From NCBI RefSeq assembly GCF_900100975.1, contig NZ_FNFX01000005.1, positions 62,001-126,000 of the forward strand: a DNA stretch of 64,000 nucleotides. The letters are read 5' to 3'. The translations under genes were made by a program, and so were the position numbers. Origin of the DNA: Methylophilus rhizosphaerae. Lineage in GTDB: Bacteria; Pseudomonadota; Gammaproteobacteria; Burkholderiales; Methylophilaceae. Shown here in pieces: positions 1 to 64,000 of the stretch. Within the stretch, counting starts at the first letter, position 1; every line of letters starts with the position of its first letter. Under the pieces are notes generated by a model. The model was not told where the DNA came from and did no database searches. It saw only the letters and a list, made by a program, of their open reading frames with translations.

Positions 1-592
1 CCCCTGAACAACCGGTCAACACCTTATCCTTACGCACTTGTGGCGCATTGGTGTTAGTTGCACCAACTTTTGGATCAGTGTTTTTAACATCCCAGACTTT
101 AGTTCCTGTTTTTGCATCCAGAGCCACCAGCACACCATCGTTCTGTTGCAGGAAGATCTTGCCATTGCCGTACCCGAGCCCGCGTGAGACGTTGTCACAG
201 CACAAAACAGCCTGTACCGAAGGGTCTTGTTTAGGGAAATAGGACCATACGATTTTCTGGTTGTCGTTCAAGTCCAGCGCGTATACGTTGTTTGGGAATG
301 CGGTATGTACATACATCATATTACCGATGACCAGTGGAGAACCTTCGTGACCACGGTTTACACCAGTTGCGAATGTCCAGGCAGCTTTCAGGTTTTTAAC
401 GTTGCCCTTATTCACTTGTGCCAGGGCGCTGTAACCCTGGTTTAAATATCCACCGCGCGGGTCTGCCCAGTTATTTGCATCTTTCATCGCAGCTTCATGA
501 TCAGCTGCAGTCCCAGCAAAAGCAGCCATGGGCAAAGTGGCGGATAGCGTCATCGCTAGCCCAAGTGATAACTTAATTTTGTTAATTTGCAT
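1..592 (-). CDS. xoxF: PQQ-dependent methanol dehydrogenase large subunit, XoxF-type, 5' part only
   Basis: Periplasmic quinoprotein that oxidises methanol to formaldehyde (or formate), passing electrons to a cytochrome c. Only the first 197 codons are present; the gene runs off the left edge. Visible are a signal peptide (about residues 1-26, ending AAFA), the propeller start with [10 protein letters not shown] and [19 protein letters not shown], the vicinal cysteine pair in VLCCDN characteristic of PQQ alcohol dehydrogenases, and LVALDAKTG. The wording resembles XoxF, perhaps clade 4, more than MxaF, but the extra Asp that defines lanthanide enzymes lies outside the window, so the subtype is inference. 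A good ribosome-binding site (GGAGATC) precedes the ATG. The gene is transcribed away from the MocR-type gene at 1144, across a long upstream region with several dyads. Confidence 0.8.
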
Positions 593-618
593 TTTGATCT
601 CCACGTGTTAAATACTAA

Positions 619-630
619 GCGCATATGCGC
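619..630. promoter_or_regulatory. Perfect 12-bp palindrome in the xoxF leader
   Basis: GCGCATATGCGC is fully self-complementary and ends 26 nt before the xoxF start codon on the other strand. It could be an operator half-site pair or a small hairpin in the mRNA leader. The sequence is directly visible; function is inference. Confidence 0.4.
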
Positions 631-650
631 ATCTATCGTCCCCTGAACAG

Positions 651-686
651 TTAGAACAATTATGCAAGGCGCCTAATTGTTTCTAA
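651..686. promoter_or_regulatory. Inverted repeat upstream of xoxF, candidate operator
   Basis: The arms TTAGA-ACAATTA (651-662) and TAATTGT-TTCTAA (674-686) are complementary apart from one extra base and flank an 11-nt GC-rich centre. The element lies 59-94 bp upstream of the xoxF start codon, where an activator or repressor would bind, or it forms a leader hairpin. Binding protein unknown. Confidence 0.4.
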
Positions 687-748
687 AAGTGAGCAAACTG
701 TAACCAAATGTTTCAGCCAACCAAACCTCCAGTTTCCAGTGACTATGC

Positions 749-787
749 TGGTCCAATCCATCCAGTTTTTTCATGTGTGATGGTCCA
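749..787. repeat. Direct repeat TGGTCCA x2, 32 bp apart
   Basis: Identical 7-mers at 749-755 and 781-787 sit in the middle of the xoxF/MocR intergenic region. A spacing of about three helical turns would put both on the same DNA face. Several studied MocR-family regulators bind direct repeats, so this is a candidate site for the neighbouring regulator. A chance 7-mer repeat cannot be excluded. Confidence 0.3.
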
Positions 788-897
788 GAGGCAATATTGA
801 TTGACATCGTTCATCGAGGAATTTATATTTCACTCAACGGAGATGGCATTCCTCCTAAAAGTCTCTACTTTTAAACCGCTTATCATCGCTAATGATG

Positions 898-927
898 CCT
901 ACACTTACCCATATTTGGGCGTGTAGG
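898..927. promoter_or_regulatory. Two-part hairpin/dyad upstream of the small ORF
   Basis: The outer arms CCTACAC (898-904) and GTGTAGG (921-927) enclose an inner CCCA-TATT-TGGG stem. There is no T-run, so it is not an obvious terminator. It sits 47 bp before the ATG of the small ORF at 975 and could be an operator or a structured leader. Confidence 0.4.
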
Positions 928-974
928 TATTCGTCAAAATCCCTGGGTAAACATAACAACCACAAGGGAAAGCT

Positions 975-1136
975 ATGATGGCCGACAGTGTCAAATCCAA
1001 CCTTCTCGCTACAAAGCTAGCATCCATATCACCGGAAAATTTTCGTTACCTAATAGCCGAACAGAGCCTGTTTTACTGTTTTCGCGCCCGTCCGACGGCT
1101 TCACTATTTCAGCCCCTGGCTAATCACTTGGGTTGA
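975..1136 (+). CDS. Possible small ORF (53 codons) directly ahead of the MocR-type gene
   Basis: It opens with ATG ATG behind a good ribosome-binding site (AAGGGA, 964-969) and ends with TGA 7 nt before the MocR start, so translation of the two could be coupled. The product is a mixed, non-membrane peptide (begins MMADSVKSNLL, contains SLFYCFRARPTASLFQPL). I recognise no family. It could be a leader peptide, a real small protein or a chance ORF. In favour are the ribosome-binding site and the tight spacing, while the MocR gene itself has only a weak site. Confidence 0.35.
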   Translation: MMADSVKSNLLATKLASISPENFRYLIAEQSLFYCFRARPTASLFQPLANHLG

Positions 1137-1143
1137 TACACGT

Positions 1144-2622
1144 ATGCTCAGGACATGGGACTTCAAGATAAGTCTTGACGGCAATAAGCCGGATACCACT
1201 TTGCATCTGCAAATCGTCAACGCCATTATTGGGGCCATTGAATCCGGTAGGCTGAAACCACTGACAGCGATGCCAGGCACCCGGGAGCTAGCGGCCAGCC
1301 TTAAAGTCAATCGGAAAACTGTTGTACTCGCCTATGGCGAGCTAATCTCTCAAGGCTGGCTGGTGACACAAAGCCGCAAAGGTACATTTGTAGGTGAAAA
1401 TAGCCCCTCTGGCAGCAGATATGGGATACATGCCACGCCATCTAAAATCACCAAATTGGAAGTAGATAGATCCAGCGCTTTCCGAGCCAGTCGCAATCAT
1501 CCTCGATCACTAAACCTGACCGAGAATTTTGCAGATGTCAGGTTAGTCCCCTATGAGCTTCTGGCTCGCTCATACAGAAGAGCGTTAGTCACATGCACGC
1601 GGCAAAATAGCATTAATAAAACAGACCCTATGGGAAGCCCGGAACTTCGCAAAGAAATTGCAGAAATGCTGAATATGGAAAAAGGCTTTAGGGTTTCCCA
1701 CGAACATACATGCCTGGTAAGCAGCTTTCAGGCAGCCCTCTTTGTTGCTGCCAAGATCACGGCCAAACCATTGGCGTCGGTAGCCATCGAATCGTTAACG
1801 TGCCCCCATGTGCGTGATACATTCAATGCATGCAATGTATCCATATTCAACATTGGCGTAGATGAAGAGGGTATCAAAGTCGATGAATTAGAGGAAATTT
1901 GTCAATCACAGGCAATCAGTGCTGTTTTTGTCACGCCTCAGCATCAATATCCAACCACAGTCACGCTCTCTGCCCACCGGCGAAAGAAATTATTAAAACT
2001 CGCCAATACGTATGATTTCATGATCATTGAAGACGATCATTACGGTCAGTATCACTTTTCAAAATTCCCGACTTTCCCCCTGGCCACCAGTGATACCAAT
2101 CACAAAGTGATTTATATTGGCAGCTTAAATAGCGATTTAGTCTCTGGGCTGAATATTAATTACTTGATTGGCCCTCCCTCATTAATGAAAAAATGTGCGG
2201 AAGCATTTTCCCTCATTGAACCAACCATCAACATCACCCAAGAAACCCTGATTACCGAGTTAATGCAATCCGGTGAGATCAAGCGGCACATACGCAAACT
2301 CACCAAAATCTACGCGAACAGAAGAGAGGCCTTTCAAAACTTGTTGCAAGAAGAGCTCGACGAATGGCTGACATTCTCATCGCCGGAAAGTGGGCTGGCA
2401 TTCTGGCTGAAATTCAAAACATATATCCAGATGGACGAATTAATCAATATTGCAGGGAACCACGGCATTACGCTTGAGGCTCATTCATACGCTGGCGGAG
2501 AGTCAGGTATCCAGGCAATCAGGGTAGGATTCGCGGCATTAAATGAAATTGAAATCACGATGGCGATAAAGAAATTAAAGAAGATCTTTGAAGAAGCGGT
2601 CAATCTCAAAAAGACAGCATAG
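1144..2622 (+). CDS. MocR-type (GntR/aminotransferase-like) transcriptional regulator without the PLP lysine
   Basis: 492 residues. An N-terminal GntR-type winged helix (about 15-85, including MPGTRELAASLKVNRKTV) is joined to a fold-type-I aminotransferase-like domain (about 120-485). Recognisable landmarks are MGSPELRKEI, TPQHQYPTTVTLS and IIEDDHYGQYHF. In active-type MocR proteins the Schiff-base lysine lies in a GSFSKTLAPGLR-like motif. Here the aligned segment reads GSLNSDLVSGLN (326-337), so Lys is replaced by Ser330 and the phosphate-binding Arg by Asn337. The ligand loop (SGxQ in relatives) is VSSFQ. The protein probably cannot form an internal aldimine and may bind another ligand or none. 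It is divergent from xoxF, so control of methanol oxidation is a reasonable inference. The second MocR in this window (42091) keeps the lysine. Confidence 0.85.
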   Translation: MLRTWDFKISLDGNKPDTTLHLQIVNAIIGAIESGRLKPLTAMPGTRELAASLKVNRKTVVLAYGELISQGWLVTQSRKGTFVGENSPSGSRYGIHATPSKITKLEVDRSSAFRASRNHPRSLNLTENFADVRLVPYELLARSYRRALVTCTRQNSINKTDPMGSPELRKEIAEMLNMEKGFRVSHEHTCLVSSFQAALFVAAKITAKPLASVAIESLTCPHVRDTFNACNVSIFNIGVDEEGIKVDELEEICQSQAISAVFVTPQHQYPTTVTLSAHRRKKLLKLANTYDFMIIEDDHYGQYHFSKFPTFPLATSDTNHKVIYIGSLNSDLVSGLNINYLIGPPSLMKKCAEAFSLIEPTINITQETLITELMQSGEIKRHIRKLTKIYANRREAFQNLLQEELDEWLTFSSPESGLAFWLKFKTYIQMDELINIAGNHGITLEAHSYAGGESGIQAIRVGFAALNEIEITMAIKKLKKIFEEAVNLKKTA

Positions 2623-2733
2623 CGGCCAGATTGCCATTCATTACCCGCCAGCTAGACTCTTGCGCTTGATTATGGCCCAACCGCTTAAATTTATACTGGA
2701 ATGCCCTGCAAATGTCCTTGCATAGGGCTCCAA

Positions 2734-2765
2734 AAAACACAACCCGCCAAAGCGGGTTGTGTTTT
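2734..2765. terminator. Bidirectional rho-independent terminator
   Basis: A perfect 14-bp stem with a CAAA loop and A/T tracts on both sides lies between the convergent MocR gene (+) and the SdiA-regulated-like gene (-). Confidence 0.85.
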
Positions 2766-2794
2766 CATGTTGCACGAGGATGCCGGTGATTGCC

Positions 2795-3715
2795 TCAAAT
2801 TTCCTTGATGGCAGCTGGTGGCGGTTTGAACACATAAAAAAGGTTGGGTTCGCTGACGATATAAATATTGCCTTCATGATCAATCGACACGCCTTCCGCT
2901 TGTGGCACATTGTGATGCAGGCCATGAAAACCTTTCCATAGTGCCAATGATCCCATGGCCTGCCCGGCCTCATCGAACTGCTTGAGCAGCCTGGATTCAT
3001 CGCTCAGCAAAAACAAATGACCTGACTGTTCGTGATAAGTCACTGAAGACAAATCACGCAATGCCCAATTCAATGCGAAGTCATACTGCCTTAAATGTTC
3101 GACCACCATCTGGTTTTGCTTGTGCCCGGCAGGATGGTAAAGCCCGGCGACAGACATCACATATTTGGGATCGCGCTCTTTTACGACGATCAATCGATGA
3201 TGGACACTATCCCACGAAACGCCTTCAAAATTCTTGTTGCCGCGCTCATTCATGCCAAACTTCAGCAGGTTCGCATCCGTGACTGAGACTTCACTTGTTC
3301 CTGGTTTAAGCTGCAACAACCACAACCGGCTTTCATGTTCATCAGCCACGACATAGTAATCCTGCTCCACATGCGTGATGCCCTCAAGGTCATCCGTGCC
3401 ATGGACCTTTATCTCACGTACGGGTGTCCCATCACGTTGCAGTTCGACAATCACGCTCGTATGATTGAGCACGGTGAACAAAGTACCCGTTTCATGATTA
3501 AACGTCAGCCCGGAAGTGTTTTCATAACTGGCCAGGGGCTTGGCTTCAATCGCCACCTGGTAACGGCCGAGATCCAGGCCGTTATGCTCGGCACCCTGCA
3601 ACTGGTGCCACAAATGCCATGCCAGCGCTTCAGCCCGCATGACATACAGCGCAATCAACACCAGCCCCACCAGCATCAGCGCCATAGCCACTTTGATACT
3701 TTTACGATACCGCAT
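2795..3715 (-). CDS. SdiA-regulated family (YjiK-like) beta-propeller protein, membrane anchored
   Basis: 306 residues from the chosen ATG. An N-terminal hydrophobic segment (about 10-28, MALMLVGLVLIALYVM) acts as signal anchor, so the rest is likely periplasmic. The remainder shows SdiA-regulated-family landmarks: SGLTFNHETGTLFTVLNH, DDLEGITHVEQDYYVVADE, NKNFEGVSWD and QAEGVSIDHEGNIYIVSEPN, a repeated propeller pattern of the type E-G-(I/V)-(T/S). The start 15 nt downstream of an in-frame ATG was preferred because GGGAGA sits correctly before it. The family's biochemical role is unknown. The gene is monocistronic between two terminator/promoter regions. Confidence 0.75.
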   Translation of the reverse strand: MRYRKSIKVAMALMLVGLVLIALYVMRAEALAWHLWHQLQGAEHNGLDLGRYQVAIEAKPLASYENTSGLTFNHETGTLFTVLNHTSVIVELQRDGTPVREIKVHGTDDLEGITHVEQDYYVVADEHESRLWLLQLKPGTSEVSVTDANLLKFGMNERGNKNFEGVSWDSVHHRLIVVKERDPKYVMSVAGLYHPAGHKQNQMVVEHLRQYDFALNWALRDLSSVTYHEQSGHLFLLSDESRLLKQFDEAGQAMGSLALWKGFHGLHHNVPQAEGVSIDHEGNIYIVSEPNLFYVFKPPPAAIKEI

Positions 3716-3936
3716 ACTCTTCTCTCCCATTAGCTATCTTGCAGACTAGCGGCGCAGGGAAGAGTTCCTTTGAGATAGGGCATGGGCATACAAACATACT
3801 CCCGAGTCTGAAGACCGACTTTGGAGGCAGCAAAACAGGCTACGAGAAAGCTATAAACAGGAAGAAAAAAAGATTAAGGCGCACATTTCACAGCAGCAGA
3901 CAGAAGGAGAGATACGGGCTGGCGGCAAGCGGCAGA

Positions 3937-4929
3937 TCAGGCGGATTCCTGGCGCTGGTCACGACCCAGTAAAGCATTCACGGCATCCTGCGCGGTTTTC
4001 TGGCTGGTCAGCAACTGGTTGACTTCAAACGTAATCGGCATTTCAACCCCTATGATTTCGGCACGGCGCATGACTTCCCGCGCGGTATTCACCCCTTCGG
4101 CCACATGACCCAAGCCAGCCAGGATACTGTCAAGCGACTTGCCTGATGCGAGTTGCAAACCGACTTCACGGTTACGCGAATACTGGCCGGTACAGGTCAG
4201 TATCAGGTCACCCGCCCCCGCCAGTCCCATAAAGGTTTCCGCTTTCGCGCCCAATGCCATGCCAAAGCGGGTAATTTCCGCCAGGCCACGCGTAATCATG
4301 GCGGCGCGCGCGTTATTGCCGAAACCCATGCCATCCGAGATGCCGGCAGCAATCGCCATCACGTTCTTGACTGCGCCGCCGACTGACGCGCCCACAATAT
4401 CCACGCTGTCATAGACGCGCAAACAGCCGCCATGAATCAGTTGTGCGGCTTGCTGTGCCAGTTCGCGGTGATTGGCGGCCAGCGTAATCGCTGTCGGCAA
4501 TCCACGTACCAGCTCAGCGGCAAAACTGGGGCCGCTCAATACGCCCCAAGGGTATTCGCTCCCCAGCTCTTCCTGCGCCACTTCAAATGGCAGCTTGGCC
4601 GTTTTAGGTTCCAGGCCTTTGCTGGCCCAGATTAATGGCTGATGGATGCCAAGTGCTTTCAACTGCTGCAGAATGGGCCGGAAACCGGCAGTCGGCACCA
4701 CGGATAAAATCAGGTCGGCACCATCAATGGCAGTGGCCAGGTCACCTTCTACCGTGAGTTTTTCAGGGAAGGCAAAATCGCCCAGGTATAACGGGTTGGC
4801 GCGCGCTTTGCGCATGCCGGACACGTGCCCGCTGTTACGCGCCCACAACACAACCTCGTGCTGCAAGGCGATATGCATGGCAAGTGCAGTGCCCCAGGCA
4901 CCTGCCCCTAAAACGGCGACTTTACTCAT
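3937..4929 (-). CDS. gpsA: NAD(P)H-dependent glycerol-3-phosphate dehydrogenase
   Basis: Makes sn-glycerol 3-phosphate from dihydroxyacetone phosphate for phospholipid synthesis in the cytoplasm. 330 residues, normal for the family. The N-terminal Rossmann motif is GAGAWGTALA (8-17). SGPSFAAELV and the catalytic-lysine segment GGAVKNVMAIAAG follow, then a C-terminal helical domain with GLAGAGDLILTCTG. It is the last gene of the rhodanese-grxC-secB-gpsA row; the gap to secB is 55 bp, so the genes are probably cotranscribed. Confidence 0.97.
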   Translation of the reverse strand: MSKVAVLGAGAWGTALAMHIALQHEVVLWARNSGHVSGMRKARANPLYLGDFAFPEKLTVEGDLATAIDGADLILSVVPTAGFRPILQQLKALGIHQPLIWASKGLEPKTAKLPFEVAQEELGSEYPWGVLSGPSFAAELVRGLPTAITLAANHRELAQQAAQLIHGGCLRVYDSVDIVGASVGGAVKNVMAIAAGISDGMGFGNNARAAMITRGLAEITRFGMALGAKAETFMGLAGAGDLILTCTGQYSRNREVGLQLASGKSLDSILAGLGHVAEGVNTAREVMRRAEIIGVEMPITFEVNQLLTSQKTAQDAVNALLGRDQRQESA

Positions 4930-4984
4930 CTGGAATTATCCGGAAAGATGGCTGGAACATGCCAGGCCATACTTTTTGAATAAA

Positions 4985-5461
4985 TTAGTTAGGCGCACCA
5001 GCCGCTTGTGCAGCCTGTTGTTGCTGTTGCAGGTACAGCGCTTCGAAGTTGATCGGGTTCAACAGCACGGGCATAAAGCCGGCACGCGTGACCATATCGG
5101 AAACTGCTTCACGCGCATACGGGAACAGGATGTTCGGGCAGGCAACGGCCAGGATAGGCTCCATGTTTTCCTGTGGCACATTGCGGATGGCAAAAATACC
5201 GGACTGGTTTACTTCTACCAGGAAAGCCGTTTTGTCTTCGATCTTGGCGGTTACCGTGACTTTGATGGACACATTGAAAATACCGTCCTGGATCTGCTCG
5301 GCCGCATTTCCCAGCTCAACACTGATTTGCGGCGTGGTGCGCTCAGTGAAAATGGCAGGCGCATTCGGTACTTCGATAGATGCATCGTGGATATACAGTT
5401 TTTCAATACTGAAAATAGGCGCTGTATTTTGTTCTGTTTGGTTTTGTGGTTCCTGAGCCAT
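4985..5461 (-). CDS. secB: Protein-export chaperone SecB
   Basis: Cytoplasmic tetrameric holdase that keeps preproteins unfolded and hands them to SecA. 158 residues, typical. The conserved SecB pattern is clear: FSIEKLYIHDASIEVPNAP, VSIKVTVTA, and the region ending CPNILFPYAREAVSDMVTRAGFMP followed by the NFEALY signature. The C-terminus is Gln/Ala-rich. It follows grxC by 81 bp in the conserved export/redox cluster. Confidence 0.97.
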   Translation of the reverse strand: MAQEPQNQTEQNTAPIFSIEKLYIHDASIEVPNAPAIFTERTTPQISVELGNAAEQIQDGIFNVSIKVTVTAKIEDKTAFLVEVNQSGIFAIRNVPQENMEPILAVACPNILFPYAREAVSDMVTRAGFMPVLLNPINFEALYLQQQQQAAQAAGAPN

Positions 5462-5542
5462 GACTCGTCCTTAACTTTCAATACGCAAAGCCGCTATTTT
5501 AACCGGACATCCCTGCGCTGACTATGTGTTTTTTCTGCTGCC

Positions 5543-5800
5543 TCAAGCCGCCAGCAAAGGGTCCAGTCCCCCCTGCATATCCAGTGCATGCAAATCGTCA
5601 AAACCACCCACATGGTGGTCACCGATATAAATCTGCGGTACGGTACGGCGACCGGTTTTCTCCATCATTTCCATGCGCAGTTCAGGTTGCAGGTCCACGC
5701 GGATCTTCTCAATCTCTGTCACGCCCTTGTTGCGTAACAGGCGTTCGGCATTCATGCAATAAGGGCACACTGCCGAGGTATACATGACAACTTTTGCCAT
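5543..5800 (-). CDS. grxC: Glutaredoxin 3
   Basis: Small thiol-disulfide oxidoreductase of 85 residues that reduces protein and glutathione mixed disulfides. The active site CPYC (about residues 13-16) lies in a thioredoxin fold, with the cis-Pro segment TVPQIYIGDHHVGGFDDL. It lies 33 bp after the rhodanese gene and ahead of secB, the order also seen in other proteobacteria. Confidence 0.96.
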   Translation of the reverse strand: MAKVVMYTSAVCPYCMNAERLLRNKGVTEIEKIRVDLQPELRMEMMEKTGRRTVPQIYIGDHHVGGFDDLHALDMQGGLDPLLAA

Positions 5801-5833
5801 AGCGACTTTCCCGTTGTTAATGATGAAGGAGAT

Positions 5834-6256
5834 TTACTTGCCGGTCGGCATCTTGGCATCCAGCCAGGCCTGCATCCCGCCTTTTAACTGGTGCAAGGAA
5901 GTAAACTGCTGGTCTTTCAGCATGCGGCAGGCAGTACGCGCACGGCTGCCGCGCTGGCATACCACCAGTACCGGTTTGTCGCGGAATTTTTCCAGCTCCT
6001 TGCTGCGCGCGGCCAGTTGGGACAATGGCACGTTACGTGCGCCCTGCAAATGGCCCTGCGCAAATTCGTCCGGTTCACGCACATCCAGCACCAGCACAGA
6101 CTTGCGGCTCATCAGCATCACCGCTTCCGTGACCGAGATCAGTGCGCTGCCAGCGGCTGAGCGGTTCAACATCGGCCACAACAAGGCCAGGCCGGAACCG
6201 ACCGCCAGGCCGATCAGTAATATGTTTTGTTTTAAAAACTCCACGTGTGTTTCCAT
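5834..6256 (-). CDS. Membrane-anchored rhodanese-like protein (YibN-type)
   Basis: 140 residues: one N-terminal membrane helix (about 10-30) and a rhodanese domain with DVREPDEFAQGHLQGARNVP and the catalytic Cys loop VCQRGSRA. It probably handles sulfane sulfur at the inner membrane. It heads the operon with grxC, secB and gpsA, which matches E. coli yibN. Substrate unknown. Confidence 0.9.
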   Translation of the reverse strand: METHVEFLKQNILLIGLAVGSGLALLWPMLNRSAAGSALISVTEAVMLMSRKSVLVLDVREPDEFAQGHLQGARNVPLSQLAARSKELEKFRDKPVLVVCQRGSRARTACRMLKDQQFTSLHQLKGGMQAWLDAKMPTGK

Positions 6257-6342
6257 CCTTATACATTGGCAAACGGGCAGTATACCGGCATCCCTTCCAA
6301 GATGACGTCCGGCTTTGAGTAGGCGTCACCTGCGGTTGCGAT

Positions 6343-6348
6343 TATAAT
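6343..6348 (+). promoter_or_regulatory. Likely -10 element for gpmI
   Basis: TATAAT matches the sigma-70 -10 consensus and lies 52 bp before the chosen gpmI start. No good -35 hexamer is seen at 16-18 bp upstream, so an extended -10 or activator-dependent promoter is possible. Confidence 0.4.
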
Positions 6349-6400
6349 AGCGGTATTCATCAATCCGACGTTCCGTCGCCCATTTAAAGTTTTGTTAGCC

Positions 6401-7951
6401 ATGTCAATCAAACCTGTCATTTTACTGATTCTGGATGGATTCGGTCACAGCGAGACCACTGAACACAATGCCGTACTGCAAGCCAGTACACCTAATCTGG
6501 ATAGCCTCAAGTCGCGCTACCCGCACAGCCTGATCAACGCGTCAGAACATTATGTTGGCCTGCCGGATGGCCAGATGGGCAACTCAGAAGTCGGCCACCT
6601 GAATATTGGGGCGGGACGCATTATTTTTCAAGACTTTGAACGCATCAACAACAGCATCAGCAGTGGCGAGTTTTTCCGGCTGCCACCCCTGGTTAACGCC
6701 ATGCAGGCATTGAAGGCCAGCGATAAAGCCCTGCATATTCTCGGCCTGCTATCTGATGGGGGCGTGCATAGTTACCAGCCACATATCCATGCCATCCTCA
6801 CCATGGCCAAACAGCAAGGCCTGAGCAAAGTCTATGTGCATGCATTCCTGGATGGCCGTGATACGCCACCCAAAAGCGCACAGCCTTACCTGGAAGCGCT
6901 GGAAAACCACCTGCAAACACTGGGCGTAGGTAAAGTGGCTTCGATAGGCGGACGTTTCTACGGCATGGACCGGGACAAACGCTGGGAACGCGTTTCAGTG
7001 GCTTATGAATTGCTGGTCGATGGCATTGCTGACCATGTGGCCCCGGATAGCCTGACCGCACTGCAACAAGCCTACGCCCGTGGTGAAAGTGATGAGTTTG
7101 TGCAATGCACGGCCATCCGTAGTGCCGATGCTGCACCGGTGCGGATGGAAGATGATGATGTGCTGGTGTTCATGAACTTCCGCAGTGACCGTGCGCGCCA
7201 GCTCACCGATGCACTACTGAATCCGCAATTCAGCGGCTTTGAGCGCAGTCGTATGCCACGCTTCAAGCATTACCTGACCTTGACCCAGTACGACAAAAAT
7301 CAGGGCCTGGCCGAACCGGTCTTTGCTCCTTACACCGTACCCAATACCTTCGGCGAATATATTGCCGGGCTCGGCCTCAGGCAATTGCGCATCGCTGAAA
7401 CCGAAAAATACCCGCACGTCACGTTCTTCTTTAATGGTGGCGAAGAAACTGTCTTTGAAGGCGAAGACCGTATCCTGGTGCCTTCCCCAAAAGTGGCGAC
7501 GTATGATTTACAGCCGGAAATGAGCGCGCCTGAAGTCACTGACAAACTGGTGGCAGCCATTGAATCCGGCCAGTATCAGGCCATTATCTGTAACTACGCC
7601 AACGGCGATATGGTTGGCCATTCCGGCAACCTCCAGGCCGCCATCAAAGCTGTAGAAACGCTGGATACCTGCATAGGCAGGGTAGTGGCTGCCGCACAAA
7701 AGACCGGTGCCGAAATTATTATTACCGCTGACCACGGCAATGCTGAAAGCATGTTTGATCACGGCAGTGCACAGGTACATACCCAGCACACGACCAACCT
7801 GGTGCCATTTATTTACATTGGTCGCGCGGGAAAAATCACGGCAGGTGGCGCCTTGTCTGACATTGCGCCTACCCTGTTATCATTGATGGGCTTGCCCAAA
7901 CCGGTGGAAATGACCGGTCACAGCCTGGTCACGCTAGATGCAGTCAACTAA
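6401..7951 (+). CDS. gpmI: 2,3-bisphosphoglycerate-independent phosphoglycerate mutase
   Basis: Interconverts 3- and 2-phosphoglycerate in glycolysis/gluconeogenesis using two Mn ions. 516 residues. The metal-binding start is LLILDGFGHSE, the phosphorylated Ser62 lies in GQMGNSEVGHLNIGAGR, and the C-terminal metal ligands are in ITADHGNAE and QVHTQHTTNLVPFIY. An upstream in-frame TTG exists, but the ATG starting MSIKPVILLI fits the family. envC follows 17 bp later, so the two form an operon, an association common in proteobacteria. Confidence 0.97.
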   Translation: MSIKPVILLILDGFGHSETTEHNAVLQASTPNLDSLKSRYPHSLINASEHYVGLPDGQMGNSEVGHLNIGAGRIIFQDFERINNSISSGEFFRLPPLVNAMQALKASDKALHILGLLSDGGVHSYQPHIHAILTMAKQQGLSKVYVHAFLDGRDTPPKSAQPYLEALENHLQTLGVGKVASIGGRFYGMDRDKRWERVSVAYELLVDGIADHVAPDSLTALQQAYARGESDEFVQCTAIRSADAAPVRMEDDDVLVFMNFRSDRARQLTDALLNPQFSGFERSRMPRFKHYLTLTQYDKNQGLAEPVFAPYTVPNTFGEYIAGLGLRQLRIAETEKYPHVTFFFNGGEETVFEGEDRILVPSPKVATYDLQPEMSAPEVTDKLVAAIESGQYQAIICNYANGDMVGHSGNLQAAIKAVETLDTCIGRVVAAAQKTGAEIIITADHGNAESMFDHGSAQVHTQHTTNLVPFIYIGRAGKITAGGALSDIAPTLLSLMGLPKPVEMTGHSLVTLDAVN

Positions 7952-7968
7952 GCAGATGATGTGGGTGC

Positions 7969-9348
7969 ATGTCTGAGATCCTGTTGTTCCGCTCCAGGCC
8001 ATACCGATGGTGCTCCGTTTTCCTGAGCTGCGCACTGGTCACGCTTGCGGTAGTCTTACCTTCACCGGTCACGGCTGCGGCCAATAGCACCACTGAAGCA
8101 GCCAAGAGCGACCTGGCGCAGGTCAAGGAGAAAATCCAGCAACTGGCCAATGCGCTCAAGGCGTCACAACTGGCCAAGCAGGATGCGAATGAAGCACTGA
8201 AAGCCTCGGAAACCGCCATCAGCGCCTCACGCAAGAAGCTGCGCGAAATCCAGGCAGCCCAACAGGATAACCGCGGCAAACTGCAAGACTTGCAGAAACA
8301 GATGTCCTTGTTGCAGAGGCAGGTCAACCAGCAGCAACAGTCCCTGAGCCAGCAACTGAACCAGCAGTATCGCCATGGCAACCACAGCCCGTTGCAAATG
8401 CTGTTACAACAGCAAGACCCGGCCAGCACATCGCGAAACCTGAAATACCTGGGTTACCTGACTGCCGCCCATCAGCAACAAATCCAGTCCCTGCAGGACA
8501 ACCGCGATGCGATTGAGCGCGTGCGTACCGCCACCACCGAACAACTGCATGAAACCGATCGCCTGGCGAATCAGTACAGCGACACCACCCACCAACTGGA
8601 AAATGAGAAATCCAAGCGGACTGAAGCGCTGACCCAGCTTTCCAGGCAGATTGAAACACAGGAGCAGCAACTGGCGCGGCTGAAAAAAGATGAAGAAGCC
8701 TTGTCCAAACTGTTCCAGCGCCTGGTGGCGGAAGCAAAAAAACGCGAACAGGAGGCAATAGCCAAAGCCAAGCGTGAAAAAGCAGCCGCAGCCAAGAAGG
8801 CAGCAGAGCTTGCCCGCAAGAAAAAATCCGCAGGCCGCACGTTCGAGCATGCGCCACAAACCAAAGTGGAGGAGGATGACACCAGCTCACAGGGCAGCAC
8901 CGTAGTCGCTAAAAATGAAACGCTGCCTGAATATAATGCCAACAAGGAAAACTTTGCCCAGTTACGCGGCCGCTTGCGGCTACCCGTGCGCGGTGAAGTG
9001 ATTAACCGTTTCGGCAGTGCTCGGGCTGAAACAGGCGTCAGCTGGAAAGGCTTGTTTATCCGTGCGTCTGAAGGGAGCGAAGTCAAGTCCGTCGCCGGTG
9101 GCCAGGTAGTATTTGCCGACTGGATGCGGGGATTCGGCAACTTGATCGTGATTGACCACGGCAATGGTTACATGAGTTTGTATGGCAACAACGAGGCGCT
9201 GTATAAATCTTCAGGCCAGGCGGTCAAGGCCGGCGATACGATTGCCGCGGTAGGCAACAGTGGCGGCAATGCGGAAAACGGGGTGTATTATGAACTGCGA
9301 CGCAACAGCATTCCGTTTGATCCGCTGCAATGGAGTACGGTGAAATAG
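7969..9348 (+). CDS. envC: EnvC-like murein hydrolase activator with degenerate LytM domain
   Basis: 459 residues. After an N-terminal membrane/signal segment (about 12-35) comes a long Gln/Lys/Ala-rich coiled coil (about 40-290), a linker, and a C-terminal M23/LytM fold. The fold reads WKGLFIRASEGSEVKSVAGG, FGNLIVIDHGNGYMSLYG and GVYYELRR. The zinc ligands of active LytM enzymes (first His/Asp and the HxH) are missing, exactly as in E. coli EnvC, which activates amidases AmiA/B at the septum rather than cutting murein itself. The start at 7969 has only a weak ribosome-binding site, so coupling to gpmI is likely. Confidence 0.92.
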   Translation: MSEILLFRSRPYRWCSVFLSCALVTLAVVLPSPVTAAANSTTEAAKSDLAQVKEKIQQLANALKASQLAKQDANEALKASETAISASRKKLREIQAAQQDNRGKLQDLQKQMSLLQRQVNQQQQSLSQQLNQQYRHGNHSPLQMLLQQQDPASTSRNLKYLGYLTAAHQQQIQSLQDNRDAIERVRTATTEQLHETDRLANQYSDTTHQLENEKSKRTEALTQLSRQIETQEQQLARLKKDEEALSKLFQRLVAEAKKREQEAIAKAKREKAAAAKKAAELARKKKSAGRTFEHAPQTKVEEDDTSSQGSTVVAKNETLPEYNANKENFAQLRGRLRLPVRGEVINRFGSARAETGVSWKGLFIRASEGSEVKSVAGGQVVFADWMRGFGNLIVIDHGNGYMSLYGNNEALYKSSGQAVKAGDTIAAVGNSGGNAENGVYYELRRNSIPFDPLQWSTVK

Positions 9349-9373
9349 CACAGAGATTCTGTGTTATATGATA

Positions 9374-9401
9374 AAAAAAGCGCAGCTAGCTGCGCTTTTT
9401 T
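9374..9401. terminator. Bidirectional rho-independent terminator
   Basis: A perfect 28-bp palindrome with a GC core (GCGCAGCT/AGCTGCGC) and six A/T on each side lies between convergent envC and the small lipoprotein gene. Confidence 0.9.
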
Positions 9402-9416
9402 CTTACTGTACCGCGA

Positions 9417-9707
9417 CTACTCGGCTTTAGGCTCTTCGCCAGGGACGGTTGGTTTAGGCGTATCAGCCAGCGACTCTGCCAACTGTTTCTCGATCTCCTC
9501 TTTGGAAACCGTGATGCCTGGTACACGCTCGTCATCCGCCGGATCATAGCCTCCACCACCGGATTTTGCCGGTTCTGCTACCGGAGCAGCCGGTGTTTCA
9601 GCCTCTGCGGCAGGCGCAGCAGTTTCCGGTGCAGCTGCCTCTTGCTTATCGCAAGCGGCCAATCCTAATGCTAACAAGATGGCGATCAAACAAGTTTTTG
9701 ACTTCAT
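9417..9707 (-). CDS. Small Ala/Pro/Glu-rich lipoprotein
   Basis: 96 residues. Signal peptide with lipobox LAAC (Cys about 19), then a low-complexity Ala/Pro/Glu linker, a GGGGYDP turn and an acidic C-terminus (PGITVSKEEIEKQLAE). No enzymatic motif. Probably a periplasm-facing lipoprotein of unknown function; the composition suggests a flexible spacer. The ribosome-binding site AGGAGAAGC is strong. Confidence 0.75.
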   Translation of the reverse strand: MKSKTCLIAILLALGLAACDKQEAAAPETAAPAAEAETPAAPVAEPAKSGGGGYDPADDERVPGITVSKEEIEKQLAESLADTPKPTVPGEEPKAE

Positions 9708-9763
9708 ATGCTTCTCCTCTTAGTGACATTGTTATAGCAAAATGCTGATTGAAAAACTTAAGC

Positions 9764-10183
9764 TTACTCACCCATGACATGCATTAATACACGCCTGCGG
9801 GCAGGCAAATGACGGTGTTCAAACAGAAATATGCCCTGCCATTGCCCCAATGCAACCCGTCCCTGTAATACCGGGATGGACAAGCTGGTTTGCGTCAATG
9901 CCGTACGCACATGTGCCGGCATATCATCCGGGCCTTCTACCGTGTGGATGAACAGCTCATCACCATCAGGCACCAGGCGGTTAAAGAACGCTTCCATATC
10001 CACCAGCACATCGCGGTCATAGTTTTCATTAATCAGCAGACTGGCAGAAGTATGCTGGATATACAGCGTGAGCAAACCGCTCTGGATTCCGGATTGCTGC
10101 ACCCATTGCAATACTTGCGGCGTGATATCGTACAATCGCCGCCCCTGTGCATTGATGGAAAGTGTTTCGTGAAGTTGTTTCAT
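9764..10183 (-). CDS. yjbQ: YjbQ family protein (UPF0047; secondary thiamine-phosphate synthase type)
   Basis: 139 residues, the usual family length, a single-domain trimeric beta-barrel fold. Family landmarks: LTLYIQHTSASLLINEN (conserved HTSASL), VEGPDDMPAHVRTAL, LGQWQGIFLFEHR. E. coli YjbQ shows weak thiamine-phosphate synthase activity in vitro; the physiological role is unclear. Stands alone between two lipoprotein genes. Confidence 0.93.
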   Translation of the reverse strand: MKQLHETLSINAQGRRLYDITPQVLQWVQQSGIQSGLLTLYIQHTSASLLINENYDRDVLVDMEAFFNRLVPDGDELFIHTVEGPDDMPAHVRTALTQTSLSIPVLQGRVALGQWQGIFLFEHRHLPARRRVLMHVMGE

Positions 10184-10237
10184 ACCGGGTTTTCACAGCT
10201 GAAGCCCTACTATATTAACCTGTAGATGCTCCCCAGG

Positions 10238-10747
10238 CTACCAATAGCGCCAACCACCCCCCCAGTAAGGACGATAGCCCCACGGGCCGCCATAGAAACC
10301 GGGGCCGTAAAACCACGGATCCATACTGCGCATACGTGCAATATCCCGCTCGCGCTTGAGCCTGAGCTCGGCTTCTGCGCGGGCTTTTTCACGCTTGTTG
10401 ATTTCATCGGCAATCGCATTCTGTTCCGCCAGTGCATTTGCCTGCTGCATATAGTCCAGTACTCCTTTGGCAATCCCTTTCTGGTACCAGGCCAGCATAT
10501 CGGACGGCGTCAGGGAATAACGGGAGTCTGACTGTTTGATCGCCTCAATAATCTCGGCATCGGATTTTCCCTGTTTGCTCATGACCACAATTTCATCCAG
10601 GCTTAATTTGGCCTGTGCAGGCGGAACCAATGCTGCCAGTTGCTCAGGGGAAATCCTGTCAATCTGTACCGGTTGGGCCGGTTGCGAAGCACAACCGGCC
10701 AGGCTGGCCGCGATGAGCAATGAAAAAAGTATGCTGTGATTCATCAT
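10238..10747 (-). CDS. Lipoprotein with Gly/Tyr/Trp-rich C-terminus
   Basis: 169 residues. Lipobox LAGC (Cys about 19). A middle segment (about 45-95) contains LSLDEIVVMSKQGKSDAEIIEAIKQS, similar to a short helical repeat seen in other outer-membrane lipoproteins. It is followed by a charged helix (NKREKARAEAELRLKRERDI) and a tail rich in Gly, Tyr, Trp and Pro (FYGPGFYGGPWGYRP). Function unknown; envelope location inferred from the lipobox. Confidence 0.75.
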   Translation of the reverse strand: MMNHSILFSLLIAASLAGCASQPAQPVQIDRISPEQLAALVPPAQAKLSLDEIVVMSKQGKSDAEIIEAIKQSDSRYSLTPSDMLAWYQKGIAKGVLDYMQQANALAEQNAIADEINKREKARAEAELRLKRERDIARMRSMDPWFYGPGFYGGPWGYRPYWGGGWRYW

Positions 10748-10774
10748 GGTTCCATTCTAACACCACTTAAAGTA

Positions 10775-10799
10775 AGGGGTCACACACCGTGTGACCCCT
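10775..10799 (-). terminator. Hairpin after clpB
   Basis: 11-bp perfect stem (AGGGGTCACAC / GTGTGACCCCT) with a 3-nt loop, 35 bp past the clpB stop on the minus strand. The following T-run is weak, so termination is probable but not certain. Confidence 0.55.
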
Positions 10800-10833
10800 G
10801 GTTACAATGATGGTTCGTTTCAGGGATTACTCA

Positions 10834-13416
10834 TCAGGCTTTATTAAACAGCATTTTGCCTGCGTCAAAATCCACGCGTATCGTATCCTTGGCCGCAAAA
10901 TGCCCGGCCAGGATTTCCTTCGCCAGCGGATTCTCAATCTCACTCTGGATGGCTCGCTTGAGCGGCCGTGCACCATAGACCGGATCAAAGCCTGCATTGG
11001 CAATTTCTGCCAGGGCGGCATCACTCACGTCCAGATGCATTTCCATTGCAGCTATCCGTTTAGCCAGCAATTGCAGCTGGATATTCGCAATGGATTTGAC
11101 ATGGGCCTCGCCCAGCGCATGGAACACAATCACTTCGTCGATCCGGTTGATAAATTCCGGGCGGAAATGTGTTTTCACTTCACCCATCACCGCCAGTTTC
11201 ACCACCTGGTAATCCTGGCCGGACATGCTTTGTATCATCTGGCTGCCCAGGTTGGAGGTCATGATAATCACCGTATTCTTGAAGTCTACAGTGCGCCCCT
11301 GCCCATCGGTTAAACGGCCATCATCCAGCACCTGCAGCAACACATTGAACACGTCCGGATGCGCTTTTTCCACCTCATCCAGCAACACGACTGAATAGGG
11401 TTTGCGGCGCACAGCCTCGGTCAATGTACCCCCCTCTTCATAGCCGACATACCCCGGCGGCGCACCAATCAGGCGGGAGACGGAATGCTTCTCCATAAAC
11501 TCGCTCATGTCGATGCGTATCATATGTTCTTCACTGTCGAACAGGAAGCTGGCCAACGCCTTGCAGAGCTCGGTCTTACCCACACCGGTAGGCCCCAGGA
11601 ACAGGAAGCTGCCATAAGGCCGGTTAGGGTCACTCAAGCCACTACGCGAACGGCGGATCGCATCAGAGACCAGGCGCACCGCCTCATCCTGCCCGACCAC
11701 GCGCTCGTGCAATTTGTTTTCCATGCCCAGTAGTTTCTCGCGTTCACCCGTCATCATTTTGCTGACAGGGATCCCGGTCGCACGGCTGACCACTTCGGCG
11801 ATCTCATCGGCGCCCACTTCGGTACGCAGCATTTTATGTTTCACTGCCCCGCTCGCTTCCGTGCTGGACACCTGCCTGAGTTGCGCTTCCAGTTGCGGCA
11901 GTTTGCCGTACTGCAACTCGGAGACCTGCTGCCAGTCACCTTTGCGCTTGGCCGCTTCCATATCCAGTTTGACCTTTTCAATCGCTTCTTTCACGCCGGC
12001 AGAACCATGCACCGCGGCCTTCTCAGCCTTCCAGATTTCTTCCAGGTCGGCATATTCTTTTTCCAGCCTGGCGATCTCTTCTTCAATCAGGGTGAAGCGT
12101 TTCTGGCTGGCTTCGTCTTTTTCACGACGCACGGCTTCGCGCTCAATCTTGAGTTGAATCAGGCGTCTATCCAGCTTATCCATGACTTCTGGCTTGGAGT
12201 CAATTTCCATCTTGATGCGGGAAGCTGCCTCATCAATCAGGTCAATCGCCTTGTCCGGCAAAAAGCGGTCGGTGATATACCGGTTGGACAATTCTGCTGC
12301 CGCCACAATGGCCGGGTCAGTAATCTCGACCCCGTGGTGCAGTTCATACTTTTCCTGCAAACCACGCAGGATCGCAATCGTTGCCTCTACGCTGGGTTCA
12401 TCAACCAGTACTTTCTGGAAACGCCGTTCCAGCGCCGCATCTTTCTCGATATATTTGCGGTATTCATCCAGCGTGGTCGCACCGACACAGTGTAATTCAC
12501 CCCGGGCCAAAGCCGGTTTCAGCATATTGCCGGCATCCATGGCACCTTCAGACTTACCAGCCCCGACCATGGTGTGGATCTCATCAATAAAGACGATGGT
12601 CTGGCCTTCGTCCTGCGCCAGCTCTTTTAAAACTGCTTTCAGGCGCTCTTCGAATTCACCACGGTATTTGGCACCCGCCAGCAAGGCTGCCATATCCAGG
12701 CTCAGCACTTTTTTGTTTCTGAGGGAATCTGGTACCTCGCCGTTGACGATACGCTGCGCCAGCCCTTCCACAATCGCGGTCTTACCCACGCCAGGTTCAC
12801 CGATCAGCACCGGGTTGTTCTTGGTACGGCGTTGCAACACCTGGATAGCGCGGCGGATTTCATCGTCCCGGCCGATGACCGGATCCAGCTTGCCGGCGCG
12901 GGCGCGCTCGGTCAAGTCCAGGGTATATTTTTTCAGGGCTTCGCGCTGGCCTTCCGCTTCCTGGCTATTGACGGCGTCATTGCCACGCACGGCTTTAATC
13001 GCCTGCTCCAGCACGGTTTTGTTCAAGCCATGCTGTTTCAGCAATTTGCCGGTTTCACCTTTATCGTCCGCTAATGCCAGCAAAAACATTTCGCTAGCGA
13101 TATAGCTGTCGCCATTCTTTTGCGCGAACTTGTCGGTGATGTTCAACAGATTGTTCAGGTCACGCGAAACCGCCACATCGCCACTGTTTTCAGCGACTTT
13201 AGGCAGCGCATCTACGGCTTGTTGCAAGCTCGTTTTTAGCGCATTTACCTGCACCCCAGCCCGTGAAAGCAACGCAGCCACGCTGCTGTCTTCCTGGTTT
13301 AACATCGCCAGCAGCAAATGCGGTGCTTCTATCGTAGGATGATCGGCACCCACGGCCATGCTTTGCGCATCGGCGAATGCCTGTTGAAATTTGGTAGTGA
13401 GTTTATCAAAACGCAT
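10834..13416 (-). CDS. clpB: ClpB disaggregase
   Basis: Hexameric AAA+ chaperone that, with DnaK, threads and rescues aggregated proteins. 860 residues from the ATG before MRFDKLTTK, placed by the AAGGG site and family length (an in-frame upstream ATG would add 11 unrelated residues). N domain (1-145), first AAA with [10 protein letters not shown] and VFIDEIHTM, middle coiled-coil domain (about 410-520), second AAA with [10 protein letters not shown] and [10 protein letters not shown]. Monocistronic; a heat-shock-like promoter lies upstream. Confidence 0.98.
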
Positions 13417-13468
13417 ATCAAACCCTTCATTATTTAAGTCATGCCACATGCTGCGGCGATATACCCCT

Positions 13469-13496
13469 ATAATGCGGCGGGTTTTTACGTTTTCAA
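13469..13496 (-). promoter_or_regulatory. Candidate clpB promoter (sigma-32-like, overlapping sigma-70 match)
   Basis: On the minus strand TTGAAA is followed after 13 nt by CCGCATTAT, close to the sigma-32 pattern (CTTGAAA, 13-15, CCCCATnT). The same TTGAAA is 17 nt from ATTATA, a moderate sigma-70 fit. It lies about 53 bp before the clpB start. Heat-shock control of clpB is established in other bacteria. Confidence 0.45.
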
Positions 13497-13553
13497 TAGA
13501 CCCAGATCAAATTTGCGCCACTTTCCAGCATCATGGCACGCCATTCGAAATGG

Positions 13554-14735
13554 CTATAATGGTGCGGGGATCACCAGCAACCCCTTGTCAGCGCTGCTCA
13601 CCGCCAGCACGACTTGCCCGCGCAGATTCAGCCATTGCGGGTAATCCAGCCTGGCCGCCGTGTGGGCCAAGGTCACGGGCAAACTCCAGGTCTTGCCACC
13701 GTCCAGCGAAGTCATCGCCACAATATCCATGCCTTCAGTGTTGTGTTCACGCCAGGCCAGCCACACTTTTTCGCCTATGCTCAGCAAGGCAGGATGGCCT
13801 GCATTCTTTTTCGGGTCCCCGATTTTTCTGGGTGGTGACGTCACCCAGGCCTCTCCATCCATGCGTGCCACACGCAGGCCAGGCTTATCACCGGCACCGT
13901 CAAAATACGCCAGGTGATAGCCGAATCCCTCACCCACTGCCAGGGCAGCGCCATGGTGTGGACAACCATCAATTTTCCAGTGCCCGTAGCTGGCACGCAC
14001 GATGGCTGGCGCGGCTGACTGGCCGATTTCCGCCATGGCGTGATCCCGCTCGTTGCCCGCGAATACATGCCGCCACAACACGGCAACCGTCCCATCCGGT
14101 TTACTGGTCATGGCGATGCGGCAACACTCACAGCTGCTGTCAGCCAGTTTCTGTTCCGGTGCAAAACTTTTCCCCTGGTCGGTGGAAACCGCATAATAAA
14201 TCGCAGCGCCTTCATACGTTTTTCCAGCCGCCTTGGCCGCAAGCAGGTCACGCTTGTCTATCCATGCAACCGTAATCTTGCCATCAGCAGCCACCTGCAA
14301 GGCGTCAAAGCGGTGGGTAATTTCCGCCCGGTCCTGATGTACGATATAAGGCGTTTCAAAACTCTTGCCGTCATCGACAGAACGTGCAAACCAGATATAA
14401 CCGGCATAGGGTTTCTTGAGGGATTCTGTCCAGCTGAGATAGATATAACCGTTAGCAGCAACCGCAATTTTCGGCCTCGCTTCGGCATCTGCCGCCACTT
14501 TCATGGGTGTGGCATTTACCGCGACCTCCTTGCCAAAATGCTGGCCGGCATCTGCACTGGATGACACCCAGACCTGGCCTTTCCTGGCACGTGCCAGCCA
14601 GACCCGGCCTTGCGTATCGCTGGTGACACTGACCGCCAGTTCGGAAGCCACATATTCCGTATGTGCTTCATGCGCGCTTACTGGCGCCAAGCAGCTTAAA
14701 CACAGCACCATCCACCCACCAAGCCACCATTTCAC
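13554..14735 (-). CDS. Secreted Asp-box (BNR) beta-propeller protein with CxCC and CPHH motifs
   Basis: 393 residues. Signal peptide (1-21, ending VSA). Four Asp-box turns are visible: SADAGQHF, SVDDGKSF, STDQGKSF and SLDGGKTW, giving a sialidase-like propeller, yet no sialidase catalytic Arg triad can be assigned with confidence. The unusual part is the cysteine/histidine set C202-E-C204-C205 and C258-P-H260-H261, which suggests a disulfide pair or a metal site in the periplasm. It is divergent from the GGDEF-EAL gene at 14882 (146 bp between). Substrate unknown. Confidence 0.75.
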   Translation of the reverse strand: MKWWLGGWMVLCLSCLAPVSAHEAHTEYVASELAVSVTSDTQGRVWLARARKGQVWVSSSADAGQHFGKEVAVNATPMKVAADAEARPKIAVAANGYIYLSWTESLKKPYAGYIWFARSVDDGKSFETPYIVHQDRAEITHRFDALQVAADGKITVAWIDKRDLLAAKAAGKTYEGAAIYYAVSTDQGKSFAPEQKLADSSCECCRIAMTSKPDGTVAVLWRHVFAGNERDHAMAEIGQSAAPAIVRASYGHWKIDGCPHHGAALAVGEGFGYHLAYFDGAGDKPGLRVARMDGEAWVTSPPRKIGDPKKNAGHPALLSIGEKVWLAWREHNTEGMDIVAMTSLDGGKTWSLPVTLAHTAARLDYPQWLNLRGQVVLAVSSADKGLLVIPAPL

Positions 14736-14881
14736 TTGCCAATTTCCTTACTTAAATATATTTAAAAAAATAATTATTTACAAACCACAAAACTGCTAAA
14801 GTTCCACTGCATCAGCGCCGTTAACCCTATTAATCAGGAAAGCAGGCTGGACCTCGTCACCAAGTAACCACTCGAAGAGAT

Positions 14882-17818
14882 ATGCGGGAAAGTTTTGATC
14901 ATCATAGCACAGCATGGTTGCAGCCTTTGGCCGCTGCCATGCCAGCCACGCCCATGCTGGCAATTAACCGCCGTGCACAATGCGTGGCGGCGAATGCCGT
15001 GGCGCACAAGCTGATCGGTGAACAGGCCGACTGCCTTCCCAAAGATATGCGCCAGGCGCTGGTGCAGGCCATACGCGAAAGCGTCACCGAGTTCACCCTT
15101 AAAACACGGCTCAATGAATTGAATCATGACTTTAAGTGCCGGCTGCTCTATGCTCCCCGTGGCCGGAAAGCCATTGGCCTGATCCTGGAGGTAGCGGAGC
15201 CATCACTGGTCAACCAATTACGGCACATGCAATCCATTGTGCATTCACTGATCGAGATGAGCCCCGACCTCATCTGCATCAAGGATCATGACAATCGCTG
15301 GATGATGGCCAACCAGCGATTACTTAATACTTTCCAGATTGATAGCGTTGATTACCAGTTCCTGAACAATCAGCAGATTGCTGACACCTTGCACCCCGTG
15401 TTCCGCAACAGTTTTGAACATCATGAAAAGTCAGACAAAAGTGTCTGGCAATCCCGGCAGGCTTACCACAACGAAGAGCTCGTCCACTTGCCACAAGGTG
15501 GCTATAAAACGCTGGAAGTGAATAAAACCGCTTATTACGACCAGAGCGAGCAACCCAGCCACCTGATCACGGTGGCGCGGGATGTCAGTGAGCAGAAGTT
15601 TATTGAAGGCCAGCTACAGAGCCGCAGTGCCGTCCTGGATACGCTTATTTCCTGTGACTGGATGCTGCACTCGGCCGAACGCTGGCAGTCCGTGGCAGAG
15701 AGCGTACTGCAACAGTGCTGCCTATCTTTCCGCTTCAGCCGCGCCGTGCTATTGCAACACCACACGATGGCCTCGCGCCAGAAAACCGAGATACGCTCCC
15801 AGGCGCTGTTCCACTGGGCCATCAATGGTTTCCATACCACCTGTGAGCACTGGGAAAAGATTTCATTTCTTTCTCCCGAGCTGAAGCGCTGGCATGCCTT
15901 GCTGTCCAGAGGGCAGCCTGTCATGTGCGACGCACATGCGCTGCCGGAAGAAGAACGCTTCCTGCTTAAATCCCATGACACTGTCAACCTGGTGATTGTG
16001 CCGTTGATGATGGACAGCGAATGGTGGGGCTCCATCATCATTGAGCGCTGCTTTGATGCCGAGAGCACCAGCTCACAGGAACTGGGTTCCCTGATGGCGA
16101 TTGGCCGCACCCTGAGCGTCGCCATTCATCGCGAACAAACCGGCAGGCATCTGAAACTGGCCAAGATTGCCTTCGACAGTACCACCGAAGGCATCATGAT
16201 CGTGAATCCTGCAGGCGAACTGGTCGGCATCAACCAAGGCTACACGCTGATTACCGGTTTTGATGAATCCGAGGTGCTGGGTACCAAACCGCAAATCTTC
16301 CGACAGCGTCCGCGTGGCCTGTTCGGCGCACTCAAGCGCCATGGCAAATGGTCGGGCGAGATCGAGAACGTGCGCAAGAGCGGCGAAAGTTATACCGAAT
16401 GGATGACCATTACCGCCGTACGTAACCACGCCAACGCCATCACCAATTATGTCGGGGTGTTTGCCGATATCACCGAGATGAAGCGCTCACAGCGGCAACT
16501 CAACTCGCTGGTCAACCATGACCCGCTCACGGGGTTGCCTAACCGCCGCCTGATCAATCACTTGTTCACGCACGCCATCCAGCGCGCCAACCGGCACGAG
16601 CAGCAGGCAGCGGTACTGTTTATTGACCTTGACCGGTTCAAGAATATTAACGACAGCCTGGGCCACTATACCGGCGATCAATTGCTTCTGGGCGTGACCG
16701 AGCGCATCCGCGGATCGCTGCGTGAGTCAGATATCGTCGGGCGCCTGGGAGGCGATGAGTTTATTGTATTGCTGGAAAACCTGCATAGCAAAACGGATGT
16801 AGAACACAAGGCGCAGGATATCCTGGAAGCACTCAGCCGCAAATTCATGATTGACCATCATGAAATTTTTGTTGGCGCCAGCATCGGTATTGCCATGTAC
16901 CCGCAAGATGCCAGCGATGTTGAAGGCCTTATCAAGGCAGCCGACCTCGCCATGTACCAGGTCAAGAACAATGGCAAAAACCACCTGTCGTTCTACGATG
17001 CGGCATTGAGCCGCAATGCGGTCGAGCACTTCCAGCTGGAAACCGAGCTACGCCAGGCATTGTCGAGAAAACAGCTGAAAATGTTCTACCAGGCCCAGGT
17101 GGACCTGAGTACCAATATGATTGTGGGGGCGGAAGCCCTGATTCGCTGGCAACACCCGATACAGGGATTGATTCCACCCGGCAAATTTATCCCGCTGGCA
17201 GAAGAAACCGGTCTGATCCTGAGCATAGGCGAATGGGCATTACGGGAAGCCGTACACCAGGCACATGCCTGGCACCAGGCGCATCCGGAGTTCAAGAAAA
17301 TTGCCATCAACGTTTCCGGTGTGCAAATCATGAAAAGCAAATTTGCCGATACGATCTACGGCATTCTGATGGAAAGTGATTGCGACCCGTCCATCATCGA
17401 GCTGGAAATCACCGAAAGTACCTTGATGCAGCACACGCAACACGTCGTCGATACCTTTAATCAACTGAAGAAACTGGGCATTAGCATTGCCATTGATGAT
17501 TTTGGCATCGGTTATTCGTCCCTGTCGCACTTGAAGCGCTTGCCACTGGACCAGATCAAGATTGACCGCAGCTTTGTCAAGGACCTGCCAGATGACAAGG
17601 ATGATGCCGCCATTACCAGCGCCATTTATGCGATGGCCATCCAGCTGGGCCTGACTGTCGTTGCAGAAGGAGTAGAAACAGAAGAACAGGAAGCCTTTTT
17701 ACAACGGCTGGGATGCCAAACCGCCCAGGGCTATCTGTATGCCTACCCGGTCTGTCCAGATGATTTCCTGCAACTGCTAGTGTTAAATAATCAAAGAAAA
17801 ATAAAACGCCATGCCTAA
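14882..17818 (+). CDS. PAS-GAF-PAS-GGDEF-EAL c-di-GMP enzyme
   Basis: 978 residues. An N-terminal PAS-like segment (about 1-105), a PAS domain (about 110-235, SLIEMSPDLICIKDHDNRWMM), a GAF-like domain (about 245-410), another PAS (about 420-540, STTEGIMIVNPAGELVGINQGY), GGDEF (about 545-700) and EAL (about 715-970). The cyclase motif GGDEF (623-627) and inhibitory I-site R614xxD617 are intact. E751AL, EITEST and DDFGIGYSSL are intact for the phosphodiesterase. No membrane helix, so a cytosolic sensor. It overlaps the following HD-GYP gene by 8 bp, so the two are one operon. Confidence 0.93.
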   Translation: MRESFDHHSTAWLQPLAAAMPATPMLAINRRAQCVAANAVAHKLIGEQADCLPKDMRQALVQAIRESVTEFTLKTRLNELNHDFKCRLLYAPRGRKAIGLILEVAEPSLVNQLRHMQSIVHSLIEMSPDLICIKDHDNRWMMANQRLLNTFQIDSVDYQFLNNQQIADTLHPVFRNSFEHHEKSDKSVWQSRQAYHNEELVHLPQGGYKTLEVNKTAYYDQSEQPSHLITVARDVSEQKFIEGQLQSRSAVLDTLISCDWMLHSAERWQSVAESVLQQCCLSFRFSRAVLLQHHTMASRQKTEIRSQALFHWAINGFHTTCEHWEKISFLSPELKRWHALLSRGQPVMCDAHALPEEERFLLKSHDTVNLVIVPLMMDSEWWGSIIIERCFDAESTSSQELGSLMAIGRTLSVAIHREQTGRHLKLAKIAFDSTTEGIMIVNPAGELVGINQGYTLITGFDESEVLGTKPQIFRQRPRGLFGALKRHGKWSGEIENVRKSGESYTEWMTITAVRNHANAITNYVGVFADITEMKRSQRQLNSLVNHDPLTGLPNRRLINHLFTHAIQRANRHEQQAAVLFIDLDRFKNINDSLGHYTGDQLLLGVTERIRGSLRESDIVGRLGGDEFIVLLENLHSKTDVEHKAQDILEALSRKFMIDHHEIFVGASIGIAMYPQDASDVEGLIKAADLAMYQVKNNGKNHLSFYDAALSRNAVEHFQLETELRQALSRKQLKMFYQAQVDLSTNMIVGAEALIRWQHPIQGLIPPGKFIPLAEETGLILSIGEWALREAVHQAHAWHQAHPEFKKIAINVSGVQIMKSKFADTIYGILMESDCDPSIIELEITESTLMQHTQHVVDTFNQLKKLGISIAIDDFGIGYSSLSHLKRLPLDQIKIDRSFVKDLPDDKDDAAITSAIYAMAIQLGLTVVAEGVETEEQEAFLQRLGCQTAQGYLYAYPVCPDDFLQLLVLNNQRKIKRHA

Positions 17819-19106
17819 TCACGCCTCTGATACCTATTACATTGATATTGAACAGATCCAGATCGGTCTGTACATCCACCTTGACCTCGGATGGATGGAC
17901 CATCCTTTCTCTGTCAGCAACTTTAAAATCACGGACGAATCCCAGATCGAGACCATCAGGTCCCTGGGGCTGCAGCAATTGCGTTATGACCCGCGGCGTA
18001 GTTCCAGTACACCGTTAAGAAGCAGTCGTGGCGGTGGCAATTACAATGTGGTGGATTTCCCTTTCAAAAAAGATTTTTCATCGAGACTGGGAATCATTGA
18101 TGACACCCCGGCATTAAGCCCGGCCCAGAAAAAACAGCTCGCCCTCAAACATGCCATTACGGAAAGCGAACAGAAATTCCTGCAAACCAGTGCCGAGGTG
18201 AGAAACCTGCAGAAACTCTCGGTAGAACATCCGGACCAGGCCTTTGGACTGGCCTCCAACCTGGTGCAGGATTTGGTCACCAGCACACTGACTGAAGGTG
18301 ACATCGCCATTCATGCCATGAATGGCCATCGCATTGGCGACCAGTATTACCAGCACGAACTGAATATCCTGGTACTGTCCATGTTGCTGGCCAAGAACCT
18401 GAATATCAGTGATGAGGATGCCGTCATTCTAGGCATGGCGGCGATCTTGCATGACATCGGCAAACGCCAGATCAGCGACAAGATCTTACTGAAAAAAGAG
18501 CCACTGACGGCGCGTGAAACAGCCATCTACCAGACCCATGTCATCCTGGGCATGAATATGCTGAAAGATGTACCGGTGCCTAAAAAAATGCTGACATTGA
18601 TAGGCCAGCATCATGAGTTCTCGGATGGCAGCGGCTACCCGCAAGGCCTGCATTGCGACAAGATCGACCCGTTATCGCATATCCTGATTATCGCCAATAT
18701 GTACGATAACCTGTGCAATCCACCCAATCCGGTGGATGCCAAAACGCCGTATGAAGCGTTGAGCATCATGTTTGCCCAGCAACGCCACCTGTTTGACCAG
18801 ACCATTTTACGCCGCTTTATCAAATGCCTGGGCATTTATCCGCCAGGCAGTGTGGTGCGCTTGTCTGACCAGCAACTGGCAACCGTGCTGTCGACCAATC
18901 CGCAGCAACCCCTGCGCCCGTTTATCCAGATATTACACGGGCCTGAAGAGGAGGACGGCGACATCATCGACCTCAGGGAAGCACTGGATATGAATATCAT
19001 CCAATGCCTGAAACCGGAGCAGTTACCGAATATCCTGCAAAGAATGATGCGCCAGAAACAGCGTACCAGCTACTTCCTCGATAAAGTGGCCACGGCCAAC
19101 GCTTAA
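17811..19106 (+). CDS. HD-GYP c-di-GMP phosphodiesterase with N-terminal DUF3391
   Basis: 431 residues. DUF3391 at the N-terminus (about 5-130; IDIEQIQIGLYIHLDLGWMDHPF) and HD-GYP domain (about 180-350) with H214D215 in LHDIGKRQ, HHEFSDGSGYP (GYP at 275-277) and IANMYDNLCN. These are the metal ligands and signature of phosphodiesterases that cleave c-di-GMP. Its start lies inside the end of the GGDEF-EAL gene. The pair can make, linearise and fully degrade the messenger. Confidence 0.92.
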   Translation: MPNHASDTYYIDIEQIQIGLYIHLDLGWMDHPFSVSNFKITDESQIETIRSLGLQQLRYDPRRSSSTPLRSSRGGGNYNVVDFPFKKDFSSRLGIIDDTPALSPAQKKQLALKHAITESEQKFLQTSAEVRNLQKLSVEHPDQAFGLASNLVQDLVTSTLTEGDIAIHAMNGHRIGDQYYQHELNILVLSMLLAKNLNISDEDAVILGMAAILHDIGKRQISDKILLKKEPLTARETAIYQTHVILGMNMLKDVPVPKKMLTLIGQHHEFSDGSGYPQGLHCDKIDPLSHILIIANMYDNLCNPPNPVDAKTPYEALSIMFAQQRHLFDQTILRRFIKCLGIYPPGSVVRLSDQQLATVLSTNPQQPLRPFIQILHGPEEEDGDIIDLREALDMNIIQCLKPEQLPNILQRMMRQKQRTSYFLDKVATANA

Positions 19107-19121
19107 GCATGGGGCCTGTGC

Positions 19122-19202
19122 TCAACCATCAAACTTGAACGTACCCGTACGCTGTGCGTACGGGCGTCGGTGCTGCCGGATAATGATTGAGTTGTCTTTT
19201 GC
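19122..19202 (-). pseudogene. Relic of a TonB-dependent receptor C-terminus
   Basis: Read on the minus strand the 27 codons end PYAQRTGTFKFDG-stop. The intact receptor at 21102 ends PYAQRTGYVQLKFDY-stop. At DNA level an 18-of-20 match is followed by an exact 11-base match, with a short gap between. The frame is closed upstream by a TAA. This is the last strand of a receptor beta-barrel left after deletion or recombination, downstream of the PCu(A)C gene. Its middle forms a 9-bp hairpin (19144-19164) that may now serve as a weak terminator. Confidence 0.6.
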
Positions 19203-19228
19203 TTAAGTGACGGCCAGTCTTTTAGCCA

Positions 19229-19705
19229 TCAATGATGATGCATGTGCATCCCTGAAGGCGCTTCAGTGTTTTCAGGTGAAGCTGCAATGGCTTTGACTGA
19301 TACCGTTGTTTTCTTTCCGCTTCCGTCCTGGGTGACCAGACTGATAGGTACTACCTCTCCTTCCTTGATCTGGTGATTCAATTCCATCAGCATGATATGG
19401 AATCCACCGGGTTTTAACTCCATCTTTTCCCCTGCCTTCAGCTTCACACGCGCCAGTCTTTTCATTTTCATGACATTGCCTTGCATGGACATGGAATGCA
19501 CCTCGGTCTTGCCAGCGACAGGCGAGGATAAGTCCACAATTTCAGTCTCTTTATCAGCAACCAGGGTCATGTAGGCACCTGCGACAGGCTGTCCTGGCAT
19601 AGTGGGCTTGACCCAGGCATCAAGTACCTGCAAGTCGGCATGCGCTGACACTGTAAAACCAGCCATGCTGATGATGACTAACCCAATTTTTAAGTAAGAC
19701 TTCAT
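19229..19705 (-). CDS. Periplasmic copper chaperone PCu(A)C
   Basis: 158 residues. Signal peptide 1-23 (ending SAHA). The copper motif H-X10-M-X21-H-X-M is matched exactly by H70, M81, H103 and M105. The C-terminus MHMHHH adds further metal ligands. Members of this family deliver Cu(I) to cytochrome oxidase or ScoI-type proteins. The start overlaps the stop of the PepSY gene by 4 bp (ATGA), so it is the last intact gene of the copper cluster. Confidence 0.95.
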   Translation of the reverse strand: MKSYLKIGLVIISMAGFTVSAHADLQVLDAWVKPTMPGQPVAGAYMTLVADKETEIVDLSSPVAGKTEVHSMSMQGNVMKMKRLARVKLKAGEKMELKPGGFHIMLMELNHQIKEGEVVPISLVTQDGSGKKTTVSVKAIAASPENTEAPSGMHMHHH

Positions 19706-21075
19706 GATTCCACCTTTCTATATGTACGGTCCAAACCAAGGTAACCAGCCAGCCGGGGGAAATAGAGCATTAACCCGCGCTCTATTCCCAGCACCAGCAG
19801 CAACGATAATCCAAAAAACGGTAACAGCAGCCCCAAAACGAGAACCATGCCTATCATTGCCCATGCATAAGGTGCAGGCTGCCGCCTGGGCGGCGCGCCC
19901 AATGTGTGCAATAAAGAAGTATTCTTTAGCCGCTGCCACCACAGCACCACCGAACTGACAGAAAGCAATACCAGGCCTAAGGCGGTAAGCGCCCCTAATG
20001 CCTGGTTCAGCCACCCGAACAATTGGCCTTCATGGATCGCAACCCCGACACCAATCACCCGATCCAGCCATGGTCTGTCGGCAAAGTTCTTTCGGCTGGC
20101 AATATGGCCGGCCGCATCAAAGCGGATGTTCACCCGCAAAGGCCTGTTTTGTGCATCGGAGCGTGCCGTCCAATCCGTAGATTTCTCTGAAGGAGGGGCG
20201 ATCAGCACCGGCGGTGCCAATTGCAATGGAGCTACCGTCGCGACCAGTTGATCCAGCAGGCGGTAGTCTTGTGCCGGGCCAGGTGAGTGCCACGCTGGCA
20301 TATGTCCTGTATGGGCAGCATGCTCCTCAGCGGCTAGCCCACCGATTGTCCAGTCTTGTGGCTGTGCTTTTACCATTTTGGCGCCCGTTATCTGGGTTTG
20401 GCGGATTTCCTTTAACATGCCACCCCATGACTTGGTCCATGGCAGCCCGGAAATCAGCAGGAACAAGGTAAAAATCGCTACCCAGAAACCAGTGACCGCA
20501 TGCAGGTCACGCCAGAATAGCCTGCTGCTCCTGCCAAGACGCGGAAAAACCACGCCAGCCAGGCCTTGCCCTGCCTTGGGCCACCACAAATACAAGCCGG
20601 TGATGACCATCACAATTGCCCAGGAAGCGGCCAGTTCCACCAGATAGGAGCCGCGCGCACCCAGTAATAAATTGCCGTGCAGCTCGTGCATAATGCGCAT
20701 CACTTTGGCATCCTCGCGTGCAATATTAAGCACTTGCAACGTCTGCGGATGCACATAAACACGGGAGATCACTTGTCCCTGTTTGACTAATACCCGCACC
20801 GCCGATTGCGGATGAACCGGCAATTCATAAGCATGCAATATGGCGCCTGGTACAGCTTGCAACGCTGCCTGCACCTGGTGATGCGCAGGCGCGGCAGGTC
20901 CGGTCAGTACCAGCCGCTCATATGGCGTGTCCAGTACCGCCTCTACCTGTGGCTTGAACAAGTAAACCCCGCCCGTCACAGATAACAATAAAATAAACGG
21001 GATACAGAACAGCCCGGCATAAAAATGCCAGCGCCAGACAATCTGGTGGGCAGGCCAATGGCGTAACTTCATCAT
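19702..21075 (-). CDS. PepSY-associated TM family inner-membrane protein
   Basis: 457 residues from the preferred ATG (AGGA site upstream); an in-frame ATG at 21102 overlapping the receptor stop would add 9. Four main membrane segments: about 15-37 (FYAGLFCIPFILLLSVTGGVYLF), about 150, about 195-215 and a C-terminal pair. Signatures are the HxxxG start (WRWHFYAGL) and ARGSYLVELAASWAIVMVITGLYLWWP. Such proteins sit next to TonB siderophore and copper receptors and may reduce or move metal across the inner membrane; mechanism unproven. Its last membrane part is followed by FFGLSLLLVLGIERGLMLYF. Confidence 0.88.
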   Translation of the reverse strand: MMKLRHWPAHQIVWRWHFYAGLFCIPFILLLSVTGGVYLFKPQVEAVLDTPYERLVLTGPAAPAHHQVQAALQAVPGAILHAYELPVHPQSAVRVLVKQGQVISRVYVHPQTLQVLNIAREDAKVMRIMHELHGNLLLGARGSYLVELAASWAIVMVITGLYLWWPKAGQGLAGVVFPRLGRSSRLFWRDLHAVTGFWVAIFTLFLLISGLPWTKSWGGMLKEIRQTQITGAKMVKAQPQDWTIGGLAAEEHAAHTGHMPAWHSPGPAQDYRLLDQLVATVAPLQLAPPVLIAPPSEKSTDWTARSDAQNRPLRVNIRFDAAGHIASRKNFADRPWLDRVIGVGVAIHEGQLFGWLNQALGALTALGLVLLSVSSVVLWWQRLKNTSLLHTLGAPPRRQPAPYAWAMIGMVLVLGLLLPFFGLSLLLVLGIERGLMLYFPRLAGYLGLDRTYRKVES

Positions 21076-21101
21076 GTCATCCGATCCTGGTCCACTGCAC
21101 A

Positions 21102-23435
21102 TCAGTAATCAAACTTGAGTTGCACATAGCCCGTGCGCTGTGCATACGGGTGCCTGGTGTAAGCCTGGTCGTTATTGAGATTATCGATGCCTATACTGGC
21201 TGTCCAGCGCTTGTCGAAACGATAATTCGCCTTTACGTCAATAAACAGAAACTTGCTGGCGGCGATATAGGTATCGTCCCTCACGTCACTGTTATCCAGC
21301 AGGTTGTACTGCCGTCCGCTGTAACGCGCACTCACACTGTAAGTGACCTGGTTGCCCTGATGGTAAGTCGTGACCAGCTTGAACATTTCACGTGGAATAC
21401 GCGGCGGCTTGTTACCCTCAGTAGCAGGATCGGCGCGATTGCGCAGGATTTCGGCATCGGTAAACGTTGCACTGCCGAGGATATCCAGGCCGTGGATAAA
21501 TACATCCTGCCACTCTGTCGCCAGTTCCAGTCCGCGCGTGCGGATATGATCCAGGTTCTGGATAAAACTGCAGCCATTGCCGGCATTGCAGATTCCCGTG
21601 CCAAACGGTACCGCACGGCCATTGGCGATTGTTTGTGAAATCAGCGCATCATATTTGTGTTCATTGAACAGGCTGGCGCGGATCAGGCCGCTGGCGAAGC
21701 GTCTTTCCGCCGTAAACTCGGCGGACAGCACTTCTTCCGGTTTGAGGTTGGGATTATTCTGCACCAGGATATTGCTTTGTGACACCTGCTGGTACAACTC
21801 ACTGACCGTAGGGAAGCGGAATGCCTGGCCAAATGACGCGCGGAAACCCCATTCAGGCACCGGTTCGAAACTCAGTGACAATTTGGGGGAAAACCTGGTT
21901 TCGGACTGGCCGGCATATTCCGCAGTAGAAAACACACCGCCATTGACCGCCTGATTACGTCCATCCATGGCCTGCCAGTGCTCGCCGCGTCCGCCCAATA
22001 TCAGTGTCCAGTGCGGCAGGAACTGCCATTTATCCTGGAAATAAATCGCCTGGGTACGTGTCGTTCCGCGCGAGCCGTTATTCAGGCTGCCCCTGTTTCC
22101 CTGCTCCCAGTCGGCAGTATTAAAGGTTTTGCTTTTCAGGTCATATTCATCAATATGATAGCCAACATCCATCACATGCCTGCCGCCTTCACCGACGCCA
22201 GGCCGAAAAGTCGCACGTGCATCAAACACGGTCCAGCCGGTACCGGCCATATCCGTGACACGCCCCAGCCGGTTGAGATAAGGATTGCCATCGTTCACCG
22301 TCGCCGCCGCAGAAAGATTGGACTGGCTGCTTTTATCCTGCTGGTAGTCATAATCGGACAAAGTAAACTGCCAGTCGAACCAACCCTTGCTGTCGGACTT
22401 CAGATCCAGTGCCTGCATGATATGCATCGCATCCGCCGTCCCTGGGCTAAAGCCGGTTAAGTCATACCGCAAGCCATTGAAATTTACCCGGTTGTTATAC
22501 ACCTTGTTGCCACTCGCATCCCTGAGGTAGCTTTCCACATCGGTACGGTTATCCAGGTGCCATAACCCCAGGGTATAGGTAGCCTTGATAACATCGGTCA
22601 GGTCATAAGCGGCCTTGAATTTGACATTGGTCTGCTCCGGCTGCTCCATGCTGACCGCCCCGAACACATTGCGTGGCAGGTTCCTGTCGTTACGGTCCAC
22701 CGCAGCCCCAGTCACGGCTACCCCGCCGGCAGCACCACTGCCCGCACTGAGGTCACGCACGACAAAATCCATCGGCTGGCCTTCGTTTTTCAGGTAATCC
22801 GCGCTTAACAGGATACTCAGGTCATTGCGCTTGTCACCCAGGAATGCCGACAGATGTTCACCGTTTAAATTCAGGTGCGAGCCGTATAAATCAAAATGCT
22901 GCTGGAACAACTGTACATTGGCATGCGCTTCCAGCCTGGTTGGCATCCTGGTTTTGACACTGACCACACCGCCAAAGGAGTTGCCGGCATACATGGCAGA
23001 AAATGGCCCGTACATCATGCTGATCTGTTCAATTTCGTCCGGGTTGACCATGCCCCAGCGCGGCGGGAAAGCATACGAATTGCCCAGCAAGTTCGAGATC
23101 AAAATGCCATCTGCATACAACATGGTTTGTGCGCTGGATAAGGTGCCGACAGTACGGCCGGCAATAATGCCGTTCCGGTCGCCAATAAACCGCTCACGAA
23201 TCTGCAGGCTGGGCAGGAACTTCATTGCCTGCGCTGCCGTCGTGGCATTCACACTTTCCTGGATTTGCTTTTTACTAAAACTTTCCACGGTCGCCGGGTA
23301 ATCAATGATGCGGCTGTCGACCGTGCCAGAAACTTCAATCTCATCCAACTCGACCTGGTTATGGTCTGCATGGGCAAAAGGCATGGTTGTGGCACAGACC
23401 AGTCCCGCCCAGGCAGATAAATATGTCTTTTTCAT
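21102..23435 (-). CDS. TonB-dependent outer-membrane receptor (second receptor of the copper cluster)
   Basis: 777 residues from MKKTYLSAW (GGGA site; upstream in-frame ATG at 23474 rejected). Signal peptide about 1-23, TonB-box-like LDEIEVSGT, plug domain (about 35-165; QTMLYADGILISNLLG, GPFSAMYAGNSFGGVVSVKTR) and a 22-strand-type barrel ending in aromatic KFDY. The ligand is not evident. Context (copper receptor upstream, PepSY and PCu(A)C downstream) suggests copper or a metal-chelate. It begins 54 bp after the OprC-type gene. Confidence 0.93.
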   Translation of the reverse strand: MKKTYLSAWAGLVCATTMPFAHADHNQVELDEIEVSGTVDSRIIDYPATVESFSKKQIQESVNATTAAQAMKFLPSLQIRERFIGDRNGIIAGRTVGTLSSAQTMLYADGILISNLLGNSYAFPPRWGMVNPDEIEQISMMYGPFSAMYAGNSFGGVVSVKTRMPTRLEAHANVQLFQQHFDLYGSHLNLNGEHLSAFLGDKRNDLSILLSADYLKNEGQPMDFVVRDLSAGSGAAGGVAVTGAAVDRNDRNLPRNVFGAVSMEQPEQTNVKFKAAYDLTDVIKATYTLGLWHLDNRTDVESYLRDASGNKVYNNRVNFNGLRYDLTGFSPGTADAMHIMQALDLKSDSKGWFDWQFTLSDYDYQQDKSSQSNLSAAATVNDGNPYLNRLGRVTDMAGTGWTVFDARATFRPGVGEGGRHVMDVGYHIDEYDLKSKTFNTADWEQGNRGSLNNGSRGTTRTQAIYFQDKWQFLPHWTLILGGRGEHWQAMDGRNQAVNGGVFSTAEYAGQSETRFSPKLSLSFEPVPEWGFRASFGQAFRFPTVSELYQQVSQSNILVQNNPNLKPEEVLSAEFTAERRFASGLIRASLFNEHKYDALISQTIANGRAVPFGTGICNAGNGCSFIQNLDHIRTRGLELATEWQDVFIHGLDILGSATFTDAEILRNRADPATEGNKPPRIPREMFKLVTTYHQGNQVTYSVSARYSGRQYNLLDNSDVRDDTYIAASKFLFIDVKANYRFDKRWTASIGIDNLNNDQAYTRHPYAQRTGYVQLKFDY

Positions 23436-23488
23436 AAAATAAGTCCCTGAGTATTTATTTTTTAGTGGTGACACTCACCCTGATAGGC

Positions 23489-25696
23489 CTAATAGAACAG
23501 CGTCAGTGCAACGTTGACTGACCGCCCCCATCCCGGCACCTGCAAGCCTTGCAGCACAGTGGCACCCATGGTGGCGCCCTGTCCTAAATAAGCACCGCCG
23601 GTGGGATCGAAATAGAATTTATCCAGAACGTTCTCCAGACCGACATCCAGCCGTGCCTTTTTCCATTCATAGCTGGAATAAAGGTCAAGCAGCATGTAAC
23701 CCGGGGTTTCATTCTCATGCCGGATCGCCTGTATATGGGATTTGTTATCCACCATGCGCGCCTGGATACGATTTTTCCAGCCACCGTAGTTGTGCAACAG
23801 GGCCAGTTTGGCATTGAGCGGCATCACGCCGTAAAGATCATCGTGGCTGGTGGTGTTTTTGCCGCGTACATAATTAATATCAAGCTGAGCTCCCAAACTG
23901 CCCCATGCACTGTCAGCCACCAGCGTTTTCCTGGCATTCAGGTCGAAGCCGTACATGCGGGCAGACTGGTTGCCCAGGCTCAGGTTGGAGAAGCCATCGG
24001 TACGCGCCGGGCAATCATTGCCGGCATTCACATAACCGGCACTGGCACAGCTTGCCGCATCGATATAGTCCTGGATGTAGCGGTAAAACGGTGTCCATTT
24101 AAGCTGCCAGTCATGGCGTTCTGCGTCATGCCAGTCAGCAGTCAACTGGAAGGTATGCGCTTTTTCAGGCTTAAGACTGGCGTTACCGACGTAACCATTG
24201 CCATCGCCGACCCAGTTATTCATATTGGTGACCATGCTGTTGGTTGCCGCCCAGGTATAACGCTCATATAAATTGGGGGAGCGCATCTTCAGCGCATAGC
24301 CGAATTCATATTGCTGCATTTCATCCGGGATGTACTTGGCCAGCCAGGTCGTATCAACATTGGTGTCGCGGGTGCTACGGTCTTTCGCATTGAATTCAGA
24401 CGCGGCAATGCCGTAGGCCATTGCGTAACCCATCATCATGGAAGGTGTGGTTGATGGGTTATATCCCTGAACCGTACCAGCTTTGGTCTCCACCTCACTC
24501 AGCCTCAGGCCTATTTGTGTCCACCAGGCCTGGGACCAGGCAGCATCCCATTCGGCATAGACGTCGTTGCGGTCACGCTCGCCATTGTGGATATTCTGGA
24601 AAGTCCCCGGCCCCATCATCATGCCACTGCCGGAAGCTGGCCAGTCATCATTCAGGCGATACCGCTGAACATCCAGCCCCAGGCGTAGTGTATCCCGTGC
24701 ATTCAGTAACCAATCCACCTGGCTATTTAAGCCTGTGGTGTAGCCGCGTGTATTCATGGGCATACCAGGCGCATCACCATATAGAAACTGCTTGTCTGCC
24801 CCGAAATTCATGCTGTGCCGGGTATGTTCGTGGTACAAGCGTGTTTGCCACTGGCCCCAGTCAAACCGGGCTTCGTGCCGCAACTGATATTGCTCGCTTT
24901 GGTTACCCGTCATATCCATGCGCTGGTTGACGAAGCCCTGCTTGTCGATGTCTTGCAGGCCCAGCTTGAATTCGAGCAAATGGTTATCCAGATGGAAACC
25001 AAGTGCCAGCGCATGGTTGGTTGAGCGATAAGCCGTCGAGCCGATTTCATCGGCATCCAGCCAGCCCCTGTCACTTGCTGCCGCACCCGCAGGCTTGAAA
25101 GCGCCTCCGGCGTGCGCGTTATTGGCATCGACCGTCGCGCCGGTGTAGCGTAAATAAACCTGCTGGTTGGCGACCAATGCACTGGCATTGACCCCGAAGG
25201 CATCATTATTGCTGCGGTAAAAGGTATTCAGTGAGGCCTGCGTCAACAGGCTATCATCCACCGCAAATACAGGCCTGGCCGAATTGACCACGATGCTGCC
25301 GGCAATACTGTCGCCACCCACGCTGACAGGTGCCAAGCCGCGATAGACTTTCACATCGGCAATGTTGGCAGGATCAATATAGGAAAGTGCCGGGTTCATA
25401 TGGTTGGCGCAGCTTGAAATCAAATCCATGCCATCCACCTTGATACGGATCCGGTCATCTGCCAGCCCCTGCATCATCGGCAGGCTGGACACCCCGCCGC
25501 CCCGGCGTAATTGCAGGCCGAACATATCACTGACAAGACTGGCACTATCGCCTGCCGCTTGTGCGGTATTCTGTTCAGCCGCCACAGCGTGCTCCGTTTG
25601 CGGTGCTTCAACGGTGACCGCATCAATATCCAAGTGATCTGCAAACGCCAGGCATGGCCATGCACACATCACCGCTAAATAAATTCTTGATTGCAT
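23489..25696 (-). CDS. TonB-dependent copper receptor, OprC/NosA type
   Basis: 735 residues. Signal peptide 1-19 (AFA). The plug holds the family landmark SSCANHMNPALSYIDPANI. In Pseudomonas OprC copper is held by a CxxxM pair in the plug and an HxM pair in the barrel. Here C96-xxx-M100 and H294-S-M296 fit both, so copper import is well supported. The barrel is Met-rich (PGMPMN, GMMMGPG, SMMMGYAMAYG). The C-terminus ends NVALTLFY. Strong AGGGAG ribosome site. It is the first receptor of the cluster, behind the small HTH gene. Confidence 0.92.
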   Translation of the reverse strand: MQSRIYLAVMCAWPCLAFADHLDIDAVTVEAPQTEHAVAAEQNTAQAAGDSASLVSDMFGLQLRRGGGVSSLPMMQGLADDRIRIKVDGMDLISSCANHMNPALSYIDPANIADVKVYRGLAPVSVGGDSIAGSIVVNSARPVFAVDDSLLTQASLNTFYRSNNDAFGVNASALVANQQVYLRYTGATVDANNAHAGGAFKPAGAAASDRGWLDADEIGSTAYRSTNHALALGFHLDNHLLEFKLGLQDIDKQGFVNQRMDMTGNQSEQYQLRHEARFDWGQWQTRLYHEHTRHSMNFGADKQFLYGDAPGMPMNTRGYTTGLNSQVDWLLNARDTLRLGLDVQRYRLNDDWPASGSGMMMGPGTFQNIHNGERDRNDVYAEWDAAWSQAWWTQIGLRLSEVETKAGTVQGYNPSTTPSMMMGYAMAYGIAASEFNAKDRSTRDTNVDTTWLAKYIPDEMQQYEFGYALKMRSPNLYERYTWAATNSMVTNMNNWVGDGNGYVGNASLKPEKAHTFQLTADWHDAERHDWQLKWTPFYRYIQDYIDAASCASAGYVNAGNDCPARTDGFSNLSLGNQSARMYGFDLNARKTLVADSAWGSLGAQLDINYVRGKNTTSHDDLYGVMPLNAKLALLHNYGGWKNRIQARMVDNKSHIQAIRHENETPGYMLLDLYSSYEWKKARLDVGLENVLDKFYFDPTGGAYLGQGATMGATVLQGLQVPGWGRSVNVALTLFY

Positions 25697-25763
25697 TTTT
25701 GCTCCCTGCCCGCAGCACTTGTATGGAAGACGCCGCGGGTAATTTCAATGTTGATAGTGATGT

Positions 25764-26012
25764 TTATGCGACAGCCAATTGCCTGGCAGCACTATCTGGC
25801 TGCCAGCTAATCAAGGCGTCGATACCACAATTGAAATAAGCACAAAGCTTGTCAAGATGCCCGGTGCAGGCGTTATAGGAAGGTTTTTTGACCATGCGGT
25901 GCAAGGTCATGCGGCTGATACCAGTTGCATCAGCAATTTCTTTAATGGTGATGTGGCGCTTCCACTCCACCTGCTTGGCAAAGATCATTGCCTGAAGGTT
26001 GATAACAATCAT
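25764..26012 (-). CDS. Small Cro/XRE-like helix-turn-helix regulator
   Basis: 82 residues from the ATG behind GGAG (upstream in-frame ATGs ignored). One HTH (about 21-43, ITIKEIADATGISRMTLHRMVKK) followed by GHLDKLCAYFNCGIDALISW, the pattern of single-domain Cro-like regulators. It contains two Cys (C49, C58) plus C62 close together, which could sense metal or redox, although this is inference. It sits between the DUF2946 gene and the copper receptor, so it is the likely local regulator. Confidence 0.8.
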   Translation of the reverse strand: MIVINLQAMIFAKQVEWKRHITIKEIADATGISRMTLHRMVKKPSYNACTGHLDKLCAYFNCGIDALISWQPDSAARQLAVA

Positions 26013-26075
26013 GAGAGACTCCATCCATGCCTGACGCACAGGCATTACTCAAAAGCCACCCGAACCGGGCGGCGG

Positions 26076-26510
26076 CTAGATTGAGATGGAAGTCAGGGGT
26101 GGTGCGCGCGAAGGATGCGCAGCAGGGTAAACACTGGGAACAACAGGTGCCAGGTAGGCACTTAACGCGCTATCAGCCTGGGCTTGCTGGAACAGAACAT
26201 AAGCAGGGCTATGCGAAGGCAGTGCCACTTCATCCAGCGCCATATGACAGAATGGGCAATGATTGAGATGGTGACTTAAAGACACCGGTTTTTGCGAAGG
26301 CTTGTAATCAATCAAGGTAGGCAACAGCTTCCCTTGCGTGGTGATCACCTGCACCAGCAGCTTGCTGCCCTGGGAGGAACACACTTCTTGCACAAAGCCC
26401 TTGCCGCTTTGCATGGGAAAAGCCAGGCTCAATGTGGGCACAAGCGCAGCCAGCATGATTGCCATCAGGGCCATGCGTGCCATCCACTTTTGAAATCCGG
26501 GCGTTACCAT
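26076..26510 (-). CDS. DUF2946 family protein, CPFC motif
   Basis: 144 residues. N-terminal hydrophobic signal (about 11-32), then a short periplasmic region with C44 and the HLNHCPFCHMA motif (about 87-97), which is typical of DUF2946 and looks like a Cu(I)/thiol site. The family is often next to copper TonB receptors and PCu(A)C genes, as here. Likely a periplasmic copper-binding or reducing protein. First gene of the cluster, divergent from the DUF808 gene. Confidence 0.82.
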   Translation of the reverse strand: MVTPGFQKWMARMALMAIMLAALVPTLSLAFPMQSGKGFVQEVCSSQGSKLLVQVITTQGKLLPTLIDYKPSQKPVSLSHHLNHCPFCHMALDEVALPSHSPAYVLFQQAQADSALSAYLAPVVPSVYPAAHPSRAPPLTSISI

Positions 26511-26516
26511 GCCGCT

Positions 26517-26540
26517 ATTCTAACGGGAATCCTTTAGAAT
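26517..26540. promoter_or_regulatory. Inverted repeat in the DUF2946/DUF808 divergent promoter
   Basis: ATTCTAA (26517-26523) and TTAGAAT (26534-26540) form a 7-bp dyad with a 10-bp spacer. Each arm holds TAGAAT, a -10-like hexamer, one facing each way. The leftward one is only about 6 bp from the DUF2946 ATG, which would give an almost leaderless mRNA. Could be overlapping -10s or an operator. Confidence 0.35.
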
Positions 26541-26572
26541 AAACAACTACTTCCATTGAGACAGGACAAACC

Positions 26573-27469
26573 ATGGCCGCATCCAGCCTGCTGGCACTCC
26601 TTGATGACATCACCACCATGCTCGACGATGTGTCAGTCATGAGCCAGCTAGCCGCCAAGAAAACCGCCGGTGTGCTCGGGGATGACCTCGCCCTCAATGC
26701 GCAACAGGTCACCGGCATTGCGGCGCAAAGGGAGCTGCCCGTGGTATGGGCCGTGGCGCGCGGCTCATTGTTCAACAAGCTAATTTTAGTGCCTGTCGCT
26801 TTATTGATCAGCGCCTTTCTACCCTGGCTGATTACACCCTTGCTGATGCTCGGTGGTGCTTTCCTGTGTTTTGAAGGCTTTGAAAAGATCTGGCACAAGC
26901 TGCACCGCAACGCGCAGGCAGATGCACATGTACAAGCGGTTCATGCGGCCATGCAACAACCGCAGGCTGACCTGGTGGCACTGGAGAAAGAAAAAATCAA
27001 GGGCGCCGTGCGCACCGACTTTATCCTGTCGGCCGAAATCATCGTCATTGCCCTTGGTGTGGTGGCCGAAGCAGCATTAACACAGCGCATCCTGGTGCTG
27101 TCGCTGATTGCCGTGGTCATGACCATAGGCGTATATGGATTAGTCGCGCTGATTGTCAAAATGGATGATATCGGGCTGTGGCTGATGCAACGGCAAGGCA
27201 CACACTTACCTTCGCAAGCCACACGCAAATTTGGTTGGGGCATGGTGCAAACCGTGCCATACCTCATGCGTTTGCTGAGCGTGCTGGGCACGGCGGCCAT
27301 GTTCCTGGTAGGGGGCGGCATCATCGCGCATGGCATTCATCCGTTACACGCGCTGACAGAGCAGTTTTCACAATGGTCACTACTGATTCACGCGGCGGTT
27401 GGCGTGCTGGCGGGCGCCATTTGTGTGGGATTCATGCATCTCGCAAGGTTAATTGTCCCCAGGGGCTAG
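26573..27469 (+). CDS. DUF808 family inner-membrane protein (YedI-like)
   Basis: 298 residues. Starts MAASSLLALLDDITTMLDDVSVMSQLAAKKTAGVLGDDLALNAQQV in three parts: the DDITTMLDDVSVM segment and the KTAGVLGDD segment are the DUF808 signature. About six membrane helices (70-95, 150-165, 170-190, 235-255, 270-292). Function unknown across the family. Ribosome site AGGAC. An imperfect GGGG/CCCC hairpin with a T8 loop just after the stop may end transcription. Confidence 0.9.
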   Translation: MAASSLLALLDDITTMLDDVSVMSQLAAKKTAGVLGDDLALNAQQVTGIAAQRELPVVWAVARGSLFNKLILVPVALLISAFLPWLITPLLMLGGAFLCFEGFEKIWHKLHRNAQADAHVQAVHAAMQQPQADLVALEKEKIKGAVRTDFILSAEIIVIALGVVAEAALTQRILVLSLIAVVMTIGVYGLVALIVKMDDIGLWLMQRQGTHLPSQATRKFGWGMVQTVPYLMRLLSVLGTAAMFLVGGGIIAHGIHPLHALTEQFSQWSLLIHAAVGVLAGAICVGFMHLARLIVPRG

Positions 27470-27518
27470 TTTTTTTTCTAACCCCTTGTTAAAATTGACA
27501 AAAACAGGGGGGGATCGC

Positions 27519-29849
27519 ATGACACTTTCACGTAAAGTCATTGTTGTTGCTGTATCCGTTTTACTGATATGCCTGCTGGCCTCCCTCAAGGCGACGCCTG
27601 AAACAGCACTATGGTTGGATAACATCCACTGGATATCGACCATCAGTGCCTGCCTCATCCTGGCCATCCTCGGTTATTTTCGTGCCAATCCGGCCCATCG
27701 TACCTGTAAACGCTGGTTTGTCGCGGGTGCTTTCGCCTATTTCACCGGCGGTGTACTGTGGATATTCCAGCTCCTGACATCCCAAACCGCTTTCCCTGCG
27801 CAATCTGATATTTTCTATCCCCTGCTGGGCCCCTGCCTGATGATTGGCTTCATCACCGCCTTGCGTAGCCAGCTCTCACGCTCAAAAGCCTGGGCGTTTA
27901 CCATTGATGCGTTGTCCTTCAGCATTGCGGTGCTAGGCTATGTACTGATTTCCTATTTACCGAAATCGGCAGATGTCAGCCTGTTACAACTGGCCGTGCT
28001 CACGGCTTACCCCGCCAGCATGCTCAGTGCCGCCCTGGTCTCCCTGCTGCTGATCCCGTATTTAAGGCCAGCCTGGATGATGCCGTGGCTATTGCTGAGT
28101 GCCGGGCTGACCTTGCTGGGCATCTGCTGGATGCAATGGAACCTGAATGCGCTCAACCACAGCCCGCAAAGCAGCCTCTGGATCAACTATGGCTTCTCTG
28201 TTGCCGACCTGCTCATCGGTAGTGGCCTATACGGCTGGCAGGTGCGTATCACCAAGAGAACCGCCTTCCATCGCCAATGCCGGCGCCTGCGCAGCTGGAT
28301 TCCGGTCATTGCATTTGTCTTCAGCATCAGCACCCTGATGCTGATCTGGTGGCAAAGCGGCCCCCATCATTACGCCTACCATATTGCCATTGCCTCGGTG
28401 ACCTCCATCCTCATTTTCTCAGCGGTCAGGCAAAGTATTTTGCTACGCGAAAGCGAGCGCCTGTTACGTGCCGAGAAACGCCTGGCCGAGAAGGAACTCG
28501 AATACCACAAGTTGTCACACAGTGATCCGCTCACGCACCTGCCCAACCGGCTGGCCATCCTCAACCTGCTTGAACATGCCATTATCAACGCAGCCAGCGA
28601 CAGTGGCATGGTGGCCCTGCTGATGATCGACTTAAAGCACTTCCAGAATATTAACGACAGTTTTGGCCACCACACCGGCGACCTGTTTCTGCTCGAAGTC
28701 GCCCAGCGCCTGCAATACATCACCCATGAATGCGGTGAACTGGGGCGGGTGCATGGCGACAAGTTTGCGCTGATTGTCACCCGGCATAAAACCGATGCCG
28801 AGCTGGTGCAACTGGCACACAACCTGTGCAAAATCGTGCACAAACCAGTGCTGGTCGAAAACCATGAGCTGATTCTCGACGCCTGCATCGGCATCAGCCT
28901 TTACCCACGTGATGCCAGCAATGCCGATCAACTGGCACGCAATGCCAATACTGCCCTTGCCCATGCCAAGCGGACTACCCAGCAGCTGTTTGTATTCTAT
29001 TGCAAAGAACAGACCAAACTGGCGCAGAGCCGCTTCCGGCTTGACGTGCAACTGCGCAAGGCCATTAAAAAACAGGAATTCTTTTTACAGTTCCAGCCGA
29101 TCTTCAGCCTGGACAAACAGGCGCAACCACGCGTGGTCAAGATAGAGGCCCTGATCCGCTGGCGTAATCACAAAGGGGACATTGTTTCCCCAGCCGAATT
29201 TATTCCTTATGCCGAACAGTCCGGCCTGATCCTGCCTATTGGTGAATGGGTCATCAGCGATGCTTTCCGCCACCTGGCCGCCCTGATGCACCAGAATGAC
29301 CAGACGCTAGGCCTGTCCATCAACATTTCCCCACGCCAGTTCCGTGACCACAGTCTGCCCCTGCGCATCGCACAGCACCTGAAACAATACGCGATTCCAC
29401 CCCGGTGCATTACGCTGGAAATCACCGAAAGTGCGGTGTTTGAGCATGAAGAACAGGCGCTGGAAATCCTCAAGCAACTTAAAACATTAGGCGTGCGCGT
29501 GTCACTGGATGATTTTGGTGTCGGTAATTCGTCGCTGTTTAAACTCAAGCATTTACCGATTGACGAACTCAAGATTGACCGCGCGTTTATGGTCGATGTG
29601 CCAGATAGCTCCGCCGACAGCGAGATTGTCAGCACCATTGTGAAAACCGCCGGCATCCTGGGGATTTCGGTGGTGGTCGAAGGCATAGAAACCCAGGCCC
29701 AGCTGGATTTTTTACGTGACACCGGCTGCGACTGTATCCAGGGCTTTTTGCTGGGCAGGCCGATGCCGATAGAAGACATCCGGGCTTTACTCTCTATAGA
29801 ACAAAAACAAAGCGCCGAGTCAGCGCCTACAACAGAATTTTTAATGTAA
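27519..29849 (+). CDS. Membrane GGDEF-EAL protein with degenerate GGDEF, likely phosphodiesterase
   Basis: 776 residues from the ATG behind GGGGGATC (an earlier in-frame start at 27453 overlaps the DUF808 gene). Nine or so membrane helices occupy residues 5-300 (MASE-like sensor of unknown class). The GGDEF site is H412-G-D-K-F and no RxxD I-site is seen, so cyclase activity is unlikely. The EAL domain is complete: E543AL, SINISPRQF, EITES, DDFGVGNSSL, LKIDRAF. Expected role: c-di-GMP breakdown controlled from the membrane. Its 3' end overlaps the convergent DUF1905 gene by 23 bp. Confidence 0.9.
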   Translation: MTLSRKVIVVAVSVLLICLLASLKATPETALWLDNIHWISTISACLILAILGYFRANPAHRTCKRWFVAGAFAYFTGGVLWIFQLLTSQTAFPAQSDIFYPLLGPCLMIGFITALRSQLSRSKAWAFTIDALSFSIAVLGYVLISYLPKSADVSLLQLAVLTAYPASMLSAALVSLLLIPYLRPAWMMPWLLLSAGLTLLGICWMQWNLNALNHSPQSSLWINYGFSVADLLIGSGLYGWQVRITKRTAFHRQCRRLRSWIPVIAFVFSISTLMLIWWQSGPHHYAYHIAIASVTSILIFSAVRQSILLRESERLLRAEKRLAEKELEYHKLSHSDPLTHLPNRLAILNLLEHAIINAASDSGMVALLMIDLKHFQNINDSFGHHTGDLFLLEVAQRLQYITHECGELGRVHGDKFALIVTRHKTDAELVQLAHNLCKIVHKPVLVENHELILDACIGISLYPRDASNADQLARNANTALAHAKRTTQQLFVFYCKEQTKLAQSRFRLDVQLRKAIKKQEFFLQFQPIFSLDKQAQPRVVKIEALIRWRNHKGDIVSPAEFIPYAEQSGLILPIGEWVISDAFRHLAALMHQNDQTLGLSINISPRQFRDHSLPLRIAQHLKQYAIPPRCITLEITESAVFEHEEQALEILKQLKTLGVRVSLDDFGVGNSSLFKLKHLPIDELKIDRAFMVDVPDSSADSEIVSTIVKTAGILGISVVVEGIETQAQLDFLRDTGCDCIQGFLLGRPMPIEDIRALLSIEQKQSAESAPTTEFLM

Positions 29850-30141
29850 CCGTTATCTCGCTGCCAACAGCCACACCTAGCTGTTTACGCACCTCGGCCT
29901 TCAAAAATAGCGCATAGCGCTTGCCTTCAAACGCGGGGAAGATTGAGGTTTGCCACTGTTGATTCCCCACGCTGACTTCCACCTTCACCGCGCCCCAGCC
30001 CCGGCGCCTGGTCTGGTGATATTGGCTCAGTGTGTGGATTTCATCCGACATGGCCGCTGGCAAACGGATGTAATGCCAGGTACTTTTGCTGCCTACCCAC
30101 TGTTTGATGGTATCGCTAAAGGTATATTGCAATCCATCCAT
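29827..30141 (-). CDS. DUF1905 domain protein
   Basis: 104 residues forming one small beta-barrel-like domain (TWHYIRLPAAMSDEI, RRGWGAVKVEVSVGNQQWQTSIFP, YALFLKAEVRKQLGV, GSEITVTL). Function unknown. Convergent and overlapping with the EAL gene; 27 bp beyond lspA, so possibly the tail of the murJ-ribF-ileS-lspA transcript. Confidence 0.85.
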   Translation of the reverse strand: MDGLQYTFSDTIKQWVGSKSTWHYIRLPAAMSDEIHTLSQYHQTRRRGWGAVKVEVSVGNQQWQTSIFPAFEGKRYALFLKAEVRKQLGVAVGSEITVTLKILL

Positions 30142-30171
30142 CATGGTCTCGCTTTCAGGTATGCTCGCGAA

Positions 30172-30648
30172 CTATGCGTTTGGCTGCTTAAAACTATCCA
30201 GCATCAACAAACCCACCCCGACACAAATCGCACTGTCGGCGACATTGAATGCCGGCCACGCCCACTGCTGATAATAAAACAGCAGAAAATCCACGACATA
30301 GCCCAGCGTCAGGCGGTCATACAAATTACCAAGCGCTCCACCAAGCACCAAGGCCAGCCCCAGGCAGAACAGTTTTTTCTGCGGATGTTTGACCAGCAAA
30401 TACACCATCACGACGGATGCCAATGTGGACACTGCCGTGAAAAACCCATGTTGCCAGCCACTGGCATTCGCCAGGAAACTGAACGCGGCGCCGGTATTGT
30501 GGTAACGCACCAGGTCAAAAAAACCTGTGACCGGCACATGCTCGCCATACACAAATGCCTGCTGCACCAGATGCTTGGTATAGAGATCAAGCGCGATGAC
30601 TAGCGCGCTTAAAATCAGCCAGGGAAAAGCGGAACGCAGTTTACGCAT
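30172..30648 (-). CDS. lspA: Lipoprotein signal peptidase (signal peptidase II)
   Basis: Cleaves the signal peptide of diacylglyceryl-modified prolipoproteins in the inner membrane. 158 residues, four membrane helices. Catalytic aspartates lie in [16 protein letters not shown] and [19 protein letters not shown] is also conserved. The start inside the ileS end (8-bp overlap) matches family length, whereas the longer frame would add 41 residues read from ileS. The ileS-lspA pairing is classic. Confidence 0.96.
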
Positions 30649-33499
30649 ACTGGCGTGCTTCACCTTTACCAAACAGGTTGCTGACGCACCGGCCGCAAAT
30701 AGTGGGGTGCGACGCATCACTACCCACATCGGCGCGGTAATGCCAGCAACGGTCGCATTTCTGGTACGCACTTGGTTTTACCAGGATTTTTTGCGCCGCC
30801 GCATCGGCCACTTTATAAGTCGTCGTACTGGAAGTAATCATGACAAAACGCAGGTCGTCTTGCAGGCTGTTCAGCGCATCGAATGCTTCCCCGGCCACAT
30901 GGAATTCGAGTTCTGCTTGCAGGGAAGAACCGACCTTGCCTTCCCCACGCAGGATTTCAATTTGCTTGGCGGCCTGGCCGCGCAAGTCAATAATCACCTG
31001 CCAATGCTGCAATTGTGTTTCGCTCAAGCCATGCGCAGGTAAACCGTACCACTCCTCTTCAAACACGGTAGCCTCAGCATCCAGGCCTAATGTCTGCCAG
31101 ATTTCATCCGCAGTGAAACTCAAGATCGGTGCCATCAACCGCATCATGGCGTGCGTGATGTGGTATAGCGCACTTTGCGCAGCACGGCGTGCATGCGAGG
31201 TTTCACCACTGGTGTACAAGCGGTCTTTCAGGATATCGAGGTAGAAACCACCCAGGTCTTCGGAGCAGAAACCGACAAACTTCTGTACCGCCAGATGGAA
31301 TTCGTATTTATCGTAATCGGCCAGGATGCCCGCTTGTAACTGCTGCGTCAGGTACAAGGCATAACGGTCGATTTCCAGCCATTGCTCCACCGGCAACAAG
31401 TCTTTATTCGCATCGAAATCAGCCAGGTTGGAAAGCAGGAAGCGCAAGGTGTTACGGATACGGCGGTAACCATCGGCCACACGCTTCAGGATTTCGTCAC
31501 TGATGGTCAGCTCGCCGGAATAGTCGGTGGAAGCCACCCACAAGCGCAGAATATCGGCACCATAAGTGTCCATGACTTTTTGCGGCGCAACCACATTCCC
31601 CTTGGACTTGCTCATCTTGTGGCCCGCGCCATCCACCACGAAACCATGTGTCAGCAAGGCGTTGTATGGTGCGTGCCCATCAATGGCGCAACCGGTCAAC
31701 AAGCTGGACTGGAACCAACCACGGTGCTGGTCAGAACCTTCCAGGTATAAGTCGGCCACGGGCTGGCCTGCCGCGGTACGCACTTGTGCCTCCGCAGCCA
31801 ATGATGGGTGTTGTATCGAGCGCACCACTGCATAATGGGTGGCGCCAGAGTCGAACCAGACATCCAGCGTGTCAGTCACTTTTTTATAGCTGGCAGCATT
31901 CGCTGGCGCATGCTGGGCAAGGAAAGTGACGTCATCCAGGCTGAACCAGGCTTCTATGCCTTGCTGTTCTACTTGTTTACAGACAATTTCCAGCAACTCC
32001 AGCGTATCCGGATGTGGCTCACCGGTTTCCCTGTGCACAAAGAACGGCATGGGCACGCCCCAGTTACGCTGACGTGACACGCACCAGTCTGGACGATTCT
32101 TGATCATGGCCTCTAGGCGGGCACGGCCCCAGCTGGGAAAAAACTGTGTCGCATCCACGGCGCTATTCGCCTGCTCACGCAAGGCTTTGCCATCAGTGCC
32201 CACTGAATTCATCCCGATAAACCACTGATGCGTCGCTAATTGCATGAGTGGCGTTTTATGGCGCCAGCAATGCGGGAAGCTGTGGTTCAACCGGGCTGAG
32301 GCAAACAGCACGCCGTTTTCCTGCAATTTGGCCAGAATGATTTTGTTGGCTTCCTGACGACTTAAACCACGGATTTCGGTGAACTCAACCAGTTCACTGT
32401 TAAAAAAATGACCATCGCCCCCAATCAGTACCCGCGGTTTCTCGTTAGGGAAATTGGCACGCATCACCAGCCAGTCATCGTTACCATGTGCAGCCGCAGT
32501 ATGCACCAGGCCGGTACCGGCGTCGGTGGTGACGTGGTCACCAGTAATGACCGGCACCTGGCGGTGATCGAACGGATGCTGCAATAACAAACCCCGCAGT
32601 GCTTCACCTTTACATGTAGCCAATACAGAAGTATTTTCCTCACCGTAACGCGCCAGTGTTTTTTCTGCCAGTTCGCGCACCAGAATCAGCAAACCCTTGC
32701 TGGTCTGGATCAAGTCATACTCCAGTCCGGCATTGACACTGACCGCCTGGTTGGCCGGCAATGTCCACGGCGTGGTGGTCCAGATCACTGCATACACATC
32801 GCCATCTACACTCGTACCAAATGCCTGGCTCAAGGCAGCGTTATCCACCACTTTAAAACCGACATCAATCGCTGGCGAGTTTACATCCTCATACTCAACC
32901 TCAGCTTCCGCCAGGGCAGAACCACAATCCACGCACCAATGTACAGGTTTGGAGCCCTGGTACAGGTAGCCGTTTTTATAGATATCACCCAAGGCACGCA
33001 TGATATCGGCCTCGGTATTAAAGGCCATGGTCAGGTAAGGATGGTCCCAATCGCCCAGCACACCCAATCGGATAAAGTCTTTTTTCTGTTTTTCAACCTG
33101 CTCGGCAGCATAGGCGCGACACAGTTCACGGAATTTGGCCGGATCTATATTTTTGCCGTGGTTTTTTTCTACCACCAGCTCAATTGGCAGGCCATGGCAA
33201 TCCCAGCCCGGCACGTATGGCGCATCAAAACCGGCCATGGTTTTGGACTTGATGATGATGTCCTTGAGGATTTTATTGACGGCGTGACCGATATGGATAT
33301 CGCCGTTAGCGTACGGCGGGCCATCATGCAAAATGAATTTCTTGGCACCTTTGCGCCTGGCGCGGATACGCTCGTATACCTTGCGCTCTTGCCAGCTTTT
33401 CAACCAGGCCGGCTCACGCTTGGCCAGATCGCCGCGCATGGGGAAGCTGGTCTCTGGTAAATTCAGTTTGTATTTAGAATCTTTGCTTTGGTCAGTCAT
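30641..33499 (-). CDS. ileS: Isoleucyl-tRNA synthetase
   Basis: Charges tRNA-Ile. 952 residues, class I. HIGH motif in [15 protein letters not shown], editing CP1 domain with the threonine-rich TWTLPAN-type segment ([14 protein letters not shown]) and [16 protein letters not shown] signature, anticodon-binding domain, and a C-terminal zinc finger [12 protein letters not shown]. This is the zinc-containing bacterial type. Confidence 0.98.
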
Positions 33500-33585
33500 T
33501 TAAAAAATCCATGGGGTTAACTGCCGATAAACGCCGATGCACGTAGATAAACTTTTCTTACAGAGCATCAACGTGATCAGCCAGG

Positions 33586-34488
33586 CTATCGGCATTCACC
33601 GGCGGTAAAATATTGCTTTGCCTGCAGGGCATCCAGCGCAATTTGCGCCTTCAAGGCATCGAGGCCGGCAAACTTTTGTTCGTCGCGCAACTTGTGAAAA
33701 AACTGCACATGCACATGCTGATCATAAAGATCGCCATTAAAATCAAACACATGCACTTCAAGTTTGAGTTTGGGAATCCCTTCCAGGGTGGGTCGTATAC
33801 CCAAATTGGCCACAGCTGGCAAATTGTTTAATTTTACCGCATAAACCCCAGTCAGTGCAGGCCGTTCGTGGCGCATATGCACGTTGGCCGTAGGAAAGCC
33901 AAGTTGCCGCCCGAGCTTCGCCCCATGCACCACCTTCCCACTGATGCTATACGCGCGCCCAAGCAAGCTGTGCGCCTTGACCAGCTCCCCGGCGGCCAGG
34001 GCGTTGCGCACCAGGGTACTGGACACCCGCTCGCCATTCAGTTGCACTTCCGGCAACGGAATCACATTAAATCCATGCTCGATCAGCGTTTGCACACTCC
34101 CGGCACGTTTGGCACCGAAACAGAAGTCCTCTCCCACCATGACCACATTGGCATTGAGTTGCTGGCGCAGCACCTGCATAAATGCGGCCGGGCTTTGCGC
34201 GGCAAATGCATGGCTGAAGCGCTGCACATACACATGCTGTACACCACACTCGGCAAAATATTCCAGTTTTTCGCGCATGGAGGCCAAACGTGCCGGTGCA
34301 TTTTGTGGCGTGAAAAATTCGCGTGGATGCGGTTCGAATGTCATCACGGCCGGCACAATGCGGTAAGTCTGTGCATAGGCAATCAACTGGCGCAGTAAGG
34401 CCTGATGGCCAAGATGCATGCCATCAAAGTTACCAATCGCAATCGCTTGCGGCGAAGAGACGTGCGGAATATGGCGAAAAATCTGCAT
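33586..34488 (-). CDS. ribF: Bifunctional riboflavin kinase / FAD synthetase
   Basis: Makes FMN and FAD from riboflavin. 300 residues. N-terminal FAD synthetase nucleotidyl-transferase domain with GNFDGMHLGHQAL and SSTLVRNALAAGELVKAHSLLGR in two parts, and C-terminal flavokinase domain with GRQLGFPTANV. The start codon shares one base with the stop of murJ (TAATG). Usual neighbour of ileS. Confidence 0.97.
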   Translation of the reverse strand: MQIFRHIPHVSSPQAIAIGNFDGMHLGHQALLRQLIAYAQTYRIVPAVMTFEPHPREFFTPQNAPARLASMREKLEYFAECGVQHVYVQRFSHAFAAQSPAAFMQVLRQQLNANVVMVGEDFCFGAKRAGSVQTLIEHGFNVIPLPEVQLNGERVSSTLVRNALAAGELVKAHSLLGRAYSISGKVVHGAKLGRQLGFPTANVHMRHERPALTGVYAVKLNNLPAVANLGIRPTLEGIPKLKLEVHVFDFNGDLYDQHVHVQFFHKLRDEQKFAGLDALKAQIALDALQAKQYFTAGECR

Positions 34489-36032
34489 TATTTAGCCACT
34501 TGTTTCGTGAAATCCCTGGGACGGAAACCCAGCAGGCCCAACATCGCAAAATACACCACCATCCCCAATACGACGATACCTGCCAGGTGAGCCAGCCTGT
34601 GCCAGGTTGGCATCGCCAGCCAGTCCCCTGACCAGGTGGCAAACAGGTGCAACACCACAGCCATCATACCCACGGCCAATATCAGTTTGCCGAGAAACAG
34701 TAGCCACCCCTTGTTAGGCATGAATGCCCCTGTTCGCTGCAAGGTCACCCATAACAACATCGCATTCAGACAGGCACCCAAACCGACAGCCAAGGCCAGG
34801 CCGGCATGGCGCAACGGTGTGAAATAAAGAAACAGTACATTCAGTATTTGGGTCACAACCAGGGTAAAAATAGCAATCTTTACCGGCGTTTTGACGTTCT
34901 GGCGCGCATAAAACCCTGGTGCCAGCACCTTCACCATAATCAGGCCCAGCAGGCTCAGACTGTAGGCAATCAATGCGCGTTCGGTTTGCACCACATCCAT
35001 AGGCGTAAACTTGCCGTAATAAAACAGGCTGGCCACCAGCGGTTTGGATAATACCGCCATCGCCACCGCTGCCGGAATCGCCAGCATGAACGTCAGCCGC
35101 AGGCCCCAGTCCAGCAATTGCGAAAACTCGCCAGCAGATTTGTCAACATGCGCCTTGGATAAGCTTGGTAGCAGGATAGTCCCCAGTGCTACGCCAAGTA
35201 CACCGGTGGGAAATTCCATTAATCTATCTGCGTAATACAGCCACGACACACTACCGGTAGGCATAAACGAGGCAAATACATTATTCAGCACAATCGAAAT
35301 CTGGGCGACCGATACGCCAAAAATGGCCGGCCCCATCAATTTGAGGATACGGCGCACGCCTTCGTCCCGTGTGTTCAGTTCGTAGCGCGGCAGCATGCCG
35401 ATTTTCTGCAAATAAGGAAGCTGGTATAACAGCTGTATCACACCTCCGGCAAACACGGCCCAGGCCAGCACATACACCGAATTGTTAAAATGCGGCGCGA
35501 CAAACAGGGCGGCAATGATAAAACTCAGGTTCAGCCAGACCGGCGTAAAGGCCGGCACCTGGAATTTGCTATATGCATTCAGGACACCACCCGCCATGGA
35601 CACCAGCGAAATAAACAGGATATACGGGAAAGTGATGCGCAATAGATCGGCCGTCAAGGCGAACTTGGCCGGGTCACTGACAAAACCGGGAGATGTCAGC
35701 CGCACAATCACAGGTGCCGCCAGCATGCCTAAAATAGTGACCCCCACCAGGAACAGGCCCAGCAAGCTCGCAACATGGTTAATCAGGGCGCGGGTGGCTT
35801 CCGGCGTGCGCTGTTTGCGGTATTCGGACAGGATGGGCACAAATGCCTGACTGAATGCACCTTCGCCGGAAATACGGCGTAACAGGTTAGGGATTTTAAA
35901 CGCGACAAAAAAGGCATCGGTCGCCATGCCGGCACCAAAAATACGGGCGATTAAAGTATCACGGGCAAAACCGAGCAGGCGCGAGATAAACGTCATGCCC
36001 CCGACCGTGGCCAAAGCTTTAAGCAAATTCAT
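34488..36032 (-). CDS. murJ: Lipid II flippase MurJ
   Basis: Moves lipid II across the inner membrane for peptidoglycan synthesis. 514 residues and about 14 membrane helices of the MOP superfamily. Starts MNLLKALATVGGMTFISRLLGFARD, typical (GFxRD). Heads the operon murJ-ribF-ileS-lspA and is divergent from rpsT, a layout seen in many proteobacteria. Confidence 0.96.
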   Translation of the reverse strand: MNLLKALATVGGMTFISRLLGFARDTLIARIFGAGMATDAFFVAFKIPNLLRRISGEGAFSQAFVPILSEYRKQRTPEATRALINHVASLLGLFLVGVTILGMLAAPVIVRLTSPGFVSDPAKFALTADLLRITFPYILFISLVSMAGGVLNAYSKFQVPAFTPVWLNLSFIIAALFVAPHFNNSVYVLAWAVFAGGVIQLLYQLPYLQKIGMLPRYELNTRDEGVRRILKLMGPAIFGVSVAQISIVLNNVFASFMPTGSVSWLYYADRLMEFPTGVLGVALGTILLPSLSKAHVDKSAGEFSQLLDWGLRLTFMLAIPAAVAMAVLSKPLVASLFYYGKFTPMDVVQTERALIAYSLSLLGLIMVKVLAPGFYARQNVKTPVKIAIFTLVVTQILNVLFLYFTPLRHAGLALAVGLGACLNAMLLWVTLQRTGAFMPNKGWLLFLGKLILAVGMMAVVLHLFATWSGDWLAMPTWHRLAHLAGIVVLGMVVYFAMLGLLGFRPRDFTKQVAK

Positions 36033-36173
36033 AAATAGTGGAAAATACGCGTCTTGTCGTTATTGCCAGCCGCCTGCAACACCCCTGCGCGCACCGTTTT
36101 TATTCAAGCGTGTTAAGGTGGTGCGATTTTACCACGCGGCCTGCATCGCAATGAACAAATTACGTTTCCTGCC

Positions 36174-36202
36174 TTGCAAAAACAAAGTAAAAACAGTATT
36201 AT
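36174..36202 (+). promoter_or_regulatory. Sigma-70 promoter of rpsT
   Basis: TTGCAA (36174-36179), 17-bp spacer, TATTAT (36197-36202). About 49 bp before the rpsT start codon. The close match and correct spacing make this the best promoter for the S20 gene. Confidence 0.6.
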
Positions 36203-36250
36203 GCACGGTTTCGTATTACACCCCTTTTGAAAGTTACAGGATAAACGAAC

Positions 36251-36652
36251 ATGGCAAATACCGCACAAGCACGCAAACGCGCGCGCCAATCCGTAAAAGT
36301 GAATGCGCACAACGCTGCACTGCGTTCCACTTTGCGTACCGCAATTAAAAAAGTAATCAAGGCTATCCAGTCTGGTGACAAAGCTGCTGCCGTGGCTTCC
36401 TACCAGGAAAACGTGAGCGTGATCGACCGTATCGCTGACAAGAAAATCATCCACAAAAACAAAGCTGCCCGTCACAAGAGCCGTTTGACTGCTGCGATCA
36501 AGGCATTGTCCGGCGACGCGCCAGTGACTCTGGCTTCCGTGAAAAAAGCAGTTGCGCCTAAAGCAGCTCCGAAAAAAGCTGCGGCTAAAGCAGAAGCTGC
36601 GCCAGCTAAAAAAGCTGCCGCTAAACCTCGCGCCAAAAAAGCCGCTGAATAA
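36251..36652 (+). CDS. rpsT: 30S ribosomal protein S20 with long Lys/Ala tail
   Basis: Binds 16S rRNA at the foot of the 30S subunit. Residues 1-88 are a normal S20 ([31 protein letters not shown]). S20 normally ends near residue 87-90; here about 43 residues follow (91-133), made almost only of Lys, Ala and Pro ([18 protein letters not shown] and so on), like a histone H1/AlgP tail. The same frame continues without break to a strong terminator, so it is not a frameshift artefact. Could add nucleic-acid binding. Confidence 0.95.
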
Positions 36653-36673
36653 TTTCAGCAGGGGTGCATACAG

Positions 36674-36699
36674 AAAAGCCGGACGGATGTCCGGCTTTT
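36674..36699 (+). terminator. Rho-independent terminator of rpsT
   Basis: 11-bp stem (AAAAGCCGGAC / GTCCGGCTTTT), loop GGAT, followed by T-rich sequence. Confidence 0.9.
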
Positions 36700-36757
36700 T
36701 ATTTATCCAAAGAATTGCAGCGCTTCCATTAACACGGCTAAATATCCGCTGAAAAAT

Positions 36758-36786
36758 AAAAAGCCCGGACGATTACCGGGCTTTTT
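36758..36786 (-). terminator. Terminator of purK (usable both ways)
   Basis: 11-bp stem (AAAAAGCCCGG / CCGGGCTTTTT), 7-nt loop, A/T tracts on both sides. Lies 13 bp after the purK stop. Confidence 0.85.
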
Positions 36787-36798
36787 ACCAGAGGCGCA

Positions 36799-37947
36799 TT
36801 ACTCGCCGATATGCAATTCGCTGCGGGCGACTTTGGCCACATTCAGCACAGCCTGTGCATCCTCACCAATCACGGTGAAGTGTCCCATTTTCCGGCCTTC
36901 GCGTGGCTCATGCTTGCCGTATAAATGCATTTTCAGGTTGCCATGCGCATAGGCTTTATCCCACGCCGGTTCCTGCTGCTTGCCCCTATATAGCCAGCTA
37001 TTGCCCAGGATATTGACCATTACCGCCTTGCTGTGTTGGCGCGGACTACCCAGAACCTGGCCAGTAATGACGCGCACCTGCTGTTCAAACTGGTTAGTGA
37101 CACAGGCATCAATGGTGTAATGGCCGGAGTTGTGCGGGCGCGGCGCAATTTCATTAATCAGCAACTGATTACCAACCACAAAAAACTCCACACCCAATAC
37201 GCCAACATAATCCAGTTTGGTTGCCAGTTTTTTGGCCAGTTCCTGCGCATTGGCTTTAATCACCTCAGTGCAGCGCGCTGGCGCAATACTAACATCCAGA
37301 ATACCGTTCAAATGGCTATTTTCAGCAGTCGGGAAAGCGGCGATATTGCCGTGCACATCCCGCGCCAGCACCACAGACACTTCCAGATCAAGCGGCAACA
37401 TTTTTTCCAGTACGCAGACTTCCTGCCTGAAGTTCTGGAATGCCGCTTTTGCTTCAGCCTGGTTTGCGACTCGCGCCTGCCCTTTGCCATCGTAACCAAA
37501 GCGCGCCACCTTCAGTACCGCCGGATACATATCACCATCCGCAGGCAAGTCAGCCTCGCTGGTGATGGCAACAAATGGCCCCACCGGCAACCCTGCTTCC
37601 TTGAAGAAGGTTTTTTCCTTCACCCTGTGCTGGGCAATTGCAACCGCCTCTGCACTTGGATGCACAATGGTTGATTGTGCCAGGGTTGCCAGCGTTTGAG
37701 CCGGTACGTTTTCAAATTCGGTAGAAATCGCCTGGCAGGTTTCTGCCATGGCTTTCAATGCGGCAACATCGTCATACGCTGCACACAAATGCACGTCAGC
37801 AATCATGCCGGCCGGGCTGTTTTTATCAGGATCGAGCACGGTGACTTTATAGCCCATTTCGTGTGCCGCAATAACAAAGAAGCGGCCCAGCTGGCCGCCA
37901 CCCAACATACCCAGCATCGCTGAAGGTTGAATCACAGAGGGCTTCAT
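36799..37947 (-). CDS. purK: 5-(carboxyamino)imidazole ribonucleotide synthase
   Basis: ATP-grasp enzyme of purine biosynthesis: AIR + ATP + bicarbonate to N5-CAIR. 382 residues. N-terminal [10 protein letters not shown] (about 14-23), ATP-grasp segments [11 protein letters not shown] and [31 protein letters not shown] in two parts. Overlaps purE by 4 bp (ATGA), so the two are translated together. Confidence 0.97.
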
Positions 37948-38438
37948 GGCTTTTCACTCAACTCCATTGCGTGTACTTTTTCCGCCTGTTGCTTGCGGAA
38001 AGCAGCCAGTTTTTCTGCCAGCGCGGCATCCTGATTGGCCAGCATGGCCACGGCAAACAGCCCTGCATTGGCTGCACCGGCATCGCCGATGGCAAAGGTA
38101 GCGACCGGGATGCCTTTAGGCATCTGCACGATGGACAATAAGGAATCCTGCCCTTGCAGGTGTTTGGATGGCACAGGCACACCCAGCACCGGCAATGTTG
38201 TTTTTGCAGCGACCATGCCCGGCAAATGCGCGGCACCACCGGCACCGGCAATAATCACCTGGAAACCCTGTGTGGCAGCAGACTCGGCAAACTGGAACAT
38301 CAGGTCTGGCGTACGGTGGGCAGAAACGACAGACGCTTCATACGCCACGCCAAAATCCGCCAGCATTTGCGCGGCATTTTTCATGACCGGCCAGTCGCTG
38401 TCAGAACCCATAATAATGGCTACCAGAGGTTTACTCAT
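37944..38438 (-). CDS. purE: N5-CAIR mutase
   Basis: Class I PurE, 164 residues, converts N5-CAIR to CAIR. Signature GSDSDWPVM near the N-terminus, SAHRTPD (catalytic His) and [14 protein letters not shown]. First gene of purE-purK. Confidence 0.97.
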
Positions 38439-38477
38439 ATCACATAACCTTTTTCGTTAAATTGCATCCTTGCGCGC

Positions 38478-39599
38478 TTAAAGCAGCACAAGATTGTCCC
38501 TATGAATCAATTCTTTTTCTTCCGCGTAACCCAGTATGTTTTTAATTTCGCTACTGGGTTTACGCATGATGCGGCGTACTTCACTGGCATGGTAATTGAC
38601 GATACCCCGCGCCCATTCCTTGCCATGGGCATCTACACAGGCCACCACATCACCGCGTTCAAACTGGCCGATGACCTCAACGACACCGATTGGCAGCAGG
38701 CTTTTGCCTTCCTTGCACAGGACATTGACCGCTCCATCATCCAGTACCAGTTTACCGCCCAGGCGCAAGTGATCAGCCAGCCATTGTTTCTTGGCGACGA
38801 TTTTGATTTTCCCGGCCTGCAAATGCGTACCAATCGCCTCGCCCTGGCTTAACCGGCTCAGCACGTCCGGCTCACGGCCAGACGCAATCACGGTATGCGC
38901 GCCACTATTGGCAGCCCGCTTTGCCGCCAGGATCTTGGTCAGCATGCCGCCGGTACCAACCGCACTACCGGCACCGCCCGCCATGGTCTCCAGTTCAGGA
39001 TTGCCGGCAGTTTCAAAATTGATAAAAACAGCGTCTGGATGTTTGCGCGGATCAGCGGAATATAATCCTTGCTGGTCGGTGAGGATAATCAATGCATCCG
39101 CTTCAATCAGGTTCGCGACCAGCGCACCTAATGTATCGTTATCACCGAAGCGGATTTCTTCGGTAACAACCGTATCATTTTCATTAATGATGGGAATGAC
39201 ATTCAGGTCGAGCAGCGTTCGCAGGGTAGTACGTGCATTCAGGTAGCGCTTGCGGTCAGCCAGGTCTTCGTGGGTCAGTAATAATTGCGCGGTGTGCAAG
39301 CCATGCTGTGCAAAACATTGCTCATACATTTGCACCAGGCCCATTTGCCCGACAGCGGCAGCGGCCTGCAACTCGTTAATTTCCACTGGCCGTTTTTTCC
39401 AGCCCAGGCGCTGCATACCTTCAGCCACCGCACCGCTGGAAACCAGCACTACCTGCTTGCCCTGCTTCACCAGCGCACTGATTTGCTGCGCCCAGGCAGC
39501 AATTGCACCCTTATCCAGGCCCTGCCCATTGTTGGTCACCAGGCTGGAACCGACCTTCACAATCAGGATTTTGCTGTCTTGTATAAGGGAAACGCCCAT
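38478..39599 (-). CDS. proB: Glutamate 5-kinase with PUA domain
   Basis: First step of proline synthesis. 373 residues: amino-acid kinase domain (about 1-260; [39 protein letters not shown]) and C-terminal PUA domain (about 280-360). Follows obgE on the same strand (39 bp), a common arrangement after rplU-rpmA-obgE in this group. Confidence 0.97.
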
Positions 39600-39638
39600 A
39601 ACGAAAAGTGATTATTTTGTTGTTTATTCTATCGAGGG

Positions 39639-40733
<1,095 letters not shown>

Positions 40734-40846
40734 TTACTCTTTGCCGTACTGATGTGTACTGTCTGCATCTCTGCGCGCAAAAAACAAGCAGGCTAACTTC
40801 GTACGCTAATTTTTCTTTAGGTATGAGTAATTGCGAACTATAAAGT

Positions 40847-40874
40847 AAAAAGCCCCGTCAAGCGACAGGGCTTT
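40847..40874 (-). terminator. Terminator after rpmA
   Basis: 12-bp stem with one mismatch (AAAAGCCCCGTC / GACAGGGCTTTT), loop AAGC, 16 bp past the rpmA stop on the minus strand. The run towards obgE would need read-through or a separate promoter in 40692-40846. Confidence 0.8.
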
Positions 40875-40890
40875 TTTCATAAAAGTGCGA

Positions 40891-41148
40891 TTAAATCGCT
40901 TCGATGCTCACAGTGTGGCGTTTCAATGCGCCTTTAACAGCAAATTTCACTTTGCCTTCCACCAGTGCATACAAGGTGTGGTCTTTGCCCATACCAACGT
41001 TCTCACCCGCGTGCATCTTAGTGCCACGTTGACGTACGATGATGCTGCCAGCGTTTACCACTGTTTCGCCGAAGGCTTTTACACCCAGACGTTTGGCTTG
41101 TGAGTCGCGACCGTTACGGGAACTACCGCCTGCTTTTTTGTGTGCCAT
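40891..41148 (-). CDS. rpmA: 50S ribosomal protein L27
   Basis: 85 residues. Starts [20 protein letters not shown] in the classic way with no cleaved N-terminal extension; [20 protein letters not shown] and [11 protein letters not shown] follow. Sits near the peptidyl-transferase centre. Follows rplU by 47 bp. Confidence 0.98.
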
Positions 41149-41195
41149 GTTTGATTCCTTATTCTAGCAATCTGCTCTACTCAAGCAGAACGTGC

Positions 41196-41510
41196 TTATT
41201 TTGCTGAAATAGTGTCGATTTGAATTTCTGTGTAGCTCTGACGATGACCTTGAGTCTTGCGATAGTGCTTACGACGGCGCATTTTGAAGATCATCACTTT
41301 GTCGCCACGGCCATGTGATACCACAGTGGCATTCACTTTAGCACCGGCTACCAAAGGTGCACCAATCGTGGTTGATTCACCGTCAGCAATCAACAACACT
41401 TTGTCGATCACTACTGTGGAACCCACGTCGCCAGTCAATTTCTCAACTTTTACTTTGTCACCAGCGGCTACTTTGTACTGTTTGCCACCTGTTTTAATCA
41501 CTGCGTACAT
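41196..41510 (-). CDS. rplU: 50S ribosomal protein L21
   Basis: 104 residues. [14 protein letters not shown] start and [16 protein letters not shown] signature of L21, which binds 23S rRNA. First gene of rplU-rpmA. Confidence 0.98.
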
Positions 41511-41625
41511 AATAATGCCTTAAACATCACCTTTTAAAGAACCCGCAATTATACGCAATTTATCCAACAATGCAAATACATTTGCGCATGTTTTTGCGCG
41601 GTGGGCAGTCGGCATTTTACCACGG

Positions 41626-41973
41626 TCAAACCGCTACTGGGACGGATGCTGAATGCAGCCGGAAAGGCCTGATACTACCCCTGGTATACCAGGCATAAAT
41701 CCTCAGCATTGCATCCAGCAACGCTTCCGCCAGCAAAGATAAATCCCCTGTCGGCGCCTGGTAGTTCGTCACACGGTAAATCGGCTGAATTTCAGGATTA
41801 TTCAGGGAGCTTAATGGCTGGAGAATGACCTGGGCAATTTCCCGCTCAGCCTGCATGACATGCAGGCTGAACATCCCGCTGATGGACAATTGCATCACCT
41901 GCCCGTCATTGAGCCGCAACCGGTACTGTTTTTTGTTTAACTGTTCAATGTCACTAATTGCCAGGAGGGTCAT
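41626..41973 (-). CDS. Uncharacterised small protein
   Basis: 115 residues from the ATG; a TTG 9 nt upstream with a close GAGG is an alternative. I recognise no family. It looks folded: beta-rich start (YRLRLNDGQVMQLSISGMFSLHVM), a helix (LSLLAEALLDAMLRIYAWY) and a basic end. No signal or membrane segment. Divergent from the MocR gene at 42091, which often controls a divergent neighbour, so the two may be linked. Confidence 0.5.
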   Translation of the reverse strand: MTLLAISDIEQLNKKQYRLRLNDGQVMQLSISGMFSLHVMQAEREIAQVILQPLSSLNNPEIQPIYRVTNYQAPTGDLSLLAEALLDAMLRIYAWYTRGSIRPFRLHSASVPVAV

Positions 41974-42090
41974 GACAGACAATAACCTCAGAATGAAAAA
42001 CGCTATCCTAAATGAGCTGCCGCTTGCAAAACAGATCCAGTTTGGATTTAATTTACCATATCAGTGATTGAACCTAATGGATGGAGCAAG

Positions 42091-43509
42091 GTGAAAAAGT
42101 ACGAAGTCATTGCCGAAGAAATGGCCGCCGCTATCCGGCAAGGCCTGCTCAAGCGTGGTGACAAACTCCCCTCCATCCGCCAGGTACAGGCATTGAAACA
42201 GGTGAATGCGTCCACCGTTTTCCAGGCCTATTATTTACTGGAAGCACGCGGCTTACTGGTCGCCCGCCCGCGCTCCGGCTACTACGTGGCAGGCAATCTG
42301 CACGCAGAACGCTCACTAGCGCCAGGCGGCATGCCACCTGCCGGGCTGCCCACCATGTTACAGGTCAGTGACCTGGTGTTTACCCTGCTGGATCGCATCA
42401 AAGATCCGCAACATGTCCCTTTCGGCTCGGCCTTCCCCAGCCCCCGGCACTTTCCCTTGGCAAAACTGGCGGACCATATGGCAAGCGCAGTACGCCGTAT
42501 ACACCCTTCTGATACGGTCAGCGATATCGGCCAGGGAGACAATGCACTCAGGCGCCAGATCGCTCTGCGTTATCAGCTGGATGGCACACACACGGACGCG
42601 TCAGACATCGTCGTGACCAACGGTGCACTGGAAGCACTGAACCTCAGTCTGGCGGCAGTGACCCAGCCCGGCGACAGCGTCATTATCGAATCACCGAGCT
42701 TTTATGCTGCGCTACAAGCTATTGAGCGCATGGGATTGCGCGCGATTGAAGTACCCAGCCATCCGGAATATGGCATTGATTTGATGGCACTTGAGCAGGC
42801 GATTATCCAGCACCAGCCCAAGGCCTGCTGGCTGATGACCAACTTCCAGAATCCGACCGGCAGCCTGATGCCGGAAGACAAAAAACAGGCATTGGTCGCA
42901 TTGATTACACGCTACCAGTTACCGTTGATTGAAGATGATGTCTATCGCGAATTGTATTTTGGCAAACAGCGCCCATTACCGGCAAAAACCTGGGATAGCG
43001 AAGGCTGGGTCATGCATTGCAGCTCGTTTTCCAAGACACTGGCACCGGGTTACCGTGTCGGCTGGGTCTCCGCCGGCAGGTTTACCAGCCAGATCACGCG
43101 CCTGAAAATCTCCACCACGCTGGCAACCTCCATTCCGGCCCAGCACGCCCTGGCCAGCTACCTGGCCAAAGGCGGTTATGACAAACACCTGCGCCAGCTC
43201 AGGCACCAGCTGATGTTGCAGCAATTGCAGTTTTCGCAGGCTATTTACCAGCACTTTCCCGAACAGGTGCGATTTAACCTGCCTCAAGGTGGTTATTTCT
43301 TCTGGATGCAACTGCCGCAACATATTGATAGCCTGCAATTGTTCCAGCAGGCAATCGCGCACAACATCAGCCTGGCACCTGGCCATATGTTCTCGTCACA
43401 ACAGCAATACGCCAATTTTATCCGCCTGAATTACGGCCATCCACTGGATACGCATAGTCTGCAGGCAATTCAGGCACTGGGCACACTGATGAAGCAGGTA
43501 TCAAACTGA
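42091..43509 (+). CDS. MocR-type PLP-dependent transcriptional regulator (intact PLP lysine)
   Basis: 472 residues from the GTG behind GGAG; a GTG 27 nt upstream is also in frame. GntR winged helix (about 1-70; KLPSIRQVQALKQVNASTVFQ) and aminotransferase-like domain (about 105-465). The PLP site is complete: Schiff-base Lys about 315 in SSFSKTLAPGYRVGW, TNFQNPTGSLMP and IEDDVYRELYF. It should bind PLP, unlike the MocR-type protein at 1144. Ligand and target are unknown; it is followed by ccoG after 90 bp and is divergent from the small protein at 41626. Confidence 0.9.
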   Translation: MKKYEVIAEEMAAAIRQGLLKRGDKLPSIRQVQALKQVNASTVFQAYYLLEARGLLVARPRSGYYVAGNLHAERSLAPGGMPPAGLPTMLQVSDLVFTLLDRIKDPQHVPFGSAFPSPRHFPLAKLADHMASAVRRIHPSDTVSDIGQGDNALRRQIALRYQLDGTHTDASDIVVTNGALEALNLSLAAVTQPGDSVIIESPSFYAALQAIERMGLRAIEVPSHPEYGIDLMALEQAIIQHQPKACWLMTNFQNPTGSLMPEDKKQALVALITRYQLPLIEDDVYRELYFGKQRPLPAKTWDSEGWVMHCSSFSKTLAPGYRVGWVSAGRFTSQITRLKISTTLATSIPAQHALASYLAKGGYDKHLRQLRHQLMLQQLQFSQAIYQHFPEQVRFNLPQGGYFFWMQLPQHIDSLQLFQQAIAHNISLAPGHMFSSQQQYANFIRLNYGHPLDTHSLQAIQALGTLMKQVSN

Positions 43510-43599
43510 TATGGTTTTTTAACTACAAACTGCATCTGTTTCACTCGAAATAATCAGCTTACACTGCGCTCGTCCTGATTCATCCTGTCGAGTGTTTGC

Positions 43600-45009
43600 A
43601 TGCAAGTTTCCCGTAACAAACCCGTGATTCCAATCGTGGCTGCGCCTGCCACGGAACAGACCCTTTCGCTCTACCAGAAAACACCCAAAGTCTACCCGCG
43701 CTCGGTCAGCGGCTATTTCAAAAACTGGCGCTGGCTGATGATCTGGCTGACGCAAATTGTCTTTTATGGCCTGCCGTGGCTGCAATATGGGGAGCGGCAA
43801 GCCTTCCTGATGGATATCAACGCCCAGCGCTTTTACCTGTTCGGCATGGTGATTTTCCCGCAGGACCTGTTTTACCTGGCACTACTGCTGATTGTTTGTG
43901 CACTGGGATTATTTTTATTTACGGCCGTGGCCGGCCGGCTCTGGTGCGGATTCTCCTGCCCGCAATCCGTGTATACCGAGATCTTCTTATGGATGGAGCG
44001 CCGTATTGAAGGCGACCGCCTGGCCAGACAAAAACTGGATACCCAGCCATGGAACCTGGGGAAGGCGGCTATCAAGCTCAGCAAGCACAGTGCCTGGCTG
44101 GGTTTTGCCATGATCACCGGCCTGACTTTTGTTGGCTACTTCACGCCCATACGCGAACTCATGCCAGCCACATGGCGACTTCAACTCAGCGGCTGGGAGT
44201 GGTTCTGGTTCGGCTTTTACAGCCTGGCCACGTATGGCAATGCCGGCTTCCTGCGTGAGCAGGTCTGCAAACATATGTGCCCTTACGCACGCTTCCAGAG
44301 TGCGATGTTTGATAATCACACGCTGATTGTGGCGTATGACAGTGCACGCGGCGAACCACGTGGTGGCCGCAGCAAAAACCAGGACTACCAGGCGCAAGGA
44401 CTGGGCGCATGCATAGATTGCAGTATCTGCGTGCAGGTATGTCCGGTGGGCATTGATATCCGCAATGGCCTGCAATACGAGTGCATCAGTTGCGGCCTGT
44501 GTATTGATGCCTGTGATGAGGTGATGGACAAAATGCAGTATCCCCGCGGGCTGATCCGCTTTTCAGCCGCAGGCGGCGGCAGTGTACATGGTGTGGTACA
44601 GCATCTATTGCGCCCACGCGTCTTGATTTACAGCGGCCTGTTTGCACTGATATTCGGCTGGCTGGCCTACAGTATGCTGCACAAACCTGATTTTAAAGTC
44701 GACATTATGCGTGACCGCAATATCATGTATAGGGAAGCCAGCGAAGGTATAGAGAACCTGTACCAGTTACACCTGATCAATGCCACCGAACAACCCCAAC
44801 ATTACAGTATCCAGGCTTATGGTTTGCCGGGCATCAAGGTAGAAAGTGAACGGTCACTCACGGTCGGCGCTACTGAAGAAGCCTTATTACCGCTAAGTCT
44901 GTCTGCCCCTTACCCGGACAGGAAAGGCAGCCAGCGCATCATGATTGAAGTCACTGCACAACCGTCAGGTGAAACGGTTTCCACCAACAGTACATTTTAT
45001 ACGCCCTGA
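43600..45009 (+). CDS. ccoG: Cytochrome c oxidase accessory protein CcoG (FixG/RdxA)
   Basis: Membrane ferredoxin-like protein needed for copper reduction and assembly of cbb3-type oxidase. 469 residues: several N-terminal membrane helices (about 48-70, 85-110, 165-185, 200-220), two 4Fe-4S clusters in CIDCSICVQVCPVGIDI and CISCGLCIDACDEVM, a further helix near 345 and a C-terminal Ig-like periplasmic domain. No cbb3 structural genes are in the window. Its copper role links it to the cluster at 19-26 kb. Confidence 0.96.
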   Translation: MQVSRNKPVIPIVAAPATEQTLSLYQKTPKVYPRSVSGYFKNWRWLMIWLTQIVFYGLPWLQYGERQAFLMDINAQRFYLFGMVIFPQDLFYLALLLIVCALGLFLFTAVAGRLWCGFSCPQSVYTEIFLWMERRIEGDRLARQKLDTQPWNLGKAAIKLSKHSAWLGFAMITGLTFVGYFTPIRELMPATWRLQLSGWEWFWFGFYSLATYGNAGFLREQVCKHMCPYARFQSAMFDNHTLIVAYDSARGEPRGGRSKNQDYQAQGLGACIDCSICVQVCPVGIDIRNGLQYECISCGLCIDACDEVMDKMQYPRGLIRFSAAGGGSVHGVVQHLLRPRVLIYSGLFALIFGWLAYSMLHKPDFKVDIMRDRNIMYREASEGIENLYQLHLINATEQPQHYSIQAYGLPGIKVESERSLTVGATEEALLPLSLSAPYPDRKGSQRIMIEVTAQPSGETVSTNSTFYTP

Positions 45010-45050
45010 TTTTTTGCCCCTTGACCCGTGCCCGCTGGACTGGCAAGCGC

Positions 45051-46448
45051 TTAAAACCGCACCTCAGCCAGATTCAGTACACGGGTCTTTTTTTGCGGCA
45101 GGATTTTCAGCAATAACTTATATGTTTCCAGCGCAAACTTGTGCGTGGCAGTCTGTGCAAGCAAGACCTGCATACTTTCATCACTGTCTGCGGTTCCAAG
45201 GTAAGTCCAGTACTCAAACACATGAATCTGGCGCAGATCATTATCCAGGTTATATTCTTCAATGCCAATCTTGCCCGCATACGGCCAGGGCCTGAGTTTA
45301 TGCGCCATCATGGCCTGTTGCAGGCGCAATGTATGCATAACCGTACTTTCCTGGCCACAACACACGCCTTTACAACGCCTCAGCGGATAAGCCTGGCAAG
45401 CACCTGGGCGTCCGGGCTCCAGGCCTAATTCCTTCAGGCACAATTGATTCAGTTCTGCGATTTTACGCAACGCCTCAGTGGCCTGCCGCTTGCTTTTGAA
45501 CATGCCAAACAGGTGCTCGGTACGGGCAGAATCTATTTCATCCAGATCGAGCAGGTGCACATTCGGTTGCGCCTGTGAGTCAATTTGCCAGCTATACAGT
45601 GGCTGTGCATATCTCTTTTGCCGCTGATACACAGGCTGGTGTGTTTTTAACAGGCGAGACTCCAGCAGCACCGCGCTCAACTCGCCAGCCACCGGTATCC
45701 ATTCAAACCGCTTTATTTCCTGCGCCATGCGCTTCTCTTGTGCAGACGCTTCGCGGCCAAAATGAGAGAACACCCGTGCACGCACATTGATGGCTTTACC
45801 GATATAGAGCCGCTGATCATTCTCGCCACAGAACCAATAGACACCAGGTGCTTCCGGTAACTCTCCGACCAGACTGGCATCGACATGGCCAGGCAAGACT
45901 GGCGCGGACATCAGCTTTTCGGCTGCCGCCTGCACGGCCGCTTCACCCAGCTCCCGCCTGGCATCCGCCAGCATGATCAACACGGCCTCGACATCGCCCA
46001 TGGCGCGATGCCGCGCCAGACCTTCGATATGATGCCGCGCGACAATGGCATCAATGCCATGGCTGAAATGCTGCGGATACAGCAAACGCGACAGTTTGAC
46101 CGTGCACAATACTTTTTGCTGCAAGGTAATACCCATGCGCTTGAGTTCCGCTTTCAGGAAACCATGGTCAAACCGGACATTATGCGCGGCCAGTACCGTA
46201 CCATCCAGGAAAGCCAGCAACTGCCCTGCCACGTCGGCAAACGACGGCGCATGCTGCACCATGGCATCATCAATGCCGGTCAGCGATTGGATAAACGCCG
46301 GAATAGGCATGCCTGGATTGACCAGTGTTTGCCAGCGCGCCGTTTCCACGCCATGGTCAAAACGCACCAGTGCGATCTCGGTAATGCGGTCTTTTAACGG
46401 GGAGGTACCGGTGGTTTCAAGATCAAGAAAAGTGACGGAAGGCAGCAT
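45051..46448 (-). CDS. DnaQ-like 3'-5' exonuclease fused to GIY-YIG nuclease
   Basis: 465 residues. N-terminal DEDDh exonuclease (about 1-175): FLDLETTGTSP, AHNVRFDHGFL and H-x4-D in HRAMGD. GIY-YIG domain (about 205-290): GVYWFCGENDQRLYIGKAINVRAR, in two parts, as in UvrC and Cho. The C-terminal part has a Cys group (ACQAYPLRRCKGVCCGQ, about 358-374), resembling the UvrC/Cho RCKGVC region. Such fusions are known in proteobacteria and probably work in repair. Convergent with ccoG. Confidence 0.9.
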   Translation of the reverse strand: MLPSVTFLDLETTGTSPLKDRITEIALVRFDHGVETARWQTLVNPGMPIPAFIQSLTGIDDAMVQHAPSFADVAGQLLAFLDGTVLAAHNVRFDHGFLKAELKRMGITLQQKVLCTVKLSRLLYPQHFSHGIDAIVARHHIEGLARHRAMGDVEAVLIMLADARRELGEAAVQAAAEKLMSAPVLPGHVDASLVGELPEAPGVYWFCGENDQRLYIGKAINVRARVFSHFGREASAQEKRMAQEIKRFEWIPVAGELSAVLLESRLLKTHQPVYQRQKRYAQPLYSWQIDSQAQPNVHLLDLDEIDSARTEHLFGMFKSKRQATEALRKIAELNQLCLKELGLEPGRPGACQAYPLRRCKGVCCGQESTVMHTLRLQQAMMAHKLRPWPYAGKIGIEEYNLDNDLRQIHVFEYWTYLGTADSDESMQVLLAQTATHKFALETYKLLLKILPQKKTRVLNLAEVRF

Positions 46449-46549
46449 AGGTCAGGAGTGGTTTCACTGCGGTAAATCAGGACGTGCTTTATTCTATCGC
46501 ACTTTCTGCGCAAATCCTGCGTGCTCAGTAATTCACCACCCAAAAGAAA

Positions 46550-46577
46550 AAGCCTGTGCGATGGCATGCACAGGCTT
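46550..46577 (-). terminator. Terminator of the Fur-box small-protein operon
   Basis: 10-bp stem (AAGCCTGTGC / GCACAGGCTT), 8-nt loop, T-rich on the minus strand; 27 bp after the last small gene. Confidence 0.8.
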
Positions 46578-46603
46578 GTGATTACGTCTCAGCCATTCTT
46601 CAA

Positions 46604-46843
46604 TCAGACATTTTTCAACTGGCGCATAAATGCATCAAACGATCCCCTGCTGGCCTGCAAGGCATGCAGTTTGCTGACCGACTCGGACAAGGAATCGCTC
46701 ATAATCTCCAGCGCATCTTCGTCCAGGCGCAAACTCATGGCACCCATTTCCAACTCCACCGTGCCATGCGTTTCGCAATAATGCACGCGGAAACCGGCCT
46801 GGCCTGATAACAAAATTTTTTTACACATGGCATGCTCACTCAT
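46604..46843 (-). CDS. Unrecognised small protein 3 of the Fur-box operon (paralogue of protein 1)
   Basis: 79 residues from the ATG that overlaps the previous stop by 8 bp (ATGAGTGA), so translation is coupled; an upstream in-frame ATG at 46900 is unlikely. Aligned without gaps to protein 1 over 52 residues I count 13 identities, including G, VxY, VELEMG/VEVEVG and the D..M..L helix. Two Cys (in AMCKK and HYCETHG). No signal or membrane segment. Not a family I know. Confidence 0.6.
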   Translation of the reverse strand: MSEHAMCKKILLSGQAGFRVHYCETHGTVELEMGAMSLRLDEDALEIMSDSLSESVSKLHALQASRGSFDAFMRQLKNV

Positions 46844-47132
46844 GATTGGTTGATCCACTGATTGACATCGTTGACTGGCACTTTCCTTGTTCGTGCTCAT
46901 TCACCAGCAAAGTCCACTGCACGCACATGCGGCGGGAAACACGGCAAATCAGTTCCGAATCCGCATACTCTGGTGCCGTTAATATTTCTGCCAGGCGCAA
47001 GGCCTGCTTGGCCAGGTCATAAGTCGGCTTCTTGATATACAACGTTGCGATGTACAGCAAGGAAGCCATCACGGACTCCGCATCCGGTAACGACGGATCG
47101 TAGTACGTGGTATTGAGATTCATTGCATGCAT
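46836..47132 (-). CDS. Unrecognised small protein 2 of the Fur-box operon
   Basis: 98 residues with an AAAGGT ribosome site. Helical; ASLLYIATLYIKKPTYDLAKQALRLAEILTAPEYADSELICRVSRRMCVQWTLLVNEH read in parts resembles a tetratricopeptide-like or small chaperone fold such as type III secretion accessory proteins, but this is only a fold impression. No signal peptide. 10 bp after protein 1. Confidence 0.6.
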   Translation of the reverse strand: MHAMNLNTTYYDPSLPDAESVMASLLYIATLYIKKPTYDLAKQALRLAEILTAPEYADSELICRVSRRMCVQWTLLVNEHEQGKCQSTMSISGSTNHE

Positions 47133-47142
47133 GGCTTACCTT

Positions 47143-47352
47143 TCAAATACTCATTTCAATCTCGGTCTGCATCACGATTCTGGCGGCAGCCTTGCGCAAC
47201 ATTTCATTCATCACGATAAAGCTGTCCGCCTCGAATTTGAGCGTGGTGCCGCCCACTTCGACTTCCACCATGTCTGAAGATTTATGATAGAGCACTTTGC
47301 AAGCTGTGTTGCCTGCCAGCATGGTTTTGCCTACGACAGTTTGACGCCTCAT
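47143..47352 (-). CDS. Unrecognised small protein 1 of the Fur-box operon
   Basis: 69 residues. Very strong ribosome site AAGGAGG six bases before ATG, which implies high translation. Content: GKTMLAGNTACKVLYHKSS, VEVEVGGTTLKFEADSFIVMNEML, a beta sheet then a helix. One Cys. Paralogous to protein 3. A Fur box overlaps its promoter. Function unknown; iron-starvation expression is inferred. Confidence 0.65.
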   Translation of the reverse strand: MRRQTVVGKTMLAGNTACKVLYHKSSDMVEVEVGGTTLKFEADSFIVMNEMLRKAAARIVMQTEIEMSI

Positions 47353-47382
47353 CACTCACCTCCTTGGGGTTACACGTTAATT

Positions 47383-47413
47383 AAATGATAATGATTATCA
47401 TTTATAAAGTCAA
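47383..47413 (-). promoter_or_regulatory. Fur box overlapping a sigma-70 promoter
   Basis: The 21 bases 47383-47403 form a palindrome with only the central base unpaired; its core GATAAT-GATTATC closely follows the Fur consensus. On the minus strand TTGACT (47413-47408), 17-bp spacer and TATCAT (47390-47385) make a good promoter, with the box covering spacer and -10. This is the standard repressor layout for Fe-Fur and leads into protein 1. Confidence 0.85.
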
Positions 47414-47525
47414 GTAATATTTGGAAGGTGCGATACTCGAGAAGACGACGCGGATTACCAGTCAATGCTGATGCATACATGATGACCAGGAAAAAAGAGG
47501 AAAATTCCTGGTGGGAATAAAGGAG

Positions 47526-49793
47526 TTACAAGTGGGAGCCGGGCCGGTGAGCCAGCAGAAAGGCAGTCGTCTGCTCGCTATTGATTGGCCTGCTCAATAA
47601 ATAACCCTGCATTTCATCGCACCCCTGCGATAGCAGGAAAGCCTGTTGCTCAGGCGTTTCCACGCCTTCGGCGATGGTTTTCAGGCCCAGGCTACGTGCC
47701 AAGTGGATAATTGCAATCACAATCGCCTTATCTTCATCGTCGGTAGAAATATCACGCACAAAAGATTGGTCCACCTTGAGTTTGTACACTTTAAACCGCT
47801 TGAGATAGCTTAAAGAAGAGTAGCCGGTACCAAAATCATCAATGGATAGGCGCACGCCCAACTGTGCCAGTGCATCCATCATGGCTACCGCCCCTTGCGG
47901 GTTTTCCAGCGCCACGCCTTCCGTCAACTCAAGCTCCAGCGATTGCGGCAACACTGCATAGCGCTGCAGGATTTCCTGCACCAGTGCAGGCAGGCCGGGG
48001 TCACGGAACTGTATACTGGACAGGTTCACCGAGACACGGATATCCTGGATACCGGCTGCCTGCCATTGCTGGATCTGTTGCACCGCCTGCTCCAGTACCC
48101 AGCTGCCGATGGTAATAATCAGGCCGCTGGATTCCGCCAGCGGGATAAACTCTGCCGGAGAAATATACCCGAGTTGCGGGTGCTTCCAGCGCAAGAGCGC
48201 CTCTACTCCCACGATTTTTTGTGTTGTCAGGTCCATTTGCGGCTGGTAATACACGGCCATTTGCCCGAGGGTAATCGCCTGCCGCATCGCATTCATCAAC
48301 TGCAAATGCCGGGTGGACTGAAGTTGCATCTGGTTACTGAAAAAACGGTAACCGTTGCGGCTTTCCTTTTTGGTCCGGTACATGGCCACATCGGCATTGC
48401 GCTGCAGGTTTTCCATATCCAGGCCATCATCCGGATAAATGGCAATTCCGACTGAAGCCGTGACGGTCAGTTGATACTGGTCAATCACCAGTGGCTGCTC
48501 AATCGCCTTGAGCAAGCGCTTGACCATGGCCTCGGCCACATCGTGCCCGGCACCAGCCAGCAGAAAAACGAATTCATCCCCGCCCAAACGGCAAATCGTA
48601 TCGCCTTCACGCTGCAGCGCCTTAAACCTCCGGGTCAGCTCGATCAGCAGGTTATCGCCATAGCGATGGCCCAGGCTGTCATTCACGTCTTTGAAATGAT
48701 CCAGGTCCAGGAACATCATGGCAAACTGGCCATCCTGCGCCCAGGCGCGTTCAATTTCCGTCGTCACCCGTTCATGCAGCAGGTTGCGATTGGGCAAACC
48801 GGTCAAGGCATCATAATTTGCCAGAAACCTTATCTTGGCCTCGGATTCTTTACGCGTCGTGATATCCCGCAGGAATGCACTGTAATAGCGCTCTTCCTGC
48901 CGTTCAATTTCAATAATGGTCAGTTCCACCGGAAATTCGCTGCCGTCTCGCCGCATGGCGCTGATTTCCACCGACTTGCCCAGCAGCCTGGGCTCCCCGG
49001 TGCGCTGCAACCGTTGCAGGCCCTGGTTATGTGCATCGCGGTAAGCCGGCGGCACAATGACCTCGCCCAGGTTCCTGCCAATCACGTCCTGGCGTTGATA
49101 GCCAAAAATATGCTCGGCCGCCCGATTCCATTCCACAATCAGCCCGGCAGTATCCATATTGATGATCGCATCCAGCGCATTTTCCATGACCAGTTGCGCA
49201 CGCTGCTCACTTGCCAGCAAGTTTTTCTGGTATTGCGCCCGCTCCTGCTGCATGGCAAACCGGTCCAGCGCAAAATCAATATTCGACACCATATCCACCA
49301 GCAAGCGCTGGATATCCGGTGCAAACGCATGCTCATCCGACGCATAGAGCGAAAGGCAAGCCACTACCTGTCCATCGCTATGCAAGGGCAGGAAAGCCGC
49401 AGCTTTCCAGGAAAACTCCAGGGCAGACGCATGCCATAAAGCCGTGATCACATTGGTCTGGAAATCGCTGATCCAGCAGGGCTGGCCGGTGTTAATCGCC
49501 AGGCCGCACGGCCCTTTGCCATAAGGGTTTTCCGGATCGGCAGAAATCTGGACTTTGTCCAGGTATTCCTGCCCGCCGCCGAACGCAGCAATGATTTTTA
49601 CCTGCCTGCTGTCCGGCATTACCTCGCCTACCCAGGCTAGCTTGGCATGACCGAAATCCACAATAATGCGGCAAATCTGCGCTAGCAAAGCCTGCTTGTC
49701 GCGACTTTGTACAATCGCCTGGTGACACTGGCTAAGCGCCAGGTAAAGTTGCGTCAATGATTGAGAGGGTTTCACAGTGTGCGGTACATCCAT
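47526..49793 (-). CDS. GAF-PAS-GGDEF-EAL c-di-GMP enzyme
   Basis: 755 residues from the ATG behind GGAG (upstream in-frame ATG at 49880 rejected). GAF (about 15-190; CGLAINTGQPCWISDFQ), PAS with PAC (about 205-325; NALDAIINMDTAGLIVEWNRAAEHIFGY), GGDEF (about 330-490; G404GDEF intact, I-site R395xxD398) and EAL (about 505-750; E531AL, SVNLSSIQF, DDFGTGYSSL). Both activities look possible. No membrane helix, so a soluble sensor. Next to a second cyclase at 50139 on the same strand. Confidence 0.93.
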   Translation of the reverse strand: MDVPHTVKPSQSLTQLYLALSQCHQAIVQSRDKQALLAQICRIIVDFGHAKLAWVGEVMPDSRQVKIIAAFGGGQEYLDKVQISADPENPYGKGPCGLAINTGQPCWISDFQTNVITALWHASALEFSWKAAAFLPLHSDGQVVACLSLYASDEHAFAPDIQRLLVDMVSNIDFALDRFAMQQERAQYQKNLLASEQRAQLVMENALDAIINMDTAGLIVEWNRAAEHIFGYQRQDVIGRNLGEVIVPPAYRDAHNQGLQRLQRTGEPRLLGKSVEISAMRRDGSEFPVELTIIEIERQEERYYSAFLRDITTRKESEAKIRFLANYDALTGLPNRNLLHERVTTEIERAWAQDGQFAMMFLDLDHFKDVNDSLGHRYGDNLLIELTRRFKALQREGDTICRLGGDEFVFLLAGAGHDVAEAMVKRLLKAIEQPLVIDQYQLTVTASVGIAIYPDDGLDMENLQRNADVAMYRTKKESRNGYRFFSNQMQLQSTRHLQLMNAMRQAITLGQMAVYYQPQMDLTTQKIVGVEALLRWKHPQLGYISPAEFIPLAESSGLIITIGSWVLEQAVQQIQQWQAAGIQDIRVSVNLSSIQFRDPGLPALVQEILQRYAVLPQSLELELTEGVALENPQGAVAMMDALAQLGVRLSIDDFGTGYSSLSYLKRFKVYKLKVDQSFVRDISTDDEDKAIVIAIIHLARSLGLKTIAEGVETPEQQAFLLSQGCDEMQGYLLSRPINSEQTTAFLLAHRPGSHL

Positions 49794-50020
49794 GCCGCCA
49801 CTCCAACAGACCACGCACGCCGGCCAGAATGACCATATGCACAGGCGCACAAGGCATTGCGCGTGACTTCTCCCGAACATAGTAAATGAGCTGTAAACAT
49901 GGATGTATCAACCTGATAAATCACTCAATACTGTAAGGGATAGGCTGGAAATCAAATGCCCAAACACCCCTGTAAATACCCGGCAAATTGGCTGATACCG
50001 TTGTTTTTCTGCTGCGGTCA

Positions 50021-50063
50021 GGTAATCACGGCAGGGGTGGCTCCGGCAACGGCCGTGATTACC
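50021..50063. repeat. 12-bp inverted repeat in the gap between two c-di-GMP genes
   Basis: GGTAATCACGGC (50021-50032) and GCCGTGATTACC (50052-50063) pair perfectly around a 19-nt loop. The 345-bp gap from 49794 to 50138 otherwise holds nothing I can name. No T-run follows, so not a standard terminator. It lies after the gene at 50139-51299 and before that at 47526-49793, both leftward. It does not match the GEMM c-di-GMP riboswitch core. Confidence 0.5.
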
Positions 50064-50138
50064 CCGGCATGGCAAGCACGGCTACAAGAGGCGCATTCGA
50101 TCAATTAGAAACCGCCAGCATACATAGCCAGAAACGGG

Positions 50139-51299
50139 CTAAGTGGAATGGTCGAGCGCCCAGGACATTTGCTCGCAGCCTAGCAGTTTGGCCTGATACA
50201 TCGCCTTATCTGCAATGGAAAGCAACTGTTCAATCGTATCCTGCTCCTTGCAAATGGCAAGGCCTATGGAAGTGCCCAGCTTGCACTCAATGCCCTGAAT
50301 GGAAAATACTTTCTCGAACACCATCTGGCATTTCTGCGCGACCATTTCCACCGACGTCCGGGGATTATCCTGCAAGTCGGAGAGCACAACCACAAACTCG
50401 TCCCCGCCGACGCGCGCCAGCGTATCACTACCGCGAATCACCTTGCCAAGCCGCTGCGCCACTTCCACCAGTGCCAGGTCACCCGCTTCATGTCCCAACT
50501 GGTCATTAATTGCTTTAAAGCCATCCAGGTCAAGGTAAAGCAACGCCGTGCTGGTTTTTTTAACCCGCGCCAGGTCTATGGCTTGCTGCATGCGCAACGC
50601 CAGTAACTTGCGGTTAGGCAAACCGGTCAAGGCATCATGATGCGCGACATGGTTTAACTCCTGGTTCTGGGTGGAGATTTTCTGGTAGGCTTCCTTTAAG
50701 GAACCAATCAGATCCTCATTCTCAAAACTGATGCGCTGCGCCTGGCGTAAAGACTGGTTGAAACGATAGGCCACACCTATCATCAATAGATAGAACACCA
50801 CGCAAAAGACAGCGATCACCATATTGACAATACCGTCGCCGGAAGCAAATACGAAGACTGTTGGCATCAACGCCGGTACACTAAATGCCAGAAAAGCCGG
50901 GATACAAGGCGCCATCGTCACCACGCCTCCCATAATCATGGCCTGAATCGCCGTGATACCCACCACCATGGTCATTGGTGGTGCATCCATGATGAGGAAA
51001 CCCAGTGCCCCCCAGGCCAAGCCGGAGAGTGCAAGCGTCAGGCAATAGCGGAACGCCAGGCGGGAATCAAACCCCTGTGTTGAGAGTTTGTTTTTGCAGC
51101 GGTTGACCAACCACCAGCGCAGTACAATCATCGCATAGACTACTGCCATCCATGCGAGAAACAAATGGCTTTTGGCAGAATCAAGCTGGGAGATTGCAAT
51201 CAGGAGGCCACCTATCGCACTACCTATTAATGGAATAGGCGAACTCGCAATCAGCCGATGAAATAATGCCTCGTCAACCCGACGTTCCAGAGTCGTCAA
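50139..51299 (-). CDS. Membrane diguanylate cyclase
   Basis: 386 residues. Five to six membrane helices in residues 20-190, a short coiled stalk, then a GGDEF domain (about 225-380) with G298GDEF and product-inhibition I-site R289xxD292, so an active, feedback-controlled cyclase making c-di-GMP is expected. The sensor part resembles MASE-type domains but I cannot name the class. Confidence 0.9.
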   Translation of the reverse strand: MTTLERRVDEALFHRLIASSPIPLIGSAIGGLLIAISQLDSAKSHLFLAWMAVVYAMIVLRWWLVNRCKNKLSTQGFDSRLAFRYCLTLALSGLAWGALGFLIMDAPPMTMVVGITAIQAMIMGGVVTMAPCIPAFLAFSVPALMPTVFVFASGDGIVNMVIAVFCVVFYLLMIGVAYRFNQSLRQAQRISFENEDLIGSLKEAYQKISTQNQELNHVAHHDALTGLPNRKLLALRMQQAIDLARVKKTSTALLYLDLDGFKAINDQLGHEAGDLALVEVAQRLGKVIRGSDTLARVGGDEFVVVLSDLQDNPRTSVEMVAQKCQMVFEKVFSIQGIECKLGTSIGLAICKEQDTIEQLLSIADKAMYQAKLLGCEQMSWALDHST

Positions 51300-51451
51300 A
51301 CCTCATCACTCCCCAAGCGCTTGTTTATCTTGTTTTTACTCAGAACCATGCTAATACAAGCGTTCAAAAATAACCAGCCGCCGGCTAAGCGTTTGCAATT
51401 CATTACAATCTGGAAAAAGAGGGATGGCAATGGACCGGCTGCCGAAATGGC

Positions 51452-51479
51452 AAAAGCCTATGATTTCTCATAGGCTTTT
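51452..51479 (-). terminator. Terminator of the tRNA-Lys gene
   Basis: Perfect 12-bp stem (AAAAGCCTATGA / TCATAGGCTTTT) with a 4-nt loop, 9 bp past the tRNA 3' end on the minus strand. Confidence 0.85.
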
Positions 51480-51487
51480 GAATATTT

Positions 51488-51563
51488 TGGTAGGGTGTGC
51501 GGGGATCGAACCCACGACAAACGGATTAAAAGTCCGCTGCTCTACCAGCTGAGCTAACACCCC
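51488..51563 (-). tRNA. tRNA-Lys (anticodon TTT), CCA encoded
   Basis: 76 nt on the minus strand. D-arm TTAGCTCAGCTGGTAGAGC, anticodon loop ACTTTTAAT, T-arm with GGTTCGATCC and encoded CCA. The acceptor pairs GGGGTGT with ACACCCT, beginning with a G-U wobble. All arms fold. Confidence 0.97.
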
Positions 51564-51613
51564 ATCTGTTTCTTGTTTGCCGCTTTGTTTTGCGTCAAAT
51601 TTGAAAGAACGCG

Positions 51614-51642
51614 ATTATGGGGGATGAATTAAATTTGGTCAA
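51614..51642 (-). promoter_or_regulatory. Promoter of tRNA-Lys
   Basis: On the minus strand TTGACC (51642-51637), 17-bp spacer, CATAAT (51619-51614), about 50 bp before the tRNA 5' end. Confidence 0.6.
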
Positions 51643-51703
51643 TGCTGTTTTTGCTTTTTTGTACAAAAAAATGCATTTTTCCATGTATCCCCGTACCATG
51701 ACA

Positions 51704-53065
51704 TTACATTCCAGGGAATTTGCCACCCATCATGCCGCCCAGGCCGCGCATCATTTTGGCCATGCCGCCTTTGCTGAACATCTTCATCATTTTCTGGGTT
51801 TCTTCAAACTGGTTGAGCAGGCGGTTCACTTCCTGCACCTGCACGCCACTTCCGGCAGCAATCCGCTTTTTACGCGTCGCTTTAATCAACTCCGGTTTGC
51901 GGCGCTCTGCCGGCGTCATGCTATTGATAATGCCTTCAATGCGACGCAGGGATTTATCGACATCATCAGTGTTGACCTTTTGCGCCATGCCGGCAATCTG
52001 GCTGGGCATCTTATCCATGAGTGAAGCCATGCCGCCCATTTTGCGCATTTGCAGCATTTGCGATTTAAAGTCATCCAGGTCGAACTTGGCACCGGATTTG
52101 AGTTTGTCCGCGACTTTTTTCGCTTCGTCCAGATCGACTTTTTTATGCGCTTCTTCAATCAGGCTGAGCACATCACCCATGCCAAGGATACGACCGGCCA
52201 TCCGGTCAGGGTGGAAAGGCTCCAGGCCATCGATCTTTTCACTGACACCGATAAACTTGATAGGCTTGCCGGTCACATGACGCACAGATAACGCAGCCCC
52301 TCCACGTGCATCACCATCCAGCTTGGTCACGATGACACCCGTCAACGGCAATGCCTCGCCAAATGCCTTGGCAGTATTGACCGCATCCTGGCCCTGCATG
52401 GCGTCGACCACAAACAAGGTTTCGGTCGGGTTAAGATATGCGTGCAGATCCTTGATTTCAGCCATCATGGCTTCGTCAATCGCCAAACGGCCCGCCGTAT
52501 CGAAAATCACCACATCGTAGTAATTCTTTTTCGCCTGTTCCATCACCTGGGTGGCGATTTCGAGCGGCTTCTGCTGCGGGTTGCTGTCAAAACAGTCGAT
52601 TTCAAGCTGCTTTGCCAACGTTTGCAGCTGGGTGATCGCTGCTGGCCTGTAGACGTCAGCGCTGGCCAAGAGGACTTTTTTCTTTTGTTCTTTGAGTAAC
52701 CTGGCCAGTTTGCCTGAGGTTGTTGTTTTACCCGCCCCTTGCAAGCCGGCCATCAAAATAACCACTGGCGGCACTGCTGCCAGGTTCAGGCCGACATTGG
52801 CCTTGCCCATCAACGCGCTCAACTCTTCATTGACCACTTCGATCACGGCCTGGCCTGGTGTCAGGCTTTGCAACACTTCACGACCATTGGCGCGTTCTTT
52901 CACGCGGGCGATAAACTCCTTGACCACCGGCAATGCCACATCGGCTTCCAGCAATGCCATCCGCACTTCGCGCATGGCATCGGCAATATTGTCTTCAGTC
53001 AGGCGCGCTTGACCGCGCAGGTTTTTAATCACGCCTTGCAGGCGGCCGGTCAGGTTTTCCAGCAT
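51704..53065 (-). CDS. ffh: Signal recognition particle protein Ffh
   Basis: GTPase that targets nascent membrane proteins to FtsY. 453 residues: N domain, G domain with P-loop GLQGAGKTTTSGKLA, DTAGRLAID and TKLDGDARGGAALS, then the Met-rich M domain with the RNA-binding RRIEGIINSMTPAERRKP and GSGVQVQEVNRLLNQF segments, ending in the usual Met/Gly-rich tail. Divergent from ypjD. Confidence 0.98.
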   Translation of the reverse strand: MLENLTGRLQGVIKNLRGQARLTEDNIADAMREVRMALLEADVALPVVKEFIARVKERANGREVLQSLTPGQAVIEVVNEELSALMGKANVGLNLAAVPPVVILMAGLQGAGKTTTSGKLARLLKEQKKKVLLASADVYRPAAITQLQTLAKQLEIDCFDSNPQQKPLEIATQVMEQAKKNYYDVVIFDTAGRLAIDEAMMAEIKDLHAYLNPTETLFVVDAMQGQDAVNTAKAFGEALPLTGVIVTKLDGDARGGAALSVRHVTGKPIKFIGVSEKIDGLEPFHPDRMAGRILGMGDVLSLIEEAHKKVDLDEAKKVADKLKSGAKFDLDDFKSQMLQMRKMGGMASLMDKMPSQIAGMAQKVNTDDVDKSLRRIEGIINSMTPAERRKPELIKATRKKRIAAGSGVQVQEVNRLLNQFEETQKMMKMFSKGGMAKMMRGLGGMMGGKFPGM

Positions 53066-53146
53066 GGGGAACTCTCTTTACTACAGGTCTTTGAATAAGA
53101 GGGGGATTTTACATCATGCTAGGCGAATACGCCGAGTTTTGCCATA

Positions 53147-53980
53147 ATGCAGAGCATGATTCAACATCTTGTTCCCTATCTGGTAGTCGCTTTTATCTAC
53201 ATGGCCGTGGCGATGGATTACTGGCGGATCGCCAGGCAAAACCGGCCAGCCAATCAAACGCAATTACCGTTCCAGCTGCACAGTGCCATGATCGCATTAG
53301 GCATTATCCTGCATGGCTGGCTGCTATATCGCGATGTATTCGCCCTGGGCGGGATTAACCTGGGCGTGTATTACGCGCTGTCTGCCATTTTGTGGTTGAC
53401 GGTATTGATTTACTGGATCGCGGACCTCAAACATGCCTTGCACAGCCTGCAGGCGTTTGTGTTACCGCCCGCCGCACTCTTTGTATTGATGCCGGCATTT
53501 GCCATCAAGGATTATTACGTGGTGGCTGAAGGGCTGACCTTGTTCAGCCTGCATATTGCCATTGCCATGGTCGCTTACAGCCTGTTTACCTTTGCTGCGC
53601 TGCATGCCTGTCTGATGCGGGTGGCAGAACGTGCTCTGCACAAAAAGAACAGCTGGCTGACATTGCCGGGATTCCCGCCGCTGATGGTCATGGATGAACT
53701 GCTGTTCAAGGTATTACGTATCGGCTTCGTCCTGCTGACCATTACCCTGGTCAGCGGCATGCTGTTCAGTGAAGAAATTTTTGGCAAACCGCTGCAACTC
53801 AACCACAAGACCGTTTTTTCCATCGCCTCATGGCTGATTTATGCCTGGCTGCTATTTGGCCGGTTTAAATATGGCTGGCGCGGCAAAACTGCGACCCGCT
53901 GGACACTGGTGGGTTTTGTGCTGTTATTGCTGGCCTATATCGGCAGCCGTTTTGTGCTGCATGTGATCCTGAATCGCTAA
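53147..53980 (+). CDS. ypjD: CcsA-like inner-membrane protein (YpjD family)
   Basis: 277 residues, eight membrane helices, of the cytochrome c assembly/CcsA fold. Conserved features: HGWLLYRDVF near residue 60, ISLHIAIAMVAYS-type segment LFSLHIAIAMVAYSLFTFA, and SGMLFSEEIFGKPLQLNHKTVFSIASW. The heme-handling Trp-rich WWD motif of CcsA is not complete, as usual for YpjD. Pairing with ffh matches E. coli. Exact function unknown. ATG 9 nt downstream is an alternative start. Confidence 0.88.
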   Translation: MQSMIQHLVPYLVVAFIYMAVAMDYWRIARQNRPANQTQLPFQLHSAMIALGIILHGWLLYRDVFALGGINLGVYYALSAILWLTVLIYWIADLKHALHSLQAFVLPPAALFVLMPAFAIKDYYVVAEGLTLFSLHIAIAMVAYSLFTFAALHACLMRVAERALHKKNSWLTLPGFPPLMVMDELLFKVLRIGFVLLTITLVSGMLFSEEIFGKPLQLNHKTVFSIASWLIYAWLLFGRFKYGWRGKTATRWTLVGFVLLLLAYIGSRFVLHVILNR

Positions 53981-53996
53981 CGCCTGGCACATACAG

Positions 53997-54022
53997 AAAA
54001 CGCACCATGTACGGTGCGTTTT
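53997..54022. terminator. Bidirectional terminator between ypjD and the HAD gene
   Basis: 10-bp stem (AAAACGCACC / GGTGCGTTTT), 6-nt loop, A/T tracts on both sides, convergent genes. Confidence 0.9.
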
Positions 54023-54046
54023 TTATTGCAGCTTTATTCAGTAAGT

Positions 54047-54715
54047 TTACCGCAGGCTGATCAGCGGCCAACCGCGCTCCTTGGCATACTCGGTCAACGT
54101 CGCATCAGCATCCACCGCCACCGGATTGGTCACCAGTTTCATCAATGGCAAGTCATTGTGTGAATCGCTGTAAAAATAACTGGTTTGAAAATCTGCCAAT
54201 GCCTGGCCACGCGCAGCCAGCCATTCATTCAGGCGTGTTACCTTGCCCTGCTGGAAGCTGGGTGTGCCGGATACGCCACCGGTGAATTGCCCGCCCACCA
54301 TTTCCGGGTCTGTACCAATCAGGTTTTCAATGCCATAAGCCGTGGCGATCGGCTTGGTGACAAAACTGTTAGTCGCGGTAATCACCATACACAAATCGCC
54401 ACTGGCCTTATGTTGGTTGACCAGATCCTGCGCTTTTTGCGTCATCATGGGCCGAATGACGTTTGCCATGTATTTTTTGTGCAATTCATCCAGGAACGCT
54501 TTCGGATGCTGCGCCAATGGCTGCAACTGGAATTTCAGGAAAGCATAAATATCCAGGGTGCCATTTTTGTAATCCTGGTAAAACTGCTCATTGCGTTCAT
54601 GATGGGTTTTCTCATCCAGCAAGCCTTCCCCGATCAGGAAAATACTCCAGTTATAGTCACTATCCCCTGCCAACAGGGTGTTATCCAGGTCAAACAAGGC
54701 CAGATTTTGCTTCAT
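54047..54715 (-). CDS. HAD-IB family phosphatase
   Basis: 222 residues. Motif I DLDNTLL (catalytic aspartates D9 and D11), motif II in VITATNSF, motif IV YSDSHNDLPL. Of the phosphoserine-phosphatase-like HAD-IB group (with a GEGLLDEKTHHERNEQF cap). Substrate unknown; relatives act on phosphoserine, phosphoglycerol or lysophospholipids. 21 bp after the EamA gene, same strand. Confidence 0.88.
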   Translation of the reverse strand: MKQNLALFDLDNTLLAGDSDYNWSIFLIGEGLLDEKTHHERNEQFYQDYKNGTLDIYAFLKFQLQPLAQHPKAFLDELHKKYMANVIRPMMTQKAQDLVNQHKASGDLCMVITATNSFVTKPIATAYGIENLIGTDPEMVGGQFTGGVSGTPSFQQGKVTRLNEWLAARGQALADFQTSYFYSDSHNDLPLMKLVTNPVAVDADATLTEYAKERGWPLISLR

Positions 54716-54735
54716 ACCATTCACTTCTTTAATAG

Positions 54736-55632
54736 TTAAACGATTTGTTCTTCGGGTACGGCTTCCCTGGTGGCTGTCAGTACCAGGAACACGCCAACTA
54801 GGATCACCGCCAGGGCGATATATTCCATCGTGTGGATACGTTCATCGGCAAACAATGCGCCAACCACGAAGGCGACCACCGGATTGACAAAAGTATTGCT
54901 GCTGGCCACCATGGGGCGTACATGATGCAACAACCAGTGATAAGCAGAAAAAGCCACGATAGACCCCAGCACCACCAGAAACGCAATGGCGGCCCATGAG
55001 CGCGCACTGACCTGCACCGGCCAATGCTCACCGAAGGCCACGCTGAACAGCAGGGCAATCAACCCGCCACACAACATCTGGCTGGCTGCCCCCATCAGGC
55101 CATCCGGCATGGTCATATGCTTGCTCCATACCGAGCCCAGCGACCAGCAGGCCGCTGCAAACATCAGCAAAGCGGCACTCAACCAGTCGCCTTGCAGGCT
55201 GCCGCGGGTATTCAACAACAAAATGCCAACCAGGCCAATCGCAATGCCGAGCCACTCGCGACGGCTGATTTTATGCCCCCACAAACTGGAAAAGATCGCC
55301 ATCCAGATTGGGGCCGTGGCAATCGCCAGTGCTGCGACGCTGGAAGAGACATGCAATTGCACATGCGACACCGTACCATTGCCCAACACTGGTAACAGCA
55401 AGCCCACCAGTGCCGCGCCGCGCCATTGCACTAAATTGGGTGCCGCATGCCCCATGCTGCGCAGGATGATGTAAAGCAAGGTGCCCGCCACGGTAAAACG
55501 TATCCCTACCATGAAAAACGGCGGAAAACTCTCAATTGCGTACTTGATCGCAAGGTAAGTGGAGCCCCAGATAAAATAGGTACAGGTCAACGCAATGATC
55601 ACTAATAACCAATGGTTTTTCTGCGTCATCAT
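54736..55632 (-). CDS. EamA/DMT-superfamily transporter (YedA-like)
   Basis: 298 residues, ten membrane helices in two EamA repeats. Begins LLVIIALTCTYFIWGSTYLAIKYAIESFPP, in the YedA/RhaT pattern; end of repeat two contains SSNTFVNPVVAFVVGALFADE. Starts at the first ATG of an ATG-ATG pair behind AAAGG. Probably exports a small metabolite; substrate unknown. Confidence 0.92.
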   Translation of the reverse strand: MMTQKNHWLLVIIALTCTYFIWGSTYLAIKYAIESFPPFFMVGIRFTVAGTLLYIILRSMGHAAPNLVQWRGAALVGLLLPVLGNGTVSHVQLHVSSSVAALAIATAPIWMAIFSSLWGHKISRREWLGIAIGLVGILLLNTRGSLQGDWLSAALLMFAAACWSLGSVWSKHMTMPDGLMGAASQMLCGGLIALLFSVAFGEHWPVQVSARSWAAIAFLVVLGSIVAFSAYHWLLHHVRPMVASSNTFVNPVVAFVVGALFADERIHTMEYIALAVILVGVFLVLTATREAVPEEQIV

Positions 55633-55673
55633 GACCGACCTTTCATTTATCACACGCCATCAATACAAAATAA

Positions 55674-55705
55674 AACGCTTGCTGCCGGATGGCACAGCAA
55701 GCGTT
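55674..55705 (-). terminator. Terminator of leuA
   Basis: 11-bp stem (AACGCTTGCTG / CAGCAAGCGTT) with a 10-nt loop, T-rich on the minus strand, 16 bp past the leuA stop. Confidence 0.8.
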
Positions 55706-55720
55706 CACTCTCACTGGCAT

Positions 55721-57253
55721 TTACACCTGCGGATTCAGTTTTTCCGGTTTGACATATAGCCTGTTCAGGGCATTCAGATAGGCCTTGGCAGACGCCACCA
55801 CAATATCGGTATCCGCACCCTGCCCGTTCACAATACGGCCGCCTTTACTCAGGCGTACGGTGACTTCGCCTTGCGCATCGGTGCCGCTGGTAATATTGTT
55901 GACCGAATACAGCAGTAACTCCGCTGCACTGTTGACCACACTTTCGATCGCCTTGAACGTGGCATCCACCGGGCCGCCGCCAGTGGCTTCTGCCCGCTGT
56001 TCCATGCCATCGCGGTTCAGTGTCAGGATCGCATGCGGGATTTCACCGGTTTGCGACGCCACTTGCAGGTAAACCAGCTTGAACAGTTCAGCCGTGTCCT
56101 GCACCACCTCATCATTCACCAGCGCATGCAGGTCTTCGTCAAAAATTTCCGACTTTTTATCTGCCAGCTCTTTAAAGCGTGCAAATGCAGCATTCAACGC
56201 ATCTTCGCTTTCAAGCTCTATGCCCAGTTCTTTCAAACGGGTACGGAAAGCATTGCGGCCGGACAGTTTGCCCAGCGTCAGTTTATTGGCACCCCAACCC
56301 ACATCTTCGGCCCGCATGATTTCATAGGTTTCGCGGTGTTTAAGCACGCCATCCTGGTGAATACCGGATTCGTGCGCAAACGCATTGGCCCCGACAATGG
56401 CCTTGTTCGGCTGCACCGGATAACCGGTAATGGTCGATACCAGCTTGGATGCCGGCACGATTTGTGTCGTGTCTATGCGTGTGCCCAGGTTGAAAAGATC
56501 GCTGCGGGTTTTAATTGCCATGACGATTTCTTCCAGGCTGGCGTTACCGGCACGCTCGCCCAGGCCGTTAATCGTACATTCCACCTGGCGCGCACCGTTC
56601 ATCACGGCCGCCAGTGAATTGGCCACTGCCATGCCCAGGTCGTTGTGACAGTGCGTAGACCACACCACTTTGTCAGAATTCTTCACGCGCTTGATCAGCT
56701 CGGCCATACGTTCGCCCCACACAGATGGGATGCTATAGCCTACGGTATCCGGCACATTGATGGTTTTGGCACCGGCCTCAATCACGGCTTCAAATACGCG
56801 CACCAGGAAGTCAACTTCCGAGCGCACGGCATCTTCAGCAGAGAATTCCACGTCTTCGGTATACTCACACGCCCATTTCACCGCTTGCACTGCACGCTCG
56901 ACCACCTGGTCTTCACTCATGCGCAGCTTGTTTTCCATATGGATTTTGCTGGTGGCGATAAAGGTATGGATCCGGCCTTTGGCGGCGTGTTTGATAGCTT
57001 CGCCGGCACGGCGCACATCATTTTCACTGGCACGCGCCAATGAACACACGGTGGAAGTTTTAATCACTTTGGCGATTTCGGAAATGGCTTCAAAATCACC
57101 GGGACTGGCAGCCGCAAAACCGGCTTCAATCACGTCTACTCCCAGCTTTTCCAGCTGGCGGGCAATGCGGATTTTTTCTTCTTTTGTCATCGCTGCGCCC
57201 GGGCTTTGTTCCCCATCACGCAAGGTGGTATCAAAAATTATAATTTGTTCCAT
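55721..57253 (-). CDS. leuA: 2-isopropylmalate synthase
   Basis: First committed step of leucine synthesis (acetyl-CoA + 2-oxoisovalerate). 510 residues from ATG before [15 protein letters not shown] (AGGA site); a longer frame to 57352 adds 33 residues with no family support and overlaps the pssA terminator. Catalytic TIM barrel with [12 protein letters not shown], metal HxH in [26 protein letters not shown]-terminal leucine-binding regulatory domain (about 390-510). Confidence 0.97.
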
Positions 57254-57341
57254 GTCTGTTCCTAAATCTGACAGCACAGATTTTACCCGCTTGCGATGTA
57301 CTTGACCATCATCGCCATGCCGGTGCGGTAACCCCAATAAA

Positions 57342-57365
57342 AAACGCGCCAATAATGGCGCGTTT
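57342..57365 (-). terminator. Terminator of pssA
   Basis: 9-bp stem (AAACGCGCC / GGCGCGTTT), loop AATAAT, followed on the minus strand by a T run. Confidence 0.85.
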
Positions 57366-57382
57366 CCGGTTCAAGCCCCCTA

Positions 57383-58171
57383 TCAGGCTTTATTTTTCTT
57401 GGCCATGCGGTCACGCCCCCATAAATAGTAGCCAGACAAGGTATAGACAAACACCACGCTGAACAACACTTCCGGCGGGCTGTAGGAAATCAGCACGAAC
57501 GCCAGCACGACGGCCAGAATGGCGACAAACGGGACAGAGTGCCTGAGGTTGATATCCTTGCCACTGTAAAACCGGAGGTCAGATACCATGGAGCCGGCCG
57601 CGAACACGGTCAGGCACCAGGCAATCCACTTCACCTGCAAGGCACCGAAGAAAATCTCGCGCCCATCAATATTGTATTCGTAAGACACCCAGACAAAACC
57701 GGCCAGCAAGGCAGCCGCAGCCGGACTGGGCAAGCCCTGGAAATAGCGCTTGTCCTGGAACGGATCATCGATCTTGGTATTAAAGCGTGCCAGGCGCAAG
57801 GCGGCACAGGCACAGTAAATAAACGCAGCAATCCAGCCCAGTTTACCCATGGGCTGCAATGCCCATACATAAACGATCAATGCCGGCGCCACGCCGAATG
57901 ACACCATATCCGCCAGGCTATCATACTCTGCCCCGAACGCACTTTGCGTATTGGTCATGCGCGCCACGCGGCCATCCAGCCCATCCATCACCATGGCAAT
58001 GAAAATCGCCACCGCTGACTGCTCAAAATGCTGGTTCATGGCCTGCACAATGGCATAAAACCCGCCAAACAAGGAGGCAGAGGTAAATAAATTGGGCAAC
58101 AGGTAAATACCACGTTGACGCAAAGTGGTATATTCCTCGCGGCGCGACGGGCGGTTTTGTGGTTCGGACAT
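57383..58171 (-). CDS. pssA: CDP-diacylglycerol-serine O-phosphatidyltransferase
   Basis: Makes phosphatidylserine, the precursor of phosphatidylethanolamine. 262 residues, type II (membrane) enzyme with about eight helices. CDP-alcohol motif DG-x2-AR-x8-G-x3-D-x3-D fits DGLDGRVARMTNTQSAFGAEYD plus SLADM. A TTG 12 nt upstream is an alternative start. Confidence 0.96.
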   Translation of the reverse strand: MSEPQNRPSRREEYTTLRQRGIYLLPNLFTSASLFGGFYAIVQAMNQHFEQSAVAIFIAMVMDGLDGRVARMTNTQSAFGAEYDSLADMVSFGVAPALIVYVWALQPMGKLGWIAAFIYCACAALRLARFNTKIDDPFQDKRYFQGLPSPAAAALLAGFVWVSYEYNIDGREIFFGALQVKWIAWCLTVFAAGSMVSDLRFYSGKDINLRHSVPFVAILAVVLAFVLISYSPPEVLFSVVFVYTLSGYYLWGRDRMAKKNKA

Positions 58172-58266
58172 AGGAATGTTCAATAATGCAGAATATGCGC
58201 ATTGTTGCGGGCAATCATAAAAAATGCAAGCGTCCGCGGACCATGCAAAAGCCCGCCGACCGGTAA

Positions 58267-59517
<1,251 letters not shown>

Positions 59518-60099
59518 TCGTACTCAAGGAAATTGAAATAACTTATATAACAACGCTGTGAGTTAGATGGTTTTTCGCAGGTAGATTAACCGTTTTTTTC
59601 GCCTCTCGGCGAGTGACTTTCTGGTGCTTGTCCCCCAGAAAGTAATCACAACCAACGCAGTGTTGCGGCGTAGGCTGACTTGCGTAGCAATGTTAAGCGT
59701 AGCGGCCGGAGTCAATTTCGTGACCGGCTTATGCCTAAGTCCGGCAAAGCAACGGACGAAAATCCTAAACTGAGCAACGCAGGAAACAAGCGGAAGCTGG
59801 GGTGTCCTGTTCTTTGCCTTCTTTCTTAGGGACAAGCATAAGAAGAATGGTCGCCTAAGGGCGAAATAAATGCCTCTTCAGCCCGCGAGATAATCAATAG
59901 CCACTGCACCCCTGGCAAGCAAAGAAAAGTAACTCGCCTAAAGACGAAAACAATCACCAAATAATCGCACCAATCCAACAACCTGAGAAGAAACGCCTCC
60001 TCCTCACTATCACCCACGCCGCTTCCCTTTCATTTATTCCGTTCCCTCATGTGCTAGAATCGCGAGTTATTTCGTAGATATTGATCAGGAATTAAGTAT
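59518..60099. repeat. Gene-free gap with repeated hairpins (TCGCC-N4-GGCGA)
   Basis: No gene seen. Features: a hairpin TCGCC-TCTC-GGCGA at 59599-59612; an interrupted stem 59613-59649 (GTGA+CTTTCTGG against CCAGAAAG+TCAC); a second TCGCC-TAAG-GGCGA hairpin at 59851-59864 and a degenerate third at 59934-59947; and a long-range pair GCTTGTCCC (59626-59634) / GGGACAAGC (59829-59837). This looks like a mosaic intergenic repeat (REP/BIME-like). A 90-codon minus-strand frame inside is probably spurious. The promoter for yajC-secDF lies towards its right end (TAGAAT at 60054-60059 is a possible -10). Confidence 0.5.
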
Positions 60100-60414
60100 A
60101 TGTTTATTAGTAACGCCTACGCCGCCGGCGCACCGACTACCGACATCATGGGCTTTTTGCCCATGATCGTGATTTTTGCGTTGTTCTATTTCATGCTGAT
60201 TCGCCCGCAGATGAAACAGGCCAAACAGCATAAAGCGATGCTGGAAGCCCTGAAAGCAGGCGATGAAGTTGCGACGACTGGCGGTATCGTCGGTAAAGTC
60301 ACCAAAGTAGGCGAAAATTTTGTCAGCATTGAAATTGCGGCCAATACAGTGGTGAATGTGCAGAAACACACCGTACAAACCCTGTTGCCTCCAGGCACTT
60401 TAAAATCCATTTAA
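60100..60414 (+). CDS. yajC: Preprotein translocase subunit YajC
   Basis: 104 residues. One membrane helix (about 17-36, IMGFLPMIVIFALFYFMLIRPQ) and a cytoplasmic domain (GDEVATTGGIVGKVTKV). Works with SecDF-YidC at the Sec translocon. Confidence 0.97.
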   Translation: MFISNAYAAGAPTTDIMGFLPMIVIFALFYFMLIRPQMKQAKQHKAMLEALKAGDEVATTGGIVGKVTKVGENFVSIEIAANTVVNVQKHTVQTLLPPGTLKSI

Positions 60415-60458
60415 TTTAGCAAGACTACCCGGTCTTTTATTCCGAACAAGAGTTTGTT

Positions 60459-62288
60459 ATGAACCGTTATCCGTTATGGAAATATGTGCTGATTGGCACC
60501 GTGTTTATCATTGGTTTGCTGTACACGATTCCCAACTTTTTTGGTGAATCGCCTGCGGTACAAATCAGCCCAGCCAAAACTTCACTCAAGGTAGACCAGG
60601 GTCTGCTGCAAAAAGTGGAAGATGCCCTGAAACTGGCGGACATTCCCGTGGATGGCATGTTCCTGGATCCGAATGGCGTCAAGGTACGTCTTGCCAGTAC
60701 AGATATACAACTGCTGGCCAAGGACAAACTGGTGTCAGCCTTGGGTAAAGACTACACGGTAGCGCTGAATCTGGTACCACAGACCCCGAACTGGCTGCAA
60801 AGCATAGGTGCCAAACCCATGTATCTGGGCCTGGATTTGCGTGGGGGGGTGCACTTTCTGCTGCAAGTCGATATGAAGGCTGCACTGGACAAGGCTGCTG
60901 AAAGCACTGTTGGCGACTTCCGTATGTCGTTGCGCAAGGAAAAAATCAATTACTACGGCATTGAGCGCCAGGGCCAGGTGGTGGTCGTGAAGTTCGAATC
61001 AGAGGCTGAAGCCACCAAGGCACGCAACCTGCTGGCTAAGAATTTTTCCGACCTCACCTATAAAATCAGCGGTAGCGATAAGGATTTCAACCTGACCGCC
61101 AGCATGAGCGTCATGGCGCAAAAACGCATCCAGGAATTTGCGCTCAAGCAAAACCTGCAAACCCTGCATAACCGGATTAATGAACTGGGCGTGGCTGAAC
61201 CTATCGTGCAGCAGCAGGGCCTGGACCGCATCGTGGTGCAGTTGCCTGGCGTTCAGGACACTGCCAAAGCCAAGGAAATCCTGGGCCGTACGGCCACACT
61301 GGAAATCCGCATGGTGGATGAAGAAAAATCCGACATGGCTACCTTGCAGAAAGCACAAGCAGGCCAGGTACCTTTTGGTGATGAATTGTATTTCGACCGC
61401 GAAGGCCGCCCAGTCCTGGTCAAGAAAAGCGTCGTGTTGACCGGTGACCGCATTACTGATGCCGGCCCTGGCGTGAACGGCCAAAACGGCTCCTCTGTGG
61501 TGAATGTTACTTTGGATGGCCGCGGCGCGGGCATCTTCAAGAATGTCACCCGTGAAAATGTCGGCAAACGCATGGCGATTCTGCTGATAGAGAAAAACAG
61601 TACCGAAGTCGTTACCGCACCCGTGATCAATGAAGAAATCGGTGGCGGCCGCGTGCAGATTTCCGGCATGGCCAACGCACAGGAAGCGACCGATATTTCA
61701 TTGCTGTTGCGTGCCGGGGCACTGGCAGCGCCTATGGAAATCATTGAAGAGCGTACCGTTGGCCCCAGCATGGGTGAAGAAAACATCAAACGCGGCGTGC
61801 ACTCTACCCTGTGGGGGTTTGCAGCGATTGCTGTCATGATGATTATTTACTACATGGTGTTTGGCGGCGTGTCCGTGATGGCGCTGGGGGTGAACCTGTT
61901 ACTGCTGGTGGCGATCCTGTCCATGTTGCAAGCCACGCTGACTCTGCCCGGCCTGGCGGCGATTGCGCTGGCATTGGGTATGGCGATTGATGCCAACGTA
62001 CTGATTAATGAACGTATCCGTGAAGAGTTACGCAACGGCAATACGCCACAAGCCAGTATCCACGCCGGTTATGATCGCGCGTTTGACACCATCCTGGACT
62101 CCAACGTGACCACACTGATTGCCGGCCTGGCGCTGTTCATGTTTGGCACCGGCCCGATTAAAGGCTTTGCGGTTGTTCACGTGCTGGGGATTCTGACTTC
62201 GATGTTCAGTGCCGTGCTGGTCTCCCGTGCGATCGTGAATCTCTTGTACGGCTATCGCCGCAAGATCGAAAAGCTTCGCATAGGTTAA
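60459..62288 (+). CDS. secD: Protein translocase subunit SecD
   Basis: 609 residues. Uses proton motive force to pull proteins into the periplasm. N-terminal helix, large periplasmic P1 domain with GLDLRGGVHFLLQVD, and five C-terminal helices with AIALALGMAIDANVLINERIREE (the proton-path Asp). Follows yajC by 44 bp. Confidence 0.98.
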   Translation: MNRYPLWKYVLIGTVFIIGLLYTIPNFFGESPAVQISPAKTSLKVDQGLLQKVEDALKLADIPVDGMFLDPNGVKVRLASTDIQLLAKDKLVSALGKDYTVALNLVPQTPNWLQSIGAKPMYLGLDLRGGVHFLLQVDMKAALDKAAESTVGDFRMSLRKEKINYYGIERQGQVVVVKFESEAEATKARNLLAKNFSDLTYKISGSDKDFNLTASMSVMAQKRIQEFALKQNLQTLHNRINELGVAEPIVQQQGLDRIVVQLPGVQDTAKAKEILGRTATLEIRMVDEEKSDMATLQKAQAGQVPFGDELYFDREGRPVLVKKSVVLTGDRITDAGPGVNGQNGSSVVNVTLDGRGAGIFKNVTRENVGKRMAILLIEKNSTEVVTAPVINEEIGGGRVQISGMANAQEATDISLLLRAGALAAPMEIIEERTVGPSMGEENIKRGVHSTLWGFAAIAVMMIIYYMVFGGVSVMALGVNLLLLVAILSMLQATLTLPGLAAIALALGMAIDANVLINERIREELRNGNTPQASIHAGYDRAFDTILDSNVTTLIAGLALFMFGTGPIKGFAVVHVLGILTSMFSAVLVSRAIVNLLYGYRRKIEKLRIG

Positions 62289-62319
62289 TTGCTGTTCACC
62301 CTCTATTTGAGTACAGATT

Positions 62320-63261
62320 ATGGAATTATTCAGAATTAAAAAAGATATCCCGTTCATGAGCTACGGGCGTCTGACTACCTCGATCTCGCTGGTGACGTTC
62401 ATACTGGCAGTGTTCTTTCTGCTGCACAGAGGTCTGCATTACGGCGTTGACTTTACCGGCGGTACAGTCATGGAAGTGCACTACCCGACCACAGCCAATA
62501 TCCAGAAAATCCGTGAAGTCCTTGATGGCACCGGCCTGAAAGATATTACGGTACAGAACTTCGGTTCCAGCCAGGATGTGCTCATTCGCCTGCCAGTCAA
62601 GAAAGACATGTCAATCGCGCAACTGTCAGAAAAAATTTCGGGCGCATTGAAAGCCTCGGATAGCGGTGCGGAAGTACGCCGTGTGGAATCCGTCGGCTCG
62701 CAGGTGGGTGAAGAACTTTACGAAAACGGCGCGCTGGCTTTGCTGCTGGTGTGTTCAGGCATCATGGCTTACTTGGCGATGCGGTTTGAATGGCGTTTTG
62801 CGGTTGCCGCCATTATCGCCAACATGCACGACGTCATCATTATCCTGGGCTTCTTTGCCTTCTTCCAGTGGGAATTCAACCTGACCGTACTCGCCGCGAT
62901 TCTGGCAGTGCTGGGTTACTCGGTGAACGAGTCCGTGGTGGTATTTGACCGTGTACGCGAAAACTTCAAGAAGATGCGTAAAGCCAGCGCGGTGCATGTC
63001 ATTGATAACGCCATTACCCGTACCATGTCGCGTACCATCATCACCCACCTGATGACACAAACCATGGTCTGCTCCATGCTGTTTTTTGGTGGCGAAACCC
63101 TGCATAACTTCTCACTGGCGCTGACCATTGGTATTTTGTTTGGTATCTATTCTTCCGTTTTGGTCGCCTGCCCGATTGCCATGTGGCTGGGCGTAAGTCG
63201 CGCCAACCTGATCGGCGACGCAGAGAAGAAACCTAAAGACGAAGCGACACTCGCACCGTAA
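62320..63261 (+). CDS. secF: Protein translocase subunit SecF
   Basis: 313 residues. Partner of SecD. GVDFTGGTVMEVHY near the N-terminus and the helix segment VLGYSVNESVVVFDRVRENFKKM with the conserved Asp/Arg. 31 bp after secD. Confidence 0.98.
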   Translation: MELFRIKKDIPFMSYGRLTTSISLVTFILAVFFLLHRGLHYGVDFTGGTVMEVHYPTTANIQKIREVLDGTGLKDITVQNFGSSQDVLIRLPVKKDMSIAQLSEKISGALKASDSGAEVRRVESVGSQVGEELYENGALALLLVCSGIMAYLAMRFEWRFAVAAIIANMHDVIIILGFFAFFQWEFNLTVLAAILAVLGYSVNESVVVFDRVRENFKKMRKASAVHVIDNAITRTMSRTIITHLMTQTMVCSMLFFGGETLHNFSLALTIGILFGIYSSVLVACPIAMWLGVSRANLIGDAEKKPKDEATLAP

Positions 63262-63289
63262 CGGCCCTTTTACTCAATGCTTGATTTTT

Positions 63290-63315
63290 AGCCACTGGTG
63301 GGTACACTAGTGGCT
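63290..63315 (+). terminator. Terminator of the yajC-secDF operon
   Basis: Stem AGCCACT / AGTGGCT extended by an inner GTG-CAC, loop GGTA, followed by TCTTGTTTTT. Confidence 0.75.
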
Positions 63316-63337
63316 TCTTGTTTTTAACATCACTCCT

Positions 63338-64000
63338 TTGGACAACATTCCTTTAAGCTGGCAAATTGGCCTGCTGCTGCTCTTGCTATCATTCACGGCA
63401 TTTTTTTCCATCGCCGAAACCAGTTTGATGTCGCTCAACCGCTACCGCATGCGGCATATGGCGAAAGAAGGTCATCGTGGTGCCAAACTGGCCAGCCGCT
63501 TGATTGCGCAAACCGATAAAACATTGGGTGCCATTTTACTGGGCAACACTTTTTGTATCGTCGGCTCCTCCACACTCGAAGTCATCATTTCACATCGCCT
63601 GTTCGGCGAAGGCGACTATGTGCTGATGTGGGGCTCACTGGCAATCACCTTTGCCATCCTGGTATTCAGTGAGATTTCCCCCAAAGTGATTGCCGCCGCC
63701 CATGCGGAAAAACTTGGTTTTGCCTCGAGCTACCTGCTGTACCCGCTGCTGTGGCTGTTCAATCCTGTGGTCTGGTTTGTCAACCTGTTCGTCAAAGGCT
63801 TTTTGAAACTGCTGGGTGTACGTGTCAACTTTGAACATGCGCACGCCGTCACCACCGAAGAATTACGCAGCATAGTCAGTGATGCCGGGCAATATATCCC
63901 CTCGCAAAGCCGCATGATTTTGCTTAACCTGCTCGACCTGGAAGATATTATTGTCGACCACGTCATGACAGCCCATACCCAGGTAGAATTTATTGATCTC
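63338..64000 (+). CDS. CNNM/CorC family membrane protein (HlyC/CorC-type transporter), 5' part
   Basis: 221 codons, open to the right edge. Begins with TTG (MDNIPLSWQIGLLLLLLSFTAFFSIAETSL, written in parts), the DUF21/CNNM start: a hydrophobic helix leading to SIAETSLMSLNRYRM. Further helices about 75-95 and 105-140 with FSEISPKVIAA, then TTEELRSIV and ILLNLLDLEDIIVDHVMT where the first CBS domain begins. Probably Mg/Co transport or efflux. TTG start is uncertain as the ribosome site is weak. Confidence 0.85.
   Translation, partial: MDNIPLSWQIGLLLLLLSFTAFFSIAETSLMSLNRYRMRHMAKEGHRGAKLASRLIAQTDKTLGAILLGNTFCIVGSSTLEVIISHRLFGEGDYVLMWGSLAITFAILVFSEISPKVIAAAHAEKLGFASSYLLYPLLWLFNPVVWFVNLFVKGFLKLLGVRVNFEHAHAVTTEELRSIVSDAGQYIPSQSRMILLNLLDLEDIIVDHVMTAHTQVEFIDL

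Follow-up and report, generated by a model that had tools for sequence, protein, structure and literature searches.

The xoxF-MocR locus and its altered cofactor site

The window, by which we mean the whole 64,000-nucleotide stretch of Methylophilus rhizosphaerae DNA analysed here, carries near its start a gene for a MocR-type regulator that lacks the lysine of the site for pyridoxal phosphate (PLP, the vitamin B6 cofactor). The gene lies at 1144..2622 on the plus strand and encodes 492 residues, as assigned from alignment with GabR, Pfam, AlphaFold2 and Foldseek, and its open reading frame contains no internal stop codon. Divergent from it is the 5' part of xoxF (1..592, minus strand, if the ATG of MQINKIKL is taken as its start), which continues past the window and forms a full open reading frame of 631 residues at L054 6710-8605. 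Downstream of xoxF, on the same strand, are crcB (PF02537; L054 6181-6561, minus strand) and a DUF190 gene (PF02641; L054 5854-6168, minus strand), both assigned with Pfam. A terminator-like hairpin with eight T, seen by eye between xoxF and crcB and absent from the scanner's list, weakens the idea of a plain xoxF-crcB operon. Beside the xoxF-MocR pair, a gene for an SdiA-regulated-domain protein (PF06977) occupies 2795-3730 on the minus strand, and look-alikes identified by eye are found near xoxF-MocR pairs at L060 12045-12956, L061 3978-4895 and L062 11749-12663. Elsewhere in the window, Rfam places a tRNA gene at 51491-51563 on the minus strand.

Between the two divergent genes, a consensus search located a putative two-box operator, CTGGACCA-N15-CTGGATG, which matches the consensus perfectly (759..788, minus strand). 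Promoter-like sites, of which the stretch scanned holds three, not above the shuffled sequences (mean 4.8), face both genes: TTGACA-17-TATATT (11/12; 801..829, plus strand) is directed towards the MocR gene and the weak TTTAGA-17-CATAAT (9/12; 659..687, minus strand) towards xoxF. The predicted MocR leader contains, directly after the former site, a fluoride riboswitch aptamer (RF01734; 830..908, plus strand; Rfam score 43.8 bits against a gathering score of 34), and the presumed start lies some 60 bases downstream of the operator centre. This riboswitch was unexpected and does not appear in the earlier note on this DNA. A putative gene of 53 residues (975..1136, plus strand), called as an open reading frame and free of Pfam matches, is situated between the riboswitch and the MocR gene and stops 7 bases short of the MocR start.

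The focal protein has the domain order of a MocR regulator, with a GntR winged helix at the N-terminus (PF00392; residues 22-83, 48.6 bits) and a C-terminal aminotransferase domain of fold type I (Aminotran_1_2, PF00155; residues 155-478, 53.9 bits). Based on its alignment with Bacillus subtilis GabR, which spans residues 6-480 and served as the reference for residue positions, GabR TFSKSLLPGLRISY stands opposite SLNSDLVSGLNINY in the focal protein. Ser330 (codon 2131..2133, plus strand; letters rechecked) occupies the position of the PLP lysine, GabR Lys312, and Asn337 (codon 2152..2154, plus strand; letters rechecked) that of GabR Arg319, which we take to be the residue holding the PLP phosphate. 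The SGxQ loop is replaced by VSSFQ at residues 192-196. All three changes had been read from the letters in the earlier note and are seen again in the alignment, which adds two more: GabR Tyr205 becomes Cys220 and Tyr281 becomes His299. Asp279 is retained as Asp297. The roles of GabR Tyr205, Asp279, Tyr281 and Lys312 are taken from the available text of PMC6677901, which describes Asp279 and Lys312 as conserved across all MocR clusters.

The predicted structure, obtained with 43 aligned sequences, has a mean pLDDT of 87.8, and its top Foldseek matches are GabR and PdxR (GabR 4n0b, E 2.8e-35). Retention of the winged helix and of the overall fold, also proposed from the letters, is thus borne out by Pfam and by the model; the observation of a changed PLP site within an intact predicted fold is confirmed. 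The winged-helix residues N56, R57, K58 and T59 do not vary in either of two alignments, of 15 and 43 sequences. With the PdxR profile (NCBIfam NF052282), the focal protein scores 313.3 bits, below the curated cut-off of 320. GabR and PdxR, both of solved structure, have the domain order and fold in common with the focal protein, but they bind PLP through a lysine, whereas the focal protein is altered at the lysine, the phosphate arginine, the stacking tyrosine and the Tyr281 position. Its sequence marks it as a MocR protein by ancestry and domain layout but, with Ser330 at the position of GabR Lys312, presumably not as one that depends on PLP. Covalent attachment of PLP at the usual place should accordingly be ruled out by this sequence.

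A sequencing error is an unlikely cause of these changes, because the protein of an independent genome, G161, has a parallel change: this relative, 49% identical and from another genus-level group, has Gly and Asn at the positions of Ser330 and Asn337, and its gene is also divergent from xoxF. For single cases in the subfamily such as L120 and L126, such an error is not excluded. The second MocR of the window (42064-43509) reads SSFSKTLAPGYR and so has the full motif, as had been said, and the closest paralogue in the same genome, 40% identical, likewise has the full PLP motif. The impression of a single odd protein did not survive comparison with other genomes, where the focal gene proved to be one of several cases of lysine loss beside xoxF.

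Lysine loss in a subfamily linked to methanol dehydrogenase genes

In 187 Methylophilaceae genomes, searched with a second Lys-less type and a truncated type as well as with the focal protein (E values no higher than 1e-55), we found a subfamily of 85 members in 63 genomes, 70 members with the focal protein as query and 15 truncated ones; the neighbourhoods of all 85 were included. A divergently oriented methanol dehydrogenase gene flanks as many as 74 of the 85: xoxF in 48 cases and moxR, of the mxa accessory operon, in 26. Among the remaining 11, a divergent moxR lies some 3 kb upstream of three (L069, L081 and L089), the contig ends less than 0.5 kb upstream of six, L056 shows no xoxF or moxR match in the 0.7 kb available, and L059 has other neighbours, with neither xoxF nor moxR nearby. 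The link to xoxF suspected in the earlier note is therefore both real and general; the conserved position, together with the common operator described below, strongly supports a connection between the focal regulator and xoxF at the level of sequence.

The lysine is present in every moxR-linked member (26/26). The Lys-less variants that the earlier note suggested seeking beside xoxF do exist in Methylophilaceae: the lysine is absent from 27 of the 48 xoxF-linked members and present in the other 21. Across lineages, six residues replace it, namely Ser, Gly, His, Arg, Asn and Ala. The Lys-less xoxF-linked proteins comprise the focal protein (Ser), the G161 protein (Gly), L072 (Arg), L120 (Asn), those of three Methylophilus genomes (L060-L062, His), three Methylovorus genomes (Ser) and two genomes of group g15 (Asn), together with 15 truncated proteins, each 363-386 residues long and with Gly (14) or Ala (1) at this position, which have no C-terminal small domain. 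Three further Lys-less members occur among the contig-edge cases. The truncated type (L063 7278-8381, L128-L141) stands beside a divergent xoxF in 15 of 22 Methylophilus genomes, the focal genome included.

Among the tabulated PLP residues, L072 is changed in the lysine alone and its sister L121 keeps the lysine; loss of the lysine can therefore come first. In L120, a loop residue is changed besides the lysine. L117 and L127 keep the lysine and have the phosphate arginine replaced by Asp or Asn, and are perhaps intermediate states. In control loci of other MocR subfamilies, the lysine is kept in 19 of 19. A wider scan of contigs, in which the best 80 loci of a larger number were considered, found the lysine in all 45 of these best loci that had no xoxF or moxR match, while all six Lys-less loci among the 80 had an adjoining xoxF. 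Lys-bearing relatives of 43-44% identity (L156, L157 and L159) have no xoxF or moxR in the stretch examined.

In a tree of 78 rows, the distribution of the lysine demands six changes of state, at least four of them forced by starred branches. Constraining the 15 Lys-less rows of this tree to a single clade was rejected with a p-AU of 1e-49, which rules out one loss only. When the truncated rows were added and the others thinned, five changes were needed and four were forced; a single loss may account for both the truncated group and L060-L062. The change probably ran from presence to absence of the lysine, because the nine outgroup rows in the tree all keep it. Several losses can safely be claimed, but their exact number cannot, since the trees are quick ones and the Lys-less branches are long.

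Purifying selection is seen in pairs of Lys-less genes. Of 22 pairs tried for dN/dS (NG86, whole gene), 3 were saturated; the ratio was 0.05-0.09 in ten computable Lys-less pairs, the focal gene not being among them, and 0.03-0.12 in eight Lys-bearing pairs. Compared over 486 codons with its nearest relative, the focal gene differs at 41% of first, 28% of second and 63% of third codon positions.

A putative two-box operator common to both kinds of regulator

A putative operator of repeated boxes in the divergent intergenic region, as in MocR/GabR systems, was found at 759-788 in the form of a perfect direct repeat. The same arrangement is common to Lys-less and Lys-bearing members: CTGGACCA, followed 23-24 bp on by CTGGAKG. 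CTGGACC is present in 57 of the 85 upstream regions; in one set of shuffled regions, the most frequent 7-mer reached 26. In its loose form (CTGGACC, CTGGTCC or CTGGnCCA), the box precedes 25/26 moxR-linked members, 21/21 Lys-bearing and 10/12 full-length Lys-less xoxF-linked members, and all 15 truncated loci. The strict two-box form, CTGGnCC followed by C[TA]GGn[TG]G, is found at 21/26, 16/21, 7/12 and 15/15 of these loci, respectively, that is, at 22/27 Lys-less and 37/47 Lys-bearing linked loci, with shuffle means of 0 to 0.005. The start-to-start spacing is 23 or 24 in every two-box match. The strict operator is absent from five of the 12 full-length Lys-less loci (L060, L062, L073, L123 and L125), and in L060 and L062 the loose box is absent too.

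The perfect 30-base consensus occurs twice in the focal genome, once in the gap between the Lys-bearing MocR gene and moxR and once at 759-788 beside xoxF; by our own arithmetic its chance expectation is about 0.04, with the consensus derived from loci that include both sites. Among the best 80 loci of the wider scan, CTGGACC is also upstream in 26 of the 45 without xoxF or moxR, and on this distribution the box is older than the link to methanol dehydrogenase. Degenerate operator matches were discarded as a basis for a regulon, as allowing up to three mismatches gave 84 + 101 matches, not far above the 66 + 60 of the control.

The boxes resemble those of known regulators. In the available text of the respective papers, TauR is described with direct repeats CTGGACYTAA (PMC5320631) and YczR with ACTGGAC boxes (PMC4944035), both similar to CTGGACCA. 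Those regulators have other target genes, and the present subfamily has a spacing of 23-24 and CTGGAKG as its second box. The regulon survey PMC5320631 contains, in its main text, no words that start with "methanol", "methylo" or "mxa".

Interpretation of the Lys-less regulator

Taking the altered site, the gene order and the operator together, we give about an even chance to the reading that the focal gene encodes a cofactor-free, inducer-blind MocR regulator of the adjacent lanthanide-type xoxF, locked in one state. It would descend from a regulator that bore the lysine, presumably depended on PLP and controlled methanol dehydrogenase genes in Methylophilaceae; among the descendants, the members divergent from mxa retained the lysine and those divergent from xoxF shed it several times. 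In the focal protein, dimerisation through the aminotransferase fold would persist, as would binding to the two-box CTGGACC operator in the control region of xoxF. Lacking an internal aldimine, and presumably PLP itself, the regulator could not answer a PLP-mediated inducer and would remain fixed as either activator or repressor. Its output would then be set by the amount of regulator rather than by any bound ligand, and xoxF would no longer follow the signal to which the Lys-bearing paralogue at mxa responds.

A laboratory precedent for such a locked state is the Lys302His mutant of EnuR, which, in the accessible part of PMC8739950, is free of PLP, retains the size of a dimer and represses constitutively; the same swap of Lys for His is natural in L060-L062. 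The EnuR mutant is man-made, and the natural Lys-less proteins may differ from it in state and direction. A counterexample is MpaR of Pseudomonas aeruginosa, a MocR that lies beside the gene under its control, as proposed here: in the text available from PMC10790758, its Lys314Ala mutant left target expression undetectable, so that MpaR requires its lysine, unlike the proposed focal protein, and loss of the lysine can kill function. Further points against an inducer-blind regulator of xoxF are that 21 of the 48 xoxF-linked members keep the lysine, so that its loss is not required beside xoxF, that the strict operator is missing from 5/12 full-length Lys-less loci, and that the losses were counted on quick trees with long Lys-less branches.

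The earlier note had supposed that a PLP-free MocR senses something else, tied to methanol or lanthanide supply. A vacated PLP pocket that binds another ligand would fit the aminotransferase fold kept in full-length members, the purifying selection on Lys-less pairs and the presence of xoxF as the neighbour. Six different replacements of the lysine and the loss of the small domain from 15 members are unexpected for one common new ligand, and L072 is altered, among the tabulated residues, in the lysine alone; this analysis gave no support to a methanol- or lanthanide-linked signal. We consider such a sensor unlikely, and with the truncated proteins and the locked EnuR mutant in mind, we rate a new sensor as no more likely than an inducer-blind regulator.

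It is also rather improbable that the Lys-less protein acts as a heterodimer partner or competitor of the Lys-bearing paralogue of its own genome at a common operator. That paralogue sits at mxa, the perfect operator lies at both promoters, and both kinds of regulator are present in 12 of the 63 genomes, all of which would suit such an interplay. However, 17 of the 63 genomes have only Lys-less members of the subfamily (11 of these genomes are at least 90% complete), and a partnership with a Lys-bearing member of the subfamily therefore cannot be obligatory for the group; mxaI is present in 11 of the 17.

We regard it as very unlikely that the focal gene is a mere neighbour of xoxF with no control over it. 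L059, which has no xoxF or moxR nearby, and relatives outside Methylophilaceae, which carry the CTGGACC box without either gene, would fit such a view, but divergent pairs with xoxF or moxR account for 74 of 85 members, and the operator in the gap is conserved. That the focal gene is a once PLP-dependent regulator now decaying into a pseudogene, as the joint change of several PLP residues and the long branch might suggest, is rejected as extremely improbable in view of the intact reading frame, the constraint on codon positions, the low dN/dS of other Lys-less pairs, the invariant winged-helix residues and the perfect operator.

Descriptions of MocR regulators usually centre on the PLP cofactor, and the lysine is called conserved across all clusters in the text available from PMC6677901. 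Its repeated loss, beside xoxF wherever the neighbour is visible, thus amounts to a natural experiment on the role of the cofactor. The subfamily also supplies candidates for the control of mxa and xoxF in Methylophilaceae, where the literature searched, as far as its text was available, names no regulator, and the common operator opens the choice between calcium and lanthanide in this family to simple binding and deletion tests. The system can be likened to MxaY of Methylomicrobium buryatense, the regulator of the lanthanide switch between mxa and xoxF control in the accessible text of PMC5018670. Our search, which most subscription papers lay beyond, found no publication joining MocR with xoxF. 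In the portions of text available, the matches for MocR together with methanol dehydrogenase concern ectoine and glycolate, and the gntR gene in PMC3728764 belongs to the methylcitric acid cycle. No publication was found on a fluoride riboswitch with methanol dehydrogenase, or on fluoride, xoxF and riboswitch together. MxaY, a sensor kinase of another family, is not known to be a MocR, unlike the focal protein.

Fluoride renders calcium and lanthanides insoluble, and control of the focal regulator by fluoride is a conjecture, drawn from the predicted leader, that can be tested. More speculatively, and in our view quite unlikely in its entirety, PLP-bearing MocRs at mxa and repeatedly evolved PLP-free MocRs at xoxF might work through one operator, the latter by dosage and not by ligand; at the focal locus the riboswitch would set the dosage, so that fluoride, sensed by the RNA, would act by way of the cofactor-free regulator on xoxF and perhaps also, if transcription reads through, on crcB-DUF190. 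The riboswitch is not a general feature of MocR loci: it was found in 2 of the 26 loci scanned, at the MocR leader in the focal locus only, the copy in L112 being about 4 kb from the MocR gene. Within the genus Methylophilus, 3 of 22 genomes have a fluoride riboswitch above the cut-off, sub-threshold matches inside open reading frames (G003, G005 (1), G021 (1) and G004 (2)) having been set aside. The focal genome has two crcB genes and the other 21 Methylophilus genomes one each. In the remaining two Methylophilus genomes with a fluoride riboswitch above the cut-off, it (43 bits; L245 7637-7721 and L244 7282-7366) precedes what appears by eye to be a gene for a LysR-type regulator.
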